Assembly (NCBI GenBank): GCA_945910005.1
Contig: OX246743.1
Coordinates: forward strand, 13,870,587 to 13,934,586
Direction: 5' to 3'
DNA length: 64,000 nucleotides
Source: Isoperla grammatica
Lineage: Eukaryota; Arthropoda; Insecta; Plecoptera; Perlodidae
In this document: positions 1 through 64,000 of the stretch, one piece after another
Position numbering within the stretch: the stretch's first letter is position 1
How the letters are laid out: each line of letters begins with the position of its first letter
The notes under the pieces: generated by a model
The model's input: only the letters and a program-made list of their open reading frames with translations
Database searches by the model: none
What the model was told of the DNA's origin: nothing
Program-made: the position numbers and the translations under genes

Positions 1-2762
1 AGTACACTCTTGGGTAACCCAGGTTTCAGTGTTTGATCCACCAAGGGTAATTGTGAGCGCCTCAGATGATCGGCATGTACCAATCTGATTTCATCCCGCA
101 CCCACACTAGGTACGTTACAGAGCTGATTCTCTGTTTCACCTCACCTACCAACCAATTCAATCCTCTTTCCTTAGTTGGTCCTACCGACTTTACTAGGAC
201 TTGTTCACCTTCCTCAAATTCTGTTGGTTTATACATCTGTTTATGTGAACCATTGCTCTGGGTCATTATGTTGGTACTATGTTTTTGCAACGTAACACTT
301 AGATTGGGTTTGAGCATATCCAACTTGGTTCGGGGTTTATACTTTAACATGATATCTACAGGTGATAGATTTGTGGCAGTATTAGGGGTGTTCCTGAAAC
401 TGAATAGGAAATTGTCAATTTTATGTTGGAGTGACATGTCACGCCCTTGATCAAATTTGTCAACATTTACATTAAACTTGTTCAGGACATGTTTAAGGGT
501 TTGCACACCTCGTTCTGCAGCACCGTTCGAAGCTGGGTGGTAAGGCGGACTATGCAGCACACTGATACCATTCCTTCCACAAAAATCATTGAATTCTGAT
601 GAAGTAAAGGGTGGACCATTGTCAGTGACAATGGTTTCCGGGAACCCGAAGACAGAAATCACCTTCCTAAGCTTACTTATCACCTGAGCTGCATTAGTTG
701 ACTTCATTATCCATACTTCAATCCACTTAGAATAGCTGTCAACTAACACTAGAAACGTCACATTATCCTTTTGAGCAAAATCCAAATGGATTCGCTGCCA
801 GTGTTTGACAGGTGTTGGCCAGTTTGTCAAAGGGACAGCTGTGTTTGTGGAACGAGTGACTACACAAGCTTCGCATTCGGATATATTTCGTTCAATATCC
901 GCGTCTAAGCCCGGCCACCACACATGGCTTCTTGCCAACATTTTAGATCGAACCACACCAGGGTGATTTTCATGTAACAAGGAGAGTACATGATCACGCA
1001 ACTTTACAGGAATGATTACCCTATTTCCCCACAACACACAGTTTCCGTCTAGTGACAGTTCATGTCTTCGAATAAAGTAGGGTTTTAAGCCTGGAATCTC
1101 AACATGCATCGGCCAGCCTTGTTGAGTGAGTGTATACACACGGGACAACATGGGATCTTGCCTAGTAGCATTTGCAATATCTTTTGCACTACAGGGACGC
1201 TGCTGGAATGTTGAGGTTAAAGATTCACAAATCAACTTCACTGGACAAGAAATACTTTTGAACTCTTCTACGCCGTCACTTTGCATTGGTAAGCGGGACA
1301 TAGCATCAGCTGAGGAAAGCTCTTTGCCTCTCCTGTACTCAATATCGTACTGGTAAGAAGACAATATAATCGCCCACCTTTGGAGACGTGCAGCTGCGAG
1401 GGTTGGAATTCCCTTTTTACTGCCAAGTATCGCCTTTAAAGGCTGGTGATCCGTTACTAGACGGAACTTACGCCCATAAAGATACTTATGGAAACGCTTG
1501 ACAGCGAAGATAATACTCAAAGCCTCCTTCTCCACCTGTGCATATCCCTGCTCTGCATGGTTTAAGGTTGAGGACGCAAACATTACAGGTCGCTCTTCAC
1601 CATCCACAAGGTGCGACAGGACAGCGCCTACTCCATATTGTGAAGCATCACTCGATACTACAATGGGTTTTTGGGGATCATATGGCACAAGAACCTGATT
1701 CTCTAGCAGCAATTGCTTGCTAAGCTCAAAAGCTTCTTTACAATCCTTGGACCAATGCCAAGTTACACCCTTTTCCAGTAGCCGGTGTAATGGTTTGATT
1801 TTCATCGACAGGTTTGGCAAAAATCTGTTGTAAAAATTTAACAACCCTAGAAAAGACTGTAGCTGTGTGACATTTGATGGTTCAGGGGCTTGCGAAATAG
1901 CTCTAATTTTCTCAGGGGTGGGATGGATACCACACTGATCAATTAGATGACCTAGGAATTCGATACTAGATTTGAAGAACCGACATTTAGAAGCGTTAAC
2001 TCTGATGGAATACCTTTCCAACCTTTGGAGAACTAACAACAAGATTCTTTTGTTTTCTTCCAAAGTCTCTCCCAGAATTAGTATATCATCTAAATAAGCG
2101 AGGACATTGGGTATGCCCTTTAACACCTGATCGATCACTGATTGGAATATGGCTGGGGCACTCGTTACTCCAAAAGGTAACCTTGTAAACTGGTACAAGC
2201 CCAAATGGGTATTGATGGTAAGAATGTGTTGAGACCGTTTTGTTAACTTCAATTGAAGATAAGCACTTGAAAGGTCTAACACGGTGAACACCTTTGCTTT
2301 TGCCAGTGAGGCCAGAATATCATCCACGCGTGGCAGTGGGTAATGTTCCGTGTCTATGCACCTGTTCACCGTGACCTTGTAGTCAACACATAAGCGAATT
2401 TTATCCGAATCTTTCTTGGGGACAACTACTACAGGAGAAGCCCATTCGCTCCGTTTGACAGGTCTAAGGGTACCGGTTTCCACTAGCCGCTCAATTTCAT
2501 CGTTAACCTTTTCTCTCAGGGCATAGGGAACATTGTACGCTTTATGAAAAATTGGAATTGCATCATCTTTAAGGACAACATCAGCCACAAATTCTTTAAT
2601 GGACGACGCCTCACTCCCCTTGAAAACGTTTGAAAACTTCTTCTGAAGCTGACTAACATCCTCAAAACTATCGAGACATTGCAAAGAATTTACCGCAGTA
2701 CAACTTCCTGACAACTGTTTCCTCCAATCGGGATATAGAACATTCAACCAAGATCTTCCCAT
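1..2762 (-). CDS. pol: Gypsy A pol: reverse transcriptase, RNase H, integrase (left end outside window)
   Basis: Reading the minus strand from 2762 to base 1, I translated one frame without a stop, so it continues beyond the left edge. In order it shows a protease-RT linker (MGRSWL), RT palm motifs LPFGVTSAPAIFQ and YLDD, RNase H (SSDASQYGVGAVL), an integrase zinc-binding HHCC region, then the integrase core with LVDSYSKW, VTDNGPPF and NGAAERG. This order (RT-RNase H-integrase) is the Gypsy/Ty3 order. It is separated from gag-protease by a 726-bp transposon; on either side of that insert the two parts are in the same frame, so gag-pro-pol was once a single ORF. No other break was seen, so the copy is probably recent. 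Host function is not expected; the product is self-mobilisation machinery. Confidence 0.93.
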   Translation of the reverse strand, partial: MGRSWLNVLYPDWRKQLSGSCTAVNSLQCLDSFEDVSQLQKKFSNVFKGSEASSIKEFVADVVLKDDAIPIFHKAYNVPYALREKVNDEIERLVETGTLRPVKRSEWASPVVVVPKKDSDKIRLCVDYKVTVNRCIDTEHYPLPRVDDILASLAKAKVFTVLDLSSAYLQLKLTKRSQHILTINTHLGLYQFTRLPFGVTSAPAIFQSVIDQVLKGIPNVLAYLDDILILGETLEENKRILLLVLQRLERYSIRVNASKCRFFKSSIEFLGHLIDQCGIHPTPEKIRAISQAPEPSNVTQLQSFLGLLNFYNRFLPNLSMKIKPLHRLLEKGVTWHWSKDCKEAFELSKQLLLENQVLVPYDPQKPIVVSSDASQYGVGAVLSHLVDGEERPVMFASSTLNHAEQGYAQVEKEALSIIFAVKRFHKYLYGRKFRLVTDHQPLKAILGSKKGIPTLAAARLQRWAIILSSYQYDIEYRRGKELSSADAMSRLPMQSDGVEEFKSISCPVKLICESLTSTFQQRPCSAKDIANATRQDPMLSRVYTLTQQGWPMHVEIPGLKPYFIRRHELSLDGNCVLWGNRVIIPVKLRDHVLSLLHENHPGVVRSKMLARSHVWWPGLDADIERNISECEACVVTRSTNTAVPLTNWPTPVKHWQRIHLDFAQKDNVTFLVLVDSYSKWIEVWIMKSTNAAQVISKLRKVISVFGFPETIVTDNGPPFTSSEFNDFCGRNGISVLHSPPYHPASNGAAERGVQTLKHVLNKFNVNVDKFDQGRDMSLQHKIDNFLFSFRNTPNTATNLSPVDIMLKYKPRTKLDMLKPNLSVTLQKHSTNIMTQSNGSHKQMYKPTEFEEGEQVLVKSVGPTKERGLNWLVGEVKQRISSVTYLVWVRDEIRLVHADHLRRSQLPLVDQTLKPGLPKSV

Positions 2763-2765
2763 CGG

Positions 2766-3491
2766 GGCCCTTATTCTGTAAAATGTTCTCGTGTGAAACG
2801 AAACGAGAACTAAACGAAATCTCGATTTGGTATTGTTTGGAGGCTAGGATGGTAGCAGCCAATGGTATTTCTCGGTTGCAGTCCAAAGACATTGGAATAG
2901 CACTGTTCGAAGTCATGTGTATGTGGTGTCAACGGTCACTGCCCACTATATCTGTTAAAACATGCAGTAGGCTGCGGTATCAAGTCCATAACAACTGCCA
3001 CTTGTTATTTTTGACACAATAAAGACTCGAAATGCCAAATCAAACGACATAACATGTAAATTCAACAATCTAAGTAAATAAATGGATATATGCCATGGTT
3101 AAATTACAATAATTAGTTCAATAGTATAGTACAAGGTGGTAAGTAAAGATATATGTCAAAGTGTTGTCAAATAGAGATAAAACTACACCTTAGCATTAAG
3201 TTGATGGCGGAACTCGGTCGGCCATGATTTAGAAGATAGGAGGTCTCGGTAGCTCCACGGGGACTACTATTGTCGCAAGCAGTTGGCCATGTGACTAAAA
3301 TCTGTGCCAGAATTTCATATTCATAATTGGCGGCTGATTTCGTTCTGCATTCTGATAATTATAGTCAGCTGTGACCGTAAACGTGACTACAATAGAGAAA
3401 TACTATTTGCTGGTACCTTCTAGCCTCGGAACGGGTGCAGATTTCGTTTTCGTTTCACACGAGAACGAGAACATTTTACAGAATAAGGGTC
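2766..3491. mobile_element. Harbinger-like non-autonomous element 1 (726 bp)
   Basis: Terminal inverted repeats: the left end reads GGCCCTTATTCTGTAAAATG and the reverse complement of the right end GACCCTTATTCTGTAAAATG. The flanks are CGG (2763-2765) and CAG (3492-3494), interpretable as a 3-bp CAG duplication with one change. Removing the element and one flank restores the Gypsy A frame ...FTPL-MGRSWL. No transposase is visible inside. The 3-bp CWG target and GAC/GGC termini fit PIF/Harbinger elements; that assignment is inference. A second, longer element with the same ends lies at 10100-11160. Confidence 0.8.
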
Positions 3492-5030
3492 CAGGGGTGT
3501 AAAATCGTGCACCTGCGCAACGATTAAGGGTAAACTATGAACTACCTGATTGGAACTATGAGAGTTTGCTACCGACACTTGTATCTCACCATAGATTTTT
3601 AGGTTTTCACCAAGAACTGATTTCAGTTTCAACTCAGACTGCGTACATGGCACATCAGAGAAAAACTCATGATACATCTCATCTGAGATTATCGATTTTG
3701 CAGAACCACTGTCTACCTCCATTTTGACAATCTTATTATTGACAGACACTGGAATCAACAACGGTTCTTCCCTTACCTTATCAACTGTGTTTGAGGAACA
3801 CTTGACATTATGTTTTGACACAATATTGACATTTTCGACATTACTATCACTTGATTTGACATCAACATCACTTTGACTTGACATGACATTGACACTTTCA
3901 CTTTGACTTGACATGACATTGACACTATCGCTTGACTTGACATCAATATCACTTTGACTTGACACGACATTGACATTATCGCTTGACATAACATTGACAC
4001 TTTCACTTTGACTTGACATGACATTGACACTTTCACTTTGACTTGACATGACATTGACACTTTCACTTTGACTTGACATGACATTGACACTTTCACTTTG
4101 ACTTGTCACAACAGAGACATTCTTAATGGCACACGAATCGTCACTTTCACACTCGGTGGTTGACGACTCTGCAGACCGATCTTGAAATGATTCATTTTTG
4201 ACGTTCTTGACGTTCTTTCGACGGTGGCACATGCGTGATGTATGACCAATCGCGTTGCACTTGTAACATGTCCACTCCTTGGCTGGACACTTGTCCTCCG
4301 AATGGAAACGTCCACACCTTCGACATTGAAGATTTGACTTGGAACTGGACTCTTCCTTACTTGAGTTGGATTGCGACTGGGCCGACTTCGTCTCCTTAGC
4401 CTTGGCTTTTCCTTGCTTGGAGCGGGACTTTTCTCCCTTGGAATACTGTCCACGGCTCTTAGACACTTTCTTTACCTCCTCCTGACTAGGGTGAAGGAGC
4501 TTGGCATGACTCATTGCCAGTTCTAAACCGCGAGCGATTTTGCATGCTTTTTCAAAAGATAGCTCATCCTCACAGTTCAATAGCTGTCGCTGAGTTTCCT
4601 CGTCCTTGATCCCACACACAAATCTATCACGGAGTGCCCGATCAAGATAGGAACCGAAATTGCAAGTGATGGCGAGACGCTTTAATTCAACTATGTAGTT
4701 GTCGACTGATTCGCCCTCCAATTGGTTGCGCTTTCCGAATTTGAAAACCTCAGCAATGACAGACTTGGCTGGCGCAAAATGTGCCTGTAGAGCGGACACT
4801 AGTGCCGTGTACGACTTCCCTTGGGGGGTATCTGGACTTAAAATGGACTTTAACGTCGAATAGAGTTTAGCTCCCATAAGCGTTAAAAATATAGAAGCTT
4901 TCTTTACCTCAGTGGAAACTTCGTTTGCCTTGAAAAACTCTTCTAGGCGTTCCGCGTATGACTGAAAATCTTCCAACTGGGGATCGAACTCGTCAACTTT
5001 TCCGATAAAACCCATCTTGGCACTGGACAA
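3492..5030 (-). CDS. gag: Gypsy A gag and protease
   Basis: The start ATG is at 5030 (MSSAKMGFIGK), about 260 nt inside the LTR. The N-terminal ~200 residues are a retrotransposon gag capsid-like region. Two zinc knuckles follow: CRRCGRFHSEDKC (CX2CX3HX4C) and CYKCNAIGHTSRMC (CX2CX4HX4C). Next comes a linker with a 10-residue tandem repeat (SQSESVNVMS, encoded by a 30-bp repeat around 3850-4110), then an aspartic protease with VDSGSAKSII. The frame runs on to a stop at 3420, but the last 24 codons belong to the Harbinger-like insert at 3491. The capsid packages element RNA and the protease cleaves the polyprotein; this is family knowledge. Confidence 0.9.
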
Positions 5031-5294
5031 TGTAGACAGACAACCTCAGACAGACACTTTCCAAGACGGTATAACTTGTACTTGGTCCTAGGCCGAAACA
5101 CGATCGGACAGGCTAGGCCTAAGGTTACTGCCCTTGGAACAATCTCGAACCGACGCGATGACGCCCCCGTGGCTTGGGCCTACCTGTTGCATCATTTCAC
5201 TGGACACAACTGAGTACTGACATTGAACCTCGCCGACGGACAAAAATGTATTCACGAGCACTGTGGGTTTTTTAAAGACTACTCGTCGCCAAAC

Positions 5295-5474
5295 TGTTAT
5301 GTTTTTACACACACATGACTAGTTCTGCAAGGATAATCGGAGGGACGAAATACAACGACACATTTAGCTGGACGCCATTACAAGACAACGTTTATTATCC
5401 CCGCCACCAGAGTGCATACATGAGCATTAAGATAAGGCGCACTATTTGAATGTGATAACTAGCAATACATAACA
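5295..5474 (-). repeat. 5' LTR of Gypsy A (180 bp)
   Basis: In element sense the segment starts TGTTATG and ends CATAACA, and carries AATAAA near its middle (about 5390 on the plus strand). Directly inside is GTTTGGCGACGAGTAG, in the place of a primer-binding site, followed by a leader to the gag ATG at 5030. The flank at 5475 is the interior of a plus-strand integrase ORF, so the LTR marks the insertion point of A into Gypsy B. The other LTR lies beyond the window. Confidence 0.75.
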
Positions 5475-6497
5475 GATAACTACATAGCAAAGTGTAAAGT
5501 TTGTGAAAGATTTGCAAGAGCCAATGTTAAAGAGTCCCTCATACCTCATGAAATTCCAAAATTACCTTTTGAAAAAGTAGCTGTAGACATATTTGACTAC
5601 AAAGGGAAAAGTTATTTCGCTCTTATGGATTATTATTCCAAGTGGTTGGAGGTAGTTCATATTAAGAATAAAACTTCAAATGAAGTTATTGATAAGTTGA
5701 AGAAGATTTTTAGTGTCCATGGTATTCCATCAACATTGATTTGTGACAATATGCCATTTAATAGTTTCAAGTGTAAAGAGTTCGCTCGAGATTGGTGTTT
5801 CGAAATTGTAACATCGAGTCCTTTGTATCCCATTTCAAATGGACTTGCAGAAAAAGCTGTAGGTATAGCTAAGTCAATTCTTAAAAAGACTGATGAGGAT
5901 AAAACTGACTTATACAGTGCGTTACTTGAATATCGAAACTTACCTGTGTCAGGAATAAGTGTCTCTCCTGCTCAAATATTAATGTCTAGAATGACCAGAA
6001 CTAAACTACCAATTATCAAATCTTTGTTGCTTCCACAAACCCATGATGTTAAAGATACTTTACAAAGTAAACAAAATGATAAAAAATTAACATACGACAA
6101 GACTGCTGTTACCAGGCCTGATTTTCAACCAGGTGACAATGTAGTCATTAGAAATGTTCAAAACAAACAGTGGGAAGCAGGAAAGGTTATTGAAAAGCAT
6201 AAATCACCCAGGTCTTACAAGGTCATAAATAATAAAGGTAATGTAGTGAGAAGAAATTCCTCTCACTTACGAAAATCATTACATGAACCTGTTATTATTA
6301 GGGAGGAGGAAGATAGTGAAGAGTCTAAACCCCGAAGTCCTAGTGATGTATCTTATGTAAATCCTAGTGATGTATCTTATGTAAATCCTAGTGATGTATC
6401 TAATGTAAATCCTAGAGATGTATCTAATGTAAATCCTAGTGATGTATCTTATGTAAATCCTAATGATGTATCGAATACGAAAACATATGTTACATGA
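5475..6497 (+). pseudogene. Gypsy B integrase, cut by Gypsy A
   Basis: The frame is open from the A junction at 5475 to the stop at 6497. It begins with the second half of the integrase zinc finger (CKVC), then the catalytic core: VAVDIF (first Asp), YYSKW, LICDNMPF (second Asp) and NGLAEKAV (Glu). A chromo/SH3-like C-terminal region (GDNVVIRN, SPRSYKV) follows. The tail has six copies of an 8-residue repeat (SDVSYVNP; 24-bp repeat, 6340-6480). The upstream gag, protease and RT must lie left of the window, displaced by insertion of A. Confidence 0.88.
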
Positions 6498-6569
6498 ACA
6501 GGCAGAGAAGTCAAGAAGCCTAGCAAGCTCGATGATTACATTAGACATTAATTTATTATTATCTTTTTA

Positions 6570-6750
6570 TTAATAAGGGAGATGTGACATGTGACGTGTG
6601 TGACACCGCCTTGTCAGGTGCCACTAACCATCCCACAGCCTTCACTTAACCTGGATGCTCACCATGTCGATGTATGGCATTGGGGAGCCAGTCATTAAAG
6701 ATCCACACATATAGACACATCGTGTACAGACCTTCTTAATTGTCATCATG
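6570..6750 (+). repeat. Polypurine tract and 3' LTR start of Gypsy B
   Basis: After the integrase stop and a short AT-rich stretch there is AATAAGGGAGA followed by TGTGACATG, the layout of a polypurine tract and LTR 5' end. The LTR end is not clear; it seems cut near 6750-6790 where Gypsy C gag sequence begins. Confidence 0.5.
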
Positions 6751-6761
6751 TAGGCCTAATC

Positions 6762-7286
6762 TTAAAGTATCCTACGCATCCTAAGTAAGCCCATCACACA
6801 CATGTTAATTGCTTTTTGTAGGTTAAGGTTGCTGTCTTGCAGTAGTCTTTCTCTGACGTTTTCATTTATGATACCTATGACTATTTTGTCTTTCAGCATG
6901 TCTTCATGTAATGTTCCAAATTCGCACGTTTTAGCTCGTGCACGTAGATCCATGAGGAATGAGTCGAATGTTTCCCCTGGAAGTTGTACGCGTGAAAAGA
7001 ATTTGTGTCTTTCATAAGTGATATTTTTTGTCGGTGTAAAGTGTTCCTCAAATTTCTGCAATATTATGTCCATTTTGTCCTGGTCCGCGTCTTCTATTTG
7101 GAATGTATTGTATACCTCTACTGCTTCTTCGCCGATGGTATGTAACAGTATTGCACATTTTCTTTTCTCGTCTTTCACCTGAAAGCCTGCTGCTACCATA
7201 TAAAGCTCGAAACGCTGTCTCCATTTTCTCCAATTATCAGCCAAGACTCCCTCAAAGCTCATGGGCTTTGGCTGTTTGAGATCCAT
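6762..7286 (-). pseudogene. gag: Gypsy C gag, 3'-truncated
   Basis: 174 codons starting MDLKQPKPMSFEG. The region up to about residue 160 is a typical Gypsy gag capsid region (NWRKWRQRFELYM, KFEEHFTP, LPGETFDSFLMDLR, RDKIVIGI-like LKDKIVIGI). Zinc knuckle, protease and pol are missing: the frame leaves homology after LNLQKAINMC and stops at 6762, at the junction with the Gypsy B LTR. It is unrelated at sequence level to the gag of A. Confidence 0.8.
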
Positions 7287-7410
7287 TCTAGGCTAGCTCA
7301 TGGACTGGGCCGTAGGGCCTAGGCTAGGCTTAGGCGTTGTACGTACGTGTGCGTTGTAGATGGTTACTTGTTCTAATCACCTTTCCGTGGGTGAACTACC
7401 GACTGCGCCA

Positions 7411-7615
7411 TGTGATGTTTGATACTGAGACTTTATTTGTAAGTTAAATAGCAATACATAGTAACAAGAAATACAAAAGAATATGACAGTAGTGCTAGAG
7501 ATACATGTGGTTCCGTCAGTACCGGATGGAGTAATAATGTAATCGTGGCCCAGGTGTGCCAGCGGTATCCGGAACGGAATAATCAATATCGGCAGGGGTA
7601 CCAACCTAGGTAACA
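7411..7615 (-). repeat. Probable 5' LTR of Gypsy C
   Basis: In sense direction it starts TGTTACC, has AATAAAGTCTCAG near its end, finishes CATCACA, and is followed by TGGCGCAGTCGGTAG, which looks like a primer-binding site, then by the gag at 7286. Only one LTR copy is present, so the boundaries rest on TG..CA ends and position. Confidence 0.5.
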
Positions 7616-7690
7616 CCTTTACATCAATCAAGCCTCTTCCCCCTTTTTCTCTTGGTAGAGTCACTCGTTCTATTGCTGACTTAGGGTGAT
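7616..7690 (-). pseudogene. Short LINE RT tail fragment
   Basis: About 25 codons read IERVTLPREKGGRGL, resembling the segment after the RT domain of several LINE polyproteins (LPRKEGGRGL-type). It abuts the Gypsy C LTR and may be the target into which it inserted. From 7690 to 7912 nothing further is recognisable. Confidence 0.35.
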
Positions 7691-7912
7691 GACTAGAGAT
7701 GTGTTAAAATGGTTTTATTTTTTTGAGGATTTCGTTCTTAAAAAGGCAAATTGCAGTGTTTTGTGTTTTATTTTGAAAATATGGCTACTTCGTTTATACG
7801 GCCCACATAGGCATAAAGTAAGTGCTAAAAATAATTGCAAGATTGTTTCTTGTTTGGATATATCATAAATTAAGTAACAACTGTTTATATATCAATGTAC
7901 ATGTAAATGACA

Positions 7913-9800
7913 CTAGGCCTTGAAGGCTAGCATCGTCAAGGTTTCAGCATTTGCGGGTAACAGACGCCTCCGCCGATCATTGACTACCAGAGAATATTTG
8001 GAGAATGATCGCTCGCAATCTACATTTGACGTAGAGATCCAGATTGCCTTTAAGCTAGAAGCTGCAAACTCTGGATGGTTGAATTTTAGTGAACACAGAA
8101 CATTCACTAAATCTATTTTGTTGCATGTTGCCTCTCGAAGCTCCTCGTGTACCATCCGTCGCAATTCAATATATCCGTTCTGGAATTCGAGTTCTTCCAA
8201 TTTGGATACAAATGGTTTGTGGGCAAGATGGGGGACCAAGTCTTGCATTGGAGGTATTTGCCTCCCTAGGACATGTGGGTTGTACACCTTATTCAGGCTC
8301 TCCCATAATTTCCTCCCAGGGTCGTTCATTTTCAGGTCCTTGAGCTTGACTGAAGCTTGTTGTGCCGTTGCTTTAAGCTGTTCGCTCACCTTTGCCTGTT
8401 GCAGTGCAGGTAGTTTCGTTACCCAAGAACGAACTTGTGAGGGGAAATTACCATTTCCTAAAAAAAGACAGGCGCTACATTACTAAAATTTACCAAGACG
8501 TAAGCCCTAACAGTAACAAATTGGCATTTATGTAGCCTACATAGACATTGGGAATTGCTAAAAATATAATTATGTAGGCCTACAAAATGTAAGCTATTGT
8601 ATTGACTTTGGCTTACCCATGATTGTAAATTCAGAACACAAGTCATCAACTTTTCCATGTATAAGATGGCCTGTTGGATAGTTGGTGCCTTCCAGAAATG
8701 TGATGAGCTCTACCAAGTTGTTGCAGCCCATTTTCACTTGAAGGGCTTGGATTTCAACCACTTGTATATCCTTGGCACTCATCAGTTTAAAAAACTTGAT
8801 TCCTGCATTGCCGTCACCAGTTGTATCTAGTTCTTTGAAGAAGGTTATTATATCGTGCACATAGCTGCTTATATAATCCACGGAATGAAACCAAGAATTC
8901 CATCTTGTTAGCACAGGTATTGGAAATTGTTTGACCCGAAAAATAAACCTAACATTTTGTTGTGGGCCTAGAAATGGAATTTTCTGCTCAAGACCAAAGC
9001 CTGTTTTAATGTTGTAACCTAGGCTTAGGCCAAGAATTTTATCTATGAAAACAACACTTGAATAGACCTAGGCCAAGGCGTAGGCCTAGAACTAGGATAA
9101 ATGTAGCCCAAAATTGAATTGCTTAGCCTAGGCCTAGGGTGTAGTGTAGGCCTAGGCCTAGTGTGTGTGTAGTGATAAAATCATTTTTACCTTTCCACTC
9201 GTTTCTCCGTACTTCTCGGACAAATACTTGGCATAGTGGTTCTTGCGTTTTCTTGTGTTCAGGAAACCACTCTTGATCTTAACCACAACATTATTTTATT
9301 CATCCAGAGACTCTTGCCAGATTACCCAAACTAGGTGAATTTTATGTGCCCAGCACTGTATGTGAATCATGTGCTCTATTAATCCACTTAGAACACCGGG
9401 CTGCATCCGTCACAAACGCAATTCCACGATCATACTCGATTTCATATCGAGCGAGGGTATCTATTACCGCCTTTGCACATGAAGCTGAATCCGCTGAATC
9501 CAGCACAACAGACGCGAGCAAATGAATCGACTGGTTAGCCCCGGGGTCCACTGTTTTGCAAAGTATGTTGTATACACACCTACCCCCCTTGTCAGTGGTT
9601 TCATCGCTCATTATTAGAAGATCTTGATCTTTAATATCTGCTTTCTTCCCTGCTTCTTTTTTCTTGCCGAGCATAGGTACTATATTCCTCCTTATAGTGT
9701 TGGCCGAGGGAAAGTCACCAGCACCTCTTACATGTTTGGCCATCCAGGCTCTAATTTTGGGATTATCCAATTTTTCCGGTGGGATGTTAGCACTTTTTGC
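7913..9800 (-). pseudogene. hAT transposase pseudogene (three or more exons)
   Basis: Minus-strand exons: about 9790-9193 (SANIPPEKL..., catalytic-region SDETTDKGG and FVTDAARC, then QCWAHKIHLV and FLNTRKRKNHYAKYL, ending AAAG|GTAAAA); about 8960-8617 (VLTRWNSWFHSV, donor GG|GTAAGC); and 8457-7913 (acceptor TTTTTTAG). The last exon ends with the hAT dimerisation domain SNVDCERSFSKYSLVVNDRR. The second splice joins in frame. Damage: a frameshift near 9365 and an in-frame TAA near 9303. The N-terminal DNA-binding part is missing, and the 5' end is fused at about 9800 to family X sequence, so an ORF read there (9342-9893) is partly out-of-frame X. Terminal repeats were not found. Confidence 0.85.
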
Positions 9801-9814
9801 ACTAGTTATCTGGT

Positions 9815-12305
9815 GGAAGTTGTGTACTAAAGAGGTAGAAGTTAGATTAATTCCGGTATTGTGTACTTGGACTATCTGATAAGAAGTCAACAATTTTAAT
9901 GTTGGGATTAATGCATGTGGAGATATGATTGAAAATGGGTTTCAGGTGAGCCCAAATTGCAAAGGGGTCATGGCGCAGTGAAGCTGGAGTGTGCAGAATG
10001 ATTGTTTTCCAATTTCCCCTTCATGCAGATAGTAAATCATGCCAGTATGCAGTGTAACTTGATTTCTGGAAGCTCCGAAATGGACGGACTGAACTTCAGG
10101 ACCCTCATTCTGTAAAAATATTTCGGTGGGAAACGAAACGAGAACGCCACGAAAACTGTATTTGGTATTCCGTAAGACATTTCGTTTCACCGAGAAAAGT
10201 TCTCGGGGAGTAAGACACTGGGGAAAGCGTTTTCGACGATCTACATAACCTTAAGATTTGAAGTGAATAGTTAGAAGCTTAGGGTAGGCTACTCTAGGCC
10301 GTGACCTACACATATGTCAAGACTGGAAAATGCTATTTTATTAAGGCTAGGCCTAGGACTTGCGGCTTAGTCATAGGCCTACGCATTACGCAAACCTCTT
10401 GTTTTGTAGGTTAAGGTTAACAGTATGTAAATGATATTCATTATATAATTTAGGACGTTAATTATAATTTAAGCAAGGTTTTAGCTAGGCCATAGGAATG
10501 TATTGTATAGAATTTTAAAGATGCTAATAAAAATGAAATGAAATTCTGGAAGTGTTCGAGCCGTAGATTAAGGCTGACCAACATGTTGCGCCTAATCTCA
10601 AGCTTATGCCCGTGACTATGGAACAACCTATGAGTGGGAAGCTATACGTAACTATATTAGAAATATAAATGAAACTTTACTTACTCTAATCCATTTGTCT
10701 GTAGTCTTGGTAGCACCGACAGCTCCCACTCTTTTTGTTTGCCCAACGGGCCTAACAATCTACCCGCTGCCAAGTCGGGGTGACTACTTAAAAAATCCAA
10801 TAACATTTCTTTTTGTGTTTCGTCCCAACGAATGTTCTTGTTCATACTTAGTTTTAAACAGGAAATGAATAGTCGGACCTACCTACAACACAACTGTAAA
10901 CAAACAAGTAGGCTCTATATGACAGGTTGTGGAATGTGGATGACATCAAAGGTGAACTTAAATCTGATTTGTTCTAATAATGCGTAAGCCTCGTTGGCTT
11001 AGTAGGCAGTGCCGTTTTTCCAAATCCCTGTGATTTGGAAAACTGGAGTTCTCGTTTTTGCTATGGAATACCATTTTGACATATTCTCGTTATGTCCGAA
11101 ACGAAATCTTTTCCCTGCTCGGTGAAACGACAACTATCGAAAAGTTACAGAATAGGGGTCCAGAGCCATACTTGCATGAATAATTGTCTGAGATATCAAT
11201 ATGGATCAACAATTGGTCAGGAGACAGATTTTTTTAAACATCAATTGATGCATGCTAATGAATTATACATGCAATGTGTTTAGCAAACCTTGGCAATGCA
11301 TCACTAAACTTGTCAAAAAGTTCACCAACAGTCGCAGGAACCATTTCTTTCACTGTTCGTTTGCAAGCAAATTCCTTTCCTGTTTTTGAATTTAATCGGT
11401 GTTCTTTGGTGATTTTCCACTCAAGATAACTAGCATCACCATCAGCATCAACCTCGTTGAACACAACCACGCTATCTCTACAATCATTGCATTTGTTGAG
11501 AAGGCAGTCAACAGCCAAACGTTGGTTACAACAAACTTCTGTACAAACCTCGTCGGCAGATTTATGATTGATTATTTTGAGTTGATACAGTATATCCACC
11601 ATAAGCTGCATATTAGCGTGGATTGTTCACTGACATGTGTCTCTACCACCTAGATTTGGGTGTGTAACCGAAAATGGGCGCAGGCGGCAAAACGTTGAAT
11701 AGGAAAGATTAATGAAATTGGTGGAAAGAAACCTTAAATGGAGGTTCTGAAGGGTGTCATTTAGAACCCTCGTCTGTTTCTTGTTGTTTTCTCTTGTAAT
11801 ACAATATTTTATGCTTGGGCACATTCGGCTGTTCTCATCTTCTTCGAAGGATTCAACCAAACTTTCCTTGATCTTCCCACTGATAGCATCAGCTCACCCT
11901 TTTCTGTTGTACTGAGTCAAGGAACCAAAATGTCTTGTGTTACACCGGACCACCGGTTAAAAAGATTCTCTGCTTTGCGGTACAACCTGTATTTCTTCAA
12001 AACCATTCCAGACTACACTTTTCTAAAAATCTGCTTTTCTTTCTGTTTTTTGCAACGAAGCTTGGAAAGTTTAATCTCGCTCTGTACTCCTTCACCCAAC
12101 TCCAGCTTCCGCTTAACATCTTGACTTGTTCGGCAAGCCCTGCTACCCAAAAACATTTTAACTTTAGTTCGTGATGGTGATAGTCCCAAGTTGTGAGATT
12201 GTAAAGTTGCTTTGCTTTTTAATCTTTGCAATCGTGTTTTGTATCTCTGACTTCTTCTTTCCACCTCTAACAATCGACTTTCCAAGGCTTTAATTTTCCT
12301 ATAAC
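9815..12305 (-). pseudogene. Family X protein (cysteine-rich, possible DDE-type), copy 1, broken
   Basis: Pieces in order on the minus strand: 12305-11930, basic coiled-coil-like segment after an acceptor (TTATAG|GAAAAT); 11860-11255, core with LNDTLQNLH, FCRLRPF, RDTC, and several spaced Cys; then, after the insert at 10100-11160, 10096-9815 with EVQSVHFGASRNQVTLHTG, RHDPFAIWAHLKP and DFLSDSPSTQYRN. I recognise this as a multicopy unnamed family of aquatic animal genomes; I know no established function. Breaks: TAG near 12011, frame change near 11900, TGA where the related copy at 56 kb has Cys (11630), shifts near 11250 and 9990, TAA near 9853. Conserved Asp in HIDISDNY and DFLSDSP suggest an RNase H-fold nuclease (inference). 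Confidence 0.65.
10100..11160. mobile_element. Harbinger-like element 2 (1061 bp) carrying a Myb/SANT-like exon
   Basis: Ends are GACCCTCATTCTGTAAAA and, reverse complemented, GACCCCTATTCTGTAA, with the perfect 3-bp duplication CAG at 10097-10099 and 11161-11163. Removing it joins family X in frame (KYGS-EVQSVHFG). Inside, minus strand 10845 to about 10687, an exon starts MNKNIRWDETQKEMLLDFL and ends at a GTAAGT donor; with one frame change it continues TTDKWIRV, a Myb/SANT-like pattern. Harbinger elements encode a Myb-like partner protein besides the transposase, so this could be a remnant of it. No transposase core was seen. Confidence 0.75.
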
Positions 12306-12489
12306 AAGAAGCAAAAAAAAATAGTTCTAGACATTTTAACATAATACAAAAAATTTCCTATTTTGGTAGAATCACCCATATGGACCATCCCATAACTGTC
12401 CGAATTTACGTGTTATATGGGTTGTTACTACGGGATGGATATAATTGTACCACTCACTGAGAAGCCCGAAGTGATATTATTGGGTGTCA

Positions 12490-12845
12490 TAGCACTAGGT
12501 AGCGCGTTTGTTTACAATCACAGGAATGTTATAAATGGTCATCGTCTTTCCTGGGCTGTTTCTCATCCATTTATCAGCTTCCGCATAGACTGACCCATAT
12601 ACTGACCGGTCAAGAGGTTGGAGTTTATGAGAGCAATGCGGAGGAAAGGACACAACAGTGACACCGCTGTCTTTACACAGATTTAGACCTTCAATCGATA
12701 AATGCGAGTCATGACTGTCCAAAAGCAAAAGATTTGGGGTTTCCGACTGTGTTTAATAAAATGTTGAAGGAATGAAACAAAGTTTTCTTCCTTCATCCAC
12801 CCTGATGGATTTGCAACACCAACCCTACTAGAGCTTCTGGGCCTG
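12490..12845 (-). pseudogene. pogo/Tigger-type DDE transposase fragment
   Basis: Reading leftward: GVANPSGWMKEENFVSFL, then after a frameshift LLLDSHDSHLSIEGLNL (second catalytic Asp), SFPPHCSHKLQPLDRSVYG (third Asp), and WMRNSPGKTMTIYNIP. This is the DDE_1 core of the pogo/Tigger group. The first Asp region and DNA-binding domain are absent, and a short deletion follows SVYG. The interval 12846-13034 shows nothing else. Confidence 0.85.
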
Positions 12846-13034
12846 TCCATGGTTTCTCTATAGTGACCGTTTGCAAAAAAATTTGAGTATTACTTTTCTT
12901 TCATCACAGCTGTTTTGTTATTTGAGCAATTTCTTTAATTTTTTTTTATATAAATTAAGTAAATAATGATGTGTTAATACTCCAAATTTCAAACAAATAG
13001 GAAAAGATAAAAGAAGAAAAAGAAAGAAAACGCA

Positions 13035-13445
13035 TCAGTCCCCCCCTCTTGTGACAAGGTATGAGCTCTGCCATGAGCATGTCCGAGTGACGGTCCATTG
13101 CTGGTGTCTTGTAGCTCGAGGTGCAACATGGAAATTTAGTTTTTCAATAAGTGGGGAGTTTATACAGCTATTTACAATTTTATACAGAAAAACCATATCG
13201 GCAATTTTGCGTCTGGTTCCGAGCGTCGTAAGCCTGTTGTTTATACAATGTCTTACATAATCCGCCCTGTGGAAGGTAGTATTAGCCTTTTTACATTGCA
13301 TTTTTATAAAGCGCTTCTGTACCTTTTCTAAGTCGTCTATCTTTGTTGTGTGGTATGGGTTCCACACCACACTGGCATATTCGACTTGTGGTCTAACAAG
13401 AGTTCCTGAAACATATAGAAGGTAGCGCTGCAATCCCCTTTTCAT
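13035..13445 (-). pseudogene. LINE reverse transcriptase C-terminal fragment
   Basis: Contains LVRPQVEYASVVWNPY and DDLEKVQKRFIKM, a hallmark of the region after the RT domain in Jockey/CR1-group LINEs. It ends with a natural-looking stop at 13035 after about 130 codons. The catalytic RT is missing, as expected for a 5'-truncated LINE copy. No link to the other two LINEs in the window was apparent. From 13446 to 13965 I see only AT-rich sequence. Confidence 0.75.
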
Positions 13446-13992
13446 TGTTAAAATCTGTTCAAAAGATAGAAGTTCCTGCCAGCAAAAATCACGTTTAAAT
13501 TAAACTAGCTCTAGCAACCAAAATCTCACTTTTGCAGAAAGTGGTAGATAGAAGGTCCTGGTTCTTAACCATCGATATGTTGAATATTTACAACTTTGTA
13601 TTATACTAGGTTGGGTGCACCAGTAATGGGTTTGTTTTGCACATACAGTTAGTTAAATACTCTTCATTGGATCACCTTGAGATAAAAACAGACAATTTAT
13701 AACATGTTATCAGAAATGCACTTTCTTTCTATTCATGTATTCAAAAGTAAGATCAAATATTGCATTTGGCTAAAAAAAATTTCAAAGATAAAAAGTGGTT
13801 CAGTAATGGGTATACATGAAATAATTGTATAACTCTCTAACTTTATATAAGCCTAGGCCTACCCACACTGCCATAGGGTTACATAATGTAGGGCAAAATA
13901 TAAGTCTACAGTAATAAAAAGCTTATTATTATTATAACTTGATTAAGCAATGATTTAACATGTTAACCTAGTCAGTTACATCAACTGCTTTA

Positions 13993-14474
13993 AGCTGCGA
14001 TTGCAGTCGAGGATGTGCTCGGCGCGGCGGAGCGTGGCGTGGCGCGGATTCTCCTCGCCAGCCATTTCACTTGCAGATTGCACGATGCGCTATCTATGGC
14101 CTAGGCCTAGTCGTTTTGTTTACCTGTGTTGTTACAATCTTGCGCCACGTCCTTCCACGCTTGAACACGCAAAACATTACTTTTATAGCGTTTGTGGAAT
14201 ATATTATACACGATTTCTCTCTTTTCGACAGCCAACAGTAATCTTTCGGCAAAGTCTTCTGTCATTTGTTTGTTGTCGTAATCCCGATTTTGTATTGGTC
14301 ATTCAAAGTGACGTCATGCCGAGCATGGAGTTCGCCGCCTGAAATATTGAATATTTTCAATCCTCGGATAGAAATCCGCGGCTCTCCCCAGCTGAGAAAT
14401 AGAGCATGCTGATAGGCTGCAATCTTCATCCGCGCCGCGCCACGCCGAGCACATCCTCGACTGAAATCGCAGCT
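13993..14474. mobile_element. 482-bp MITE with GC-rich inverted termini, TSD TTA
   Basis: The first ~32 bases (AGCTGCGATTGCAGTCGAGG...) match the reverse complement of the last ~32 with a single mismatch. Flanks are TTA at 13990-13992 and 14475-14477. Removal restores the last codons of the Jerky-like gene (YVFDKAVDVTD-stop). TTA fits the TWA targets of PIF/Harbinger elements. No coding capacity is seen. Confidence 0.78.
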
Positions 14475-15318
14475 TTATCAAACACATATTTAAGGTGCCT
14501 TCCAAACTGTTGCAGCAGTGGCTCATCTAATATGGAAATAATCTGAGTGTGGTTAGTGGTGCTGATGTCGTCTTCATTGGGTAGAAACAAAGTTTTGGAT
14601 CCATTCATGGCTTCACAGCCATTACTACTGCTTCGTCCTCATTTATGACCGATTGTACAATGCATACACTCTTATGCATTTTCTTCCCCCAACGAAGCAT
14701 GCCAACACATAGGCCTACATCCCATCTTCGATCACACTGCCATCTGTAATAAGCGTAGGCGTATTTTTCTCTATAGTAGAACTAGAGCCCTTGTTTTGGT
14801 TGCGGACGCCTTCAAATCCTTCGCTGAGATCTTCGTCGGAGCACCCGCTCGCTACCCACTCTTCTGTTTCAGACTCTGAATCTGATTATAATTGGACCAA
14901 GCGAGTTTTACGACTTGTCTTCTTTTTTTTGGCAAAGCATTCTTTATTGGTGTTCACTGAAGGCTCACCAACCAATGCAGCTTTGTGAACAGAAATTGAC
15001 TTCTTCTGTTATAAAAACAATCCAAACATTGAAAATTAAACAAAGAAGGTAGGCCTACCATAACCAAAAGTGCATCGATAAAAAAAAAATACAAATGAAA
15101 AAATAACTTGCAAGCCTACTAACCTTTCCTTTCTCTCCTGCTTCTTTTTGGACGTAATATTCTCGCCATTTAGCTTAGGAAACTACGGATGGAAACACTT
15201 CCCTCTTTCTTTTACCAATTAAGGGTTTTTCTGGTGTTTTGGGCCATGCCAAGCACCTTTTAAATGGGCGCGAAACATGTTGCAGCTGATTTTTCAAGGT
15301 ACGTTCTTTGAATGTAAA

Positions 15319-15681
15319 TGCCCCGTCTGGGCCCGGGAAAGAATAGGCCCATGGTGACTCTGCCAGTCATAAGAGGCGACAAAAGGAGACCCGTCTGGGC
15401 CCGGGTTGACCCCCAGCCAGATTGGGCACGGTCAAACCCAGCCCGGCAGAGCTTGGGGTAGAATAGGCCCAGAGTGACTCTGCTAGTCGTAAGAGGCGAC
15501 GAAAGGAGACCCTGTCCCTTCCCCCCCACTGCCCCACTGAAGATTTCTCCTCCCACATGGCCCTGCCCTCCCTTGCTGGACTCCCCTTATGACGACTCCC
15601 GCGATATAGATGGACATGATTCGGAAGACGTCATATGACCTACGCTGTCGAGTACGTCGTTAAACACCACCAATCAATCAA
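15319..15681 (+). mobile_element. SINE, head B (duplicated) with tail alpha
   Basis: Flanked by TTTGAATGTAAA (15307-15318 and 15682-15693). It contains two copies of head B (GAATAGGCCCA..GTGACTCTGC..GTAAGAGGCGAC), the shared pyrimidine-rich middle, and the tail GTCATATGACCTACGC..CGTCGTTAAACACC ending in CAATCAATCAA. It lies in the Jerky-like pseudogene. Confidence 0.88.
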
Positions 15682-16392
15682 TTTGAATGTAAAGCTGACG
15701 TTACCATTAGATGAAGGACCAGGGTCTGAGTGGCAATGCAACGTAGCCACTGGTGCCCCCGTTGGTGTAATTGCAAACTCTTGTCCTCGCACCACCTGTG
15801 GATGCAATGAAATGCAATGTAGAATCAATGTTACCAACATGAAGCTTGTGGTACCTTTGAGTTAATAAACTCAATGCTAGTACCTTGATATCAATATAGG
15901 TAATCATCATCATCATTATCCATCGCCGTTTCCTGCTTCTGGCAGGTACTAAGTATATGTAATAAAACTGCTTATTTTAAGAACTCACTTCAGAAGACTT
16001 CTCTGCGACAGGCGTATCTACCTAGGTCTCCCGAGTTCTCTGGCTCTATTTGATTCAAAGTGGATTCGATCTTGATCCCCTTCCACAACTTGAACTATTG
16101 GAGAGCCTCGACTGGACCTTTCCATTCGTTCCCTTTTGTGTATGTTTCTAAAAACTCACCCATGCATTCTGGGCATATTTTCTCTTCCAAATATGGCAGC
16201 CAGTTGTTAGCGTCATTGCAGAGTTAGACTTTGTTTGTCTAACGTCATCATAAACAGGTTCTAATGAATTGGCTACTTTACGATTTTTCATGCATTTGGT
16301 GTATCTACACCATTTCGGTCAAATGGGTATAGACCACATGCCCTAAATCCATTCTTAATGCAGTCAGGGGTAACCTTTTCACTAAAAGTTTT

Positions 16393-16754
16393 CCTGCCCA
16401 GGGACTGCCACCTTATCGTGGTGGGCAGGTTTGCGTGCTTTGTTGATCCCGAGAGCTATGCCGGCGGAAGCGTATGCTTCTGGTAGGGCCACCCAAGCCG
16501 GACTGGTCGAGGAGGAGAAGTCAGACGAAGTGCAGTCCAAACCCCAATCCCCTTTCCCCCCCACTGTCCCATTGAATATTTCTCCTCCCACTTGGCCCTG
16601 CCCTCCCTTGCTGGACTCCCGTATGACGACTCACGCGACGTACAATGGATCTGATTCGGATGTGGCTTTATTCTTCATTATCATTTTTCTCATCTTCATT
16701 ATCACCCGCTCATCGTCTCGATTAGCCATCGTTGCACGTTAAGCCCCATTAATC
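16393..16754 (+). mobile_element. SINE, head A with tail beta
   Basis: Flanked by the 12-bp duplication ACTAAAAGTTTT (16381-16392, 16755-16766). It starts CCTGCCCAGGGACTGCCACC (head A, TTATCGTGGTGGGCAGG) and has the shared middle. Its tail beta (TCGATTAGCCATCGTTGCA, CGTTAAGCCCC) lacks a short ATAAATATGAGA-type segment present in the other copies. Confidence 0.9.
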
Positions 16755-16962
16755 AACTAAAAGTTTTGCTAATTAGCTTACCAAATTTGGCCTTTGTTAG
16801 TTCTTGAGTGACATTTTCGAATTTCCATTCACACACAATGGCTTTCCAGCCCGTTTTAAGAGGCTTAAGCAGTAAACACACTTACGTCTGCAGGTTGTAG
16901 AATGTGTGTACTGTTAAGGTGAAGAGCTATCAGCACTTTTCCATTCTTGTCACATAGTTCAC

Positions 16963-17270
16963 ATAGCCCGTCTGGGACCGGGGAAGAATAGGCCCAGAGT
17001 GACTCTGCTAGTCGTAAGAGGCGACAAAAAGAGACCCTGCCTCCCCCCCCCCCCCCCCACTGTCCCACTGAATATTTCTCCTCCCACTTGGCCCTGCCCT
17101 CCCTTGCTGGACTCCCGTATGACGACTCACGCGACGTAGAATGGATATGAATCGGATGTGGCTTTATTCTTCATCATCATCTTTCTCATCTTCATTATCA
17201 CCCGCTCATCGTCTCGATTAGCCATCGTTGCATAAATATGAGACGTTAAGCCCCATTAAACAATCAATCA
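16963..17270 (+). mobile_element. SINE, head B with tail beta
   Basis: Flanked by ACATAGTTCAC (16952-16962, 17271-17281); four bases (ATAG) sit between the left duplicate and the CCCGTCTGGG start. Head B is followed by the shared middle with a C-run and tail beta ending CAATCAATCA. It splits the codons around the SELCDKNGK segment of the Jerky-like gene. Confidence 0.88.
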
Positions 17271-17606
17271 ACATAGTTCACTGACAAGTTTTGAAAGATG
17301 GGATCGGTGGCCATCAACCAAGAACCACAGGGCGATCCATACCTTCTTTATCCAAGTATGGAATGAAGTGATACGCAATGTATTCGTAGAAGACTTCGGA
17401 ATTCATCCACCCAGAGTCCGATTTACCAACGGCTTATGTACTAGGACTGGTCGAACTATAGCTTCGGGTATTATTTTGTATGGGTAAATGACCATCGGTC
17501 CATCGGAGGTACACATTTCCCATCGGCAGAAAACATTCCAATAACTGTAATTTGTGCTTTTTCGTCATTTGCCACTTCCTTGTAAAAGTCTTCTCCATTC
17601 CTTTGA

Positions 17607-17987
17607 CCTGCCGGGGGACTGCCACCTTATCGTGGTGGGCAGGTTTGCGTGCTTTGTTTGATCCCGAGAGCTATGCCGGCGGAAGCGTATGCTTCTGGTA
17701 GGGCCACCCAAGCCGGACTGGATGAGGAGGAGAAGTCTGACGAAGTGCAGTCCACACCCCAATCCCCTTTCCCCCCCACTGTCCCATTGAATATTTCTCC
17801 TCCCTCTTGGCCCTGCCCTCCCTTGCTGGACTCCCGTATGACAACTCACGCGACGTACAATGGATCTGATTCGGATGTGGCTTTATTCTTCATTATCATC
17901 TTTCTCATCTTCATTATCACCCGCTCATCGTCTCGATTAGCCATCGTTGCATAAATATGAGACGTTAAGCCCCAGTAATCAATCAAT
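17607..17987 (+). mobile_element. SINE, head A with tail beta
   Basis: Flanked by CCATTCCTTTGA (17595-17606, 17988-17999). Head A, middle and tail beta are complete. It interrupts the Jerky-like gene between the first catalytic region and the VANDEKAQ segment. Confidence 0.9.
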
Positions 17988-18189
17988 CCATTCCTTTGAA
18001 CACAGCCAATGACTTTGACTGTCTTAGGGCACATCATAAACCCAGATTCATCTGCATTGAATATTCTTGCAGGGTCCTCCATGATGTGTAGATGGCCTTC
18101 TTCTGTGAGGTAATTGGTGATTTCACCAAACCAGCGTTCTATACCCTCTTTCGAGATGTTTGACGATCGTACAGCTTTTTAGCAAGTGG

Positions 18190-18270
18190 TACCACCGTAA
18201 AAAAAGTTGTCCATGAACACATGAAAGCCTTTTTCTAAGTAATGGACGAGTAGTCTTGGGCAGGGCTACG
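18190..18270 (-). pseudogene. piggyBac-like scrap
   Basis: RLLVHYLEKGFHVFMDNFF resembles the second catalytic Asp region of piggyBac transposases (MDNFF). It sits directly upstream of the Jerky-like remnant and has stops on both sides. From 18290 to 18614 nothing else is recognisable. Confidence 0.45.
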
Positions 18271-18614
18271 TTAGTTGTTGAAACGTCCACAGATGGCGAT
18301 GCGAACTGTGGGACTCGTCGCGATCTACTGTGTCTGTCACAATGGATTTCAACCATTTTTAACGGCAGTACGACTGGAAGAAATCATTAAAAATATCATT
18401 TTTTAGCATGGGCGTCTCTTAGGCGTATGTAGGACAAGAGGGAAGGTAACAGTTTATTTGTATCTTCCTACATTAAAGATGTGTGGACATCGGAAAACGG
18501 AGATGTCCCGATGGTAAAAGCTAGGCCTAGCCAAGTTCTCCTATTTTGTCATTTACACCGCCACCAAGTCTATTTAGGCCTAGGCCTACACTGTGGAAAA
18601 AACGCATGTATTTT

Positions 18615-18659
18615 ACATATAATGTATATGGCAGCAGAGCTGCCATATACATTATATGT
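18615..18659. repeat. Perfect 21-bp inverted repeat, 3-nt loop
   Basis: Arms begin ACATATAATGTATATGGCAG and are exactly complementary across the loop AGA. A (AAT)n run of about 40 bp follows at 18688-18727. Confidence 0.85.
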
Positions 18660-18688
18660 TTTTTTACAACTACACCATGAATGTAATG

Positions 18689-18727
<39 letters not shown>

Positions 18728-18894
18728 TTTATTCACCATTCGGCTTGTACAAGATACAAATATTGGTTTCGTCAAGATGCTTATATCGAAATATTAATTC
18801 TAATTCTAATTCTAGGCAGGCATTTAAATATAAGCCTTTAAAAGGTAAGCATTTGAGTAGCCTATGATTACAGGAAGGTTAAACCAGTTGATAC

Positions 18895-19111
18895 TAAGAA
18901 TAAAATGAGATAAGATACATTAGATACACATTAGACATTAGATTAGATTACATTAGATTAGATTAGATTAGGGCACATAGTTGAGTCCAGGATCAAAGCA
19001 AAAAGTGACAAAAGGTGACAAGATCGATATACAATATGGTACAATGTGGATGCCGAAATAACGATACATTTATATTTTAATTATTTAGATATAAGTTGTT
19101 AACAAGCAGGC
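18895..19111 (-). other. 3' UTR and microsatellite tail of LINE 1
   Basis: Left of the LINE stop codon the sequence runs about 130 bp and then, in LINE sense, ends in repeated TAATC/AATCTAATC units (18895-18975). Short tandem tails rather than poly(A) are usual for CR1/L2-group LINEs. Confidence 0.6.
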
Positions 19112-21881
19112 TCACTCACAGAGGTAGTCTTTTAAAGAGTAAAAGCTGTTGGATAAAAGAAATGTTTTCAGGTTGTGTTTGAAGGAGGGCAGGGTGGGAG
19201 ATGTTTTAATGAGATTGGGGAGCTTATTGTAGAGGGTGGATGCAAGGTATTCAGGACCTTGAGAAAAAAGAGTCAGGTTGTGGGAAGGTCTGTGGACCTG
19301 GAGACTGGCTCTGGTGTTATGGGAGTGTATTGATGTGTTAAGAGGGAAGAGATTTGGGTTGGTGCGGACAAATATTGCAGCGAATTGGATCAGGGTGCAT
19401 GCCAGCGTAAGTATTCCCAGATTCTTGAAGAGATCTCTGCAAGAATGTTTCCTGGATACACCAGCAATGATACGCACAACTCTCTTTTGGAGGATAAATA
19501 TTCTATTGGCATGGTGAGAGGCTCCCCAAAAAAGCAGACCATAGGATAAGTGGGAGTGGACATGGGCAAAGTAAACTAGCAAAAGGACAGGGGGGTGCAC
19601 TATCTGTTTAAGCTTTCTAATCAAGTAGCACCCAGATAAGATTTTGTTAGCGACATGATTTACGTGGCTGGACCAGTCAAGATTTTCATTTAGAAACAGG
19701 CCGAGGACTTTTACTGTATGAGAGCGAGGGATTATATCAGAGTTAAGGCGTACGAGGGGGCTTACTGGAGGAATTTTGTAGTGAGTATGAAAGTAGAGAT
19801 AGACAGTTTTGGAGCGCGAGATAGTAAGTTTATTCATGTAGCAGTATGAGGACATTTTATCAACATGTGAGTTTATTAAGGGGGGAAGGTCCTGAAAAGG
19901 TTGATGATTTGGGAAGGGTTAAGAGGTGGCTCGAGTCGTCCGCATATTGGATGTGAGTACCCTCGTCTAAGGAGGCAGACTGATCGTTGACATACAGGAT
20001 ATATGCTAACCGATCAGATAAGAAAGAGGAAATCCAGCTAAGAGCTGCACCCCGAATACCTAGGGTGTCCAGCTTTGTTAGGAGAATAGTGTGGTCAATA
20101 GTGTCGAAGGCCTTGGTCATGTCATAGAACATTCCTATGGTTTGGTCCCCTTTGTCCAGGGCAGAGTAAAGAGGGGTAAGAAAACTAAAGAGAGCACTTG
20201 TGGTGGATTTGTTTTTTAAGAAACCATGCTGGCTAGGGGAAAGAATGTTGTGATAATTTAGAAAAGATAGTAGTCTGTCATGTATGATGTATTCAAATAT
20301 TTTGGAGAAGGAGGACAGAAGGGAGATAGGTCGATAATTATTCATCTCTGACTTCTTCCCCTTCTGTTTAAAAATGGGAATTATTTTCGCTGTCTTCAGT
20401 TTGGAGGGAAAAATGCCATCAGAAAAGGATTCGTTTATTATGTAAGCCAGAGGGCCAGAGATCAAGTCGGTGCATTTTGATAGAAGAGACCCGGGAACTT
20501 CGTCAAGCCCGCATGAATGTTTCGAGCCGAGTTTTTTAGTAACCATTGCTACTTCATTAGGTGTAGTGGGATAGAGAAAAATAGTTGCGCCTAGTACAGA
20601 TCGGGTTGTTTTAAGAAGAGGGGGGGAATAAGTTGGCACCTTGGAACTTCCACTATTGCATGAGTCGATAAAGAAATTGTTAAATAGCTCACACTGAGAT
20701 GAAGGGTCGACTACGTCCTGTCCATTAATGGTGATTGACAGTTTCGAGTTGGGTTGGGGAGCTGTGGAATGTGCTTTGATCATTGCCCAGGTTGCCTTGG
20801 AGGTGTTCCTAGATGAAGAAATTTTGGTATCATTGTAATCTAGTTTGGCACTTCGTATTTTTTTAGCATGTGACTTTTTTAACTCTCGGTATTTTTGTTT
20901 AAGTGAAGGGTTATTAGAAGACTTTAATTCAACGTGAAGGGACCGCAAGATCTGAGCTTCGGCTCTGATTTCCTTTGAAATCCAGGAATTTGCTTTAGTA
21001 TTGGTTGCAGGACAAGATTTAAGGGGAAAAGCAGTATTGAAATGGTGTAGAAAAGTGGAGAGGAATCTTGAGAAGAGCTGGTCAGCATTGCCTGGTAGTC
21101 TTAGGGAGTGCCATGTTTCTTTACTAAGCAACGATAGAAAATAAGCTGTGTTGCCGGGACTAAATGAACGCTTGGTGACACGGATTTTAGGGGGAGGGAG
21201 CAGGTTGGTCAGGGAAAGGTTCAGAGTGATGAGATGGTGATCAGACAGACCAGGGTCAGTTGAACTAGAAGAAAACAGAGAGGGGTCAATGGTTGTGAAA
21301 ATGTTGTCTATTAGGGAGCTGCTAGCAACAGTGACTCGGGTTGGGGTGGATATGGTTTCATGAATATTGAAGGTGTGTACTAAGTCAAGAAGTTTAGATC
21401 GAGATGGGGATTGAGTAAGGAGGTCTACATTATGATCACTGCATAATACTATTTCCGCATTTGGGAATTTCTTGGTTAAATAAATTAGCACCTCGTCAAG
21501 CTTGGTCAGGAAGGTGTTAAGGTTGCCTAGGGGAGATCGATAAATGGACAGAATGATAAAGTGCTGGTCTGAAAACCGCCAGGACCCCCCAACACACTCG
21601 AAATCTTTTACGATGCAGTAAGACTGGATTTCATGAATAGGGTTTATATTGAGGTGGGGTTTAGCCAGTATTCCAACTCCACCGTGGATGAATGAAGAGC
21701 GACAGAAAATGTCAACATTTACATAGTTGGCAATACAAAAAGAGTTGATTTCGTGAGGAGTAAGCCAGTGCTCTGATAGACAGAATATATCCGGAGAGAG
21801 GCGCTTGGTTAAAAGTTCCACTTCCTCAATTTTGTTGCGGATTGAGCAAATGTTGAGGGATGCTATGATTGCATTGATATG
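19112..21881 (-). pseudogene. LINE 1 ORF2: APE endonuclease and reverse transcriptase, internally deleted
   Basis: Open from about 21881 (INAIIASLNICSIRNK) to 19860, then continuing after a frameshift near 19890 to a stop at 19112. Endonuclease signs: SEHW, IYRSP, SDHNVD in the place of GDFN, SDHH. RT signs: NYRPISLLS, GFLKNKSTT, YDMTKAFDTIDH, YADD. About 30 residues that should hold the PQG motif are missing: the sequence jumps from SSFLSDR to LAYILYVND. The C-terminal part (YGLLFWGAS, LQKRVVRII, NLPNLIK) is typical. ORF2 normally nicks the target and reverse-transcribes; this copy cannot be functional because of the deletion and frameshift. Group: CR1/L2-like, not resolved further. Confidence 0.9.
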
Positions 21882-21928
21882 CTGTGTGGGAGGGAGAAAG
21901 CGAGGGGAGGAGGTGGGGTGGTTCCTAG

Positions 21929-24334
21929 CTAGGGGGGAGGTGTTTGAAGAGGCATTATTGGAAAATTTCTTGGATTGGTGGCAAGAGTGATTTGAGTGTT
22001 GGGGCGCCTGGACCGGGTTTGAATAGGATCACGAGAGAACTGATGAGAGAGGTTGATATTTAGGATGCTACCACTCGCCACCACAGAAGCAGTAGGGCCT
22101 ACAATACATGGTGGAGGCTGACCACCCGGGGCCGCAGCCATCGGGATGGTCGTCGAACTCGCAGCGATGACAGGTTGTGCAGAAGTTTGCCCGCTGGCGA
22201 TCATGGTGGAGGCGGCAGGCATGTTGGTGTTGTTCACAGCGTTGGTTGAGAAAACCGAGGCCACGGCAGCCTCAGGACTAGGCAAAGGGGCGCCGAGAGG
22301 CTCCACGTCCAGGGTTGCTGTCACCGTAGTCGCGATCCCGGTAGCTGGGCTTGGCGATAAGTCTCCGAGGTGCCCTGTGATGGGGGTTGTAGAGATCACC
22401 GGTGCCGCGGAATCCACATCAGCTACATCAGTTACCGCATCCGTTAGTGACACAGTGGCTGCCACTGGGCTCAGCGTTGGGTCACTTGGAGGCTCAATTT
22501 CTTGGGCCATGTACTCCCTTGTTTCAACTGGAGATATGGCATGGGCAGGTGTGTGGGGCGGGGGCATGCTGGTCACTCCGGTCACGCTGGGACAGTCAGC
22601 TGCGGTTTCTGCTCTATTCCCTTCTGCGGATTGTTCGGCAGAGATGGACTCTTGAGTAGGCCAGGGTGCGTTGACAGTTGGGCACCGGGTTAGTTCATAT
22701 AGGGGCTCTTCTTGGACCGCAGGCTCGATTGCATCGTCTGGGAATATGGCATGGGCAGATGGGTTGATCAGGGGCATGCTGGTCACGCTGGGACAGTCAG
22801 CTGCGGTTGCTGCTCTATTCCCTTCGGCGGATTGTTCGGCAGAGATGGACTCTTGAGTAGGCCTAGGTGTGTTGACAGCTAGACACAGTGTTAGTTCACT
22901 TAGAGGCTCCTCTTCCTGGACTATGGGCTCCATTGCATCATCTGGGGATATGGCATGGGCAGATGGGTGGATCAGGGGCATGCTGGTCTCCCTGGGACAG
23001 CCAGCTGCGGTTGTTCCACCATTTCCTGCTGCAGGTTGATCGGTGGAGATAGACTCTGGAGTTGGCCTAGGTGTGATAGTGGTAGTAGGTAGCGAGCACA
23101 CATCAATAAGCAACTGTGTGTTTTTGAAGGTTTGTAACAGAAGACCTCTTATTAGGTTCCAACTGAGACCATCTAGGCCACAGCCAATTTTTGGCATGGC
23201 TATGTGGTGAATGTTGTAGAATTTGCACAGTTGTTTCAGATTATGAAGAGCGGTAGCAATGGATGCTAAGGTAGGCTTGCCATTGGAATGAGCTTTTGTA
23301 ATTAGGCAGCATATCAGTCGACCTTTCGAATGTAGTAGTGCAATGCTACCCACCTGCTTCCGTTGAGATTTCAGGTACTCCAAGCCACCGAACTTAGTTT
23401 TGAAATCTCTAGCGATTCCTCGACTTAGCCGCAGATCTTGTGCAACACAGTGGATTAGGGGTACATTGTTGGGAGTAGCAAAGAGGTCGCGGTTGTGTTC
23501 AACGAGTGAGAGACCGTTGCGTTGGCCTATTTGATTGTCGAGAGGATTGATGACAAGAGGGACAGGAGGCCGGCTGGACATTGGCATGTGGGAGAACGTG
23601 GGCTTCGACGTAGACTCGTAGAAGAGTGTTGGCCTAGCCGACAGGCTGGTGTTAGATAGCTTAATGGGAGTTGAATTTGTGCCAGAGGGAGTCTCAGTAG
23701 CTATTATGTGGAGAGAGTTTGGTGTGGTGGGCCGAGGTTTCGTCGCAAGTGCATCGCTAATCATAGATGCCAGTGTGGATTTGCCCTGCTCATTGAGATG
23801 CAGGCCATGTTTCGTAAACAGATTTCTCTCCAGTGTGGATATGTCAATGAAGCGGCAGTTAGGCTGGGAGTTGACAAGATCCTGTAGGCTGTAGTTGACA
23901 GCATCGACCATACTGGAGAGGTTTGGCAAATCGTGTCTGCGAGGCAGGCCGACTACGGTGAGATTACCGGTGCACGGTGCTCTGATCACTCGAGACAAGG
24001 AGGGGATGATTTGCTTAGTTGCTCCTGGAAGGTTGTTCGTACCAGCCATAATAATGACCTCGTCCATGGAAGTGAGGTTCCGCAACTGTGGCGGTATCTC
24101 CCGAACAACCTCTTGCATGCTAGCATTGGGCTTGAAGATACTATGTATCTCATGGTGGAGGGCTTTATTACGCCGGCGTAGGTTTTGGGCAATTAACCCA
24201 CCAAGTTGGCGGCCATGAGAATCAGCAAAGATTAACACTTTGCTGTTAACAGGGGGGTTGTTTGACTTGGGAACGGGCATAGGCCGAGGAGGTAGGCCTT
24301 TGTCTATTGCACATAAATAATGTGTCTCGGCCAT
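21929..24334 (-). CDS. LINE 1 ORF1: SGNH hydrolase plus TARG1-like macrodomain
   Basis: 801 codons, one open frame starting MAETHYLCAIDKG. Residues ~31-195 form an SGNH/GDSL hydrolase: FADSHG (Ser39), MAGTNN (98-101), HGLHLNEQGK (177-185; the Asp usual before Gly is absent but His is present). Residues ~275-413 form a macrodomain resembling TARG1/OARD1: RDLF (282-285), HCVAQDLRLSRGIARDF (295-311), LICCLITK with Lys347, and MPKIGCGLDGLSW with Asp388. These Lys and Asp fall at the places of TARG1 Lys84 and Asp125, the residues that remove ADP-ribose from glutamate. Residues ~422-625 hold three ~68-residue P/S/T-rich repeats; the rest is low complexity. SGNH domains are known in CR1-group ORF1; I know of no described macrodomain there. 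ORF2 lies directly downstream. Confidence 0.88.
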   Translation of the reverse strand: MAETHYLCAIDKGLPPRPMPVPKSNNPPVNSKVLIFADSHGRQLGGLIAQNLRRRNKALHHEIHSIFKPNASMQEVVREIPPQLRNLTSMDEVIIMAGTNNLPGATKQIIPSLSRVIRAPCTGNLTVVGLPRRHDLPNLSSMVDAVNYSLQDLVNSQPNCRFIDISTLERNLFTKHGLHLNEQGKSTLASMISDALATKPRPTTPNSLHIIATETPSGTNSTPIKLSNTSLSARPTLFYESTSKPTFSHMPMSSRPPVPLVINPLDNQIGQRNGLSLVEHNRDLFATPNNVPLIHCVAQDLRLSRGIARDFKTKFGGLEYLKSQRKQVGSIALLHSKGRLICCLITKAHSNGKPTLASIATALHNLKQLCKFYNIHHIAMPKIGCGLDGLSWNLIRGLLLQTFKNTQLLIDVCSLPTTTITPRPTPESISTDQPAAGNGGTTAAGCPRETSMPLIHPSAHAISPDDAMEPIVQEEEPLSELTLCLAVNTPRPTQESISAEQSAEGNRAATAADCPSVTSMPLINPSAHAIFPDDAIEPAVQEEPLYELTRCPTVNAPWPTQESISAEQSAEGNRAETAADCPSVTGVTSMPPPHTPAHAISPVETREYMAQEIEPPSDPTLSPVAATVSLTDAVTDVADVDSAAPVISTTPITGHLGDLSPSPATGIATTVTATLDVEPLGAPLPSPEAAVASVFSTNAVNNTNMPAASTMIASGQTSAQPVIAASSTTIPMAAAPGGQPPPCIVGPTASVVASGSILNINLSHQFSRDPIQTRSRRPNTQITLATNPRNFPIMPLQTPPP

Positions 24335-24667
24335 AGTTTAGGTTTAGGCCTACTTGTCGAGGCTTGGATGGTCTTGATGTCATACTAGCCCTAAGCCTAT
24401 GCCTAGTCCTAGTGTCTGAGACTTGAGTAATGTCTGGATAGTTAGCTTCTCTCCTTAGAGGATCAAGGCCTAGGGCTAGGCCAGCTATCAGTTGCTGTGG
24501 GTTGGGGTCTTCGTGCTTGGTGGCTGGTACTGAGGCCAGGCTAGGACCTACGTTGTGTTGTTGAATTACATTAATGTTTGTAAAATTGCAACGTGCATGT
24601 CCAAGTTAATTTATTTCTTGAATTGTGATTTCACGATCCAACTTTTAATATTACCAATTGGCAGTGG
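24335..24667. other. LINE 1 5' flank, no gene seen
   Basis: The first ~150 bp carry TAGGCCTA-type motifs and may be LINE 5' UTR. The rest is AT-rich and runs into the satellite. Confidence 0.5.
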
Positions 24668-26043
24668 ATGTAATTCTACCATATAATTCGTCGAATTACC
24701 ACAGCGTTGATAAATTTACAATTCTGATGTATATGTAAAGAAGCAAACGTTTTTGCGATTGTAACATTCTAGTTGTAACATAACAAATATACAGTATATG
24801 TAATTCTACCATATAATTCGTCGAATTACCACAGCGTTGATAAATTTACAATTCTGATGTATATGTAAAGTAGCAAACTTTTTTGCGATTGTAACATTCT
24901 GGTTGTAACATAACAAATATACAGTAGATGTAATTCTACCATATAATTCGTCGAATTACCACAGCGTTGATAAATTTACAATTCTGATGTCTATGTAAAG
25001 AAGCAAACGTTTTTGCGATTGTAACATTCTGGTTGTAACATAACAAATATACAGTAGATGTAATTCTACCATATAATTCGTCGAATTACCACAGCGTTGA
25101 TAAATTTACAATTCTGATGTATATGTAAAGAAGCAAACGTTTTTGCGATTGTAACATTCTGGTTGTAACATAACAAATATACAGTAGATGTAATTCTACC
25201 ATATAATTCGTCGAATTACCACAGCGTTGATAAATTTACAATTCTGATGTATATGTAAAGAAGCAAACGTTTTTGCGATTGTAACATTCTGGTTGTAACA
25301 TAACAAATATACAGTAGATGTAATTCTACCATATAATTCGTCGAATTACCACAGCGTTGATAAATTTACAATTCTGATGTATATGTAAAGAAGCAAACGT
25401 TTTTGCGATTGTAACATTCTGGTTGTAACATAACAAATATACAGTAGATGTAATTCGACCATATAATTCGTCGAATTACCACAGCGTTGATAAATTTACA
25501 ATTCTGATGTATATGTAAAGAAGCAAACGTTTTTGCGATTGTAACATTCTGGTTGTAACATAACAAATATACAGTAGATGTAATTCTACCATATAATTCG
25601 TCGAATTACCACAGCGTTGATAATTTTACAATTCTGATGTATATATAAAGAAGCAAACGTTTTTGCGATTGTAACATTCTGGTTGTAACATAACAAATAT
25701 ACAGTAGATGTAATTCTACCATATAATTCGTCGAATTACCACAGCGTTGATAAATTTACAATTCTGATGTATATGTAAAGAAGCAAACGTTTTTGCGATT
25801 GTAACATTCTGGTTGTAACATAACAAATATACAGTAGATGTAATTCTACCATATAATTCGTCGAATTACCACAGCGTTGATAAATTTACAATTCTGATGT
25901 ATATGTAAAGAAGCAAACGTTTTTGCGATTGTAACATTCTGGTTGTAACATAACAAATATACAGTAGATGTAATTCTACCATATAATTCGTCGAATTACC
26001 ACAGCGTTGATAAATTTACAATTCTGATGTATATGTAAAGTAT
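24668..26043. repeat. 130-bp satellite, about 10.5 units
   Basis: Unit starts ATGTAATTCTACCATATAAT at 24668, 24798, 24928 and so on, with very few differences between units. The last unit ends at GCAAACGTTTTTG, where the 60-bp array takes over. Confidence 0.96.
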
Positions 26044-26049
26044 AGCAAA

Positions 26050-26700
26050 CGTTTTTGTCAGCAATCTGAAACAGAGAAGTTTTCTACATTATATCAAGTT
26101 AAATCGCAGTGATAACGTCAGCAATCTGAAACAGAAAAGTTTTGTATATTATATCAAGTTTAATCGCAGTGATAGCGCCAGCAATCTGAAACAGAGGAGT
26201 TTTGTATATTATATCAAGTTTAATCGCAGTGATAATGTCAGCAATCTGAAACAGAAAAGTTTTGTATATTATATCAAGTTTCATCGCAGTGATAGCGCCA
26301 GCAATCTGAAACAGAGAAGTTTTGTATATTATATCAAGTTTAATCGCAGTGATAGCGCCAGCAATCTGAAACAGAGAAGTTTTGTATATTATATCAAGTT
26401 TAATCGCAATGATAGCGCCAGCAATCTGAAACAGAGAAGTTTTGTATATTATATCAAGTTTAATCGCAGTGATAGCGCCAGCAATCTGAAACAGAGAAGT
26501 TTTGTATATTTTATCAAGTTTAATCGCAATGATAGCGCCAGCAATCTGAAACAGAGAAGTTTTGTATAGTATATCAAGTTAAATCGCAGTGATAACGTCA
26601 GCAAGTTGAAACAGAGAAGTTTTGTATATTATATCAAGTTGAATCGCAGTGATAACGTCAGCAATCTGAAACAGAGAAGTTGTATTAGGTGCGTAATATG
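26050..26700. repeat. 60-bp satellite, about 10.7 units
   Basis: Unit GTCAGCAATCTGAAACAGAG...AATCGCAGTGATAAC, period 60, differing at a few positions per unit. It decays after 26700. Since 60 is a multiple of 3 it reads open on the minus strand, which is not evidence of coding. From 26701 to 27330 nothing else is recognised. Confidence 0.95.
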
Positions 26701-27329
26701 AAGCTGAATCGCAGTAATAATATATTTTGACATGGTTGCCGTCACTAGAAAATATGATTTCCAGCATGACAGATTGGTGGTGAGCGAGGTCTGAAACAGA
26801 AATAGTGTATATTGCTAATTTTTGACAACTGAGCGTTGAAACAATCAGCTCTAGACCAACTTCATGTAGGCAAGATCATCTGCAACACAACAAAATACAA
26901 TCGTATGGTATGGTACTGAAACAAAAGTTAAGAATATCAGCGTTGAAAGTTGAAACTCTTGTCTTCTACACCTGTGACTTGATGTGTCCAATGCCTGCGA
27001 CTTGTTCGTTCAGAGTGCCGAACAAGAATGCGGCGGGTCTGTGAGCGGTTAGCCTTGAATAGAAGGAACTCGGCCAGCCCATCCCTGTAGGCAGTGGCAT
27101 TTTAAAAATTTCAAATAAGTTTTAACGGCCGGACAGGGTTCTTTTCACTGCTTGTTCACACATGCGAGTGATGATGGCCATATCTGTGGTCATACGAATA
27201 CGATGTAGAATACATCTTTCAGTCACGAATAACATATATCACGAACAACACCCTCATACATAATACCACACAAACATATTATGATAATTATTATTACGAT
27301 GATGATACTTGTGGTTTACGTCCCATATT

Positions 27330-27680
27330 TTTGCAACGAGGCTAATCGAGACGATGAGTGGTTGACTATGAGAATGAAAAACCAACACATGTCATCGGTG
27401 CCCAAGCCAGGATTCGCAGAGATCGTGGTTTATATTATTACAATAGTGCAACTGATAGAGCTCACGAGCTTCTAATTCGAGAGCCACCAGTTCGATACTT
27501 GCTACCGGCAACTGGGCTGAAGCACTTTGGCTGAAGGTTTCTATGATAGTTTCCTCAGTCACAACTCACAAGGACGAAGAATGAATGCCGGGCTTGAGCC
27601 ACACTAATAGCCCTCGAACATTCCATCCCAACTATTTCAATACGGCAATACGCAGTCGCCTGAAGAGGGTATAGATAGAA
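27330..27680 (+). mobile_element. Old tRNA-type SINE copy
   Basis: Parts shared with the copy at 37735-38098: CGAGACGATGAGTGG, CCCAAGCCAGGATT, the tRNA-like stretch with TTCTAATTCGAGAG and CCAGTTCGATACTTGC, GCTGAAGGTTTC, and CCCTCGAACATTCC..GTCGCCTGAAGAGGG. The A and B box regions are diverged. Confidence 0.65.
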
Positions 27681-30104
27681 CGTTGATCAGTATCATTATC
27701 ATTATTATTAATTCACATTTTAAGCTTTCGCGGCCCGGTATTAATGAAATAAAAATAAAACGGGAAGTTTGCGCCGCGTCGTGTCGTGTGTTGATAAGAT
27801 GTCCCTCACAGAAGGGACGAAACGTCAAGATAAGGATCACCTTATTACAATCCTTTATCTGTGTCATTACCCACCACGCGGCGAAACATCCCGTTTCAGT
27901 TTTAATTTTGTTTCATTGTGATGTATAGAGGCCTACTGATGGAACAGGTAATGTTGTCTTTCCCATTAAATGAGATAACATTAGAATAAAGCAATTTACC
28001 TAATTTGGGGAACTTAGTATTCCTCAAAGTCAAATATTTCAAGTACTATTTTTAGAACATGTATTTTTCATCGAATTCTTTAGCATACTCACGGAATATT
28101 GGGCTACTAATGCACCACTCAATAATATTATGCATCACTATATTTTCTTTCACGCACACATATATACCATTTTGTTCCATAAGTGATCGACAAAAACTGT
28201 TTACTGTAGTTTACAATCATGCACACAACCCGATTTATGTATTATTTATTGATATTTACTCCCCCGGAGTTGAAAAGGCCGATTGCTTCAAGAAACAATC
28301 GGCACGATCTTGACTATCGCCCTAAGATAAATCTTGTAATACGTGGTAAGATACCCATATTTTCCCCACTTTTTAATATTTATTAATTCACTAATTTTTA
28401 TTTGTATGAAACAAATGTAGTTAATGAAATAGCAGACCCAACTATACAACTTCTGTGCAGAGTGAAAGTGCAATTCTAAATTTTTTATATTTAATTCCAG
28501 TTTCTTACAACTGCTATTGAAGGTTTATAAACGGTCTTCTAAAAATTACTGTGATACCAACAAATTCTAGCTACGGACGCAAACATCCTGGTAAAACGAG
28601 GCATTATGGAGGGCTGTTTGACAAAGCTGCGTGGGCCACCCCTGATCTACAGAAACGTTGCCTATGTAATTATTGGTTCATATATCATTCACATTATGAC
28701 ATTTTCATATAGTAGGCTACATAATTGCATTAAATCTGATTTAGTATGGTACATGAGTAAATGTTGCAAATATTTTTTTCCTAACAACTGACCAAAATTT
28801 GTGCCCATTAGTATTTCCCAGAGAGGCTTTCGATCGGCAATGGCCGGTGTATATTTGGTAACACTGGAATTTGTCAACTATTCAATAAAAAAAATATACT
28901 GGGTCATATAGGAAGGTTGTATGTACGATATTGCTCTTTCACCTTCATAGAACATTGAATCTATTAATATAAAAACAATAATGTTCAATTATGCCATCCT
29001 TAGTTATGGTTTAGTATGTGAATACCCAGGCGCTATACCAAGTCGCTAATTATTATCAAACTTATCGTTTGTGAGTAGAATTTTTTCCGAATATTACATT
29101 TTTTCAGATTTACTTTGTGACATACGTGGCATTACCATCTTACTAGATTGTAAGATTTCCTGTTAATGGAGAGTTCAGCTTTAATTAACGTGATTCGCAT
29201 ATTTAGTTAAATTAACCAATAAATGATCGCAAATATCAGAATTTGTTAACTTAGGCCTAAGTTCATAATGTGCCAATATGACCAATTTCAACACTGAGAT
29301 TTCCCAAGACTTTGACTATGCTATATTACTTTCTGAATCCAACACAAAAAGAACTATTCATGTTGCAATTTGTTCAAGGTTAGCCCCCCCCGGGGGCCAG
29401 TACTCCAATGGGGCCCGGCCTATGCCCGGGCCCCGAAACAAATGTACGGACACGTAAGAAAATAATACATTAATATATAGCATTCACAATACGTAAAAAT
29501 TTACTGACATATATTGTAAATATTTTGCAAGCAAGTTGTTTGCAGTTCGCACCTTTTGTCCGTACTCCTACGGAGCCCTCTAACGGTGCCAGTTCTGTGA
29601 GTCTACGTTTTCGTATATGTACTGGAAGTTTATTGTTCACCACAACCGAACTCTGCATATTTTGTCAAACTGTTAGCCATTTATTTATTTATTTAGAAGC
29701 CGTGGTCGCAAAAGCTAGGATTCAATAATTAGTAAATCACTTAAATATGTCTACTCTAAAATGTGGGTTCAAAAATCGTGCAAAAAATCCAAGGTTTTAG
29801 AAAAATAAAATAAGTTTCCGAAGATACTAGGTTTTGTATAAAAGTGGGAGATACTGATAATAATGCTGTAAAACAAGTATTCTGAGCTTATACATCACAC
29901 TTTAGATACTCGGTGTAAGCGCCAATATCCATCCTTATAAACGTGTACGAACTGATTACATATAAAATAAACTGAATCCAAATGGTAAATTATGTTTACA
30001 CCGAAGGGGCCTGATACATATTCTAGCCCGAGGGCGCGTGTATTTCTAGCTACGCCACTGGTTAGGCCCCACTTTTTACCGTAGTCTCCTTCTCTAAAGT
30101 CGAT
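27681..30104. other. AT-rich DNA without recognised gene
   Basis: Only short unsupported ORFs. At about 30035-30060, TAGCTACGCCACTG resembles a right terminus of a hAT element (CAGTGGCG reversed), but no left partner was found. Confidence 0.5.
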
Positions 30105-30153
30105 CATGTGATGATGATGATATTTGGGCTTTACGTCTTATATTTTGTCAATA

Positions 30154-30506
30154 AGGCCCCCCCAAATGGCAGTCACCTTATCGTGGTGGGGGGGTTTGCG
30201 TGGTCCCGTGACTCTGATAGCTATGCCGGACGGGGCAGCAATGTCCCAGGCAAAGGCTTAGGTTCCCATGCCGGACAGGTTGACGAGTAGGGCCCAGACG
30301 AAGAACAGCCACCCCTCTTTACCTCTTCCACCCATTGTCCCCGTTAATAGATTCCTCCAACTTGTCCTGTTCTTCCAAATTCCTTTTCACCCGTTTGGTC
30401 CTTGAAAAGAATAGGTCCAGGGTAGCTCTACCTGTCGTAAGAGGTGACAAAAGGGCCAACGTCATATGACCTAGATGTTGAATACGTCGTTAAACAACTA
30501 ATAATT
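30154..30506 (+). mobile_element. SINE with both heads, A then B (old copy)
   Basis: Diverged copy with head A (GTCACCTTATCGTGGTGG..AGCTATGCCGG), the shared middle (CCCATTGTCCC..CTTGTCCTG), then head B (AAAGAATAGGTCCAGGGTAG..GTCGTAAGAGGTGACAAAAG) and tail alpha (GTCATATGACCTAGATG..CGTCGTTAAAC). All other copies in the window carry only one head type. Confidence 0.75.
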
Positions 30507-31193
30507 AATTGTCATCGAGACGATGAGTGACCCAGTGGGTGAAAGATGGAAATGAAAAACGTCACATGACATCCGTGCCAGAGCTCAGAGCCAGATTGAA
30601 TCTGGAACGCAGGAACCGTGGTTTACTGGGCCATCGCCTCTAATCCACCACGGCCAGCTAGTAACTACGTCGGGTATATAATGTATGCGAGATTACGTCC
30701 GGTGGAATCTAGATAATGAAAGACGAAAATAATTTTTGTATTTAAAAAAGAAACCCTGCTTTTTTAGGGATTCGAACACACGTCACTTGGTGCGCACACC
30801 TGCAGTTAGAACCTGCTCTGCAACGACTTATTATTTATTATATATTTGCAACAGGACCGAGGTCTTACTAAAGCAAATTAAATATATTGTGATGATAAAT
30901 GTGATGAAGAGGGGAAGAGGGGAAACCTGGTACCCGTGTCATAGTATATCTTTACGATAGCCCAGCTTTACCCAAAAGTATAATACTAGGCTAGCCTATA
31001 CGATAACCGTACAGTAGACATACATCGTTCTGCAACTGGAACAACGTTACCCAGCAAGGTTAGGTAAGGTTAGGTTAGGTTAAGTTTACTTAGCAATTGG
31101 GTAATCTTGGGCTAAGGGTAATAATATTCCATTACACCGGCACGTAGCACACTCCTGTTGAACCGAAAGGACGGTGTATTTGCCTAGTCATAA
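30507..31193. repeat. Repeat R copy 1 (30940-31135) within gene-free DNA
   Basis: The segment with CCCAGCTTTACC, several GGTTAGGTTA runs and TAATAATATTCCATTACACCGG is matched by a diverged copy at about 35185-35385. Its identity is unknown. Around 30510-30660 there is tRNA-SINE-related sequence (CGAGACGATGAGTG, GGAACCGTGGTTTACTGGGC). Confidence 0.55.
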
Positions 31194-31306
<113 letters not shown>

Positions 31307-31379
31307 CGAAGACTTGCCCAGTTACATGTGTATAGTAGCATCTATGAGGGATATTACTTGTCCCTCGTAAATGGACTAA

Positions 31380-31990
31380 CTAGTTATTGCGGTATTTGGA
31401 TAGTTGGGGAGGAATGTCCGAGCGCTGATGGTATGATTCAATCGCAGTATTAACGTTTGTGGCTGAGGAAAACCTTGGAAAAAACCTTCAGTCATGATTG
31501 CTGGGCCTGCCCAGGGACTGCCACCTTATCGTGGTGGGCAGGTTTGCGTGCTTTGTTGATCCCGAGAGCTATGCCGGCGGAAGCGTATGCTTCTGGTAGG
31601 GCCACCCAAGCCGGACTGGTCGAGGAGGAGAAGTCAGACGAAGTGCAGTCCACACCCCAATCCCGTTTCCCCCCCACTGTCCCATTGAATATTTCTCCTC
31701 CCACTTGGCCCTGCCCTCCCTTGCTGGACACCCGTATGACGACTCACGCGACGTACAATGAATCTGATTCGGATTTGACTTTATTCTTCATTATCATCTT
31801 TCTCATCTTCATTATCACCCGCTCATCGTCTCGATTAGCCATCGTTGCATAAATATGAGACGTTAAGCCCCATTAATCAATCAATCAATGATTGCTGGTA
31901 TCGGGTATTGAACCGGCGACCTCCCGAATCAGAGCCTCGTGTGCTACGCACTGAGCCATCTCTGTCGGTCCAGTCTCGGGTTTCACACTA
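31380..31990 (-). mobile_element. tRNA-type SINE, split by another SINE
   Basis: The minus strand of 31985-31899 has a tRNA-like region: ATGGCTCAGTGCGTAGCAC (A box) and CGCCGGTTCAATACCC (B box). The body continues left of the insert at 31505-31887 with GACTGAAGGTTTTTTCCAAG and CCTCAGCC. Body and tRNA part are collinear with the copy at 37735-38098. A C-run at 32060-32080 and possible further body fragments near 32390-32490 follow. Confidence 0.75.
31505..31887 (+). mobile_element. SINE, head A with tail beta, nested in a tRNA-type SINE
   Basis: Flanked by ATGATTGCTGG (31494-31504, 31888-31898). Full copy ending AATCAATCAATCA. Confidence 0.9.
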
Positions 31991-32089
31991 ACGTGAACTG
32001 CCGAGCAGACGAAGCTGTATGGGTCTTTACATCGGCTAAAGCGATGACTATGAATGACCCCCCCCCCCCCCCCCCCCAAGAGGATTTGA

Positions 32090-34003
32090 ATGTAAAAATA
32101 AATAAGAGCCAATTCTATCTAACCAAATCAAAAACGGGAGAAGGCATTTCATAGACTCACTCACTTATCAAGGGGCAGACTAAAAATAGATTATTGTGTT
32201 GTTGTGCGTGTATGGAAGACTAGATGGAATGCAGAGATAGGCGGTAATTTCCGGTAGGCTGGCTCATTGTCTAGAGTAGGTATCTTCAACGTCCAGCCCA
32301 CAACCACCTGGCCTTCCAAATGTTATTGATTCCATGTATCAAATTTGTTTGGACAAGGAATAAGGTGTAAACTCGGTGACTTCATTTCTTGTGCATGCCG
32401 GGATTTGCCGTTCGCCGTTGATGCGGAATAACCACGACCACGACCTCCCAACTTTAGTATTGTGACTGAGGAAAACCTCGGAACAAAATATCTCACGTTT
32501 TACGGCTGAATCACCTCTATCGGTTTCAACCGCACGTTGATCTATGTTCGATCACACATTTTGAATTCAATTAAAGATAATACGGTTTGACATTTTAACT
32601 TTTAGGCAATGCACTGTCAAAATAATGTTTACCAAAATTATCCAAATTAATATTTCTATGTAATACTGCAAAAGAACTAACTACTTACTGTCCTTCAATA
32701 ATCAGTATTATAAGATAAGATTTCAACCTGAAATTAATTGGTTAATGTTGCTATAGGCTTAAAATGTTGACAGCATTTGAACGTCTTAATGGTAATTTTG
32801 CCCAACAAAAATATAATCACCCCTTTGTTTTTAATGTGTTTTTGCGTTACCATTTCACCAACATTTGTGTGCATACAGTTATTTTCAACATCAATTGCGA
32901 CAAATCATTACATTTTTTGCATTATTCAACCTGTAAATAAATAGTTTTACCTTGGTGGCTGAGGCTGAGAATACGGGCCGAAACTTACGCCTTAAGCAAC
33001 CCCTGAATAATAGTGTTGTATATATTTTTGGTTGTTCTTACCACACATGACTGGGTATACACAAATAAAGGCCGGGATCAAATGCGGGCCGAAACGTAAC
33101 CCGTTTACCCACCCCTGGATAATATTTGTACATATTGTTTTCATCTTTTACAAGACAGAACTGGGTATACATTAGTTATTGTATGCCAACAATCTTCTAC
33201 CTCAAACATTCTACCTCCATGTTATATATGTAGCCACGAAAAAATGTGCGACAAAACATTTACACACCATTGTTTAAAACAAAACACGTATTCTATCATA
33301 AACAAATAACCTTATTGCTGTATTCTCTTAGTCAAATAATAAATGCAGCAACGCTTTTTTACCGTCAAATTGGTTGCAGACATTTACTATATTACTATTG
33401 TGATGAACAACATAGAATACATTTACAATCAACAAAAGTAGAATTATTCCTCTATCCGTAAACCAATAATATGAACATTAACTTACTAATATATAACTTA
33501 ATTTACAACTGTAATTCCAAAATTCAGTAATACGCGTCGCAATCTTCAGCCTAAATAAAATTACGTCAAAATTTATTTGTTCGTAAAACTTCGTAATCGT
33601 TACTTCAAATTGGGCATAATGTGCAAAACTAGTAATACAATTTATAAGTGTCCTATTTTCATTAAATCATAGTGTGAAAAATATAGATGCCAGGAATGTA
33701 ACTTCTATGCCACTCTATAGCCACGGGATTCTTACAGAGATGGATTGAGTTTTATAGTGATAACGCAAAACTGATAGCTGACATTTTCTAAAAAAAAAAC
33801 GTTGAGATGTGCAAATTAACACATTTTTGTGTCTTACAAAACTTGCACATAGTAGTACTTACGCCAAACGCAACTTATTGAGATTTACCAGAAGCATACA
33901 TCATTTTACTGTTATTATTATTGCAAAGTTTAATTTCTATCGGTCAATATCTTCTGCCTAGAATAAATACTTTTTTCTTGTCGCGCGCAAAATGTGCACG
34001 GAT
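32090..34003. other. AT-rich DNA without recognised gene
   Basis: A diverged tRNA-SINE body piece lies near 32390-32490 (GACTGAGGAAAACCTCGG). Two short related stretches near 32980 and 33090 share GGGCCGAAAC..CCCTGAATAAT/CCCTGGATAAT and CTGGGTATACA. No coding signal. Confidence 0.5.
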
Positions 34004-34038
34004 ACATACATACATACATACATACATACATACATACA

Positions 34039-34068
<30 letters not shown>
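34004..34068. repeat. (TACA)n microsatellite
   Basis: Sixteen or so pure tetranucleotide units. Confidence 0.97.
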
Positions 34069-34070
<2 letters not shown>

Positions 34071-34224
34071 AGGGCAGCTATCGCGCCCTAAAAATGGATT
34101 GATAAAGAATTCACGGTTGTGATCAAGTACTTCGAACGGTACTTAAGAATTTAATCCGTTCGAAAAGTGGTTCGCTACTGACAGAGATTGCTCAGTGCAT
34201 ACAGCACACGAGGATGTACATAAA

Positions 34225-34700
34225 GTTAGCACACCAACGACGTGATCAACAATTAAAAACTATGCCAAAAGTTTGATCACGTTTGATCACGTGTGATCCC
34301 AGATTAATAGAGTTTGATCACAATTAACACATTAATTATGACAAAATTAAGGTGCATGGTGTGATAACTTAATACTAGCACACCACTTAGCTCAGACCGG
34401 ATCGGTGAATACACCATCGGGATGATCACGGTTTTATCACCAATGATCACCATGTAACATCCATTGATCACCCTTAATTAATACATTAATATTAATAATA
34501 ACTGGTGTGACAAATAAACGCAGCACACCAATGTACGAATTTCGTTATGATTTGGCCAATATGTGTTAAATCCAACCTGATCAACCTTGATCAGGGCTAA
34601 GTTGGTCTTGATCACGCTTTAGTAGGCTGCTAATTAACATTTATAATTAAGAATTACGTGCCAAGTGTACTCTGCACACCAACATAGGAATTTCGTGATT
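34225..34700. repeat. Degenerate ~149-bp tandem repeat rich in TGATCA
   Basis: GCACACCA recurs at 34229, 34378, 34523 and 34674. Units share following sequence (e.g. GAATTTCGTTATGATTTGGC and GAATTTCGTGATTATCTGGC) and carry many TGATCA/GTGATCAC palindromes. The units are strongly diverged. From 34700 to 35180 I see nothing else. Confidence 0.65.
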
Positions 34701-35184
34701 ATCTGGCATTAGTTGGCATATTATTTTGTAAATATTCTGACCATTGATGAAAAGAAAGCGATCAGTATAATATGAAAGCATGCAGCTGGATAAGTACTCA
34801 ATGGTGAAAGAGAACTAATTGGTCAACATGGTTATGACTTGGCAACATTCAAAAATGCCATGACGCAGGGAAAACACCGCTGCTAAAAAAAAAAAAAGGG
34901 ATTCTCTCTATTGATAAATAATCTATTTTGGGAAGGGATTAGTTGCTTGTTCGAAGTCCAGAACTGTTGCACGAAACGTATCGGTATCGTCTTAACTAGA
35001 TATTTCGAAAGGCAATTATTGAATAATAATAGTTTCAGAGTATACAAGAGATATGAACACGTTTTTAGCGTGACTGGGTAGTCCCAACATTAAAACCGCA
35101 CAAAATCACCGTCTACGATACATGTCCCTGTGTTCCTTCTTCCAGCTTCCGCCCCCGTTTGGACTCGGTGTAGTGGAATATTTT

Positions 35185-35455
35185 TACTATAGCACAGCTT
35201 TACCATTAGTAATACTGAGGTAGCGCACGTTTACTAAAAGTCAACGTGTTGTGTGGTCTATACAGCTAAGACAATACTACCCGGTAGGTTAGGAGACATT
35301 AAGGTTAGGTTACCGCTAGGTTAGGTTAGACTTGGCTAGCATTATAATAATTTTGTTCTAGTAGTAATAATATTCTGTTACACCGGGAAAGAATAAGTCC
35401 ATGGCAGCTCTGCTTGTCGTACGAGGCGATGAAGGGCTCGACGTTAAATAATGAA
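35185..35455. repeat. Repeat R copy 2 followed by a SINE head-B fragment
   Basis: Copy 2 of repeat R (CACAGCTTTACC, GGTTAGGTTA runs, TAATAATATTCTGTTACACCGG) ends at 35385. At once there follows GGGAAAGAATAAGTCCATGG, GTCGTACGAGGCGATG and GACGTTAAATAAT (35388-35455), an old, shortened head-B SINE. The interval 35456-36289 contains no recognised gene. Confidence 0.55.
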
Positions 35456-36289
35456 TAATCTAGCGACTTTTGGCGTTGTTATTTTTTTCCTAATTGTGTG
35501 TTTAATAAACCAAATAACAATGCGACTGATTCGAATACTATAAATACGTGTCATATTCTCTGTAGTGCTTAAAGGCATATTCTCACGTGAGACAAAGTAT
35601 TAATACTCACAAGTAGACATTTGAAAAATAAGAATCCCGCACTATATGGCATCCTTTGGCGATACCTGCTCCCTGTTTGTTTCAATAGCTGCAACCTGCA
35701 GCAAAGACTGTTGGCAGTCTATTCCACTAATTGAATGAAGAGTTTCTGCGTGTTCCCTGTTATATTGTAATATTATAAGTGCCACTCGGTATAATATTTT
35801 TAACACGTATTGGTAAGAAATATCACGTATGGTATTACTTTATACACTATTGCGCACTATTACGGTAGTGTAGTGCGAGTGCGAAACGATGCAAGACCGT
35901 GGAGTTTGTTGTACTTTTGTCTTATTAGAGGTTATGTAAAATTGTGTGTATATAATCGGTATCAGTGTTGATGTAGTAAGTAAACATGGTTCAAGCGTTT
36001 TATTAGTGGTCTCGTCAAGTAGCCTGCCGTTTCACCGTTTTCCGAACAGGGACAAATTCAAACTATTAGGTTCGAAAAAAAACGGGCTAACTTTATATCA
36101 AACTATAAATAGTGCTTGCCACCCAATGATTAGTACAAGTAGGGGAACAAATTTCCCCGTTTTTACTTCTACTTTCGTGCACCACGAGCAACGGTGAACT
36201 AAACCAAACGGTGGACAAAAGAGAAAGCCGGGGCTCAGGTAGCCTCACCTAGGGTCTAAAGTGTGTAAATCAGTGTGTAAATGTTAAAA

Positions 36290-37029
36290 AAGATTTGATA
36301 TTGATACATTAATACACACGTTAGTTACTTCACATATACACTAGACTTGTTAAGTTACAACTCTCTTTGAGAATCAATCCATTGTATGTATTAAATTACA
36401 GTTAGTGTGTGTATGTTACACAACATTTGACAATGTTATATTACTTACACACGTATAAATAACTTCACATATACACTAGACTTGTTAAGTTACAACTCTC
36501 TTTGAAAATCAATCCATTGTATGTGTAAAATTACTGTTAGTGTGTATATGTTACACAACATTTGACAATGTTATATTACTTACACACGTATTAGTTACTT
36601 CACATATACACTAGACTTGTTAAGTTACAACTCTCTTTGAAAACCAATCCATTGTATGTGTTAAATTACAGTTTGTGTGTATATGTTACACAACACTTGA
36701 CAATGTTATATTACTTACACACGTATTAATAACTTCACATATACACTAGACTTGTTAAGTTACAACTCTCTTTGAAAACCAATCCATTGTATGTGTTAAA
36801 TTACAGTTTGTGTGTATATGTTACACAACACTTGACAATGTTATATTACTTACACACGTATTAATAACTTCACATATACACTAGACTTGTTAAGTTACAA
36901 CTCTCTTTGAAAATCAATCCATTGTATGTGTTAAATTACAGTTAATGTGTACACGTTACATAACATTTGACAATGTAATATTACTTACACACGTATTAGT
37001 TACTTCACATATACACTAGACTTGTTAAG
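36290..37029. repeat. 135-bp satellite, array 1 (about 5.5 units)
   Basis: TTAAGTTACAACTCTCTTTG recurs at 36350, 36485, 36620, 36755 and so on (period 135). The array stops at ACTTGTTAAG (37020-37029), and the same unit phase resumes at 41431. Confidence 0.95.
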
Positions 37030-37734
37030 GCTGTGCGGGCACCGGCTGGAGCGGGAATGCATGCATAAGAAAAACATTTTTTCCCCCACACTTTCATCAA
37101 AGCCACGTTTACCAAACTGCTTTAAGTTATAGAAAAGGTAATGGCCTTTATGATTAACGAAAAAAAATGTACAATTTTGTCCAGTTTCTTGGCGTTTGTA
37201 TGTTTATAATTTAAAAAAATGTACCCAAATTTCAGTTTCTACATATAATTGCGTACATTTTCACATCCAAACATCGCGATTTTTTTACCACACGTGAACA
37301 TTTATATTACACATAAGTTAAAGAAGTTTCAAAATTCTCAAATCTGTCGAACGTTTACAATAAAATAAAAACAAAAAAAGTATTTGAATGGAGCGCGCTC
37401 GCCTGACGCTGCAGCTGTTACTGGACAAGAGCGCTCCGCTGCCTGCACGGGGTGGCTGTTTCCGCGAACTAACGGCGGAGGAGTGAGAGAAAGAGTCAGG
37501 TAGCGAAATGAAGAGAGTAAGGGATTATTTACAATGGGAACCTTCGACTGATGTTCGTCGGGCTGGTCTGGTATTGTGACCACATTTGTTTGTCTGGGCA
37601 AGAGATGGAATCCAAACATTTCATCTCCGTAGAAGTTCAAGACACCCGTTTTATTCAGGAAATAAAGCCAACCGGACTGATAATGAATATTTGAGCGCTC
37701 CGTTACGTGTCATACGTTGACAATATGCAAATCG
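37030..37734. other. Left part of the 4.4-kb insert in the satellite, no gene recognised
   Basis: Starts GCTGTGCGGGCACCGGCTGG. A 100-codon minus-strand ORF (37338-37640) shows no family resemblance. A GC-rich block at about 37390-37460 contains repeated GAGCGC motifs. Confidence 0.5.
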
Positions 37735-38098
37735 AGATGACGAGTGGGCAATATAATAGAAGATAAACAATGCCACATTACATCCATACCCAAGCCAAGT
37801 TTCAAACCTAGTACAGAGGAACCGCGGTTTACTGAACGTGCTTCTAATGAATTTACCGATAGAGGTGGCTCAGCGGTAAGACGCGAGACTCTAATTCGGG
37901 AGGTCACCGGTTCGATTCCGGCCACCGGCAGTCCTGACTGAAGGTTTTTTCCGAGGTTTTTCTCAGTCGTAAAAGCGAATGCTGGGATTGAGTCATACCC
38001 ACCCGACAGGGTATATCTTACTATCTTTGAGTCATACTATCAGCCCTCGGACATTCCTTCCCATTCTCCAAACACCCTAACAACCTAGTTAGTCACCT
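37735..38098 (+). mobile_element. tRNA-type SINE with well-preserved tRNA region
   Basis: Bases ~37864-37931 can fold with a perfect 7-bp acceptor stem (GGTGGCT with GGCCACC, one G-T pair), an A box (GTGGCTCAGCGGTAAGACGC) and an exact B box (GGTTCGATTCC). The body follows (GACTGAAGGTTTTTTCCGAG..CCTCAGTC) to GTCACCTGAAGAGGG, where a hAT MITE is inserted. Transcription by polymerase III is expected. Confidence 0.82.
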
Positions 38099-38106
38099 GA
38101 AGAGGG

Positions 38107-38512
38107 CAGTGGCGTATACACGGGGGGGACAACGCCCCCCCCCCTTTAGCAAAGGAAACATGGAAAATGACCTTTTACATTTCAATAAACAGTATTTCAA
38201 TTTAGACAGTTAGATGTTTTACTTTATAATTATTGTGTATTATTGTAATTAAAAGCAAAATCAATACGAAAAATATGCAAATTATTGATTGAGGTTCCTT
38301 TTATTAGCGGTGCTAAGGAAAAAATGTGTTGCCAGAAACTGAGTAATCTTTTTTCAGTTGGCCGCTGCAAAACGCACAGATTTGCACTAAAATTACCTTG
38401 ACGAGAATTTTTTCGGGGGGCAAGCCCCCCGGAACCCCAATTGTGTTTCGGCTCCACTCTCTATAATATGGGTTTAAAACCCCCCCTTTCCCAATTCCTG
38501 GATACGCCACTG
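38107..38512. mobile_element. hAT-type MITE (406 bp), TSD GAAGAGGG
   Basis: Ends CAGTGGCGTATACACGG and (reversed) CAGTGGCGTATCCAGG; the exact 8-bp duplication GAAGAGGG lies at 38099-38106 and 38513-38520. Subterminal C-runs and G-runs. No coding capacity. It sits at the 3' end of the tRNA-type SINE. Confidence 0.9.
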
Positions 38513-38844
38513 GAAGAGGGGCACATCAGGTAAAGCTGGTGTGGTGTGCACCCTAGAACGGGTATTCTTAAAAAAATAATTATTATTAATGAATTTAATC
38601 GATCACATTTTGACTGGTATTTAGTACCACCAATATCACTTATTTGAATAGAACACAAGTCACAAACCCTGTACCATTGTTTCGGATAGTGAGAGCAAAG
38701 ATTGTCTAATCTTTGGTGAGAGTAAGCAGAAAATTAGTTTACGTGACATAATTTCACTAGTATTCAAACAATTCAAACCCTTTGTATTACACACTAATAT
38801 TTAAAATATTTTTAGTATCATATCTTGAACCTCTACCTTATCGT

Positions 38845-39555
38845 TATGTACACGGATGGCCGTACACTCCACATTCGTTTGGGTTGTACATGTATAACAT
38901 ATATATATATATATATCGTTATGTACACATACCGATGGCCGTACACTCCACATGCGTTTGGCTTGTATACATATAACATATATCGTTATGTACACATACC
39001 GATGGCCGTACACTCCACATACGTTTGCTTGTACACATATAACATATATCGTTATGTACACATACCGATGGCCGTACACTCCACATACGTTTGGCTTGTA
39101 CATGTATAACATATATCGTTATGTACACATACCGATGGCCGTACACTCCACATACGTTTGGCTTGTACACGTATAACATATATCGTTATGTACACATACC
39201 GATGGCCGTACACTCCACATACGTTTGGCTTGTACACGTATAACATATATCGTTATGTACACATACCGATGGCCGTACACTCCACATACGTTTGGCTTGT
39301 ACACGTATAACATATGTCGTTATGTACACATACCGATGGCCGTACACTCCACATACGTTTGGCTTGTACACGTATAACATATATCGTTATGTACATATAC
39401 CGATGGCCGTACACTCCACATACGTTTGGCTTGTACACGTATAACATATATCGTTATGTACACATACCGATGGCCGTACACTCCACATACGTTTGGCTTT
39501 TAACATATATCGTTATGTACATATACCGATGGCCGTACACTCCACATAGGCCTAC
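38845..39555. repeat. 67-bp satellite, about 10 units
   Basis: Unit TATCGTTATGTACACATACC..GATGGCCGTACACTCCACAT..GGCTTGTACACGTATAACATA, period 67. Staggered ORFs on both strands are a by-product. The DNA from 38521 to 38844 holds no gene. Confidence 0.95.
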
Positions 39556-39773
39556 GTTTAGATTGTACATATATAATATTATATTTATACATATAATTTA
39601 TGGTGCATAAGACAAAATGTAAAAAATGGACCCCGCTGGTAATCGAGCCCATGTCTCACTTGCCGGGTGGGAGACATGGTTTGATTCCCAGCCAGGTCGG
39701 TATTTTACATCTGTCTTAGTTTGGACTACCTACCATCATAATAACTTCATAATGGCTTACTCTAAAAACCGCA

Positions 39774-39831
39774 TTTCACAAATATACACACAAATATGTG
39801 CACGCACATATTTGTGTGTATATTTGTGAAA
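39774..39831. repeat. Perfect 27-bp inverted repeat, 4-nt spacer
   Basis: Arms beginning TTTCACAAATATACACACAA are exactly complementary around the spacer CACG. Confidence 0.88.
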
Positions 39832-41430
39832 CTTCACTTCTTTGGCACGCGTTTGCTATACAGAATGAATCGGCAATAGCTATTGTGAAACGCATGTACT
39901 GAATGCTCTTGCTTGAGTACAGATTAAGGATTATACGCGATTTTAATTGAACTAGAAGACACGGTAATTATGTTATTTGTAGTTCCATTTTTTATTTCTC
40001 AAAGAGCCATACAAAATATGTGTTCCTGATCACAGACTTACGACATACTGTCGATGTCAAGTACCTACTATCTCGAAATCAATAATGGATAGAAAAGGGA
40101 ATATTTTTGTAAATTATAAACATTCCTAATTCTAGCTTTCCTCTCATGTACGCTCCCGACGCATGATCCCCCCCCCCCCTCTCACCCCCCCGGACACTCG
40201 CCTGTCATCTGGTCACTGACCAGAGAATGAAAAAAAGAAGGGTTGGTTGTGTACCTGTTTGCGACGTAAACATTCCATCTGTCACTTCGTCGCAGACAGC
40301 CGCGCACGTGGGTAGCCCGGCCCAGACATCGCCAGTAGCGATCAAGACCATCCTATGCATGCAATGCAAGACAATAGCCGAACTTACCGCTTCCTAAATA
40401 GTAGCCTATACGTATCAAACTAATGTGTTTTATGCATTGATAGAACTTTATCTATCGTTTTTCAATGTAAAATGTTCCTATATTTATTCCATTTTGGGTG
40501 GTCGACGTCGGGAAATTATTATCGGTTCTAATCAGGTATAATCTTCAGGTATCGATGTTGTCATTTTAAACCAATATAAACGCGTAGATTATAGTGATAA
40601 TTGTTTCCAGAAGCTGTAAACGCAAATCAAAGGCCGATGCCGAGTAATTTTGATTTTCTCATCCGGTTTGAGCCCGAAATTATTTTTTAATTGTCCCCCC
40701 CCCCCCCCCCTCTTTCGCCAAAAGTGACGAAAGTAGGCCTATGTTTGTTTCGTTCGTAAAGGGGGAGGGGGGAGGGGGGGGGGAGTCAAGCGAGAAGAAC
40801 TATGTATATTTTGGAATAACTCATACGAATAATTTATATGACGAAAGTTTGTCGAGGTTTTATCTGCCCTACGAACACGGAAAATAAAATAACATAAGAC
40901 CCGGTACAACAATCTTCTAATAACTTCTTATTCCATGAATAACTTGTTTTCATCATGGCAACCACCAACCAAATACTTTGCTCCAAATAGCTTATTAGCT
41001 GTAAACATTGTTACACCCAGCCCCGGGCGACGCCCGTAGTTGCTAAGGATTTGTTTATCTCATGGAAAATAACATGCATGAAAGGAAACTTGGGAAACCA
41101 CGGGCGCCGGGCGCCCCTTGGGCTGGGGTTGGTGAATTCGGGCTTCAAGTCACTTATTCTTTAGTATGATATTCGTGTTACACAGAGGGGGGGGGGGGGG
41201 TATGCACGGTACCCCAGCATCATATTCATAAACGATGATGTTCACAATCATCACGCCATAAGAGTGAGGGCAAGTCCGAGTCATTGTATAAGGGAAATAG
41301 TGGAGAGAAGCGCGGAAGCTTTACAATAATATGGTCAGAGCGAGACCGGCCGCAGAACCTTCTCCAACAAGGGTCTAACTCCAACTGACGAAAAACTACC
41401 TGAGTCGTCGGAGGGTCGCGCCCGAACCCC
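39832..41430. other. Right part of the 4.4-kb insert, no gene recognised
   Basis: Contains C-runs (about 40168, 40687), a G-rich run (40760-40790) and GC-rich clusters near 41030-41130. The tRNA-like stretch at 39640-39700 has only a B-box-like GGTTTGATTCCC. The right end reads GGGTCGCGCCCGAACCCC before GTTAAG. Confidence 0.5.
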
Positions 41431-42378
41431 GTTAAGTTACAACTCTCTTTGAAAATCAATCCATTGTATGTGTAAAATTACTGTTAGTGTGTATATGTTA
41501 CACAACATTTGACAATGTTATATTACTTACACACGTATTAGTTACTTCACATATACACTAGACTTGTTAAGTTACAACTCTCTTTGAAAACCAATCCATT
41601 GTATGTGTTAAATTACAGTTTGTGTGTATATGTTACACAACACTTGACAATGTTATATTACTTACACACGTATTAATAACTTCACATATACACTAGACTT
41701 GTTAAGTTACAACTCTCTTTGAAAACCAATCCATTGTATGTGTTAAATTACAGTTTGTGTGTATATGTTACACAACACTTGACAATGTTATATTACTTAC
41801 ACACGTATTAATAACTTCACATATACACTAGACTTGTTAAGTTACAACTCTCTTTGAAAATCAATCCATTGTATGTGTTAAATTACAGTTAATGTGTACA
41901 CGTTACATAACATTTGACAATGTTATATTACTTACACACGTATTAGTTACTTCACATATACACTAGACTTGTTAAGTTACAACCCTCTTTGAAAATCAAT
42001 CCATTGTATGTGTTAAATTACAGTTAGTGTGTATATGTTACATCACATTTGACAATGTTATATTACTTACACACGTATTAGTTACTTCACATATACACAA
42101 GACTTGTTAAGTTACAACTCTCTTTGAAAATCAATCCATTGTATGTGTAAAATTACTGTTAGTGTGTATATGTTACACAACATTTGACAATGTTATATTA
42201 CTTACACACGTATTAATAACTTCACATATACACTTGAGTTGTTAAGTTATAACTCTCTTTGAGAATCAATCCATTGTATGTGTTAAATTACAGTTAGTGT
42301 GTATATGTTACACAACATTTGACAATGTTATATTACTTACACACGTATTAATAACTTCACATATACACTAGACTTGTA
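41431..42378. repeat. 135-bp satellite, array 2 (about 7 units)
   Basis: Same unit as array 1, resuming with GTTAAGTTACAACTC, so GTTAAG is present on both sides of the 4.4-kb insert. The array ends at 42378 in GACTTGTAAAC. The tract 42379-42848 has no gene but many TAGGCCTA motifs. Confidence 0.95.
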
Positions 42379-42848
42379 AACACACGGAACAAATTGCAAA
42401 GCTACAAATACAGTTGTACTTGTACAATACAGATGTAGTAGTCACGTTGGTTTACGGTCGTCAGTTGTAAAATAACACTTAATGTATAAATATATAGAAT
42501 TAACATAAACACGTTCTGTATTATTACACGTACAATGTACATATAAACTTACAAATTTTTTTTACAGTGTAGGCCAGATGTGTATTAACTTGCATTATAG
42601 CCTAGGCCGAAGCCTAGCATTTAAGATCGGACTTAAAATAAGTAAAACTTAGTCCGTTGTAGGCCTAGTCTTAGGCTAGTTCTAGGCCCTAGGCACTAGG
42701 CCTAGGTCTAGGGCCCTAACCTCTAATGTTTAGGATGTAGGTCTAGGCCTAGGCCCACTTATTTTTATATTTAGACTTGGCGTAGGCCTATAGGCTACCT
42801 TTATCATTATTTTTCATGTTTATTTATGACTATATGTCAGACTTTTAT

Positions 42849-43238
42849 TTAGACTGCTGTCAGAACCGGCCACCTGTAAACTATGTAAATTGGAAGTTTT
42901 CGTGGAGATATAAACGGGAAAACACTAGGCACAGCTCCGTGTCGTAAACATTTGGTTTTTCCGTGTGGAATTTCCCTGTAATCTGAATCCAAAAAATGAC
43001 GAGAACACACTCGCATGGTATCAGATATTTTCGTGACGCGTTGTCTGTCTCTCCTTATTTTAATCTCCCACGCCTTTCTTAATTCAGTATCTTTTGGAAA
43101 TGAGTGGAAAGAAACACCTCCTAATTGAGCTCTTGAATTACAATGCGGTACAACACTATTGAACCATTTTAATTCCATTTCTACCAAAGTTTTGACCGAA
43201 ACGTAGAGTAGGATAGTGCACCTGTTACAAACAATCAT
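42849..43238 (-). CDS. THAP-domain ORF, first zinc ligand replaced
   Basis: 129 codons. The middle reads VVPHCNSRAQLGGVSFHSFP, TELRKAWEIKIRRD, RVCSRHFLDSDY and GAVPSVFPF, the full THAP layout (C-x-C, Trp, C-x2-H, AVPSIF-type end). The first Cys expected before VVPHC is Ser (codon AGT, one base from TGT). THAP domains bind DNA and occur in host proteins and in P-type transposases; no transposase follows. It might be a host gene exon or a transposon leftover; the start Met is uncertain. The interval 43239-43519 shows nothing else. Confidence 0.7.
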   Translation of the reverse strand: MIVCNRCTILLYVSVKTLVEMELKWFNSVVPHCNSRAQLGGVSFHSFPKDTELRKAWEIKIRRDRQRVTKISDTMRVCSRHFLDSDYREIPHGKTKCLRHGAVPSVFPFISPRKLPIYIVYRWPVLTAV

Positions 43239-43519
43239 TCCACAGTTCAGCCATCTTGGAACACGCCCGCCAAGTGATACATCGTTGTGTGCCCTTAAAC
43301 ACGAACTAACTTACTAGCCCACCAAGTGATGACGTCAAGGGGGAGGAGCAAGACTACTCGTCCATTGCCTATAGGCAAGAGCTTCATCACGACAGTATAT
43401 CCCAAGCCATGTTGTTTTATATCATCTTTATCCTCATTACTTTTTGCATCCCTGTAGTTACATACAATAGTTCTTCATAGAATCGCACAGCATCCAGAAT
43501 TTTATGCCCCAACGGTGGT

Positions 43520-43566
43520 GACCCGTCTCGGCCCGGGGTAGAATAGGCCCAGAGGGACTCTGCAAG
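43520..43566 (+). mobile_element. SINE head-B fragment
   Basis: CCCGTCTCGGCCCGGGGTAG..AGGCCCAGAGGGACTCTGCAAG, cut off before the shared middle. Confidence 0.8.
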
Positions 43567-43664
43567 TTTTATTACTATTACTACTACTATAGTATTACTA
43601 TTTTTATGTGATAGTTTTACCATCATGATGTTTTTGTAGTATTATTGCCTGTATTTTTGTTCCG

Positions 43665-44885
43665 CATGGTACTTTTTGAAACAGTTACCGGGATGAAGAC
43701 CGGGTTTACGGATGCACGTTTCACAATAAAAGTTAGTTTCACAACGCCCTCCCTTTACTTTCTGTCACTGCAGACAGCACAGTCTTTCGAACTATTTTTT
43801 TCAGTTATAGCTATGAAATGGTGCTGTTTGTTAGTCGTTCTTGATGGTCACCCTCTACGGAGAGCGCTTACGTTACGAATATCAATGCATAAACACGTTG
43901 CGTTTGTCTTTCCATGCAAGGACGGTGACTTTGTCTTCCTTTCGAAAGCTGACAACTGTATGCTTCGCCAACTTGAGCTTCTTGTTTCTTTTGATTTCCT
44001 TAGGCAACCCCTTACGGTTGGCCATAATAGTGCCAGTAGTATGTATTCCTAATCCTAAATCATATCCCGTGTAGAAACGGTCGGTGTATAGATGGTACCC
44101 AGTTCCGTTTGTGGATTGTAGTAATAAATGGCACAAATGTAATACAATGCGTGCTGTAAATGGTAAATCTGGTCGTACCAGTTGTAAAGTAGTCGAAGCC
44201 CCATAGTAAGGTAAAAGCACTCTGACATATCGCGTTGCTGAATCAGCAAGGACGTAAAGACGTAGCCCCCAGTTTGTTGGTTTTTGCGGTTTATACATTT
44301 TGAAAACAATGCGCCCTTTGAATCCTACGGTACTCTCGTCTATAGCTATTTGTTGGCCTGGAATGAAGTTCTCGCTGCATTTTGTGTTCAAATAGTCAAA
44401 CACGTTCTTCACCTTTTGCCCTCTGGGCTGCACACCAGCAGGCCTAGGCTGTTGAGGAGGGTTCAGATGAAAGGCTCAGAAAATCTGTAGGAAACGGGTC
44501 CTGGTGAAAACATCATTGTAGTATGGTTGCGTAGTAGGCCACTCATCAGAAAAGTTGGCTTGTAAATCTGGCTTGTCATGCATCGCCATATTTAGGCACA
44601 CACCTAGAAAGGCTTTCATTTCATCAAGGGTGACATTGGTCCAACTTCTATACATTGATCTTTTGCAAAGTGGTGTTTCCTTGAGAATTTTCTTAGCTGA
44701 GTATCGATTGGTCCCGGTTGTTATTTCAAGCAGCAAATCATCGGCAAAGAACATTTGAAACAATTCAAGTTTAGTTCTGGGCCTAGGAAACAGCACCTGA
44801 TATCCAGGATTACGAGCAGTTAAAGGTATTTTCGGAAATTCACTGTAATTTGCCTCCCATTCTCTTCATCCGTGAACCAAATGGT
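43665..44885 (-). pseudogene. piggyBac transposase, copy 2
   Basis: Starts in the region NYSEFPKIPLTARNPGY. It shows ELFQMFFADDLLLEI, AFLGVCLNMA, then a premature TGA at 44474-44476 after FLQIF, then in the same frame IAIDESTVGFKGR (first Asp), WGLRLYVLADSAT, LYTDRFYTGYDL (second Asp) and TVLAWKDKRNVFM, stopping at 43882. The third Asp region is lost. A C-terminal cysteine motif (FYCETCIRKPGLHPGNCF) survives at ~43740-43665 in another frame. Inactive relic, of a subfamily different from the neighbouring copy 1. Confidence 0.85.
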
Positions 44886-45091
44886 CCATTCTCGTGTTCT
44901 TGCAATGATCCGATAATTGCTGATGACCCAATCTAAGAAGTCGACGCCTCCCATGTTTGTGTTATAGGTACGCACCAAATTGGGTCGAGGCACTTGAATG
45001 TATTGCCGGTCCTTCTAAGACCATCTTCTGCATTCGTCTACAGGATTTGCTCCATGAACAGATGAGGCGAGAACAGGCTTGTTGTCTGACC

Positions 45092-45466
45092 CTGCCCAGG
45101 GACTGCCACCTTATCGTGGTGGGCAGGTTTGTGTGCTTTGTTGATCCCGAGAGCTATGCCGGCGGAAGCGTATGCTTCTGGTAGGGCCACCCAAGCCGGA
45201 CTGGTCGAGGAGGAGAAGTCAGACGAAGTGCAGTCCACACCCCAATCCCCTTTCCCCCCCCACTGTCCCATTGAATATTTCTCCTCCCACTTGGCCCTGC
45301 CCTCCCTTGCTGGACTCCCGTATGACGACTCACGCGACGTACAATGGATCTGATTCGGATGTGGCTTTATTCTTCATTATCATCTTTCTCATCTTCATTA
45401 TCACCCGCTCATCGTCTCGATTAGCCATCGTTGCATAAATATGAGACGTTAAGCCCCATTAATCAA
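45092..45466 (+). mobile_element. SINE, head A with tail beta
   Basis: Flanked by the 13-bp duplication TTGTTGTCTGACC (45079-45091, 45467-45479), inside piggyBac copy 1. Confidence 0.91.
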
Positions 45467-45815
45467 TTGTTGTCTGACCACTTCACAACTGTAATCTGTC
45501 TATCGCTCCTGACACTCTGATCAATTGAACCACGAGCTGCCTTGGTCATATCTTTGTCAGATTTCAAATTTGAGTTACGCGGAATGTTGGAGTTTCGGAA
45601 GGTGCCAGTACCTTGAATACTTTTCTCAGCATGCATTCTATATAGTAAAGGTATCGAAGGGAAGTAGCGGTCCATGTTTACCTCCACTCCTTGGGGTAAA
45701 CTGTTCGATAAACGCATTATAACCTTCCCACCAATACCCAAGTTCTGAGAAATATCTCCTTCAGGTAAAATGGAGTCACCTTTGCCCTCATACATAAAAA
45801 AGTCAAGTGGTAGAC

Positions 45816-46109
45816 CATCGGGGCTCGTAGAATAGGCCCAGAGTGACTGCTAGTCGTAAAAGGCGACGAAAAGAGACCCTGTACCTTTCCTCCCACTGTC
45901 CGATTGAATATTTCTCGTCCCACTTGGCCCTGCCTTTTCTTGCTGGACTCCCGTATGACGACCCTCGCGACGTACAATGGATCTGATTCGGATGTGGCTT
46001 TATTCTTCATCGTCATCTTTCTCATCTTCATTATCAACCACTCATCGTCTCGATTAGCCATTGTTGCAAAAAAATGAGACGTTAAGGCCCATTAATCACT
46101 CAATCAATC
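45816..46109 (+). mobile_element. SINE, head B with tail beta
   Basis: Head B is shortened (CATCGGGGCTCGTAGAATAGG); the tail ends CACTCAATCAATC. A short duplication, GTAGAC (45810-45815, 46110-46115), flanks it. Inside piggyBac copy 1. Confidence 0.82.
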
Positions 46110-46399
46110 GTAGACACAAACATTTTGAGGCCACAAGGATTGGGTTTGCCCCTAATAAATTGACGCATAGCAGTGTGACCCCAAAACGGAATCATTTGTT
46201 CATCCATAGAAACTTCTAATGAACGTTGATATTCCAGGCAAGCATTTTTTACACTGTTGAGAAGAGGACGCAATTTTAAGTATTTATCGTTTTTCTTTTC
46301 ATCATCGGTTATTACAAGATCATTTACAATTTTTAAGTTCTTCCGCAGCAAGTAATAGCGAGATCTGCTCATTTTCTCGACAATGCAGAATACCCTGGT

Positions 46400-46800
46400 A
46401 CGGTTTTCCCAATACATCCGTATTCTGGGGTATCCCAAGTATGGCAAGTGTCGCAAACTTGGCAAGTGTCAGAATGGGGCATTTTAATCCCAATATTAAA
46501 CTCCGTGTTAAATATATGGGAATACATTGCATACTTTACTGACACATGACCTGTGTTGCGACACTGCACAGCATAATCTGTACATTTCTGCCATTGACTT
46601 TACACTATGTAAGTAAACTTTATTTGGGTTCTCACTCCTACTATAGTGGCTACGATATTTTGGGAATTTACTGATGTGTTCCAGTACTCTATCCTTCATA
46701 GCACTCTTAATTTTATGGGGATAGTTTTTATGTAACCCTCTTTTATCCAATCGTGGTGTTACATTATTTTTCATCGCGATTGGAATGTCTCGGTCAAGAC
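46400..46800 (-). pseudogene. Family Y protein, middle part
   Basis: Reads NNVTPRLDKRGLHKNYPHKI, RVLEHISKFPKYRSHYSR, VYLHSVKSMAEMYRL, then after a frame change YSHIFNTEFNIGIKMP and DTCQVCDTC. I recognise this as another multicopy unnamed family of invertebrate and fish genomes (HYSR and DxCxxC motifs). It ends against piggyBac copy 1 near 46455. An N-terminal part of the same family lies at 58078-58356. Confidence 0.6.
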
Positions 46801-47383
46801 CTAGGCCTAAATCCGGTTGACCATCTATTAGGCCTAGGCCTACCTCCACCTCTCCATTATCTAGGCCTCTTTCGGGTTGAACTTCGTCTAGGCCTAGGCT
46901 TACCTCAACCTCTCCATTATCAAGCCCTACACCAGGTTGAACTTCATCTAGGCCTACTGCAGGTTGAACTTTGTCTAGGCCTAGGCCTACCTCCACCTCT
47001 CCATTATCTAGCCCTACTTCAGGTTGAACTTCGTCTAGGCCTAGGCCTACCTCCACCTCTCCATTATGTAGCCCTACTTCAGGTTGAACTTCGTCTAGGC
47101 CTAGGCCTACCTCCACCTCTCCATTATCTAGCCCTACTTCAGGTTGAACTTCGTCTAGGCCTAGGCCTACCTGCACCTCTCCATTATCTAGCCCTTCTTC
47201 AGGTTGAACTTCATCTAGGCCTACTGGAGGTTGAACTTCGTCTAGGCCTAGGCCTACCTCCACCTCTCCATTATCTAGCCTTACTTCAGGTTGAACTTCG
47301 TCTAGGCCTAGGCCTACCTCCACCTCTCCATTATGTAGCCGTACTTCAGGTTTCAGTGGAAGCTCGCACATGGCATGTATCAT
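46508..47383 (-). CDS. Chimeric ORF: family X tail, 20-residue repeats, family Y core
   Basis: 291 codons. The first ~10 (MIHAMCELPLK) continue family X sequence from the right. About 180 residues follow of a repeat EVGLDNGEVEVGLGLDEVQP, encoded by a 60-bp minisatellite containing TAGGCCTAGGCCTAC. The last ~100 residues are the family Y segment (LDKRGLHKNYPHK, HYSR). The frame is open throughout, though its neighbours are pseudogenes, so translation in vivo is doubtful. Confidence 0.5.
   Translation of the reverse strand: MIHAMCELPLKPEVRLHNGEVEVGLGLDEVQPEVRLDNGEVEVGLGLDEVQPPVGLDEVQPEEGLDNGEVQVGLGLDEVQPEVGLDNGEVEVGLGLDEVQPEVGLHNGEVEVGLGLDEVQPEVGLDNGEVEVGLGLDKVQPAVGLDEVQPGVGLDNGEVEVSLGLDEVQPERGLDNGEVEVGLGLIDGQPDLGLGLDRDIPIAMKNNVTPRLDKRGLHKNYPHKIKSAMKDRVLEHISKFPKYRSHYSRSENPNKVYLHSVKSMAEMYRLCCAVSQHRSCVSKVCNVFPYI
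46800..47345. repeat. 60-bp minisatellite, about 9 units
   Basis: Unit TAGGCCTAGGCCTACCTCCA..CCTCTCCATTATCTAGCCCT..ACTTCAGGTTGAACTTCGTC. Some units are shortened by multiples of 3 bp, so the minus-strand frame is kept. Confidence 0.95.
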
Positions 47384-47384
47384 G

Positions 47385-47601
47385 ATGCCGTTTTCAAGAA
47401 GTTCTTCTTTTACCTTTTCTATGTAGGCCTACTGATATTGTTGAATGATGTTTGCAGTATGAGCCATGAATTTTTCTATTGCACCCTCTAAAACATCTAC
47501 ATTGTCACCAGATGTACGGTGGAAGGTGTCTTTTGATGTCATTTGAACGTTTTTTTCTTTATCATTGCATATCCGTTTTTCACGTTTTGTTGACCACTGC
47601 T
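47385..47601 (-). pseudogene. Family X, copy 2, downstream part
   Basis: Continues the gene segment at 56013-56450 across the LTR element: WSTKREKRICNDK, VDVLEGAIEKFMAHTANIIQ, a TAG, then IEKVKEELLENGIMIHA. The 5-bp duplication CTGCT (47597-47601, 56008-56012) flanks the inserted element. Confidence 0.7.
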
Positions 47602-47787
47602 TGTAGGATATTTAATAAAACATAATATACTTATATGTATGATTAGCACTGTTTATTAATAGTTAGTTACAATTTACAAAAGGCGTGCATGACGCTACGA
47701 GAATGAGAGCCTAGTCCCGAGTGTCGGCCGAACTGCGTCCGACCCTAGAAGTCACGGCCTACTATATTTATAGGCCATTACTCTACA
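47602..47787 (-). repeat. 3' LTR of Gypsy D (186 bp)
   Basis: Starts TGTAGGATATTTAATAAAAC and ends ..CATTACTCTACA on the plus strand. It differs from the other LTR by one base (GAGAATGAG versus GAGAACGAG). In sense direction the preceding polypurine tract is AAGAAAGGGGGA. Confidence 0.97.
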
Positions 47788-47926
47788 TCCCCCTTTCTTG
47801 GGATTCTTATAACAAAAGAATTACATAAACATGATAGGAGAATCCATGAAGCTTTATGACTATACTATGAATGCTTAGAACATAAGATTAATACATTATC
47901 ATAAGATTAATTACTCATAGTATTGA

Positions 47927-50900
47927 CTACAGTCTACAAGTCCAGTCTCTTAGGTGGTTTGATCTCTCTTCCGCTTCTGGTTGAGTAGACCAAAGGACCG
48001 GCATTGGTAACGACAGGACTCTTCGCCACCTCTTCTGGTTCGTCAGGGGGTAGGCTACACTGCCGCTATCCTCCAACGGGAAACTTTCGGTCGCATTTCC
48101 TGGGGGGATCTCGTCGACTGGTTGCAGATGAAAACGGTTCCTGCGGATGATGCCCTCCGGAGTCGTAACTTGATAAGAACGTGGATTCTTGTCGACCTGA
48201 GTGACTTCGCCGTACCGCTTCATATCCGTTACCCAGACAGAATCTCGTAGTTGAAGAGGCTTCAACTCAGATGAGCGATGGCGTCTGTCATAGTTGGTTT
48301 TCTGTTTGGTTTTAGTAACCTTATCTTTTTTCCGAAACGGTTGATCTAATGCGCTGTTGGGGCGCAAATGTTCTGATGCTATGGGCAGGGTTGTTCGCAA
48401 CTTACGACCCATCAGCAATTTAGATGGACTGTATCCACTTTCCAAGGGAGTACTACGATAAGATAAAAGTCCTAAACATGGGTCAGCTGACTTCTTAAGA
48501 ATACTTTTGACAGTTTTTACGGCCCTCTTTGCTTCTCCGTTTGAACGAGGATACTTCGGGCTGCTCGTGGTATGCTGAAATCCATATGCATTAGCAAACG
48601 TACGAAATCCCTCAGATTTAAACTGTGGGCCATTGTCTGAGACTACTTCCTCTGGAATGCCAAACCTAGCAAAGCTGGACTTTATTTTTCTGATGACGTA
48701 CTCACTAGTAGTAGACGGTAAGAGTAGCACTTCAGGGAATCTGGAGTAGTAATCAACAATGATAAGGTACGTAGCTCCATTGAAATGAAACAAATCCATA
48801 GCTACCTTTTTCCATGCTCGATCGGGAAGCGTAGATGGTTTCATCGGTTCGAGGTGGTTGCTTCTCTCCTCCACACAGCCTAAGCACTTGGAGACCATAT
48901 CTTTGATGTGTTGACCGATCGAAGGCCACCACACAGAACTACGAGCACGCTCTCGGCATTTATTGATTCCGAGGTGTCCTTCGTGTATTCTGTTCAAAAT
49001 ATCTTTTCGCATACTCACTGGAATAAGGAGGCGTTTATCCTTCATGAGTAGGTCCTGCTGGATTGTCAGGTTCCCCTTCTCTTGATAATACGGTATGCAA
49101 TCGGGTACAACGTTTTCTTTCATTGGCCATCCTTTCTCGATATACTCACGGAGTAACTTGCAGGTGTCATCTACTTGTTGCGCTTGTTTCAAGGTTAAAC
49201 GCTTGTCTGTTGCTGGAAGCTCCTGAAGAACGTGATCAACGAACACCTCGATGTCGCGTTGGAACTCCAATGCGTCGACTGAACCATCACTAACTGGTTC
49301 TCTAGATAACGTATCCGCAGTATACAATTCTTTTCCGGGTACATGAGAGATCGTGAATGAGAAACGCATGAGCCTCAATCGCATTCGTAGAATTCTAGGC
49401 GATAACTCGTGTAACGATTTCTTTCCCATGATTGGCACCAGGGGTAGGTGATCAGTGCGAACATGAAACTGTTTTCCTAAAAGGAAGTTTTCGAACTTTT
49501 CACATGCCCACACAATACCTAGAGCCTCCTTTTCTATCTGGGCATATCTCTGTTCAGTCGGAGAGAGAGCTCTCGAAGCATATGCTACCGGACGCCAGAT
49601 GCCTGCCTTGTCGCTTTGCTCCATGATGGCTCCCAAACCAAATGAGGATGCATCAGTAGTTAATCGAATAGGTTGATTAACGTCGTAAAACATGAGAGTG
49701 GGTGTCGTGGACAACTTTGTCTTGATACGCTGGAAAGCTTCTTCTTGTGGACGACCCCACAGAAAGGAACTTGATTTATTTAACAACTCTCGAATGGGTT
49801 TTGTTATATCAGCTAAATTAGGTACGAATATGAGCATTTGGTTAACCATACCCATTAATCTTCGCACCCCGGAAACATCCGTTGGGTTCTTCATGTCCGA
49901 GATTGCTTTGATTTTCTCCGGATCTGGTCTTAGACCACCTTCGCCCAGGATGTAACCCAGGAATGTTAAGGTCTCCACGCTGAACTGGCATTTCGATACG
50001 TTCAAGGTGATATTCCCTTTGACGAGTCTCTCTAGTACCAGATTGAGCCTCTCGTCGTGTTCCTGTTGATCTTTGCCATATATTAAAATATCGTCCATAT
50101 GACAGAGAACCCCTTTTAAGCCCGAGAGTAGTGCCGACATCTTTCTTTGAAAAACTTCCGGCGCGGAAGTAATACCAAACGGTAGTCTTTTGAAACAATA
50201 CCGCCCTTCGGGGGTGATGAATGTCGTTAATCTTGATGACTGTTCGGCTAGTTTTATTTGCCAAAATCCACTATTTGCATCAAGTTTGGTGAATACTTTG
50301 GCCTCACCTAGGTGTCCCAATGCTTCGTCGATTTTAGGAAGCAAGTGTCGTTCCCGCTGGACGCTCTTGTTCAGGTGCGTCAAATCTACACAGATTCTTA
50401 CGGACCCATCGCTTTTTGGTACGACCACCATGCCCGCGCACCATGTTGTTGGTTCATCCACTTTGGAAATTACCTCCGCTTCTTCCATCTTCCTTAATTC
50501 TTCACGGACCTTTTGTATCAGTGGAATCGCTACGCGGCGAGGAGTTGATATGGAGAACGGTTCTGCATCCGGCTTTAGTTGTATTTCGTACTCGCCTTCC
50601 ATTTGGCCTAGCCCTTTAAAAAGCTGTGGGAACTTGCATTTGACAATGTCTGGTGTTGTCAAACTTTTCTTGAGTAGGCTTACTTCCTCAATTCTACCGA
50701 TCAAGTTAAGGCCTCGAATCGCTGGTCTACCCAGTAGTGCTTTATTGAGCTTGCGAACGACAAAAATATCCTGTGTAATCTTTTGGTCTTGATACTTTAG
50801 GGTCGCTTGGAATTGCCCTTTGACATCTAATACTGATTGTCCTGGTCCAATAAGACGCTTGGTTGGTGGACTGAGTTTTTGTTCGGGAAACTTCGTGCTA

Positions 50901-51715
50901 TACTGACCTTCCGAGATAACGGTGACATCCGCTCCCGTGTCTATCTTGAAACTGAGAGGAACTTGTTCGACCATGATAGTCGCTACCCAAGGATCATTTC
51001 CGCCACTCTCTATCATCCCGAGGAATGCTTCTTCCAGCTGGGCTTCCACTTCTCCCACCCGCGACGTTGATGATTTAGACTTCGCACCAGAACGACCCTG
51101 CTTTTCGTAATGTCCGACGAAATCACAGGCTCGACTTTTGACTTCCCGTGCTGGACAGTCTTTGAACCTGTACCAAGATCTACCACATCGTCCGCACTTG
51201 TCCTTTTTATTTGAATTTGCTGGACCTTGTTTTGGTTTATTACCTTTTTCCGGCTTGGATTTAGATCGGACTGCATCAACATGCGTAGTTCCCTCTTCCA
51301 AAGACCGAAGTACTTTTTGTTGGCCTTTTATTTCTTCGGAGCTTCTTACCTTGTCTATTGCCTTTTGGAGCGTAAGGTCGGAGTCCATTTTCAATGTTTC
51401 TGATAACTTCAAATCCCTTAGGCCTACTACTAATCTATCCCTTATCAATTCATCTTGAAGGTCACCATAACCACAATGTTTCACTAGAGCATACAGAGCA
51501 GTAATGAATGATGCAACAGGTTCTCCTTCCTCTTGGACGCGTTTGTGAAATTTGGCGCGCTCAAAAATGATGTTCCTTCTTTTGATAAAATGAGAATCGA
51601 ACTTATCAATGACAAGGGAATAGTTCTCTTCTTCCTCCTTACTCAATTTGAAGGATAAGAGTATATCCTCAGCTTCGTCTCCCATACAATAAATTAGATT
51701 GTGTTGTTGTATTGT
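47927..51715 (-). CDS. gag-pol: Gypsy D gag-pol, main part
   Basis: A frame of about 1260 codons; at its right end QHNLIYCMGDEAEDI is the continuation of gag across the LINE insert. Order: gag capsid remainder; a degenerate zinc-binding region (CGRCGRSWYRFKDC); protease FKIDTGADVTVIS; RT with LPFGITSAPEVFQRK and HMDD; RNase H TTDASSFGLGAI; integrase zinc finger (HEGHLGINKC..KCLGC) and core (MDLFHF, VVSDNGPQF, NGEAKRAV); C-terminal SYQVTTPEG. Together with near-identical LTRs and a 5-bp duplication this is a young copy, inactivated only by the LINE in gag. Confidence 0.95.
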   Translation of the reverse strand, partial: TIQQHNLIYCMGDEAEDILLSFKLSKEEEENYSLVIDKFDSHFIKRRNIIFERAKFHKRVQEEGEPVASFITALYALVKHCGYGDLQDELIRDRLVVGLRDLKLSETLKMDSDLTLQKAIDKVRSSEEIKGQQKVLRSLEEGTTHVDAVRSKSKPEKGNKPKQGPANSNKKDKCGRCGRSWYRFKDCPAREVKSRACDFVGHYEKQGRSGAKSKSSTSRVGEVEAQLEEAFLGMIESGGNDPWVATIMVEQVPLSFKIDTGADVTVISEGQYSTKFPEQKLSPPTKRLIGPGQSVLDVKGQFQATLKYQDQKITQDIFVVRKLNKALLGRPAIRGLNLIGRIEEVSLLKKSLTTPDIVKCKFPQLFKGLGQMEGEYEIQLKPDAEPFSISTPRRVAIPLIQKVREELRKMEEAEVISKVDEPTTWCAGMVVVPKSDGSVRICVDLTHLNKSVQRERHLLPKIDEALGHLGEAKVFTKLDANSGFWQIKLAEQSSRLTTFITPEGRYCFKRLPFGITSAPEVFQRKMSALLSGLKGVLCHMDDILIYGKDQQEHDERLNLVLERLVKGNITLNVSKCQFSVETLTFLGYILGEGGLRPDPEKIKAISDMKNPTDVSGVRRLMGMVNQMLIFVPNLADITKPIRELLNKSSSFLWGRPQEEAFQRIKTKLSTTPTLMFYDVNQPIRLTTDASSFGLGAIMEQSDKAGIWRPVAYASRALSPTEQRYAQIEKEALGIVWACEKFENFLLGKQFHVRTDHLPLVPIMGKKSLHELSPRILRMRLRLMRFSFTISHVPGKELYTADTLSREPVSDGSVDALEFQRDIEVFVDHVLQELPATDKRLTLKQAQQVDDTCKLLREYIEKGWPMKENVVPDCIPYYQEKGNLTIQQDLLMKDKRLLIPVSMRKDILNRIHEGHLGINKCRERARSSVWWPSIGQHIKDMVSKCLGCVEERSNHLEPMKPSTLPDRAWKKVAMDLFHFNGATYLIIVDYYSRFPEVLLLPSTTSEYVIRKIKSSFARFGIPEEVVSDNGPQFKSEGFRTFANAYGFQHTTSSPKYPRSNGEAKRAVKTVKSILKKSADPCLGLLSYRSTPLESGYSPSKLLMGRKLRTTLPIASEHLRPNSALDQPFRKKDKVTKTKQKTNYDRRHRSSELKPLQLRDSVWVTDMKRYGEVTQVDKNPRSYQVTTPEGIIRRNRFHLQPVDEIPPGNATESFPLEDSGSVAYPLTNQKRWRRVLSLPMPVLWSTQPEAEERSNHLRDWTCRL

Positions 51716-51925
51716 CTTTATTTAGTAGCTTATGTAGCCAGTTATACAGTATTGAACAATTAATACATAAAATTCCCTAAAAAAGGGACAGAAGACACAT
51801 TAATAATTACAAAAATAACAAAATAACAAAATGAAAGGCCATGCCCATTGCATGGTACAATGCATACACTACAAAAATTATAGTACCGTAACTAACATTG
51901 AATTAATTTTAAAAATATACCAGTA

Positions 51926-54799
51926 TTATATATCACGCTGTTCTCTTACCCAGCTCGTACATTTGTGCTTGAACATTTCAGGATTTTTTGCCAGCTTAAT
52001 ACTAAAAGGAAGTTTATCAAACATAATGGCCCCTGAGTTGAAAATAGAGCTAAGCCATTTTTTACTGTTACAATTAATACGAAAAACTTTTCCCTCCTTG
52101 GCATATCTAGTGTTACAGTTATGAACTAGGGAGACATTAGTTAACTTATTATCCATATATCCAGGCATTAGACCATTTTTTACCTTAAAAATAAACACTA
52201 ATACTAACAGAAAAATGGTTTCTTTCACATTTAACCAATCAAGCCGTTGAAGCATTTCATTGATCGGTACCTCCCGATCACATCTAAGAACACACCTCAT
52301 TCCTTTATTTTGTAGCACCTGGAGTTTTCCAATATCATTTTTACATGCTTGATAAAGAATGGTTGCTCCATATTCAAAATGAGGCTTAATAATGGAATTA
52401 TACACCATTAACCTAGTCCAACGTGACAGTTTACCACTTATACGTCTAAGAAAACCAATCTTCCTACCTATTTTTTTGATCATACAATTGACATGTTCCT
52501 TAAAATCGAGATTATTGTCTATAATAATTCCTAAGTATTTGAAATCCCTTACAATCTCTATAATGGAGTTATCAATTACAATCGGTTTCCTTAACGGGCT
52601 ATCCCAAGCCTCCTTACATATTTTTCCATATGCTAAAAACATTCCCTTAGTCTTAGCAATATTCAATTTAAGTTTATTTAATGCTAACCAATTTGCTAAT
52701 CTTACCAGCTCCTCATTTATCAATATAATTAACTCTTTGCAATCATATCCACTAATGGATAGCACCATATCATCAGCATACATATTTAAAAACGCAATCT
52801 TGCACACCTTGTTCACATCATTTAGATAAATTATAAACAATAAAGGTCCCAAAATTGATCCCTGAGGTACTCCATTTGTACTATCCCTAATTTTGGATTC
52901 CTCCATACCACACCTTACCCTCTGCTTTCTTTCAGTGAGAAAATCTTTAATCCATGCAATAGCTTTCCCTTCGACTCCATACATATATTTAAGTTTATCT
53001 AACAGCCTAGCAATGTTAACAGTCTCGAAAGCTCTTTTCATATCCAGAAAAATAATAATAGTTGATAACTTGGCATCTTTATCAGCCAACCATTTACTCA
53101 GTACATTTTGAATTGCCGACTCACATGAATAGTGTTTGCGGAATCCTGATTGGTTTACATCTATAAGATTATTTATTTCCATATACTCATACAATTGATC
53201 ATGCACAACTATTTCAAATAATTTGTCCAAAATCGATAGCATGTTTATCGGTCTGAAATCAGATATTTTAATTGAACCCCTAACCTTACTTATTGGTTTA
53301 ATCACAGCTACTTTCAGTCTGCTAGGAAAAATACCTTTCCTGAAAGATGAGTTAAGGAGATCTAGCACCTTAAATTTGACTACCGAATACGAATCCATGA
53401 ATAACCTGTAAGTGATTCCATCAATAGATCCCTTCTTATTTTTAATTTTCCTTATCATACAATCCAATTCGCCTATCGTTATTTCTCTAAATTCTGTTAA
53501 AGTACACGTCTCATTTCTATTTAAGTCTTCCAACTTACTCTTATTCAACTCTTCATCATCACAGTCTCTGATACTTACTATAATATCCTCAATGCTTTGA
53601 AGAAAGTAATCGTTGAAAGCATTCGCCATGTTTTTAGTGTTCGAAATCTCAATCCCATCAACGTTAACCACTACACTAGGTTCACTATTATTTTTACCTG
53701 TACCTGTACTAATAACTTCTTTCAGTGTTTTCCACAAAAGCTGTGTATCATGTTTAACCTTATCTATTTTCATATGGTAGTATTCCCTTTCATTTTTTCT
53801 AATTAATGACTTTATCAAACTCCTGTCGGTTTTATACCTTTCCCACGCTTCCATGGTACCTTGCACCTTAGCCTGCTTGTATTTATAGTTTTTTTCTCTT
53901 ATCAATTTCCTTATTTCCCCGTTTATCCACGGTTTATTAGACTGAAATTCCTTGATTTCTTTTTTTACAACCTGTTTATTTTTACACTCAATAATATTAA
54001 CCATCAATCTATCAGTCATACAATTAACATCACTCCGGTGAAGTTCCCAGTCACATACGGCCAAATCCGATTTAAATTTGAACTCATCGTAACTACGCCA
54101 ATCTTCAATAATTTTATTAGAATACCTGTTTTTACTTATACTACAATAAGGCCTACTGTTTACATCTATTTTAAGTGTTTCATGGTCGGAGACTTTCAAA
54201 TCATTAACAACCTGCGCAGACACACTTCTCTTATCGTTCGTTATAACTAGGTCTATGGTGGTATTAGACACTCTTGTCACACATGTAGGTTCATTAACAA
54301 TTTGTTTCATCCCATTCATTTCTATAATGTCTTTTAGCTGTTTGGAGTCATTTACACATTTCCAATTAATATTAAAATCACCCACATACAGAACTTTACA
54401 TGAAAGGCCAGCGTCCGCGTCCTCTTCCAGAAAAGTTTCGAAATCTTGTAAAAAATCCTTTCGACTTCCATTTGGAGAACGATAAATTACATTAAGAAGC
54501 ACAGACTCTTCACCAAAACCAATCATCACTCCAAGTACCCAGTAATTTCCATCACATGTCTTTCTTCTTATTACACTGACTTTAACACCTTTGAGCACAT
54601 AAATAATTACGCCACCAGTATTTCTACTGTTAGTATTACACCTTATAAGATTAAAACCTCCCAATTTAATTTCTTCATCATTTATTTCCTCCGTAACATG
54701 CGTTTCCGTCACACATATTACAGCAGGTGAACATTTAATTACCATTTCCCCAATCTCCGATATGTTACGTACAAGACTTTGAGCATTTACTAGTACCAT
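51926..54799 (-). CDS. LINE 2 ORF2: APE endonuclease and reverse transcriptase (intact)
   Basis: 957 codons. Endonuclease: LVNAQSLVRN, CVTETHV, VIYRSPNGSR, VGDFNINW, SDHETL. RT: SDFRPINMLSILDKLFE, QSGFRKHYSCESA, FLDMKRAFETV, GVPQGSILGPLLFIIYLNDV and MYADDMVLSI. C-terminal: HFEYGATILYQ, LQVLQNKGMRC. No RNase H is seen. The layout fits Jockey-like or related LINEs; the frame is uninterrupted. It is unrelated at subfamily level to LINE 1. Confidence 0.94.
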   Translation of the reverse strand: MVLVNAQSLVRNISEIGEMVIKCSPAVICVTETHVTEEINDEEIKLGGFNLIRCNTNSRNTGGVIIYVLKGVKVSVIRRKTCDGNYWVLGVMIGFGEESVLLNVIYRSPNGSRKDFLQDFETFLEEDADAGLSCKVLYVGDFNINWKCVNDSKQLKDIIEMNGMKQIVNEPTCVTRVSNTTIDLVITNDKRSVSAQVVNDLKVSDHETLKIDVNSRPYCSISKNRYSNKIIEDWRSYDEFKFKSDLAVCDWELHRSDVNCMTDRLMVNIIECKNKQVVKKEIKEFQSNKPWINGEIRKLIREKNYKYKQAKVQGTMEAWERYKTDRSLIKSLIRKNEREYYHMKIDKVKHDTQLLWKTLKEVISTGTGKNNSEPSVVVNVDGIEISNTKNMANAFNDYFLQSIEDIIVSIRDCDDEELNKSKLEDLNRNETCTLTEFREITIGELDCMIRKIKNKKGSIDGITYRLFMDSYSVVKFKVLDLLNSSFRKGIFPSRLKVAVIKPISKVRGSIKISDFRPINMLSILDKLFEIVVHDQLYEYMEINNLIDVNQSGFRKHYSCESAIQNVLSKWLADKDAKLSTIIIFLDMKRAFETVNIARLLDKLKYMYGVEGKAIAWIKDFLTERKQRVRCGMEESKIRDSTNGVPQGSILGPLLFIIYLNDVNKVCKIAFLNMYADDMVLSISGYDCKELIILINEELVRLANWLALNKLKLNIAKTKGMFLAYGKICKEAWDSPLRKPIVIDNSIIEIVRDFKYLGIIIDNNLDFKEHVNCMIKKIGRKIGFLRRISGKLSRWTRLMVYNSIIKPHFEYGATILYQACKNDIGKLQVLQNKGMRCVLRCDREVPINEMLQRLDWLNVKETIFLLVLVFIFKVKNGLMPGYMDNKLTNVSLVHNCNTRYAKEGKVFRINCNSKKWLSSIFNSGAIMFDKLPFSIKLAKNPEMFKHKCTSWVREQRDI

Positions 54800-54874
54800 T
54801 TTAATACTTTTGGGTTTGGTCCACTTACTAGTCCTAATTTTTTTACCTTTACTACTTCTTCCACCGGTTGGTTG

Positions 54875-55500
54875 CTAGTCGTAGTTTATTCTACTTTCTA
54901 GGCTTTTCACTTGTCTTAAGTAGTACCTACAGTTTTTATCAGTCGAACTGTGCCAAATGTCATTTTCAGCCCCAAAATTGAGATTCATTCTCTCGCAATT
55001 AACACACTTAACATCCTCATCATTCGTCTCACAGTCTTTTAGGTCATGGTCCTCCCCGCATCTTGCACATTTTCTTTCGTTTCTACATTCAGCTCTATTG
55101 TGCCCAAAGCCAGCACAATTAAAACACCTCTTCACAAAGATATGGTCTTGGACGATGCCATAATGCCAACCTAAGTGTAGAAAACCTTCCGTCGTCAGTC
55201 TTCTTCGCGTTTCAGCATCTACTTCGAGCACCAGCTGAACTTGATGTTGATACCGTTTATCTTGAAAGCAGACAATTTTTTTCACGTGTAGATTTTCGTT
55301 TTCAACATCTAATCCATTTTGACTAATGATGTTGTTAATCAATTCCTCGTCATTTTCTGCAACACAGGTTTTTTTTAACCCTAGAATCCTTAACCTTGGT
55401 TTCCAACCTTTATTATCTTCAGCCAATTTAAAACCACTTCCCAACACCTTCGTAACTTCTTTCTTCAAAATTTCAACCGATTTAGGGTTGTCACAGTTGA
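54875..55500 (-). CDS. LINE 2 ORF1: CCHC nucleic-acid-binding protein
   Basis: About 209 codons of LINE origin. An RRM-like N-terminal half (YKVLINCDNPKSVEIL, VKKIVCFQDKRYQHQVQLVL) is followed by CFNCAGFGHNRAEC, CARCGEDHDLKDC and a further KCVNC..H..C knuckle. The first ~20 codons of the longer frame (to 55570) are Gypsy D gag DNA read out of frame. It probably packages LINE RNA. Confidence 0.85.
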
Positions 55501-55515
55501 TCAAAACTTTATACT

Positions 55516-55710
55516 GGACTCTGCTGAGAGGCCTGACGAAATTCGAAACCGATCGTATCTCCTGATCCACTTTGGCCAGGATGGAGGATCAGTGAAATCG
55601 AAGTTAGCAGGAGGTTGAAGTTGGTAGGCCTGTTGGACCCGACTTCCAGCGCTCACTTCACTCCTTTGACCAGCTCTTCCGGCGCCCACGTCACGTTCGT
55701 TGTCCGACAT
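55516..55710 (-). pseudogene. gag: Gypsy D gag N-terminus, cut by LINE 2
   Basis: Starts MSDNERDVGAGRAGQ and includes FDFTDPPSWPKWIRRYDRFR. It is severed after SGLSAES by LINE 2 and resumes at about 51715. Confidence 0.85.
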
Positions 55711-55821
55711 TTTAGTTTCCACTGCCCTCTTTGAGGTTAGGTGCGGTTTAATTATCACTTACTTGAGAAAATAACACCGGAATCTTCTAGTCGTAGGCTT
55801 CTGTAAACACCGCTGCCACCA

Positions 55822-56007
55822 TGTAGGATATTTAATAAAACATAATATACTTATATGTATGATTAGCACTGTTTATTAATAGTTAGTTACAATTTACAAA
55901 AGGCGTGCATGACGCTACGAGAACGAGAGCCTAGTCCCGAGTGTCGGCCGAACTGCGTCCGACCCTAGAAGTCACGGCCTACTATATTTATAGGCCATTA
56001 CTCTACA
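55822..56007 (-). repeat. 5' LTR of Gypsy D (186 bp)
   Basis: One difference from the LTR at 47602-47787. Directly inside, in sense direction, is TGGTGGCAGCGGTG in the place of the primer-binding site. The outer flank CTGCT matches the left flank. Confidence 0.97.
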
Positions 56008-56012
56008 CTGCT

Positions 56013-56649
56013 GATACTCCGCGGAATCAGTGGGAGTAAACAACTCGTACATAATGATATTGTCTTGGCAATGTTGGCATTGCCGCAGCAGACACTTCTC
56101 ATTACTAGAATCACAGCACAACTCCCGGTGAATATCTTTCGGTGTTTTTGCAGAAATCACCTTCATTATTGCCAATTTTTGAACTAGCAAATGCATATTT
56201 TCATGGGTAACACACAGGCAAGTGTCCCTTCCAGACACTTTTGGCTGCACAATCCAAGACGGCCGCAATTTACAAAAAAGGGAATAACCAAGCATTATTC
56301 TCCCATTCATTTCATTGAACTTTGTATGCAAGTTCTGGAGCGTGTCATTCAAGTAGCGCTTTTGTTTTTTAATCCCGTTTCGTGTTAAAGTGTCCTGTTG
56401 TCCCCCAAAAAATTGCTCTAAAAACTTGCACTTAAAAGTCCTCAAACAAATCAAACTCATTGTCCTGTAACCATGCCTTTGAAACACCTTTGAGACACTG
56501 TCACGTAAACGCCAACATCCTATTACTCCCAACCGAATAATTCCTGAATCGACTCGAGAAGCTAATGACATCCACTGGGTGAAGCCCATCCTCCGTTGTG
56601 GTAAACATAATTCCTTCTCTAAACAATTGGTCACTGACACCACTCTCAT
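56013..56649 (-). pseudogene. Family X, copy 2, upstream part
   Basis: Open frame of 225 codons, of which the family part starts near FLEQFFGGQQDTLTRN: KQKRYLNDTLQNLHTKF, LFCKLRPSWIV, RDTCLCVTHENMHLL, ELCCDSSNEKCLLRQCQHC. The core Cys lost in copy 1 are present here. It is cut by Gypsy D after the SAEYQ codons and continues at 47601. Role unknown. Confidence 0.7.
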
Positions 56650-57486
56650 TGTTAGAATCTATCAACCCATCATACCTCCTAACTCCATTTAACTCCATCT
56701 CCATTAAGGGGACAGTCCGGTGAATCTATTTAACCATTCTATGTAGAAACTGGCGATTTTGAGATGAGCTGCCCAGCAAACACGGTCGTACCGGTACTCA
56801 ATATCAATATCATCTCAGTATCGTACTCAAATACACTACTTGATAACAATCCTCTGAACCTTCTGGTACAGCATATTGGTCTGATTTATCTGCAATTTTC
56901 TAAATCAAAGTTGCAATATCACCTAGAACTGTAAGAAAAATCATTGTCCCTTTGTTCACACTTCTCCTGGTGAGATTTTTCTTGCTCCTCCATTCTTTCA
57001 AAGCAGCGTAGCAGCTCTCTTGCTGGTTCGGTTGCTCTCTGCTTTGCTCTCCTGAACGAAGAAGGATTCGGTGGATGAGGCCTCTTCAGTATGCCGGTAC
57101 TCGACGAAGAAGCACCAAAAGTTTCTTCTCCACTACCTTCTTTAAACGTAAACGAGGTCTGTAGCTAATGTAGACCCTATATTAGACTAACTAAAATCTA
57201 AATACCATGCGGTAGGCCTAGGCCTACTAGGAAACACTGTTTTGTGACCAGACAAATCCTGTTGTAGGCCTAGGCTAGCCTCTATGTTCTGACGAGGCTT
57301 GTAGCTAATCTATGCCATATACATTAGACTAACTAAAATCTAAAGAGGCCTAGGCTACTAGACTGCCTTGTGACTATCAAGTTTTGCCCTAACCTAGGTT
57401 AAAATGGGTAATGCCTTAAGGTCTAGGCCTACTTACTGTGCTGATGCAGACGTGTTGTCTGACATACCCAGTGAATCAAATAGTAC
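56650..57486. other. No gene recognised
   Basis: Contains several TAGGCCTA motifs at 57190-57440 and two related 60-bp stretches (GTAGCTAATGTAGACC.. and GTAGCTAATCTATGCC.., each followed by ATTAGACTAACTAAAATCTA). Confidence 0.5.
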
Positions 57487-57822
57487 TTAAGGTTCAGCTG
57501 TTGGTCTGCAGCCAAAAATAGTGTTCCATGTCTTCCCAATACGGCCATGTGGGTACGGAATCGCCTGATCGTAGCTCTCTCTTGATAGCGAAAAACTTCT
57601 TTTCAGATTTCCAATCCGGTCTTTGCATTGTTGAATGCTTGTTTTGTAACCTAATGCTTCCATTTGGGAAGCAATACTTGCCCACACAGCATTGTGTCCT
57701 CGCTTGTTGTTTTTGAATTTCATTTGGACTTCTGGTTGTCCAGAAACTTGAATAAGTAGCGATGTTTCTTCATGTAAGAAGCTCATTCTGATGAATGGAT
57801 GTTGACCGCGAGTCCGCAACAA
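57487..57822 (-). CDS. Myb/SANT-like (trihelix type) DNA-binding ORF
   Basis: 111 codons. EETSLLIQV, FKNNKRGHNAVWASIASQM, QCKDRIGNLKRSFSL and GKTWNTIFG form a trihelix Myb/SANT-like domain, of the kind encoded next to Harbinger transposases and in some host regulators. The usual first Trp is not seen. It may be an exon, as it has no clear start. From 57823 to 58077 nothing else is recognised. Confidence 0.6.
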   Translation of the reverse strand: MLRTRGQHPFIRMSFLHEETSLLIQVSGQPEVQMKFKNNKRGHNAVWASIASQMEALGYKTSIQQCKDRIGNLKRSFSLSRESYDQAIPYPHGRIGKTWNTIFGCRPTAEP

Positions 57823-58077
57823 GACAAAATTAAGTGAGGTTATAATATCACCTTGGTACCAACCTTCGCGCGTTTACACAGAAGAACTTGTGTCGATTAC
57901 GTGGTTAACCTGGAGTAATTACCCGCGTTAAATATCGTACCGACGTAGCAACCTGCTTGCGTTTAGACACAGGAAGTACACGGGTAATTCAAGTTACCCA
58001 CGTAATAGACCAGTAATATAAACAAGGTCTTACTACGGCAATGGTGTGATTCGACACATTTTAATTGCTCGATAAAC

Positions 58078-58356
58078 TTAAAACAGCCTTCTTTTTATCG
58101 ACATTTTTCTTGCTGCAGTGATCACCTCCTCTAGTCTCTTGTGCCCCAAATGATTATTCGAAACAACGTTTTGCGCTCGTTGTTTGCTGATACCAAGTAA
58201 TTTTATGAAAGGGTTCTTGCAAACTGGGACTTTTCCGCTTTTAGTCCCAACAAAATATTTACTGTTGAACATCTTTGGGTTATTCTTACCGTTGCCTGAA
58301 CGTTGCTTGAACAGTACATAGGCTGATGTGGTGGCAAACTTTGCAATGCATACCAC
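58078..58356 (-). pseudogene. Family Y N-terminal fragment
   Basis: KMFNSKYFVGTKSGKVPVCK, NPFIKLLGISKQRAQNVV match the N-terminal pattern (YF.. VCK.. F...LGIS) I associate with the family whose middle part is at 46400-46800. If one gene, the two parts are separated by everything between 46.8 and 58.1 kb. Confidence 0.45.
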
Positions 58357-58439
58357 GGAACAGTTCGTTCAAACTATTTACATCAGCTATAATGTACTTG
58401 GGTGTTAGGTGATCAGAACTAGGCCTAGTCTTACCGTCA

Positions 58440-58605
58440 ACACCTGTCCTCCCCTTTCCCCTTTCCTCACGCCACATCCTACTTGCCCCTTTCCTCCAAA
58501 CAACTACATATTTCATCTTCATATATCACCCACTCATTGTCTCGATTAGCCTCGTTGCAAAAATATGAGACGTTAAGCCCAAATATCAATCAATCAATCA
58601 ACAAT
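58440..58605 (+). mobile_element. SINE tail-beta fragment
   Basis: Diverged middle, then CTCATTGTCTCGATTAGCC, GAGACGTTAAGCCC and CAATCAATCAATCAAC. The head is missing. Confidence 0.7.
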
Positions 58606-59269
58606 GTCCACAACAGCAGTAGGCCTAGGCTCTGTAGAACAGTTTTTGAGTAAATAAGCTTGTCTCAAAATGTTTGGGACTGAATTCTTCAGTAGATGCA
58701 TCTTCCTTTTTTAAAACAAGGCCTAGGCCCGGCTGTCAGGTTGTTTTGGTCTGTCATTTAGGCCTACCCCAGTAGGGGGCGTATCACAAATGGGGTTATG
58801 TTCGACGATATCGGTCTGTTAGTCCACTGTTTTACACCGTTTAAATGATTTATTCGTATTTAGACGTTGAACAGAACGTTTGCGAGGCATATGCAAATCA
58901 CACTCAGTAACACAGAAACTAACCGCAAAATGCTTCACAACAGAATAATACAAGTAGGCACGGACGTAAACATACTTTTGAGCATCAAGTTGCCACGACA
59001 ACGCACGAAAGCAGGAAAGCAACGTTTGAAAACAAAACTGCAGTGCCATCTATAGAAAAGTGTCGACTTTTCATTATCTCGAGTGTTCAGAATATGGTGC
59101 AATATTCAAAGTACAAGGAAAGTTATTGATGTTCATACACAAACCTGCGAGTTGCAAGAACAAGTTTGAACGCAAAGTAAAGGCGCTTTACGCGGAACAA
59201 AAAATCGTTGGGCATGGAGTTTTGGTGGCCGTGCCGAGGTAGAGTGGACGGAAGAAGCGTCGGATGTAG
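58606..59269. other. No gene recognised
   Basis: Short ORFs only; a minus-strand MPRKRSVQRLNTNKSFKR stretch (about 58890) ends after 23 codons. Confidence 0.45.
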
Positions 59270-59725
59270 GGGAAAGTGAATGGGTCCGGCGACGTTTCGG
59301 ACGTACTTTCTGGCTGGTCGAGGGTTGAAGTTGGCACAACTCCATTTCGCTCTCAGCGCCAAAATCAATGACCATGGAGAGTCGTCGTCTGTCATGATGT
59401 CACAGTCGACATCCAGGGCCAGCAACCGATTAGCGGTGGGCGTAATGGTCCGGCCTGGGACAGGTTTGTCGGGGAACGGAGCTGATGCAGGGACCCCCGC
59501 ATTGTACTTGTCATGAGTTAGTATGGTGGAGGATGAAGGAGAGAGACGGTAACGGCCCACTCACAGTTCCTTCACCTTCAGCGGGATTTTTGTCCACACT
59601 GGAGGTGCCTCAGGAGTGAGTGGTTTGGAGGCTGGGAATATTTTGGAGGTGCCAACTGGTGAAATACGTTTTCCACGAAGGACTCTTGAACACTTCACGC
59701 TTTACTTTCTTGTTACCCGTGATAA
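59270..59725 (-). other. GC-rich open segment, possible exon(s)
   Basis: Minus strand: RGKRISPVGTSKIFPASKPL and PEAPPVWTKIPLKVKEL up to a GTGAGT donor-like site near 59567, then a further open stretch (TANRLLALDVDCDI, SPWSLILALRAKW). Base composition is clearly higher in GC than the flanks. I recognise no family. It could be coding or merely a GC-rich promoter-like segment. Confidence 0.3.
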
Positions 59726-60511
59726 GTTCTAAAACACGATATTCACTGCATAATGTGGTATTCTAACCTTCAATTACTTTCATACGCACATTTCGTTATG
59801 ATTTTGAAAACAAATTAAAAGTAGGACGCAGTGTGCTGCTACCTGTCGAGTTTATGAAGCAACACGTTCAGCCTCGCTAGCTCAGTCAGTAACAAAGACG
59901 ACGCGAGGAAATTATGGCGGTAAACATACAAAATGAAGAAATGTAATGCTTTCGTGAGCGCACACTGTAGCTTTCACTGCTTTGTCAAGAGAATAACCAC
60001 TACAAACGCTCGCATTGGCTCTTAATAAAATTCACTGAAACTAAATTAATAACACCGTATCAAAGACAATGACAGTTACATACAAATGTAACCTGGAACT
60101 ATTTTTTAATTTAAAAAAAAATATATTTTTTAGATAATGTTTTAAACGTGTATAAACACCTTAAGCCAGTTTAATTTGCTCTACATCTCAGTTTTATACC
60201 GTCGTACATAATTTATTGTGATTGCGATCGGGCCTAAATATCTGTTGCTTCTCCATTTTAGAGAATAGGCCACGAAAATATTCCACTACAACTTACATTT
60301 CAAATTTATCGAGCATTTTTTTTGCCCGCAAAAGTTTCAAAAGGTGGCACTTTCAAAGGCAATGATCAATCGAATTGATATATTATCGATCTCTCAATGT
60401 TTGGTGCGCAAGGTGTCAACTTACCAAAATAAAAAAATATGAAAATATTGCTTATGCGGATGCCTTCAAAGGTGCGAACTTTTAAAACTTTTGCTGGATT
60501 TTTTTTTTAAA
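59726..60511. other. No gene recognised
   Basis: AT-rich, no ORF worth calling. Confidence 0.5.
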
Positions 60512-60544
60512 TTAGTAAATAACCGTAAAACGGGTATGATATCC

Positions 60545-60900
60545 GTGAATCCCTGAATATCCGTATTTATGAAATCCGTGTGATGAAATCCGTAAAAGTA
60601 GCAGCCCTGCTTCTTCCAGATTCGCTAACATATTCCCTAGCGACCGTTCAAAGTTGTCACTGTTCATTTCGCCATGATCGTCTCCTGTATTATTCTCAGA
60701 TGCGAACAATAAACTAGAATTAGGTACGAGGGCACTTCTACCTCCAGTATGCAGTACGATAAATCTACGACCATCATTCATGTCTCTACTCTGCACTAGT
60801 TACACTATCATCTTGCCATGTCCTACCAACAGTACCTCTATGAAAAATCCAGGTTTCGTCGAAGAAAATCGGCTGCAAAGGATTTACACTACCTAAATTT
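60545..60900 (-). pseudogene. DDE_3-type (IS630/Tc1-related) transposase fragment
   Basis: PLQPIFFDETWIFHRGTVG (first catalytic Asp), then after a stop and frame change GRRFIVLHTGGRSALVPN, LLFASENNTGDDHGEMN and NFERSLGNMLANL. The downstream catalytic residues are absent. From 60901 to 61310 nothing else is recognised. Confidence 0.75.
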
Positions 60901-61435
60901 CATACACGTACATACACATGGATATTGTCCTGAATTTTCTGAAGGAATAAATAAAATATCTGTTGGTCGGTAAAAAAAAAGGAGGTAAATACTAAAAACA
61001 CCGCGTAATTTAACAATTCTGTGTTTTGGTGTTCATTTCCGTTAAATGATCGCTTTATTAGGTGTGTTGTTTTCGAGTGTTCCTTTTTATGTATTCGATT
61101 CCGCATGTTTTTGCTTCTTTTGTGATGCCATCAGTTTTTTTTGCTGTTGTTGGCACGCGCCTGAAGTATGTATTGAGGCTCTCTCACTTCGAGAACTCGG
61201 GGATCTACTCATTCCGGAAGGATAAAGTGTAGATACAAATCTTTTAATTTCGGAAGCATGACATTCTTCCATAAATCTTCGTCCGGGTAGATCCGCTCCA
61301 CGAAATATGCGTTGGAAGCAGTGGCGGTTCTAGCGAAGGGCACAAGGGCACGTGCCCCCCCTCCTGGGACTCACAGAAATATCTTCAATTATAAGTTATT
61401 ATTTGGTACATCAAATACGTTGTTGTGGCACTTTC

Positions 61436-62045
61436 AAATGCCACTGTCCCGCGGAATATTTCTCCTCCCACTTGGCCTGCCCAGGGACTGCTACCTTATC
61501 GTGGTGGGCAGGTTTGCGTGCTTTGTTGATCCCGAGAGCTATGCCGGCGGAAGCGTATGCTTCTGGTAGGGCCACCCTAGCCGGACTGGTCGAGGAGGAG
61601 AAGTCAGACGAAGTGCAGTCCACACCCCAATCCTCTTTCCCCCCCACTGTCCCATTGAATATTTCTCCTCCCACTTGGCCCTGCCCTCCCTTGCTGGACT
61701 CCCGTATGACGACTCACGTGACGTACAATGGATCTGATTCGGATGTGGCTTTATTCTTCATTATCATCTTTCTCATCTTCATTATCACCCGCTCATCGTC
61801 TCGATTAGCCATCGTTGCATAAATATGAGACGTTAAGCCCCATCAATCAATCATCCTCCCACTTGGCCCTGCCCTCCCTTGCTCGACTCCCGTATGACGA
61901 CCCACGCGACGTACAATGGATCTGATTCGGATGTGGCTATATTCTTCATCATCATCTTTCTCATCTTCATTATCACCCGCTCATCGTCTCGATTAGCCAT
62001 TGTTGCAAAAATATGAGACGTTAAGCCCCATTGATCAATCAATCA
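61436..62045 (+). mobile_element. SINE (headless) split by a SINE
   Basis: Left piece GGCACTTTCAAATG, CCACTGTCCCGCGGAATATT (61436-61475); right piece from CCTCCCACTTGGCCC to tail beta and CAATCAATCA (61854-62045). The insert at 61476-61853 is bracketed by TCCTCCCACTTGG. Confidence 0.82.
61476..61853 (+). mobile_element. SINE, head A with tail beta, nested in the same family
   Basis: Flanked by TCCTCCCACTTGG (61463-61475, 61854-61866), which is itself the target SINE's own sequence. Confidence 0.9.
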
Positions 62046-63085
62046 TTTTCTTATATTTGGGAGAAATTTTTGTCGTAGAAGTAATTTCATTGCTTGCGCC
62101 AGCTACGATTCTGCAGTGTCGACTGTCCAGGCTAAACAGCGTTGTGCCCTCGTATTTCAACAGTTTAGACCCCCAGGCAGTGTTTGGAGCTAGACCCTTA
62201 TGGACGAAATACATTGGCAGGGGGCACAACTAACGCGTAGCCACCACAGACACCGACGATGAGAGAGCAAAGAAACCCAACCAGGCTGAAGACCTTTTCT
62301 GAGAAATATCCAAGTAGATATTTGAGTAAACACCAAGAACGATAATATAGACCTCGGCACGGACTTATTAGGGAGTCAAATGATAGAAAATGTTACTTAA
62401 TATCAGAGTCTCCTTTTTTTACTTTATAAGTGTACCGGGCTAGAAAGACACGGCACTCCGTTCATTCAATAAGCGGATACACAACAAGGAGTGGTAACTA
62501 GAAAATGGTCATTTATGCTATTTTAAAAACTAAATTACTGGCAAAGTGTGTTGTTATCACAGTATTGGCAGTCAGTAGGTATTCGGCTATCGGGCGAGTG
62601 AGTTGTGTTACTCCCGTGTTCGCATTTTGAATCATGTGTTTATAATATTGTGGTGTATTCGTTAATATGAATACTGTGTGGCGCATATTCTAAGTTGTGA
62701 ACATCAAATTAGTTACGATCAAAAACTAGATATTAAAAAAACTGGGACGTCCAGTACGAACATCATCTTAATTTGGAGCAAATTTCGAAAGGAAAAAAAA
62801 AACTTATTGCCGAAAATTCCTAGCTAGCATACTCTCTGCTTTAGCCATGCTGACAATTGAAAAAAAAACATAAAAACGATTCCCGACTTCAACAACGTCG
62901 TAATCGAGAGGTTTGCTCGAGACAAAAACAGAAGGTTGAATTTTATCTACCGATAGGTGAGTAACGTGTTGTTCTTACATTTCCTTAGTAAAATTCTACT
63001 TTTTGAGTGATGGGGGGGGGGGGGGGGGGGGAATTACGTTGTGCCCACTGCAATTTGGATGTTACGAGCCGCCACTGGTTGGAAG

Positions 63086-63366
63086 CATACACAATGAAAT
63101 CACAAAACTATTTCTTTGCGATCGCCAGTTGACCCTGAATCTAGAAATAAAAATAATAATTGTGCACTTATGTGTGTCTAATCTACCTGAACAAATAGAG
63201 CAAGTTTATATAAATACAGCAATTCAGCATGTACCTGAATGCGCATGCTTGTTGGTTACTGTTCTAAATGGTAACCAAAATAAAGTGATCATGAGAAAAA
63301 GTACAAATTTCCGTTACTTCACAAACCTGATAATAGTACTGGTGTTTCCTCTTCAGTTCAATTGTA
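63086..63366. other. No gene recognised
   Basis: A plus-strand ORF (63003-63386) begins in the G-run of the hAT end and has no recognisable domain. Confidence 0.4.
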
Positions 63367-63662
63367 CCCGTCTCGGCCCGGGGTAGAATAGACCCAGAGT
63401 GACTCTGCTAGTCGTAAGAGGCGACAAAAGGAGACCCTGTCCCCCCCCCCCCACTGTCTCACGGAATATTTCTCCTCCCACTTGGCCCTGCCCCTACCTT
63501 GCTGGACTCCCGTATGACGACCCACGCGACGTACAATGGACCTGATTCGGATGTGGCTTATTCTTCATCATCATCTTTCTCATCTTCATTATCACCCGCT
63601 CATCGTCTCGATTAGCCATTGTTGCAAAAATATGAGATGTTAAGCCCCATTAATCAATTAAT
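63367..63662 (+). mobile_element. SINE, head B with tail beta
   Basis: Flanked by CAGTTCAATTGTA (63354-63366) and CAGTTCAACTGTA (63663-63675), one mismatch in 13. Confidence 0.88.
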
Positions 63663-63817
63663 CAGTTCAACTGTATTATCATCTTTGTTTTTTTCCAGGC
63701 AAAAATTATTTTTGCTCCTGAAGGCTTCCGATTTAGGGGATTGTCTTGACTTCTACGATGCCTTCGTCATCAATTAGCCCATCAGGAGACGCTCTCAAAA
63801 ATGGATGTTCAACAAAT

Positions 63818-63960
63818 CCTGCCCAGGGACTGCTACCTTATCGTGGTGGGCAGGTTTGCGTGCTTTGTTGATCCCGAGAGCTATGCCGGTGGAAGCGTAT
63901 GTTCTGGTAGGGCCACCCCCCCCCCCCCCCCCCAACCCCAAATATCAATGCATCAACCAA
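63818..63960 (+). mobile_element. SINE head A, internally deleted
   Basis: CCTGCCCAGGGACTGCTACC and AGCTATGCCGGTGGAAGCG are intact; after GGTAGGGCCACC a C-run leads straight to a short CCAAATATCAATGCATCAAC tail. The middle and most of tail beta are missing. Confidence 0.8.
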
Positions 63961-64000
63961 TGAAAATGCCACAGGGCGAAACATTCTGTCCAGTTTCACT

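Follow-up and report, generated by a model that had tools for sequence, protein, structure and literature searches.

A TARG1-like macrodomain in LINE ORF1 proteins and Ty3/Gypsy Pol of a stonefly genome

At least three retroelement architectures carry a TARG1-like macrodomain: LINE ORF1 proteins in which the domain follows an SGNH domain (class A), LINE ORF1 proteins with the reverse order, macrodomain before SGNH, some of them with a PHD finger (class B), and Ty3/Gypsy Pol, in which the domain lies between the protease and the reverse transcriptase. The first-pass annotation had described a single element of Isoperla grammatica; the actual pattern is that of a domain common to several retroelement classes. 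Accessory enzymes of retroelements indicate what an element needs or fights. Judging from sequence, we lean slightly toward the view that retroelements use the TARG1-like hydrolase to erase host ADP-ribose on the ribonucleoprotein particle (RNP), on nucleic-acid ends or on chromatin.

The window, i.e., the whole stretch of 64,000 nucleotides that was analyzed, contains the focal LINE ORF1 on the minus strand as annotated, an open frame of 801 codons at 21929..24334. It comprises an SGNH (esterase-like) domain (residues about 31-182; 23789..24244, minus strand), a TARG1/OARD1-like macrodomain (residues 273-414; 23093..23518, minus strand) and a P/S/T/A-rich C-terminal repeat tail (21929..23074, minus strand). 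The tail includes a 204-bp tandem repeat of 2.4 copies (22580-23073) and terminates in an FSRDPI.TRS.RPN block that is common to several relatives. The focal ORF1 is an N-terminally shortened form: copy L003 has an open frame of 1061 amino acids, which reaches upstream by about 200 more residues (about 175 when counted from the first ATG of L003). A remnant of this N-terminal region of the family, recognized by similarity to L003, is found in another frame at 24335..24550 (minus strand), and the similarity of the window to L003 stops at 24550. Upstream of ORF1, a 130-bp tandem array of 10.7 copies (24662..26057, no strand assigned) is 99.8% identical to copy L002 up to window position 25817, the extent of L002 that was read; this array is either a 5' UTR or a duplicated flank. 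On its 3' side, the LINE probably ends at 18684..18727 (minus strand), where AATAAAT precedes an (ATT)n tail (a TAA array on the plus strand).

In the window, an ORF2 with endonuclease and reverse transcriptase adjoins ORF1 on the downstream side, as in APE-type LINEs. Its first open stretch of 653 amino acids (19860..21821, minus strand) encodes the endonuclease and part of the reverse transcriptase; the second, of 247 amino acids in another frame (19112..19855, minus strand), has no Pfam match and matches ORF2 of relatives. Inspection by eye showed that the focal reverse transcriptase lacks the stretch around VPQGS and that the frame is shifted; therefore, the earlier description of ORF2 as dead is true of this copy. 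The focal copy is thus defective, with a broken ORF2 and a shortened ORF1. Among 20 distant loci read for ORF2, matches to ORF2 were found downstream of the SGNH-macrodomain ORF1 in 18 (L009 and L010 had none), and in 9 of these 18 a single open frame of 883-1089 amino acids follows ORF1.

The identity of the macrodomain as one of the TARG1 (OARD1/C6orf130) kind is strongly supported. A phmmer comparison with the five human TARG1 entries in the PDB gave E-values of 1.5e-27 to 3.5e-27, and the best stretch, residues 273-414, covers the whole TARG1 domain with both catalytic motifs aligned. The macrodomain proposed in the first-pass annotation thus has a highly significant match. Its pairing of Lys347 (codon at 23294..23296, minus strand) and Asp388 (23171..23173, minus strand) with TARG1 Lys84 and Asp125 also held in the sequence alignment, which is the level at which their placement was seen. 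In the predicted model, folded with 5 sequences, the fold is closest to TARG1 among macrodomains, with TARG1 ranked first at 1.2 Å (a fold-level alignment only). A MacroD-type or viral macrodomain is disfavored by the ranking in both phmmer and the fold comparison, in which the closest kin are not of the MacroD type. The Pfam Macro model was barely above its cut-off for the focal ORF1 (E 9.2e-5; 22.8 versus 22 bits). It matched 5 of 8 trimmed ORF1s at E up to 0.1 and, with E allowed up to 0.5, three of six full-length ORF1s (one of these above the cut-off), and it did not match the Gypsy Pol L035 at 0.01. Because this model often misses them, TARG1-like domains of retroelements can go unlabeled, which is a caution for annotators.

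The SGNH domain noted earlier is recognizable from Ser39 of the DSHG block, Asn100 of GTN and His179 of HGLHLN. Pfam Lipase_GDSL_2 gave E 0.0072 for the focal protein alone, which is below the cut-off, and the LINE ORF1 esterase of ZfL2-1 (4c1b) was absent among matches of the focal ORF1 up to E 1. A profile of 8 family members matched 4c1b at 1.3e-8 (L013 of class A reached only 0.16 when used singly), and the predicted model of this region resembles SGNH hydrolases. D-S, G-T-N and G-L-H are invariant in the 8 aligned class A ORF1s. The position of the Asp of DxxH esterases (D279/H282 in the ZfL2-1 triad, according to the available part of PMC3905857) is occupied by Gly in seven of these and by His in one; in the focal element it is His176. 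The Asp is retained in L030, L034 and L037, and L036 has His. Since the DxxH Asp is replaced by Gly or His, esterase activity in class A may be low or lost; the fold is that of SGNH hydrolases, but a working esterase is doubtful.

Class A comprises SGNH-macrodomain ORF1s of divergent LINEs of the same 874-Mb genome. Across the 27 loci scored for the catalytic dyad, the lysine is kept in all and the aspartate in 26; over all classes, the Lys/Asp pair is kept in 23 of 23 sequences. Variants at the Asp motif include CCGLD in place of GCGLD in L009 and GTGCD in L014 and L026, and L010 is broken ahead of the Asp. A single-copy accident, in which other copies would lack the domain, is ruled out by the presence of the macrodomain in many divergent loci of this genome. 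It should be noted that no macrodomain was detectable in a further LINE and in a Gypsy element of the window; thus, retrotransposition in general does not require the domain. Protein databases searched with the focal ORF1, with its residues 25-420 and with the 8-member alignment (in two of the three cases, scoring was restricted to about 8,000 candidates sharing most words) yielded no SGNH-macrodomain ORF1 outside this genome. The same searches found a Gypsy element with a macrodomain (P0010) and a 259-amino-acid ORF with a macrodomain (P0011).

The dN/dS comparison proposed in the first-pass annotation yielded omega of about 0.07-0.12 over divergent sequences, well below 1, although this estimate is only rough because synonymous sites are near saturation between lineages. 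The pattern of codon changes points to purifying selection. In the macrodomain tree, the deep branches are weak. The AU tests, whose groups were partly chosen after seeing a tree so that the p-values are indicative, rejected a clade of classes A and B that excludes the rest (p 0.014), i.e., one LINE-only capture, and did not reject one clade of all 17 element macrodomains (p 0.22) or separate clades of class A (0.55), of class B (0.12) and of the two Gypsy domains (0.45). Therefore, a single capture with subsequent spread and several captures are both compatible with the data. Vertical inheritance of ORF1 together with ORF2 is disfavored for the focal element: in a tree without reference reverse transcriptases, the first 653 residues of the focal ORF2 are sister to the ORF2 of L018 with 100/100 support, whereas the grouping of the two macrodomains is rejected (AU test, p 0.019).

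Under the proposal that we favor, the macrodomain would be active as an ADP-ribosyl hydrolase, with Lys and Asp in the same roles as in TARG1, and its carriage on the ORF1 protein, or on Pol, would hold the hydrolase on the RNP of the element itself. The ADP-ribose removed would be that attached by host ADP-ribosyltransferases, possibly on ORF1 and ORF2 proteins, RNA, the ends of nicked target-site DNA, or silencing factors, and its erasure may lift a restriction that the host imposes on retroelements by ADP-ribosylation. The domain probably originated from a spliced host mRNA that was captured at least once, and later probably passed between elements via ORF1 exchange and recombination. This proposal gains weight from an omega well below 1 and from the recurrence of the domain in Gypsy Pol and in LINE ORF1s of either domain order. 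Conversely, the available part of one study (PMC4441479) counts against it: ZAP/PARP13 restricts L1 mainly via its zinc fingers and has a PARP-like domain described as defective, and L1 was not inhibited when PARP1 was overexpressed. A wider claim, to which we give somewhat less than even chances, is that host ADP-ribosylation is a general weapon against retroelements, and that unrelated retroelements (LINEs with two ORF1 orders, and Ty3/Gypsy Pol) acquired the same host eraser, TARG1, as a counter-defense, either straight from the host or by transfer among themselves. If so, the eraser, as part of the RNP or Pol protein, would be for eukaryotic transposons what macrodomains are for viruses.

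Alternatively, the macrodomain might be a reader of ADP-ribosylated chromatin or PARP-marked DNA breaks that anchors the RNP at integration sites, with incidental catalysis. Target-primed reverse transcription acts at a nick, a PARP-activating lesion, and the PHD finger of some ORF1s of this genome is a chromatin-reading fold; both favor a reader, as does the inclusion of readers as well as erasers in the ALC1-like class (PMC7050489, available part). We nevertheless consider a reader unlikely, because it would not need the Lys/Asp pair, yet the lysine is kept in 27/27 and the aspartate in 26/27 class A loci, and the pair in 23/23 sequences over all classes. Less likely again is an activity on nucleic-acid ends, in which ADP-ribose is removed from RNA or DNA phosphate ends, clearing the element RNA or the nicked target for reverse transcription. 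In favor of such a role, the domain occurs in LINEs as well as in LTR elements, which have RNA and cDNA intermediates in common but not the integration mechanism; against it, DarG, whose substrate is nucleic acid, lacks the TARG1 dyad, whereas the element domains have it. ADP-ribose phosphoesters at nucleic-acid termini are among the substrates of TARG1 itself (PMC7050489, available part). End cleaning is a special case of host ADP-ribose erasure with a different substrate.

We regard as improbable a two-hydrolase ORF1 acting on acyl esters, in which an O-acetyl-ADP-ribose deacylase and an SGNH deacylase would work together, for example, on esters derived from sirtuin silencing or located on membranes. 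TARG1 is also OARD1 and acts on O-acyl-ADP-ribose (PMC7050489, in the part available), the ORF1 esterase of ZfL2-1 is active and able to bind phospholipids (PMC3905857, likewise), and the two domains co-occur in LINE ORF1s in either order. However, the substitution of the DxxH Asp in all 8 aligned class A ORF1s speaks against a pair of deacylases, and the Gypsy Pol L035 has the macrodomain and no SGNH match. Finally, a piece of host TARG1 hitchhiking without function would agree with the dead ORF2 of the focal copy and with the LINEs and Gypsy elements that lack the domain; it is disfavored by the conserved dyad, the (rough) omega of 0.07-0.12 over divergent sequences and the occurrence in at least three architectures, and we consider it highly improbable.

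The conservation of a TARG1-type eraser in at least three LINE and LTR architectures suggests that retrotransposition recurrently meets ADP-ribosylation, as an obstacle or as a target mark. A domain found in such different kinds of jumping genes also suggests that the cell may use ADP-ribose tags against them and that the elements answer back, which connects PARP and sirtuin biology with transposon control by a testable route.

We found no description of a retrotransposon-borne TARG1-like macrodomain in the open-license literature; the term "macro" is absent from an ORF1 classification paper (PMC4120745) and occurs once, with the context not shown, in the ZfL2-1 paper (PMC3905857). TARG1/OARD1/C6orf130, an ALC1-like class hydrolase, is a small host protein, whereas the element version is located within a retroelement protein, beside SGNH or in Gypsy Pol, in one open frame and in many copies. 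In DNA ligase III-like proteins (P0002, P0004 of Tigriopus, and P0009), a C-terminal TARG1-like macrodomain with the dyad is likewise built into a larger protein that works on nucleic acids; however, these are not retroelement proteins, and the tree groups them with human TARG1 (86/80). The esterase-type (type IV) ORF1 of CR1/L2 LINEs, such as ZfL2-1 (4c1b), likewise has SGNH upstream of an APE-type ORF2, although class A ORF1 lacks the Asp of the esterase triad, unlike ZfL2-1-type ORF1. Bdelloid rotifer accessory ORFs (GDSL esterase and DEDDy exonuclease) likewise place the same accessory enzyme in LTR and non-LTR elements; "macro" and "ADP-ribos" occur 0 times in that paper, which has no mention of a macrodomain (PMC5408684). 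TARG1-like homologues have been reported in numerous viral genomes in a survey, although few of them have every residue that TARG1 needs for its activity (PMC4245714, available part). The viral macrodomains of the MacroD type, in corona-, alphaviruses and others, are similarly ADP-ribose-handling macrodomains carried by a mobile agent.

Using the ORF1 protein of the focal LINE (21929-24334, minus strand; an SGNH domain followed by a TARG1/OARD1-like macrodomain) as a query against the genome (874.3 Mb, 603 contigs), we obtained at least 59 match rows, some of which belong to one insertion: 10 at 93-100%, 5 at 74-90% and 44 at 29-59% identity. Twenty distant loci (L009-L028) were read over ~9.9 kb each, and 18 of them (L011-L028) have ORF2 matches downstream of the macrodomain in the same orientation, with 27-88% identity per aligned piece. 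The macrodomain is present in 27 of the 28 loci L001-L028, L006 and L007 being a single insertion; the exception, L008, starts after the macrodomain. The fusion is thus not the single-copy accident that the first-pass annotation had named as a refuting outcome. No ORF2 was found downstream in the ~9.9-kb loci L009 and L010, the ORF2 piece of L009 lying on the other strand, and these two may be truncated, non-autonomous or host-adopted. Piece by piece, their SGNH-macrodomain frames resemble the focal frame at 56-77%.

The assignment of the domain to the TARG1 type was borne out by the profile of eight class A (focal-type) ORF1s, which matches TARG1 at 1.5e-54, and by the catalytic columns, in which the lysine is kept in 27/27 loci and the aspartate in 26/27, L010 being broken before the latter. 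TARG1 is also the best PDB sequence match for each single macrodomain tested (L035, 3.6e-38; L037, 1.5e-34; L036, 4.3e-28; L030, 1.1e-42), and both catalytic residues are present in all 23 sequences over all classes (17 element, 4 host-type and 2 unassigned). The same profile matches the LINE ORF1 esterase 4c1b at 1.3e-8; as single sequences, L037 and L030 match it at 7.9e-9 and 8.4e-5, and class A L013 alone at only 0.16. The Asp of the DxxH motif is kept in L030, L034 and L037 and is His in L036; in the class A alignment it is replaced by Gly or His in 8/8 sequences, which makes a fully functional esterase improbable in class A. Among database proteins, P0003 and P0007 carry a C48 (Ulp1-like) protease-type stretch upstream of SGNH (by eye in P0003, Pfam PF02902 in P0007), perhaps also fusions of mobile elements.

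Macrodomain-bearing elements were sorted into three classes: (i) class A, N-terminal region-SGNH-macrodomain-P/S/T repeats, with ORF2 next, which in 9 of 18 loci is uninterrupted (one frame of 883-1089 aa); (ii) class B, in which the macrodomain precedes SGNH; (iii) class C, Ty3/Gypsy elements with a TARG1-like macrodomain. Within class B, L037 (G000 C1:9158500-9164500) encodes a 547-aa PHD-macrodomain-SGNH ORF1 (PHD finger: Pfam 24.1 vs 24 bits, phmmer 1.4e-8 to the Pygopus PHD) and then a 959-aa ORF2 with endonuclease and reverse transcriptase (RT). The PHD finger of L034 is weaker (22.2 vs 24 bits) and its SGNH part was recognized by eye only; no PHD finger was seen in L030 and the similar L032, and L036 has a long repeat tail. 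A search of the genome with a ligase III-type macrodomain gave at least 150 matches (150 scored among 300 candidates), 19 of these 150 with a stop inside the match (table read by eye). Seventeen of the matches, the L037 locus included, share one score (33%, 92.2-92.3 bits) and have open frames of 331-554 aa, and for this reason the L037-type LINE looks recently active. C-terminal TARG1-like macrodomains also occur in DNA ligase III-like proteins from Tigriopus and other sources (P0002, P0004, P0009). The class C elements are L035 (G000 C1:66522000-66529000), with long open gag and pol frames, L038 (G000 C8:26302500-26309000) and L040 (G000 C5:82588500-82593000), an element in pieces with the macrodomain in a broken frame context. 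The macrodomain of L035 and L038 lies between retropepsin and RT (Pfam on L035 only), whereas that of P0010, a Gypsy Pol from another source, follows the integrase.

Codon maximum likelihood gave a macrodomain omega of 0.116 for 11 class A sequences and, for seven sequences, 0.068 for the macrodomain and 0.040 for SGNH (mean identities 54% and 47%). Only 12 of 153 pairs have dS between 0.02 and 2, with omega of 0.15-0.40; since synonymous change is near saturation, the values are rough, though below 1.

Deep branches of the macrodomain tree are weak. It should be noted that some groups were chosen after seeing the tree, so that AU p-values are indicative: a LINE-only clade was rejected (p 0.014), as was a group of the focal and L018 macrodomains (p 0.019), but not one clade of all element macrodomains (p 0.22). 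In the tree of 12 ORF2 sequences the class A LINEs form one group (90/93), with L030+L036 (98/96) beside them and L037 as a long branch; L034, whose ORF1 carries the macrodomain, groups with the macrodomain-less LINE at 51926-54799 of the window (100/98). Here the focal ORF2 is sister to that of L018 (100/100), whereas the grouping of their macrodomains was rejected and the SGNH domain is of the DSHGR kind in the focal element but of the ISDSM kind in L018, a discord in keeping with the reticulate history of ORF1 that the available text of PMC4120745 describes for CR1 and L2 LINEs. A TARG1-like frame of 124 aa (L039:1489-1860) has splice-like borders, CTACAG before it (AG directly 5' of the conserved GDLF) and GTAAGA / GAGGTAAGA near its end, and is therefore likely an exon of the host TARG1 gene.

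In the focal copy, endonuclease and RT lie 3' of ORF1 at 19860-21821 and then, in another frame, at 19112-19855. By eye, the RT has a frameshift and the sequence around VPQGS is missing from it, so this copy is presumably immobile on its own, and the earlier description of ORF2 as dead holds for it. The frame of 801 codons is indeed open; it is a truncated form of the family's protein, because the open frame of L003 (1061 aa) extends ~200 residues further upstream (~175 from the first ATG), and part of this extra sequence is present in the window in a different frame. An (ATT)n tail after AATAAAT marks the probable 3' end. Copy L002 matches 20432-25817 at 99.8%, its read ending at 25817. Upstream of ORF1 are adjoining tandem arrays of 130 bp (24662-26057, 10.7 copies; part common to L002 as far as L002 was read) and 60 bp (26059-26681, 10.4 copies), which may be 5' UTR or duplicated flank; possibly, they are promoter repeats. 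Four macrodomain queries detected no macrodomain in the window's second LINE (ORF2, 51926-54799, minus strand) or Gypsy element (Pol, 47927-51685, minus strand), the best E outside the focal ORF being 0.15.

According to the available texts, SGNH and PHD domains in LINE ORF1s (PMC4120745, PMC3905857) and accessory ORFs common to LTR and non-LTR elements (PMC5408684) are already known, and viral genomes carry TARG1-like homologues, few with all essential residues (PMC4245714). The word "macro" is absent from the main texts of the ORF1 classification (PMC4120745), rotifer accessory-ORF (PMC5408684) and crocodilian ERV gene-capture (PMC4299795) papers, and occurs once, as "macrophage", in the available text of PMC6338049; "transpos" is absent from that of the TARG1 survey PMC4245714. 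In agreement with the first-pass statement that no LINE with this fusion is known to be described, no macrodomain-retrotransposon fusion was found in the titles and texts of the literature covered, which lies mostly outside subscription journals and Repbase; a description may exist elsewhere. One such place may be the survey of ADP-ribosylation systems that Aravind and colleagues published in 2015. Accessory-domain capture is known; the domain captured here is new and telling.

ORF1 protein packs LINE RNA, and a macrodomain hydrolase carried on ORF1 protein or Pol would find its substrates on the RNP, at the nicked target or among silencing factors. A host precedent, in the available text of PMC4695847, is SIRT6, which mono-ADP-ribosylates KAP1 and leads to L1 silencing. 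A second precedent is ZAP/PARP13, which restricts L1, though mainly via its zinc fingers, its PARP-like domain being defective; L1 was not inhibited by PARP1 overexpression (available text of PMC4441479). In TARG1, Lys84 and a partner acid, two residues that DarG has not kept as a pair, serve to hydrolyse protein-bound ADP-ribose esters, O-acyl-ADP-ribose and ADP-ribose at the termini of nucleic acids (available text of PMC7050489). The element macrodomains keep the Lys/Asp pair, like TARG1 and unlike DarG, and on this ground we take them to be putative hydrolases.
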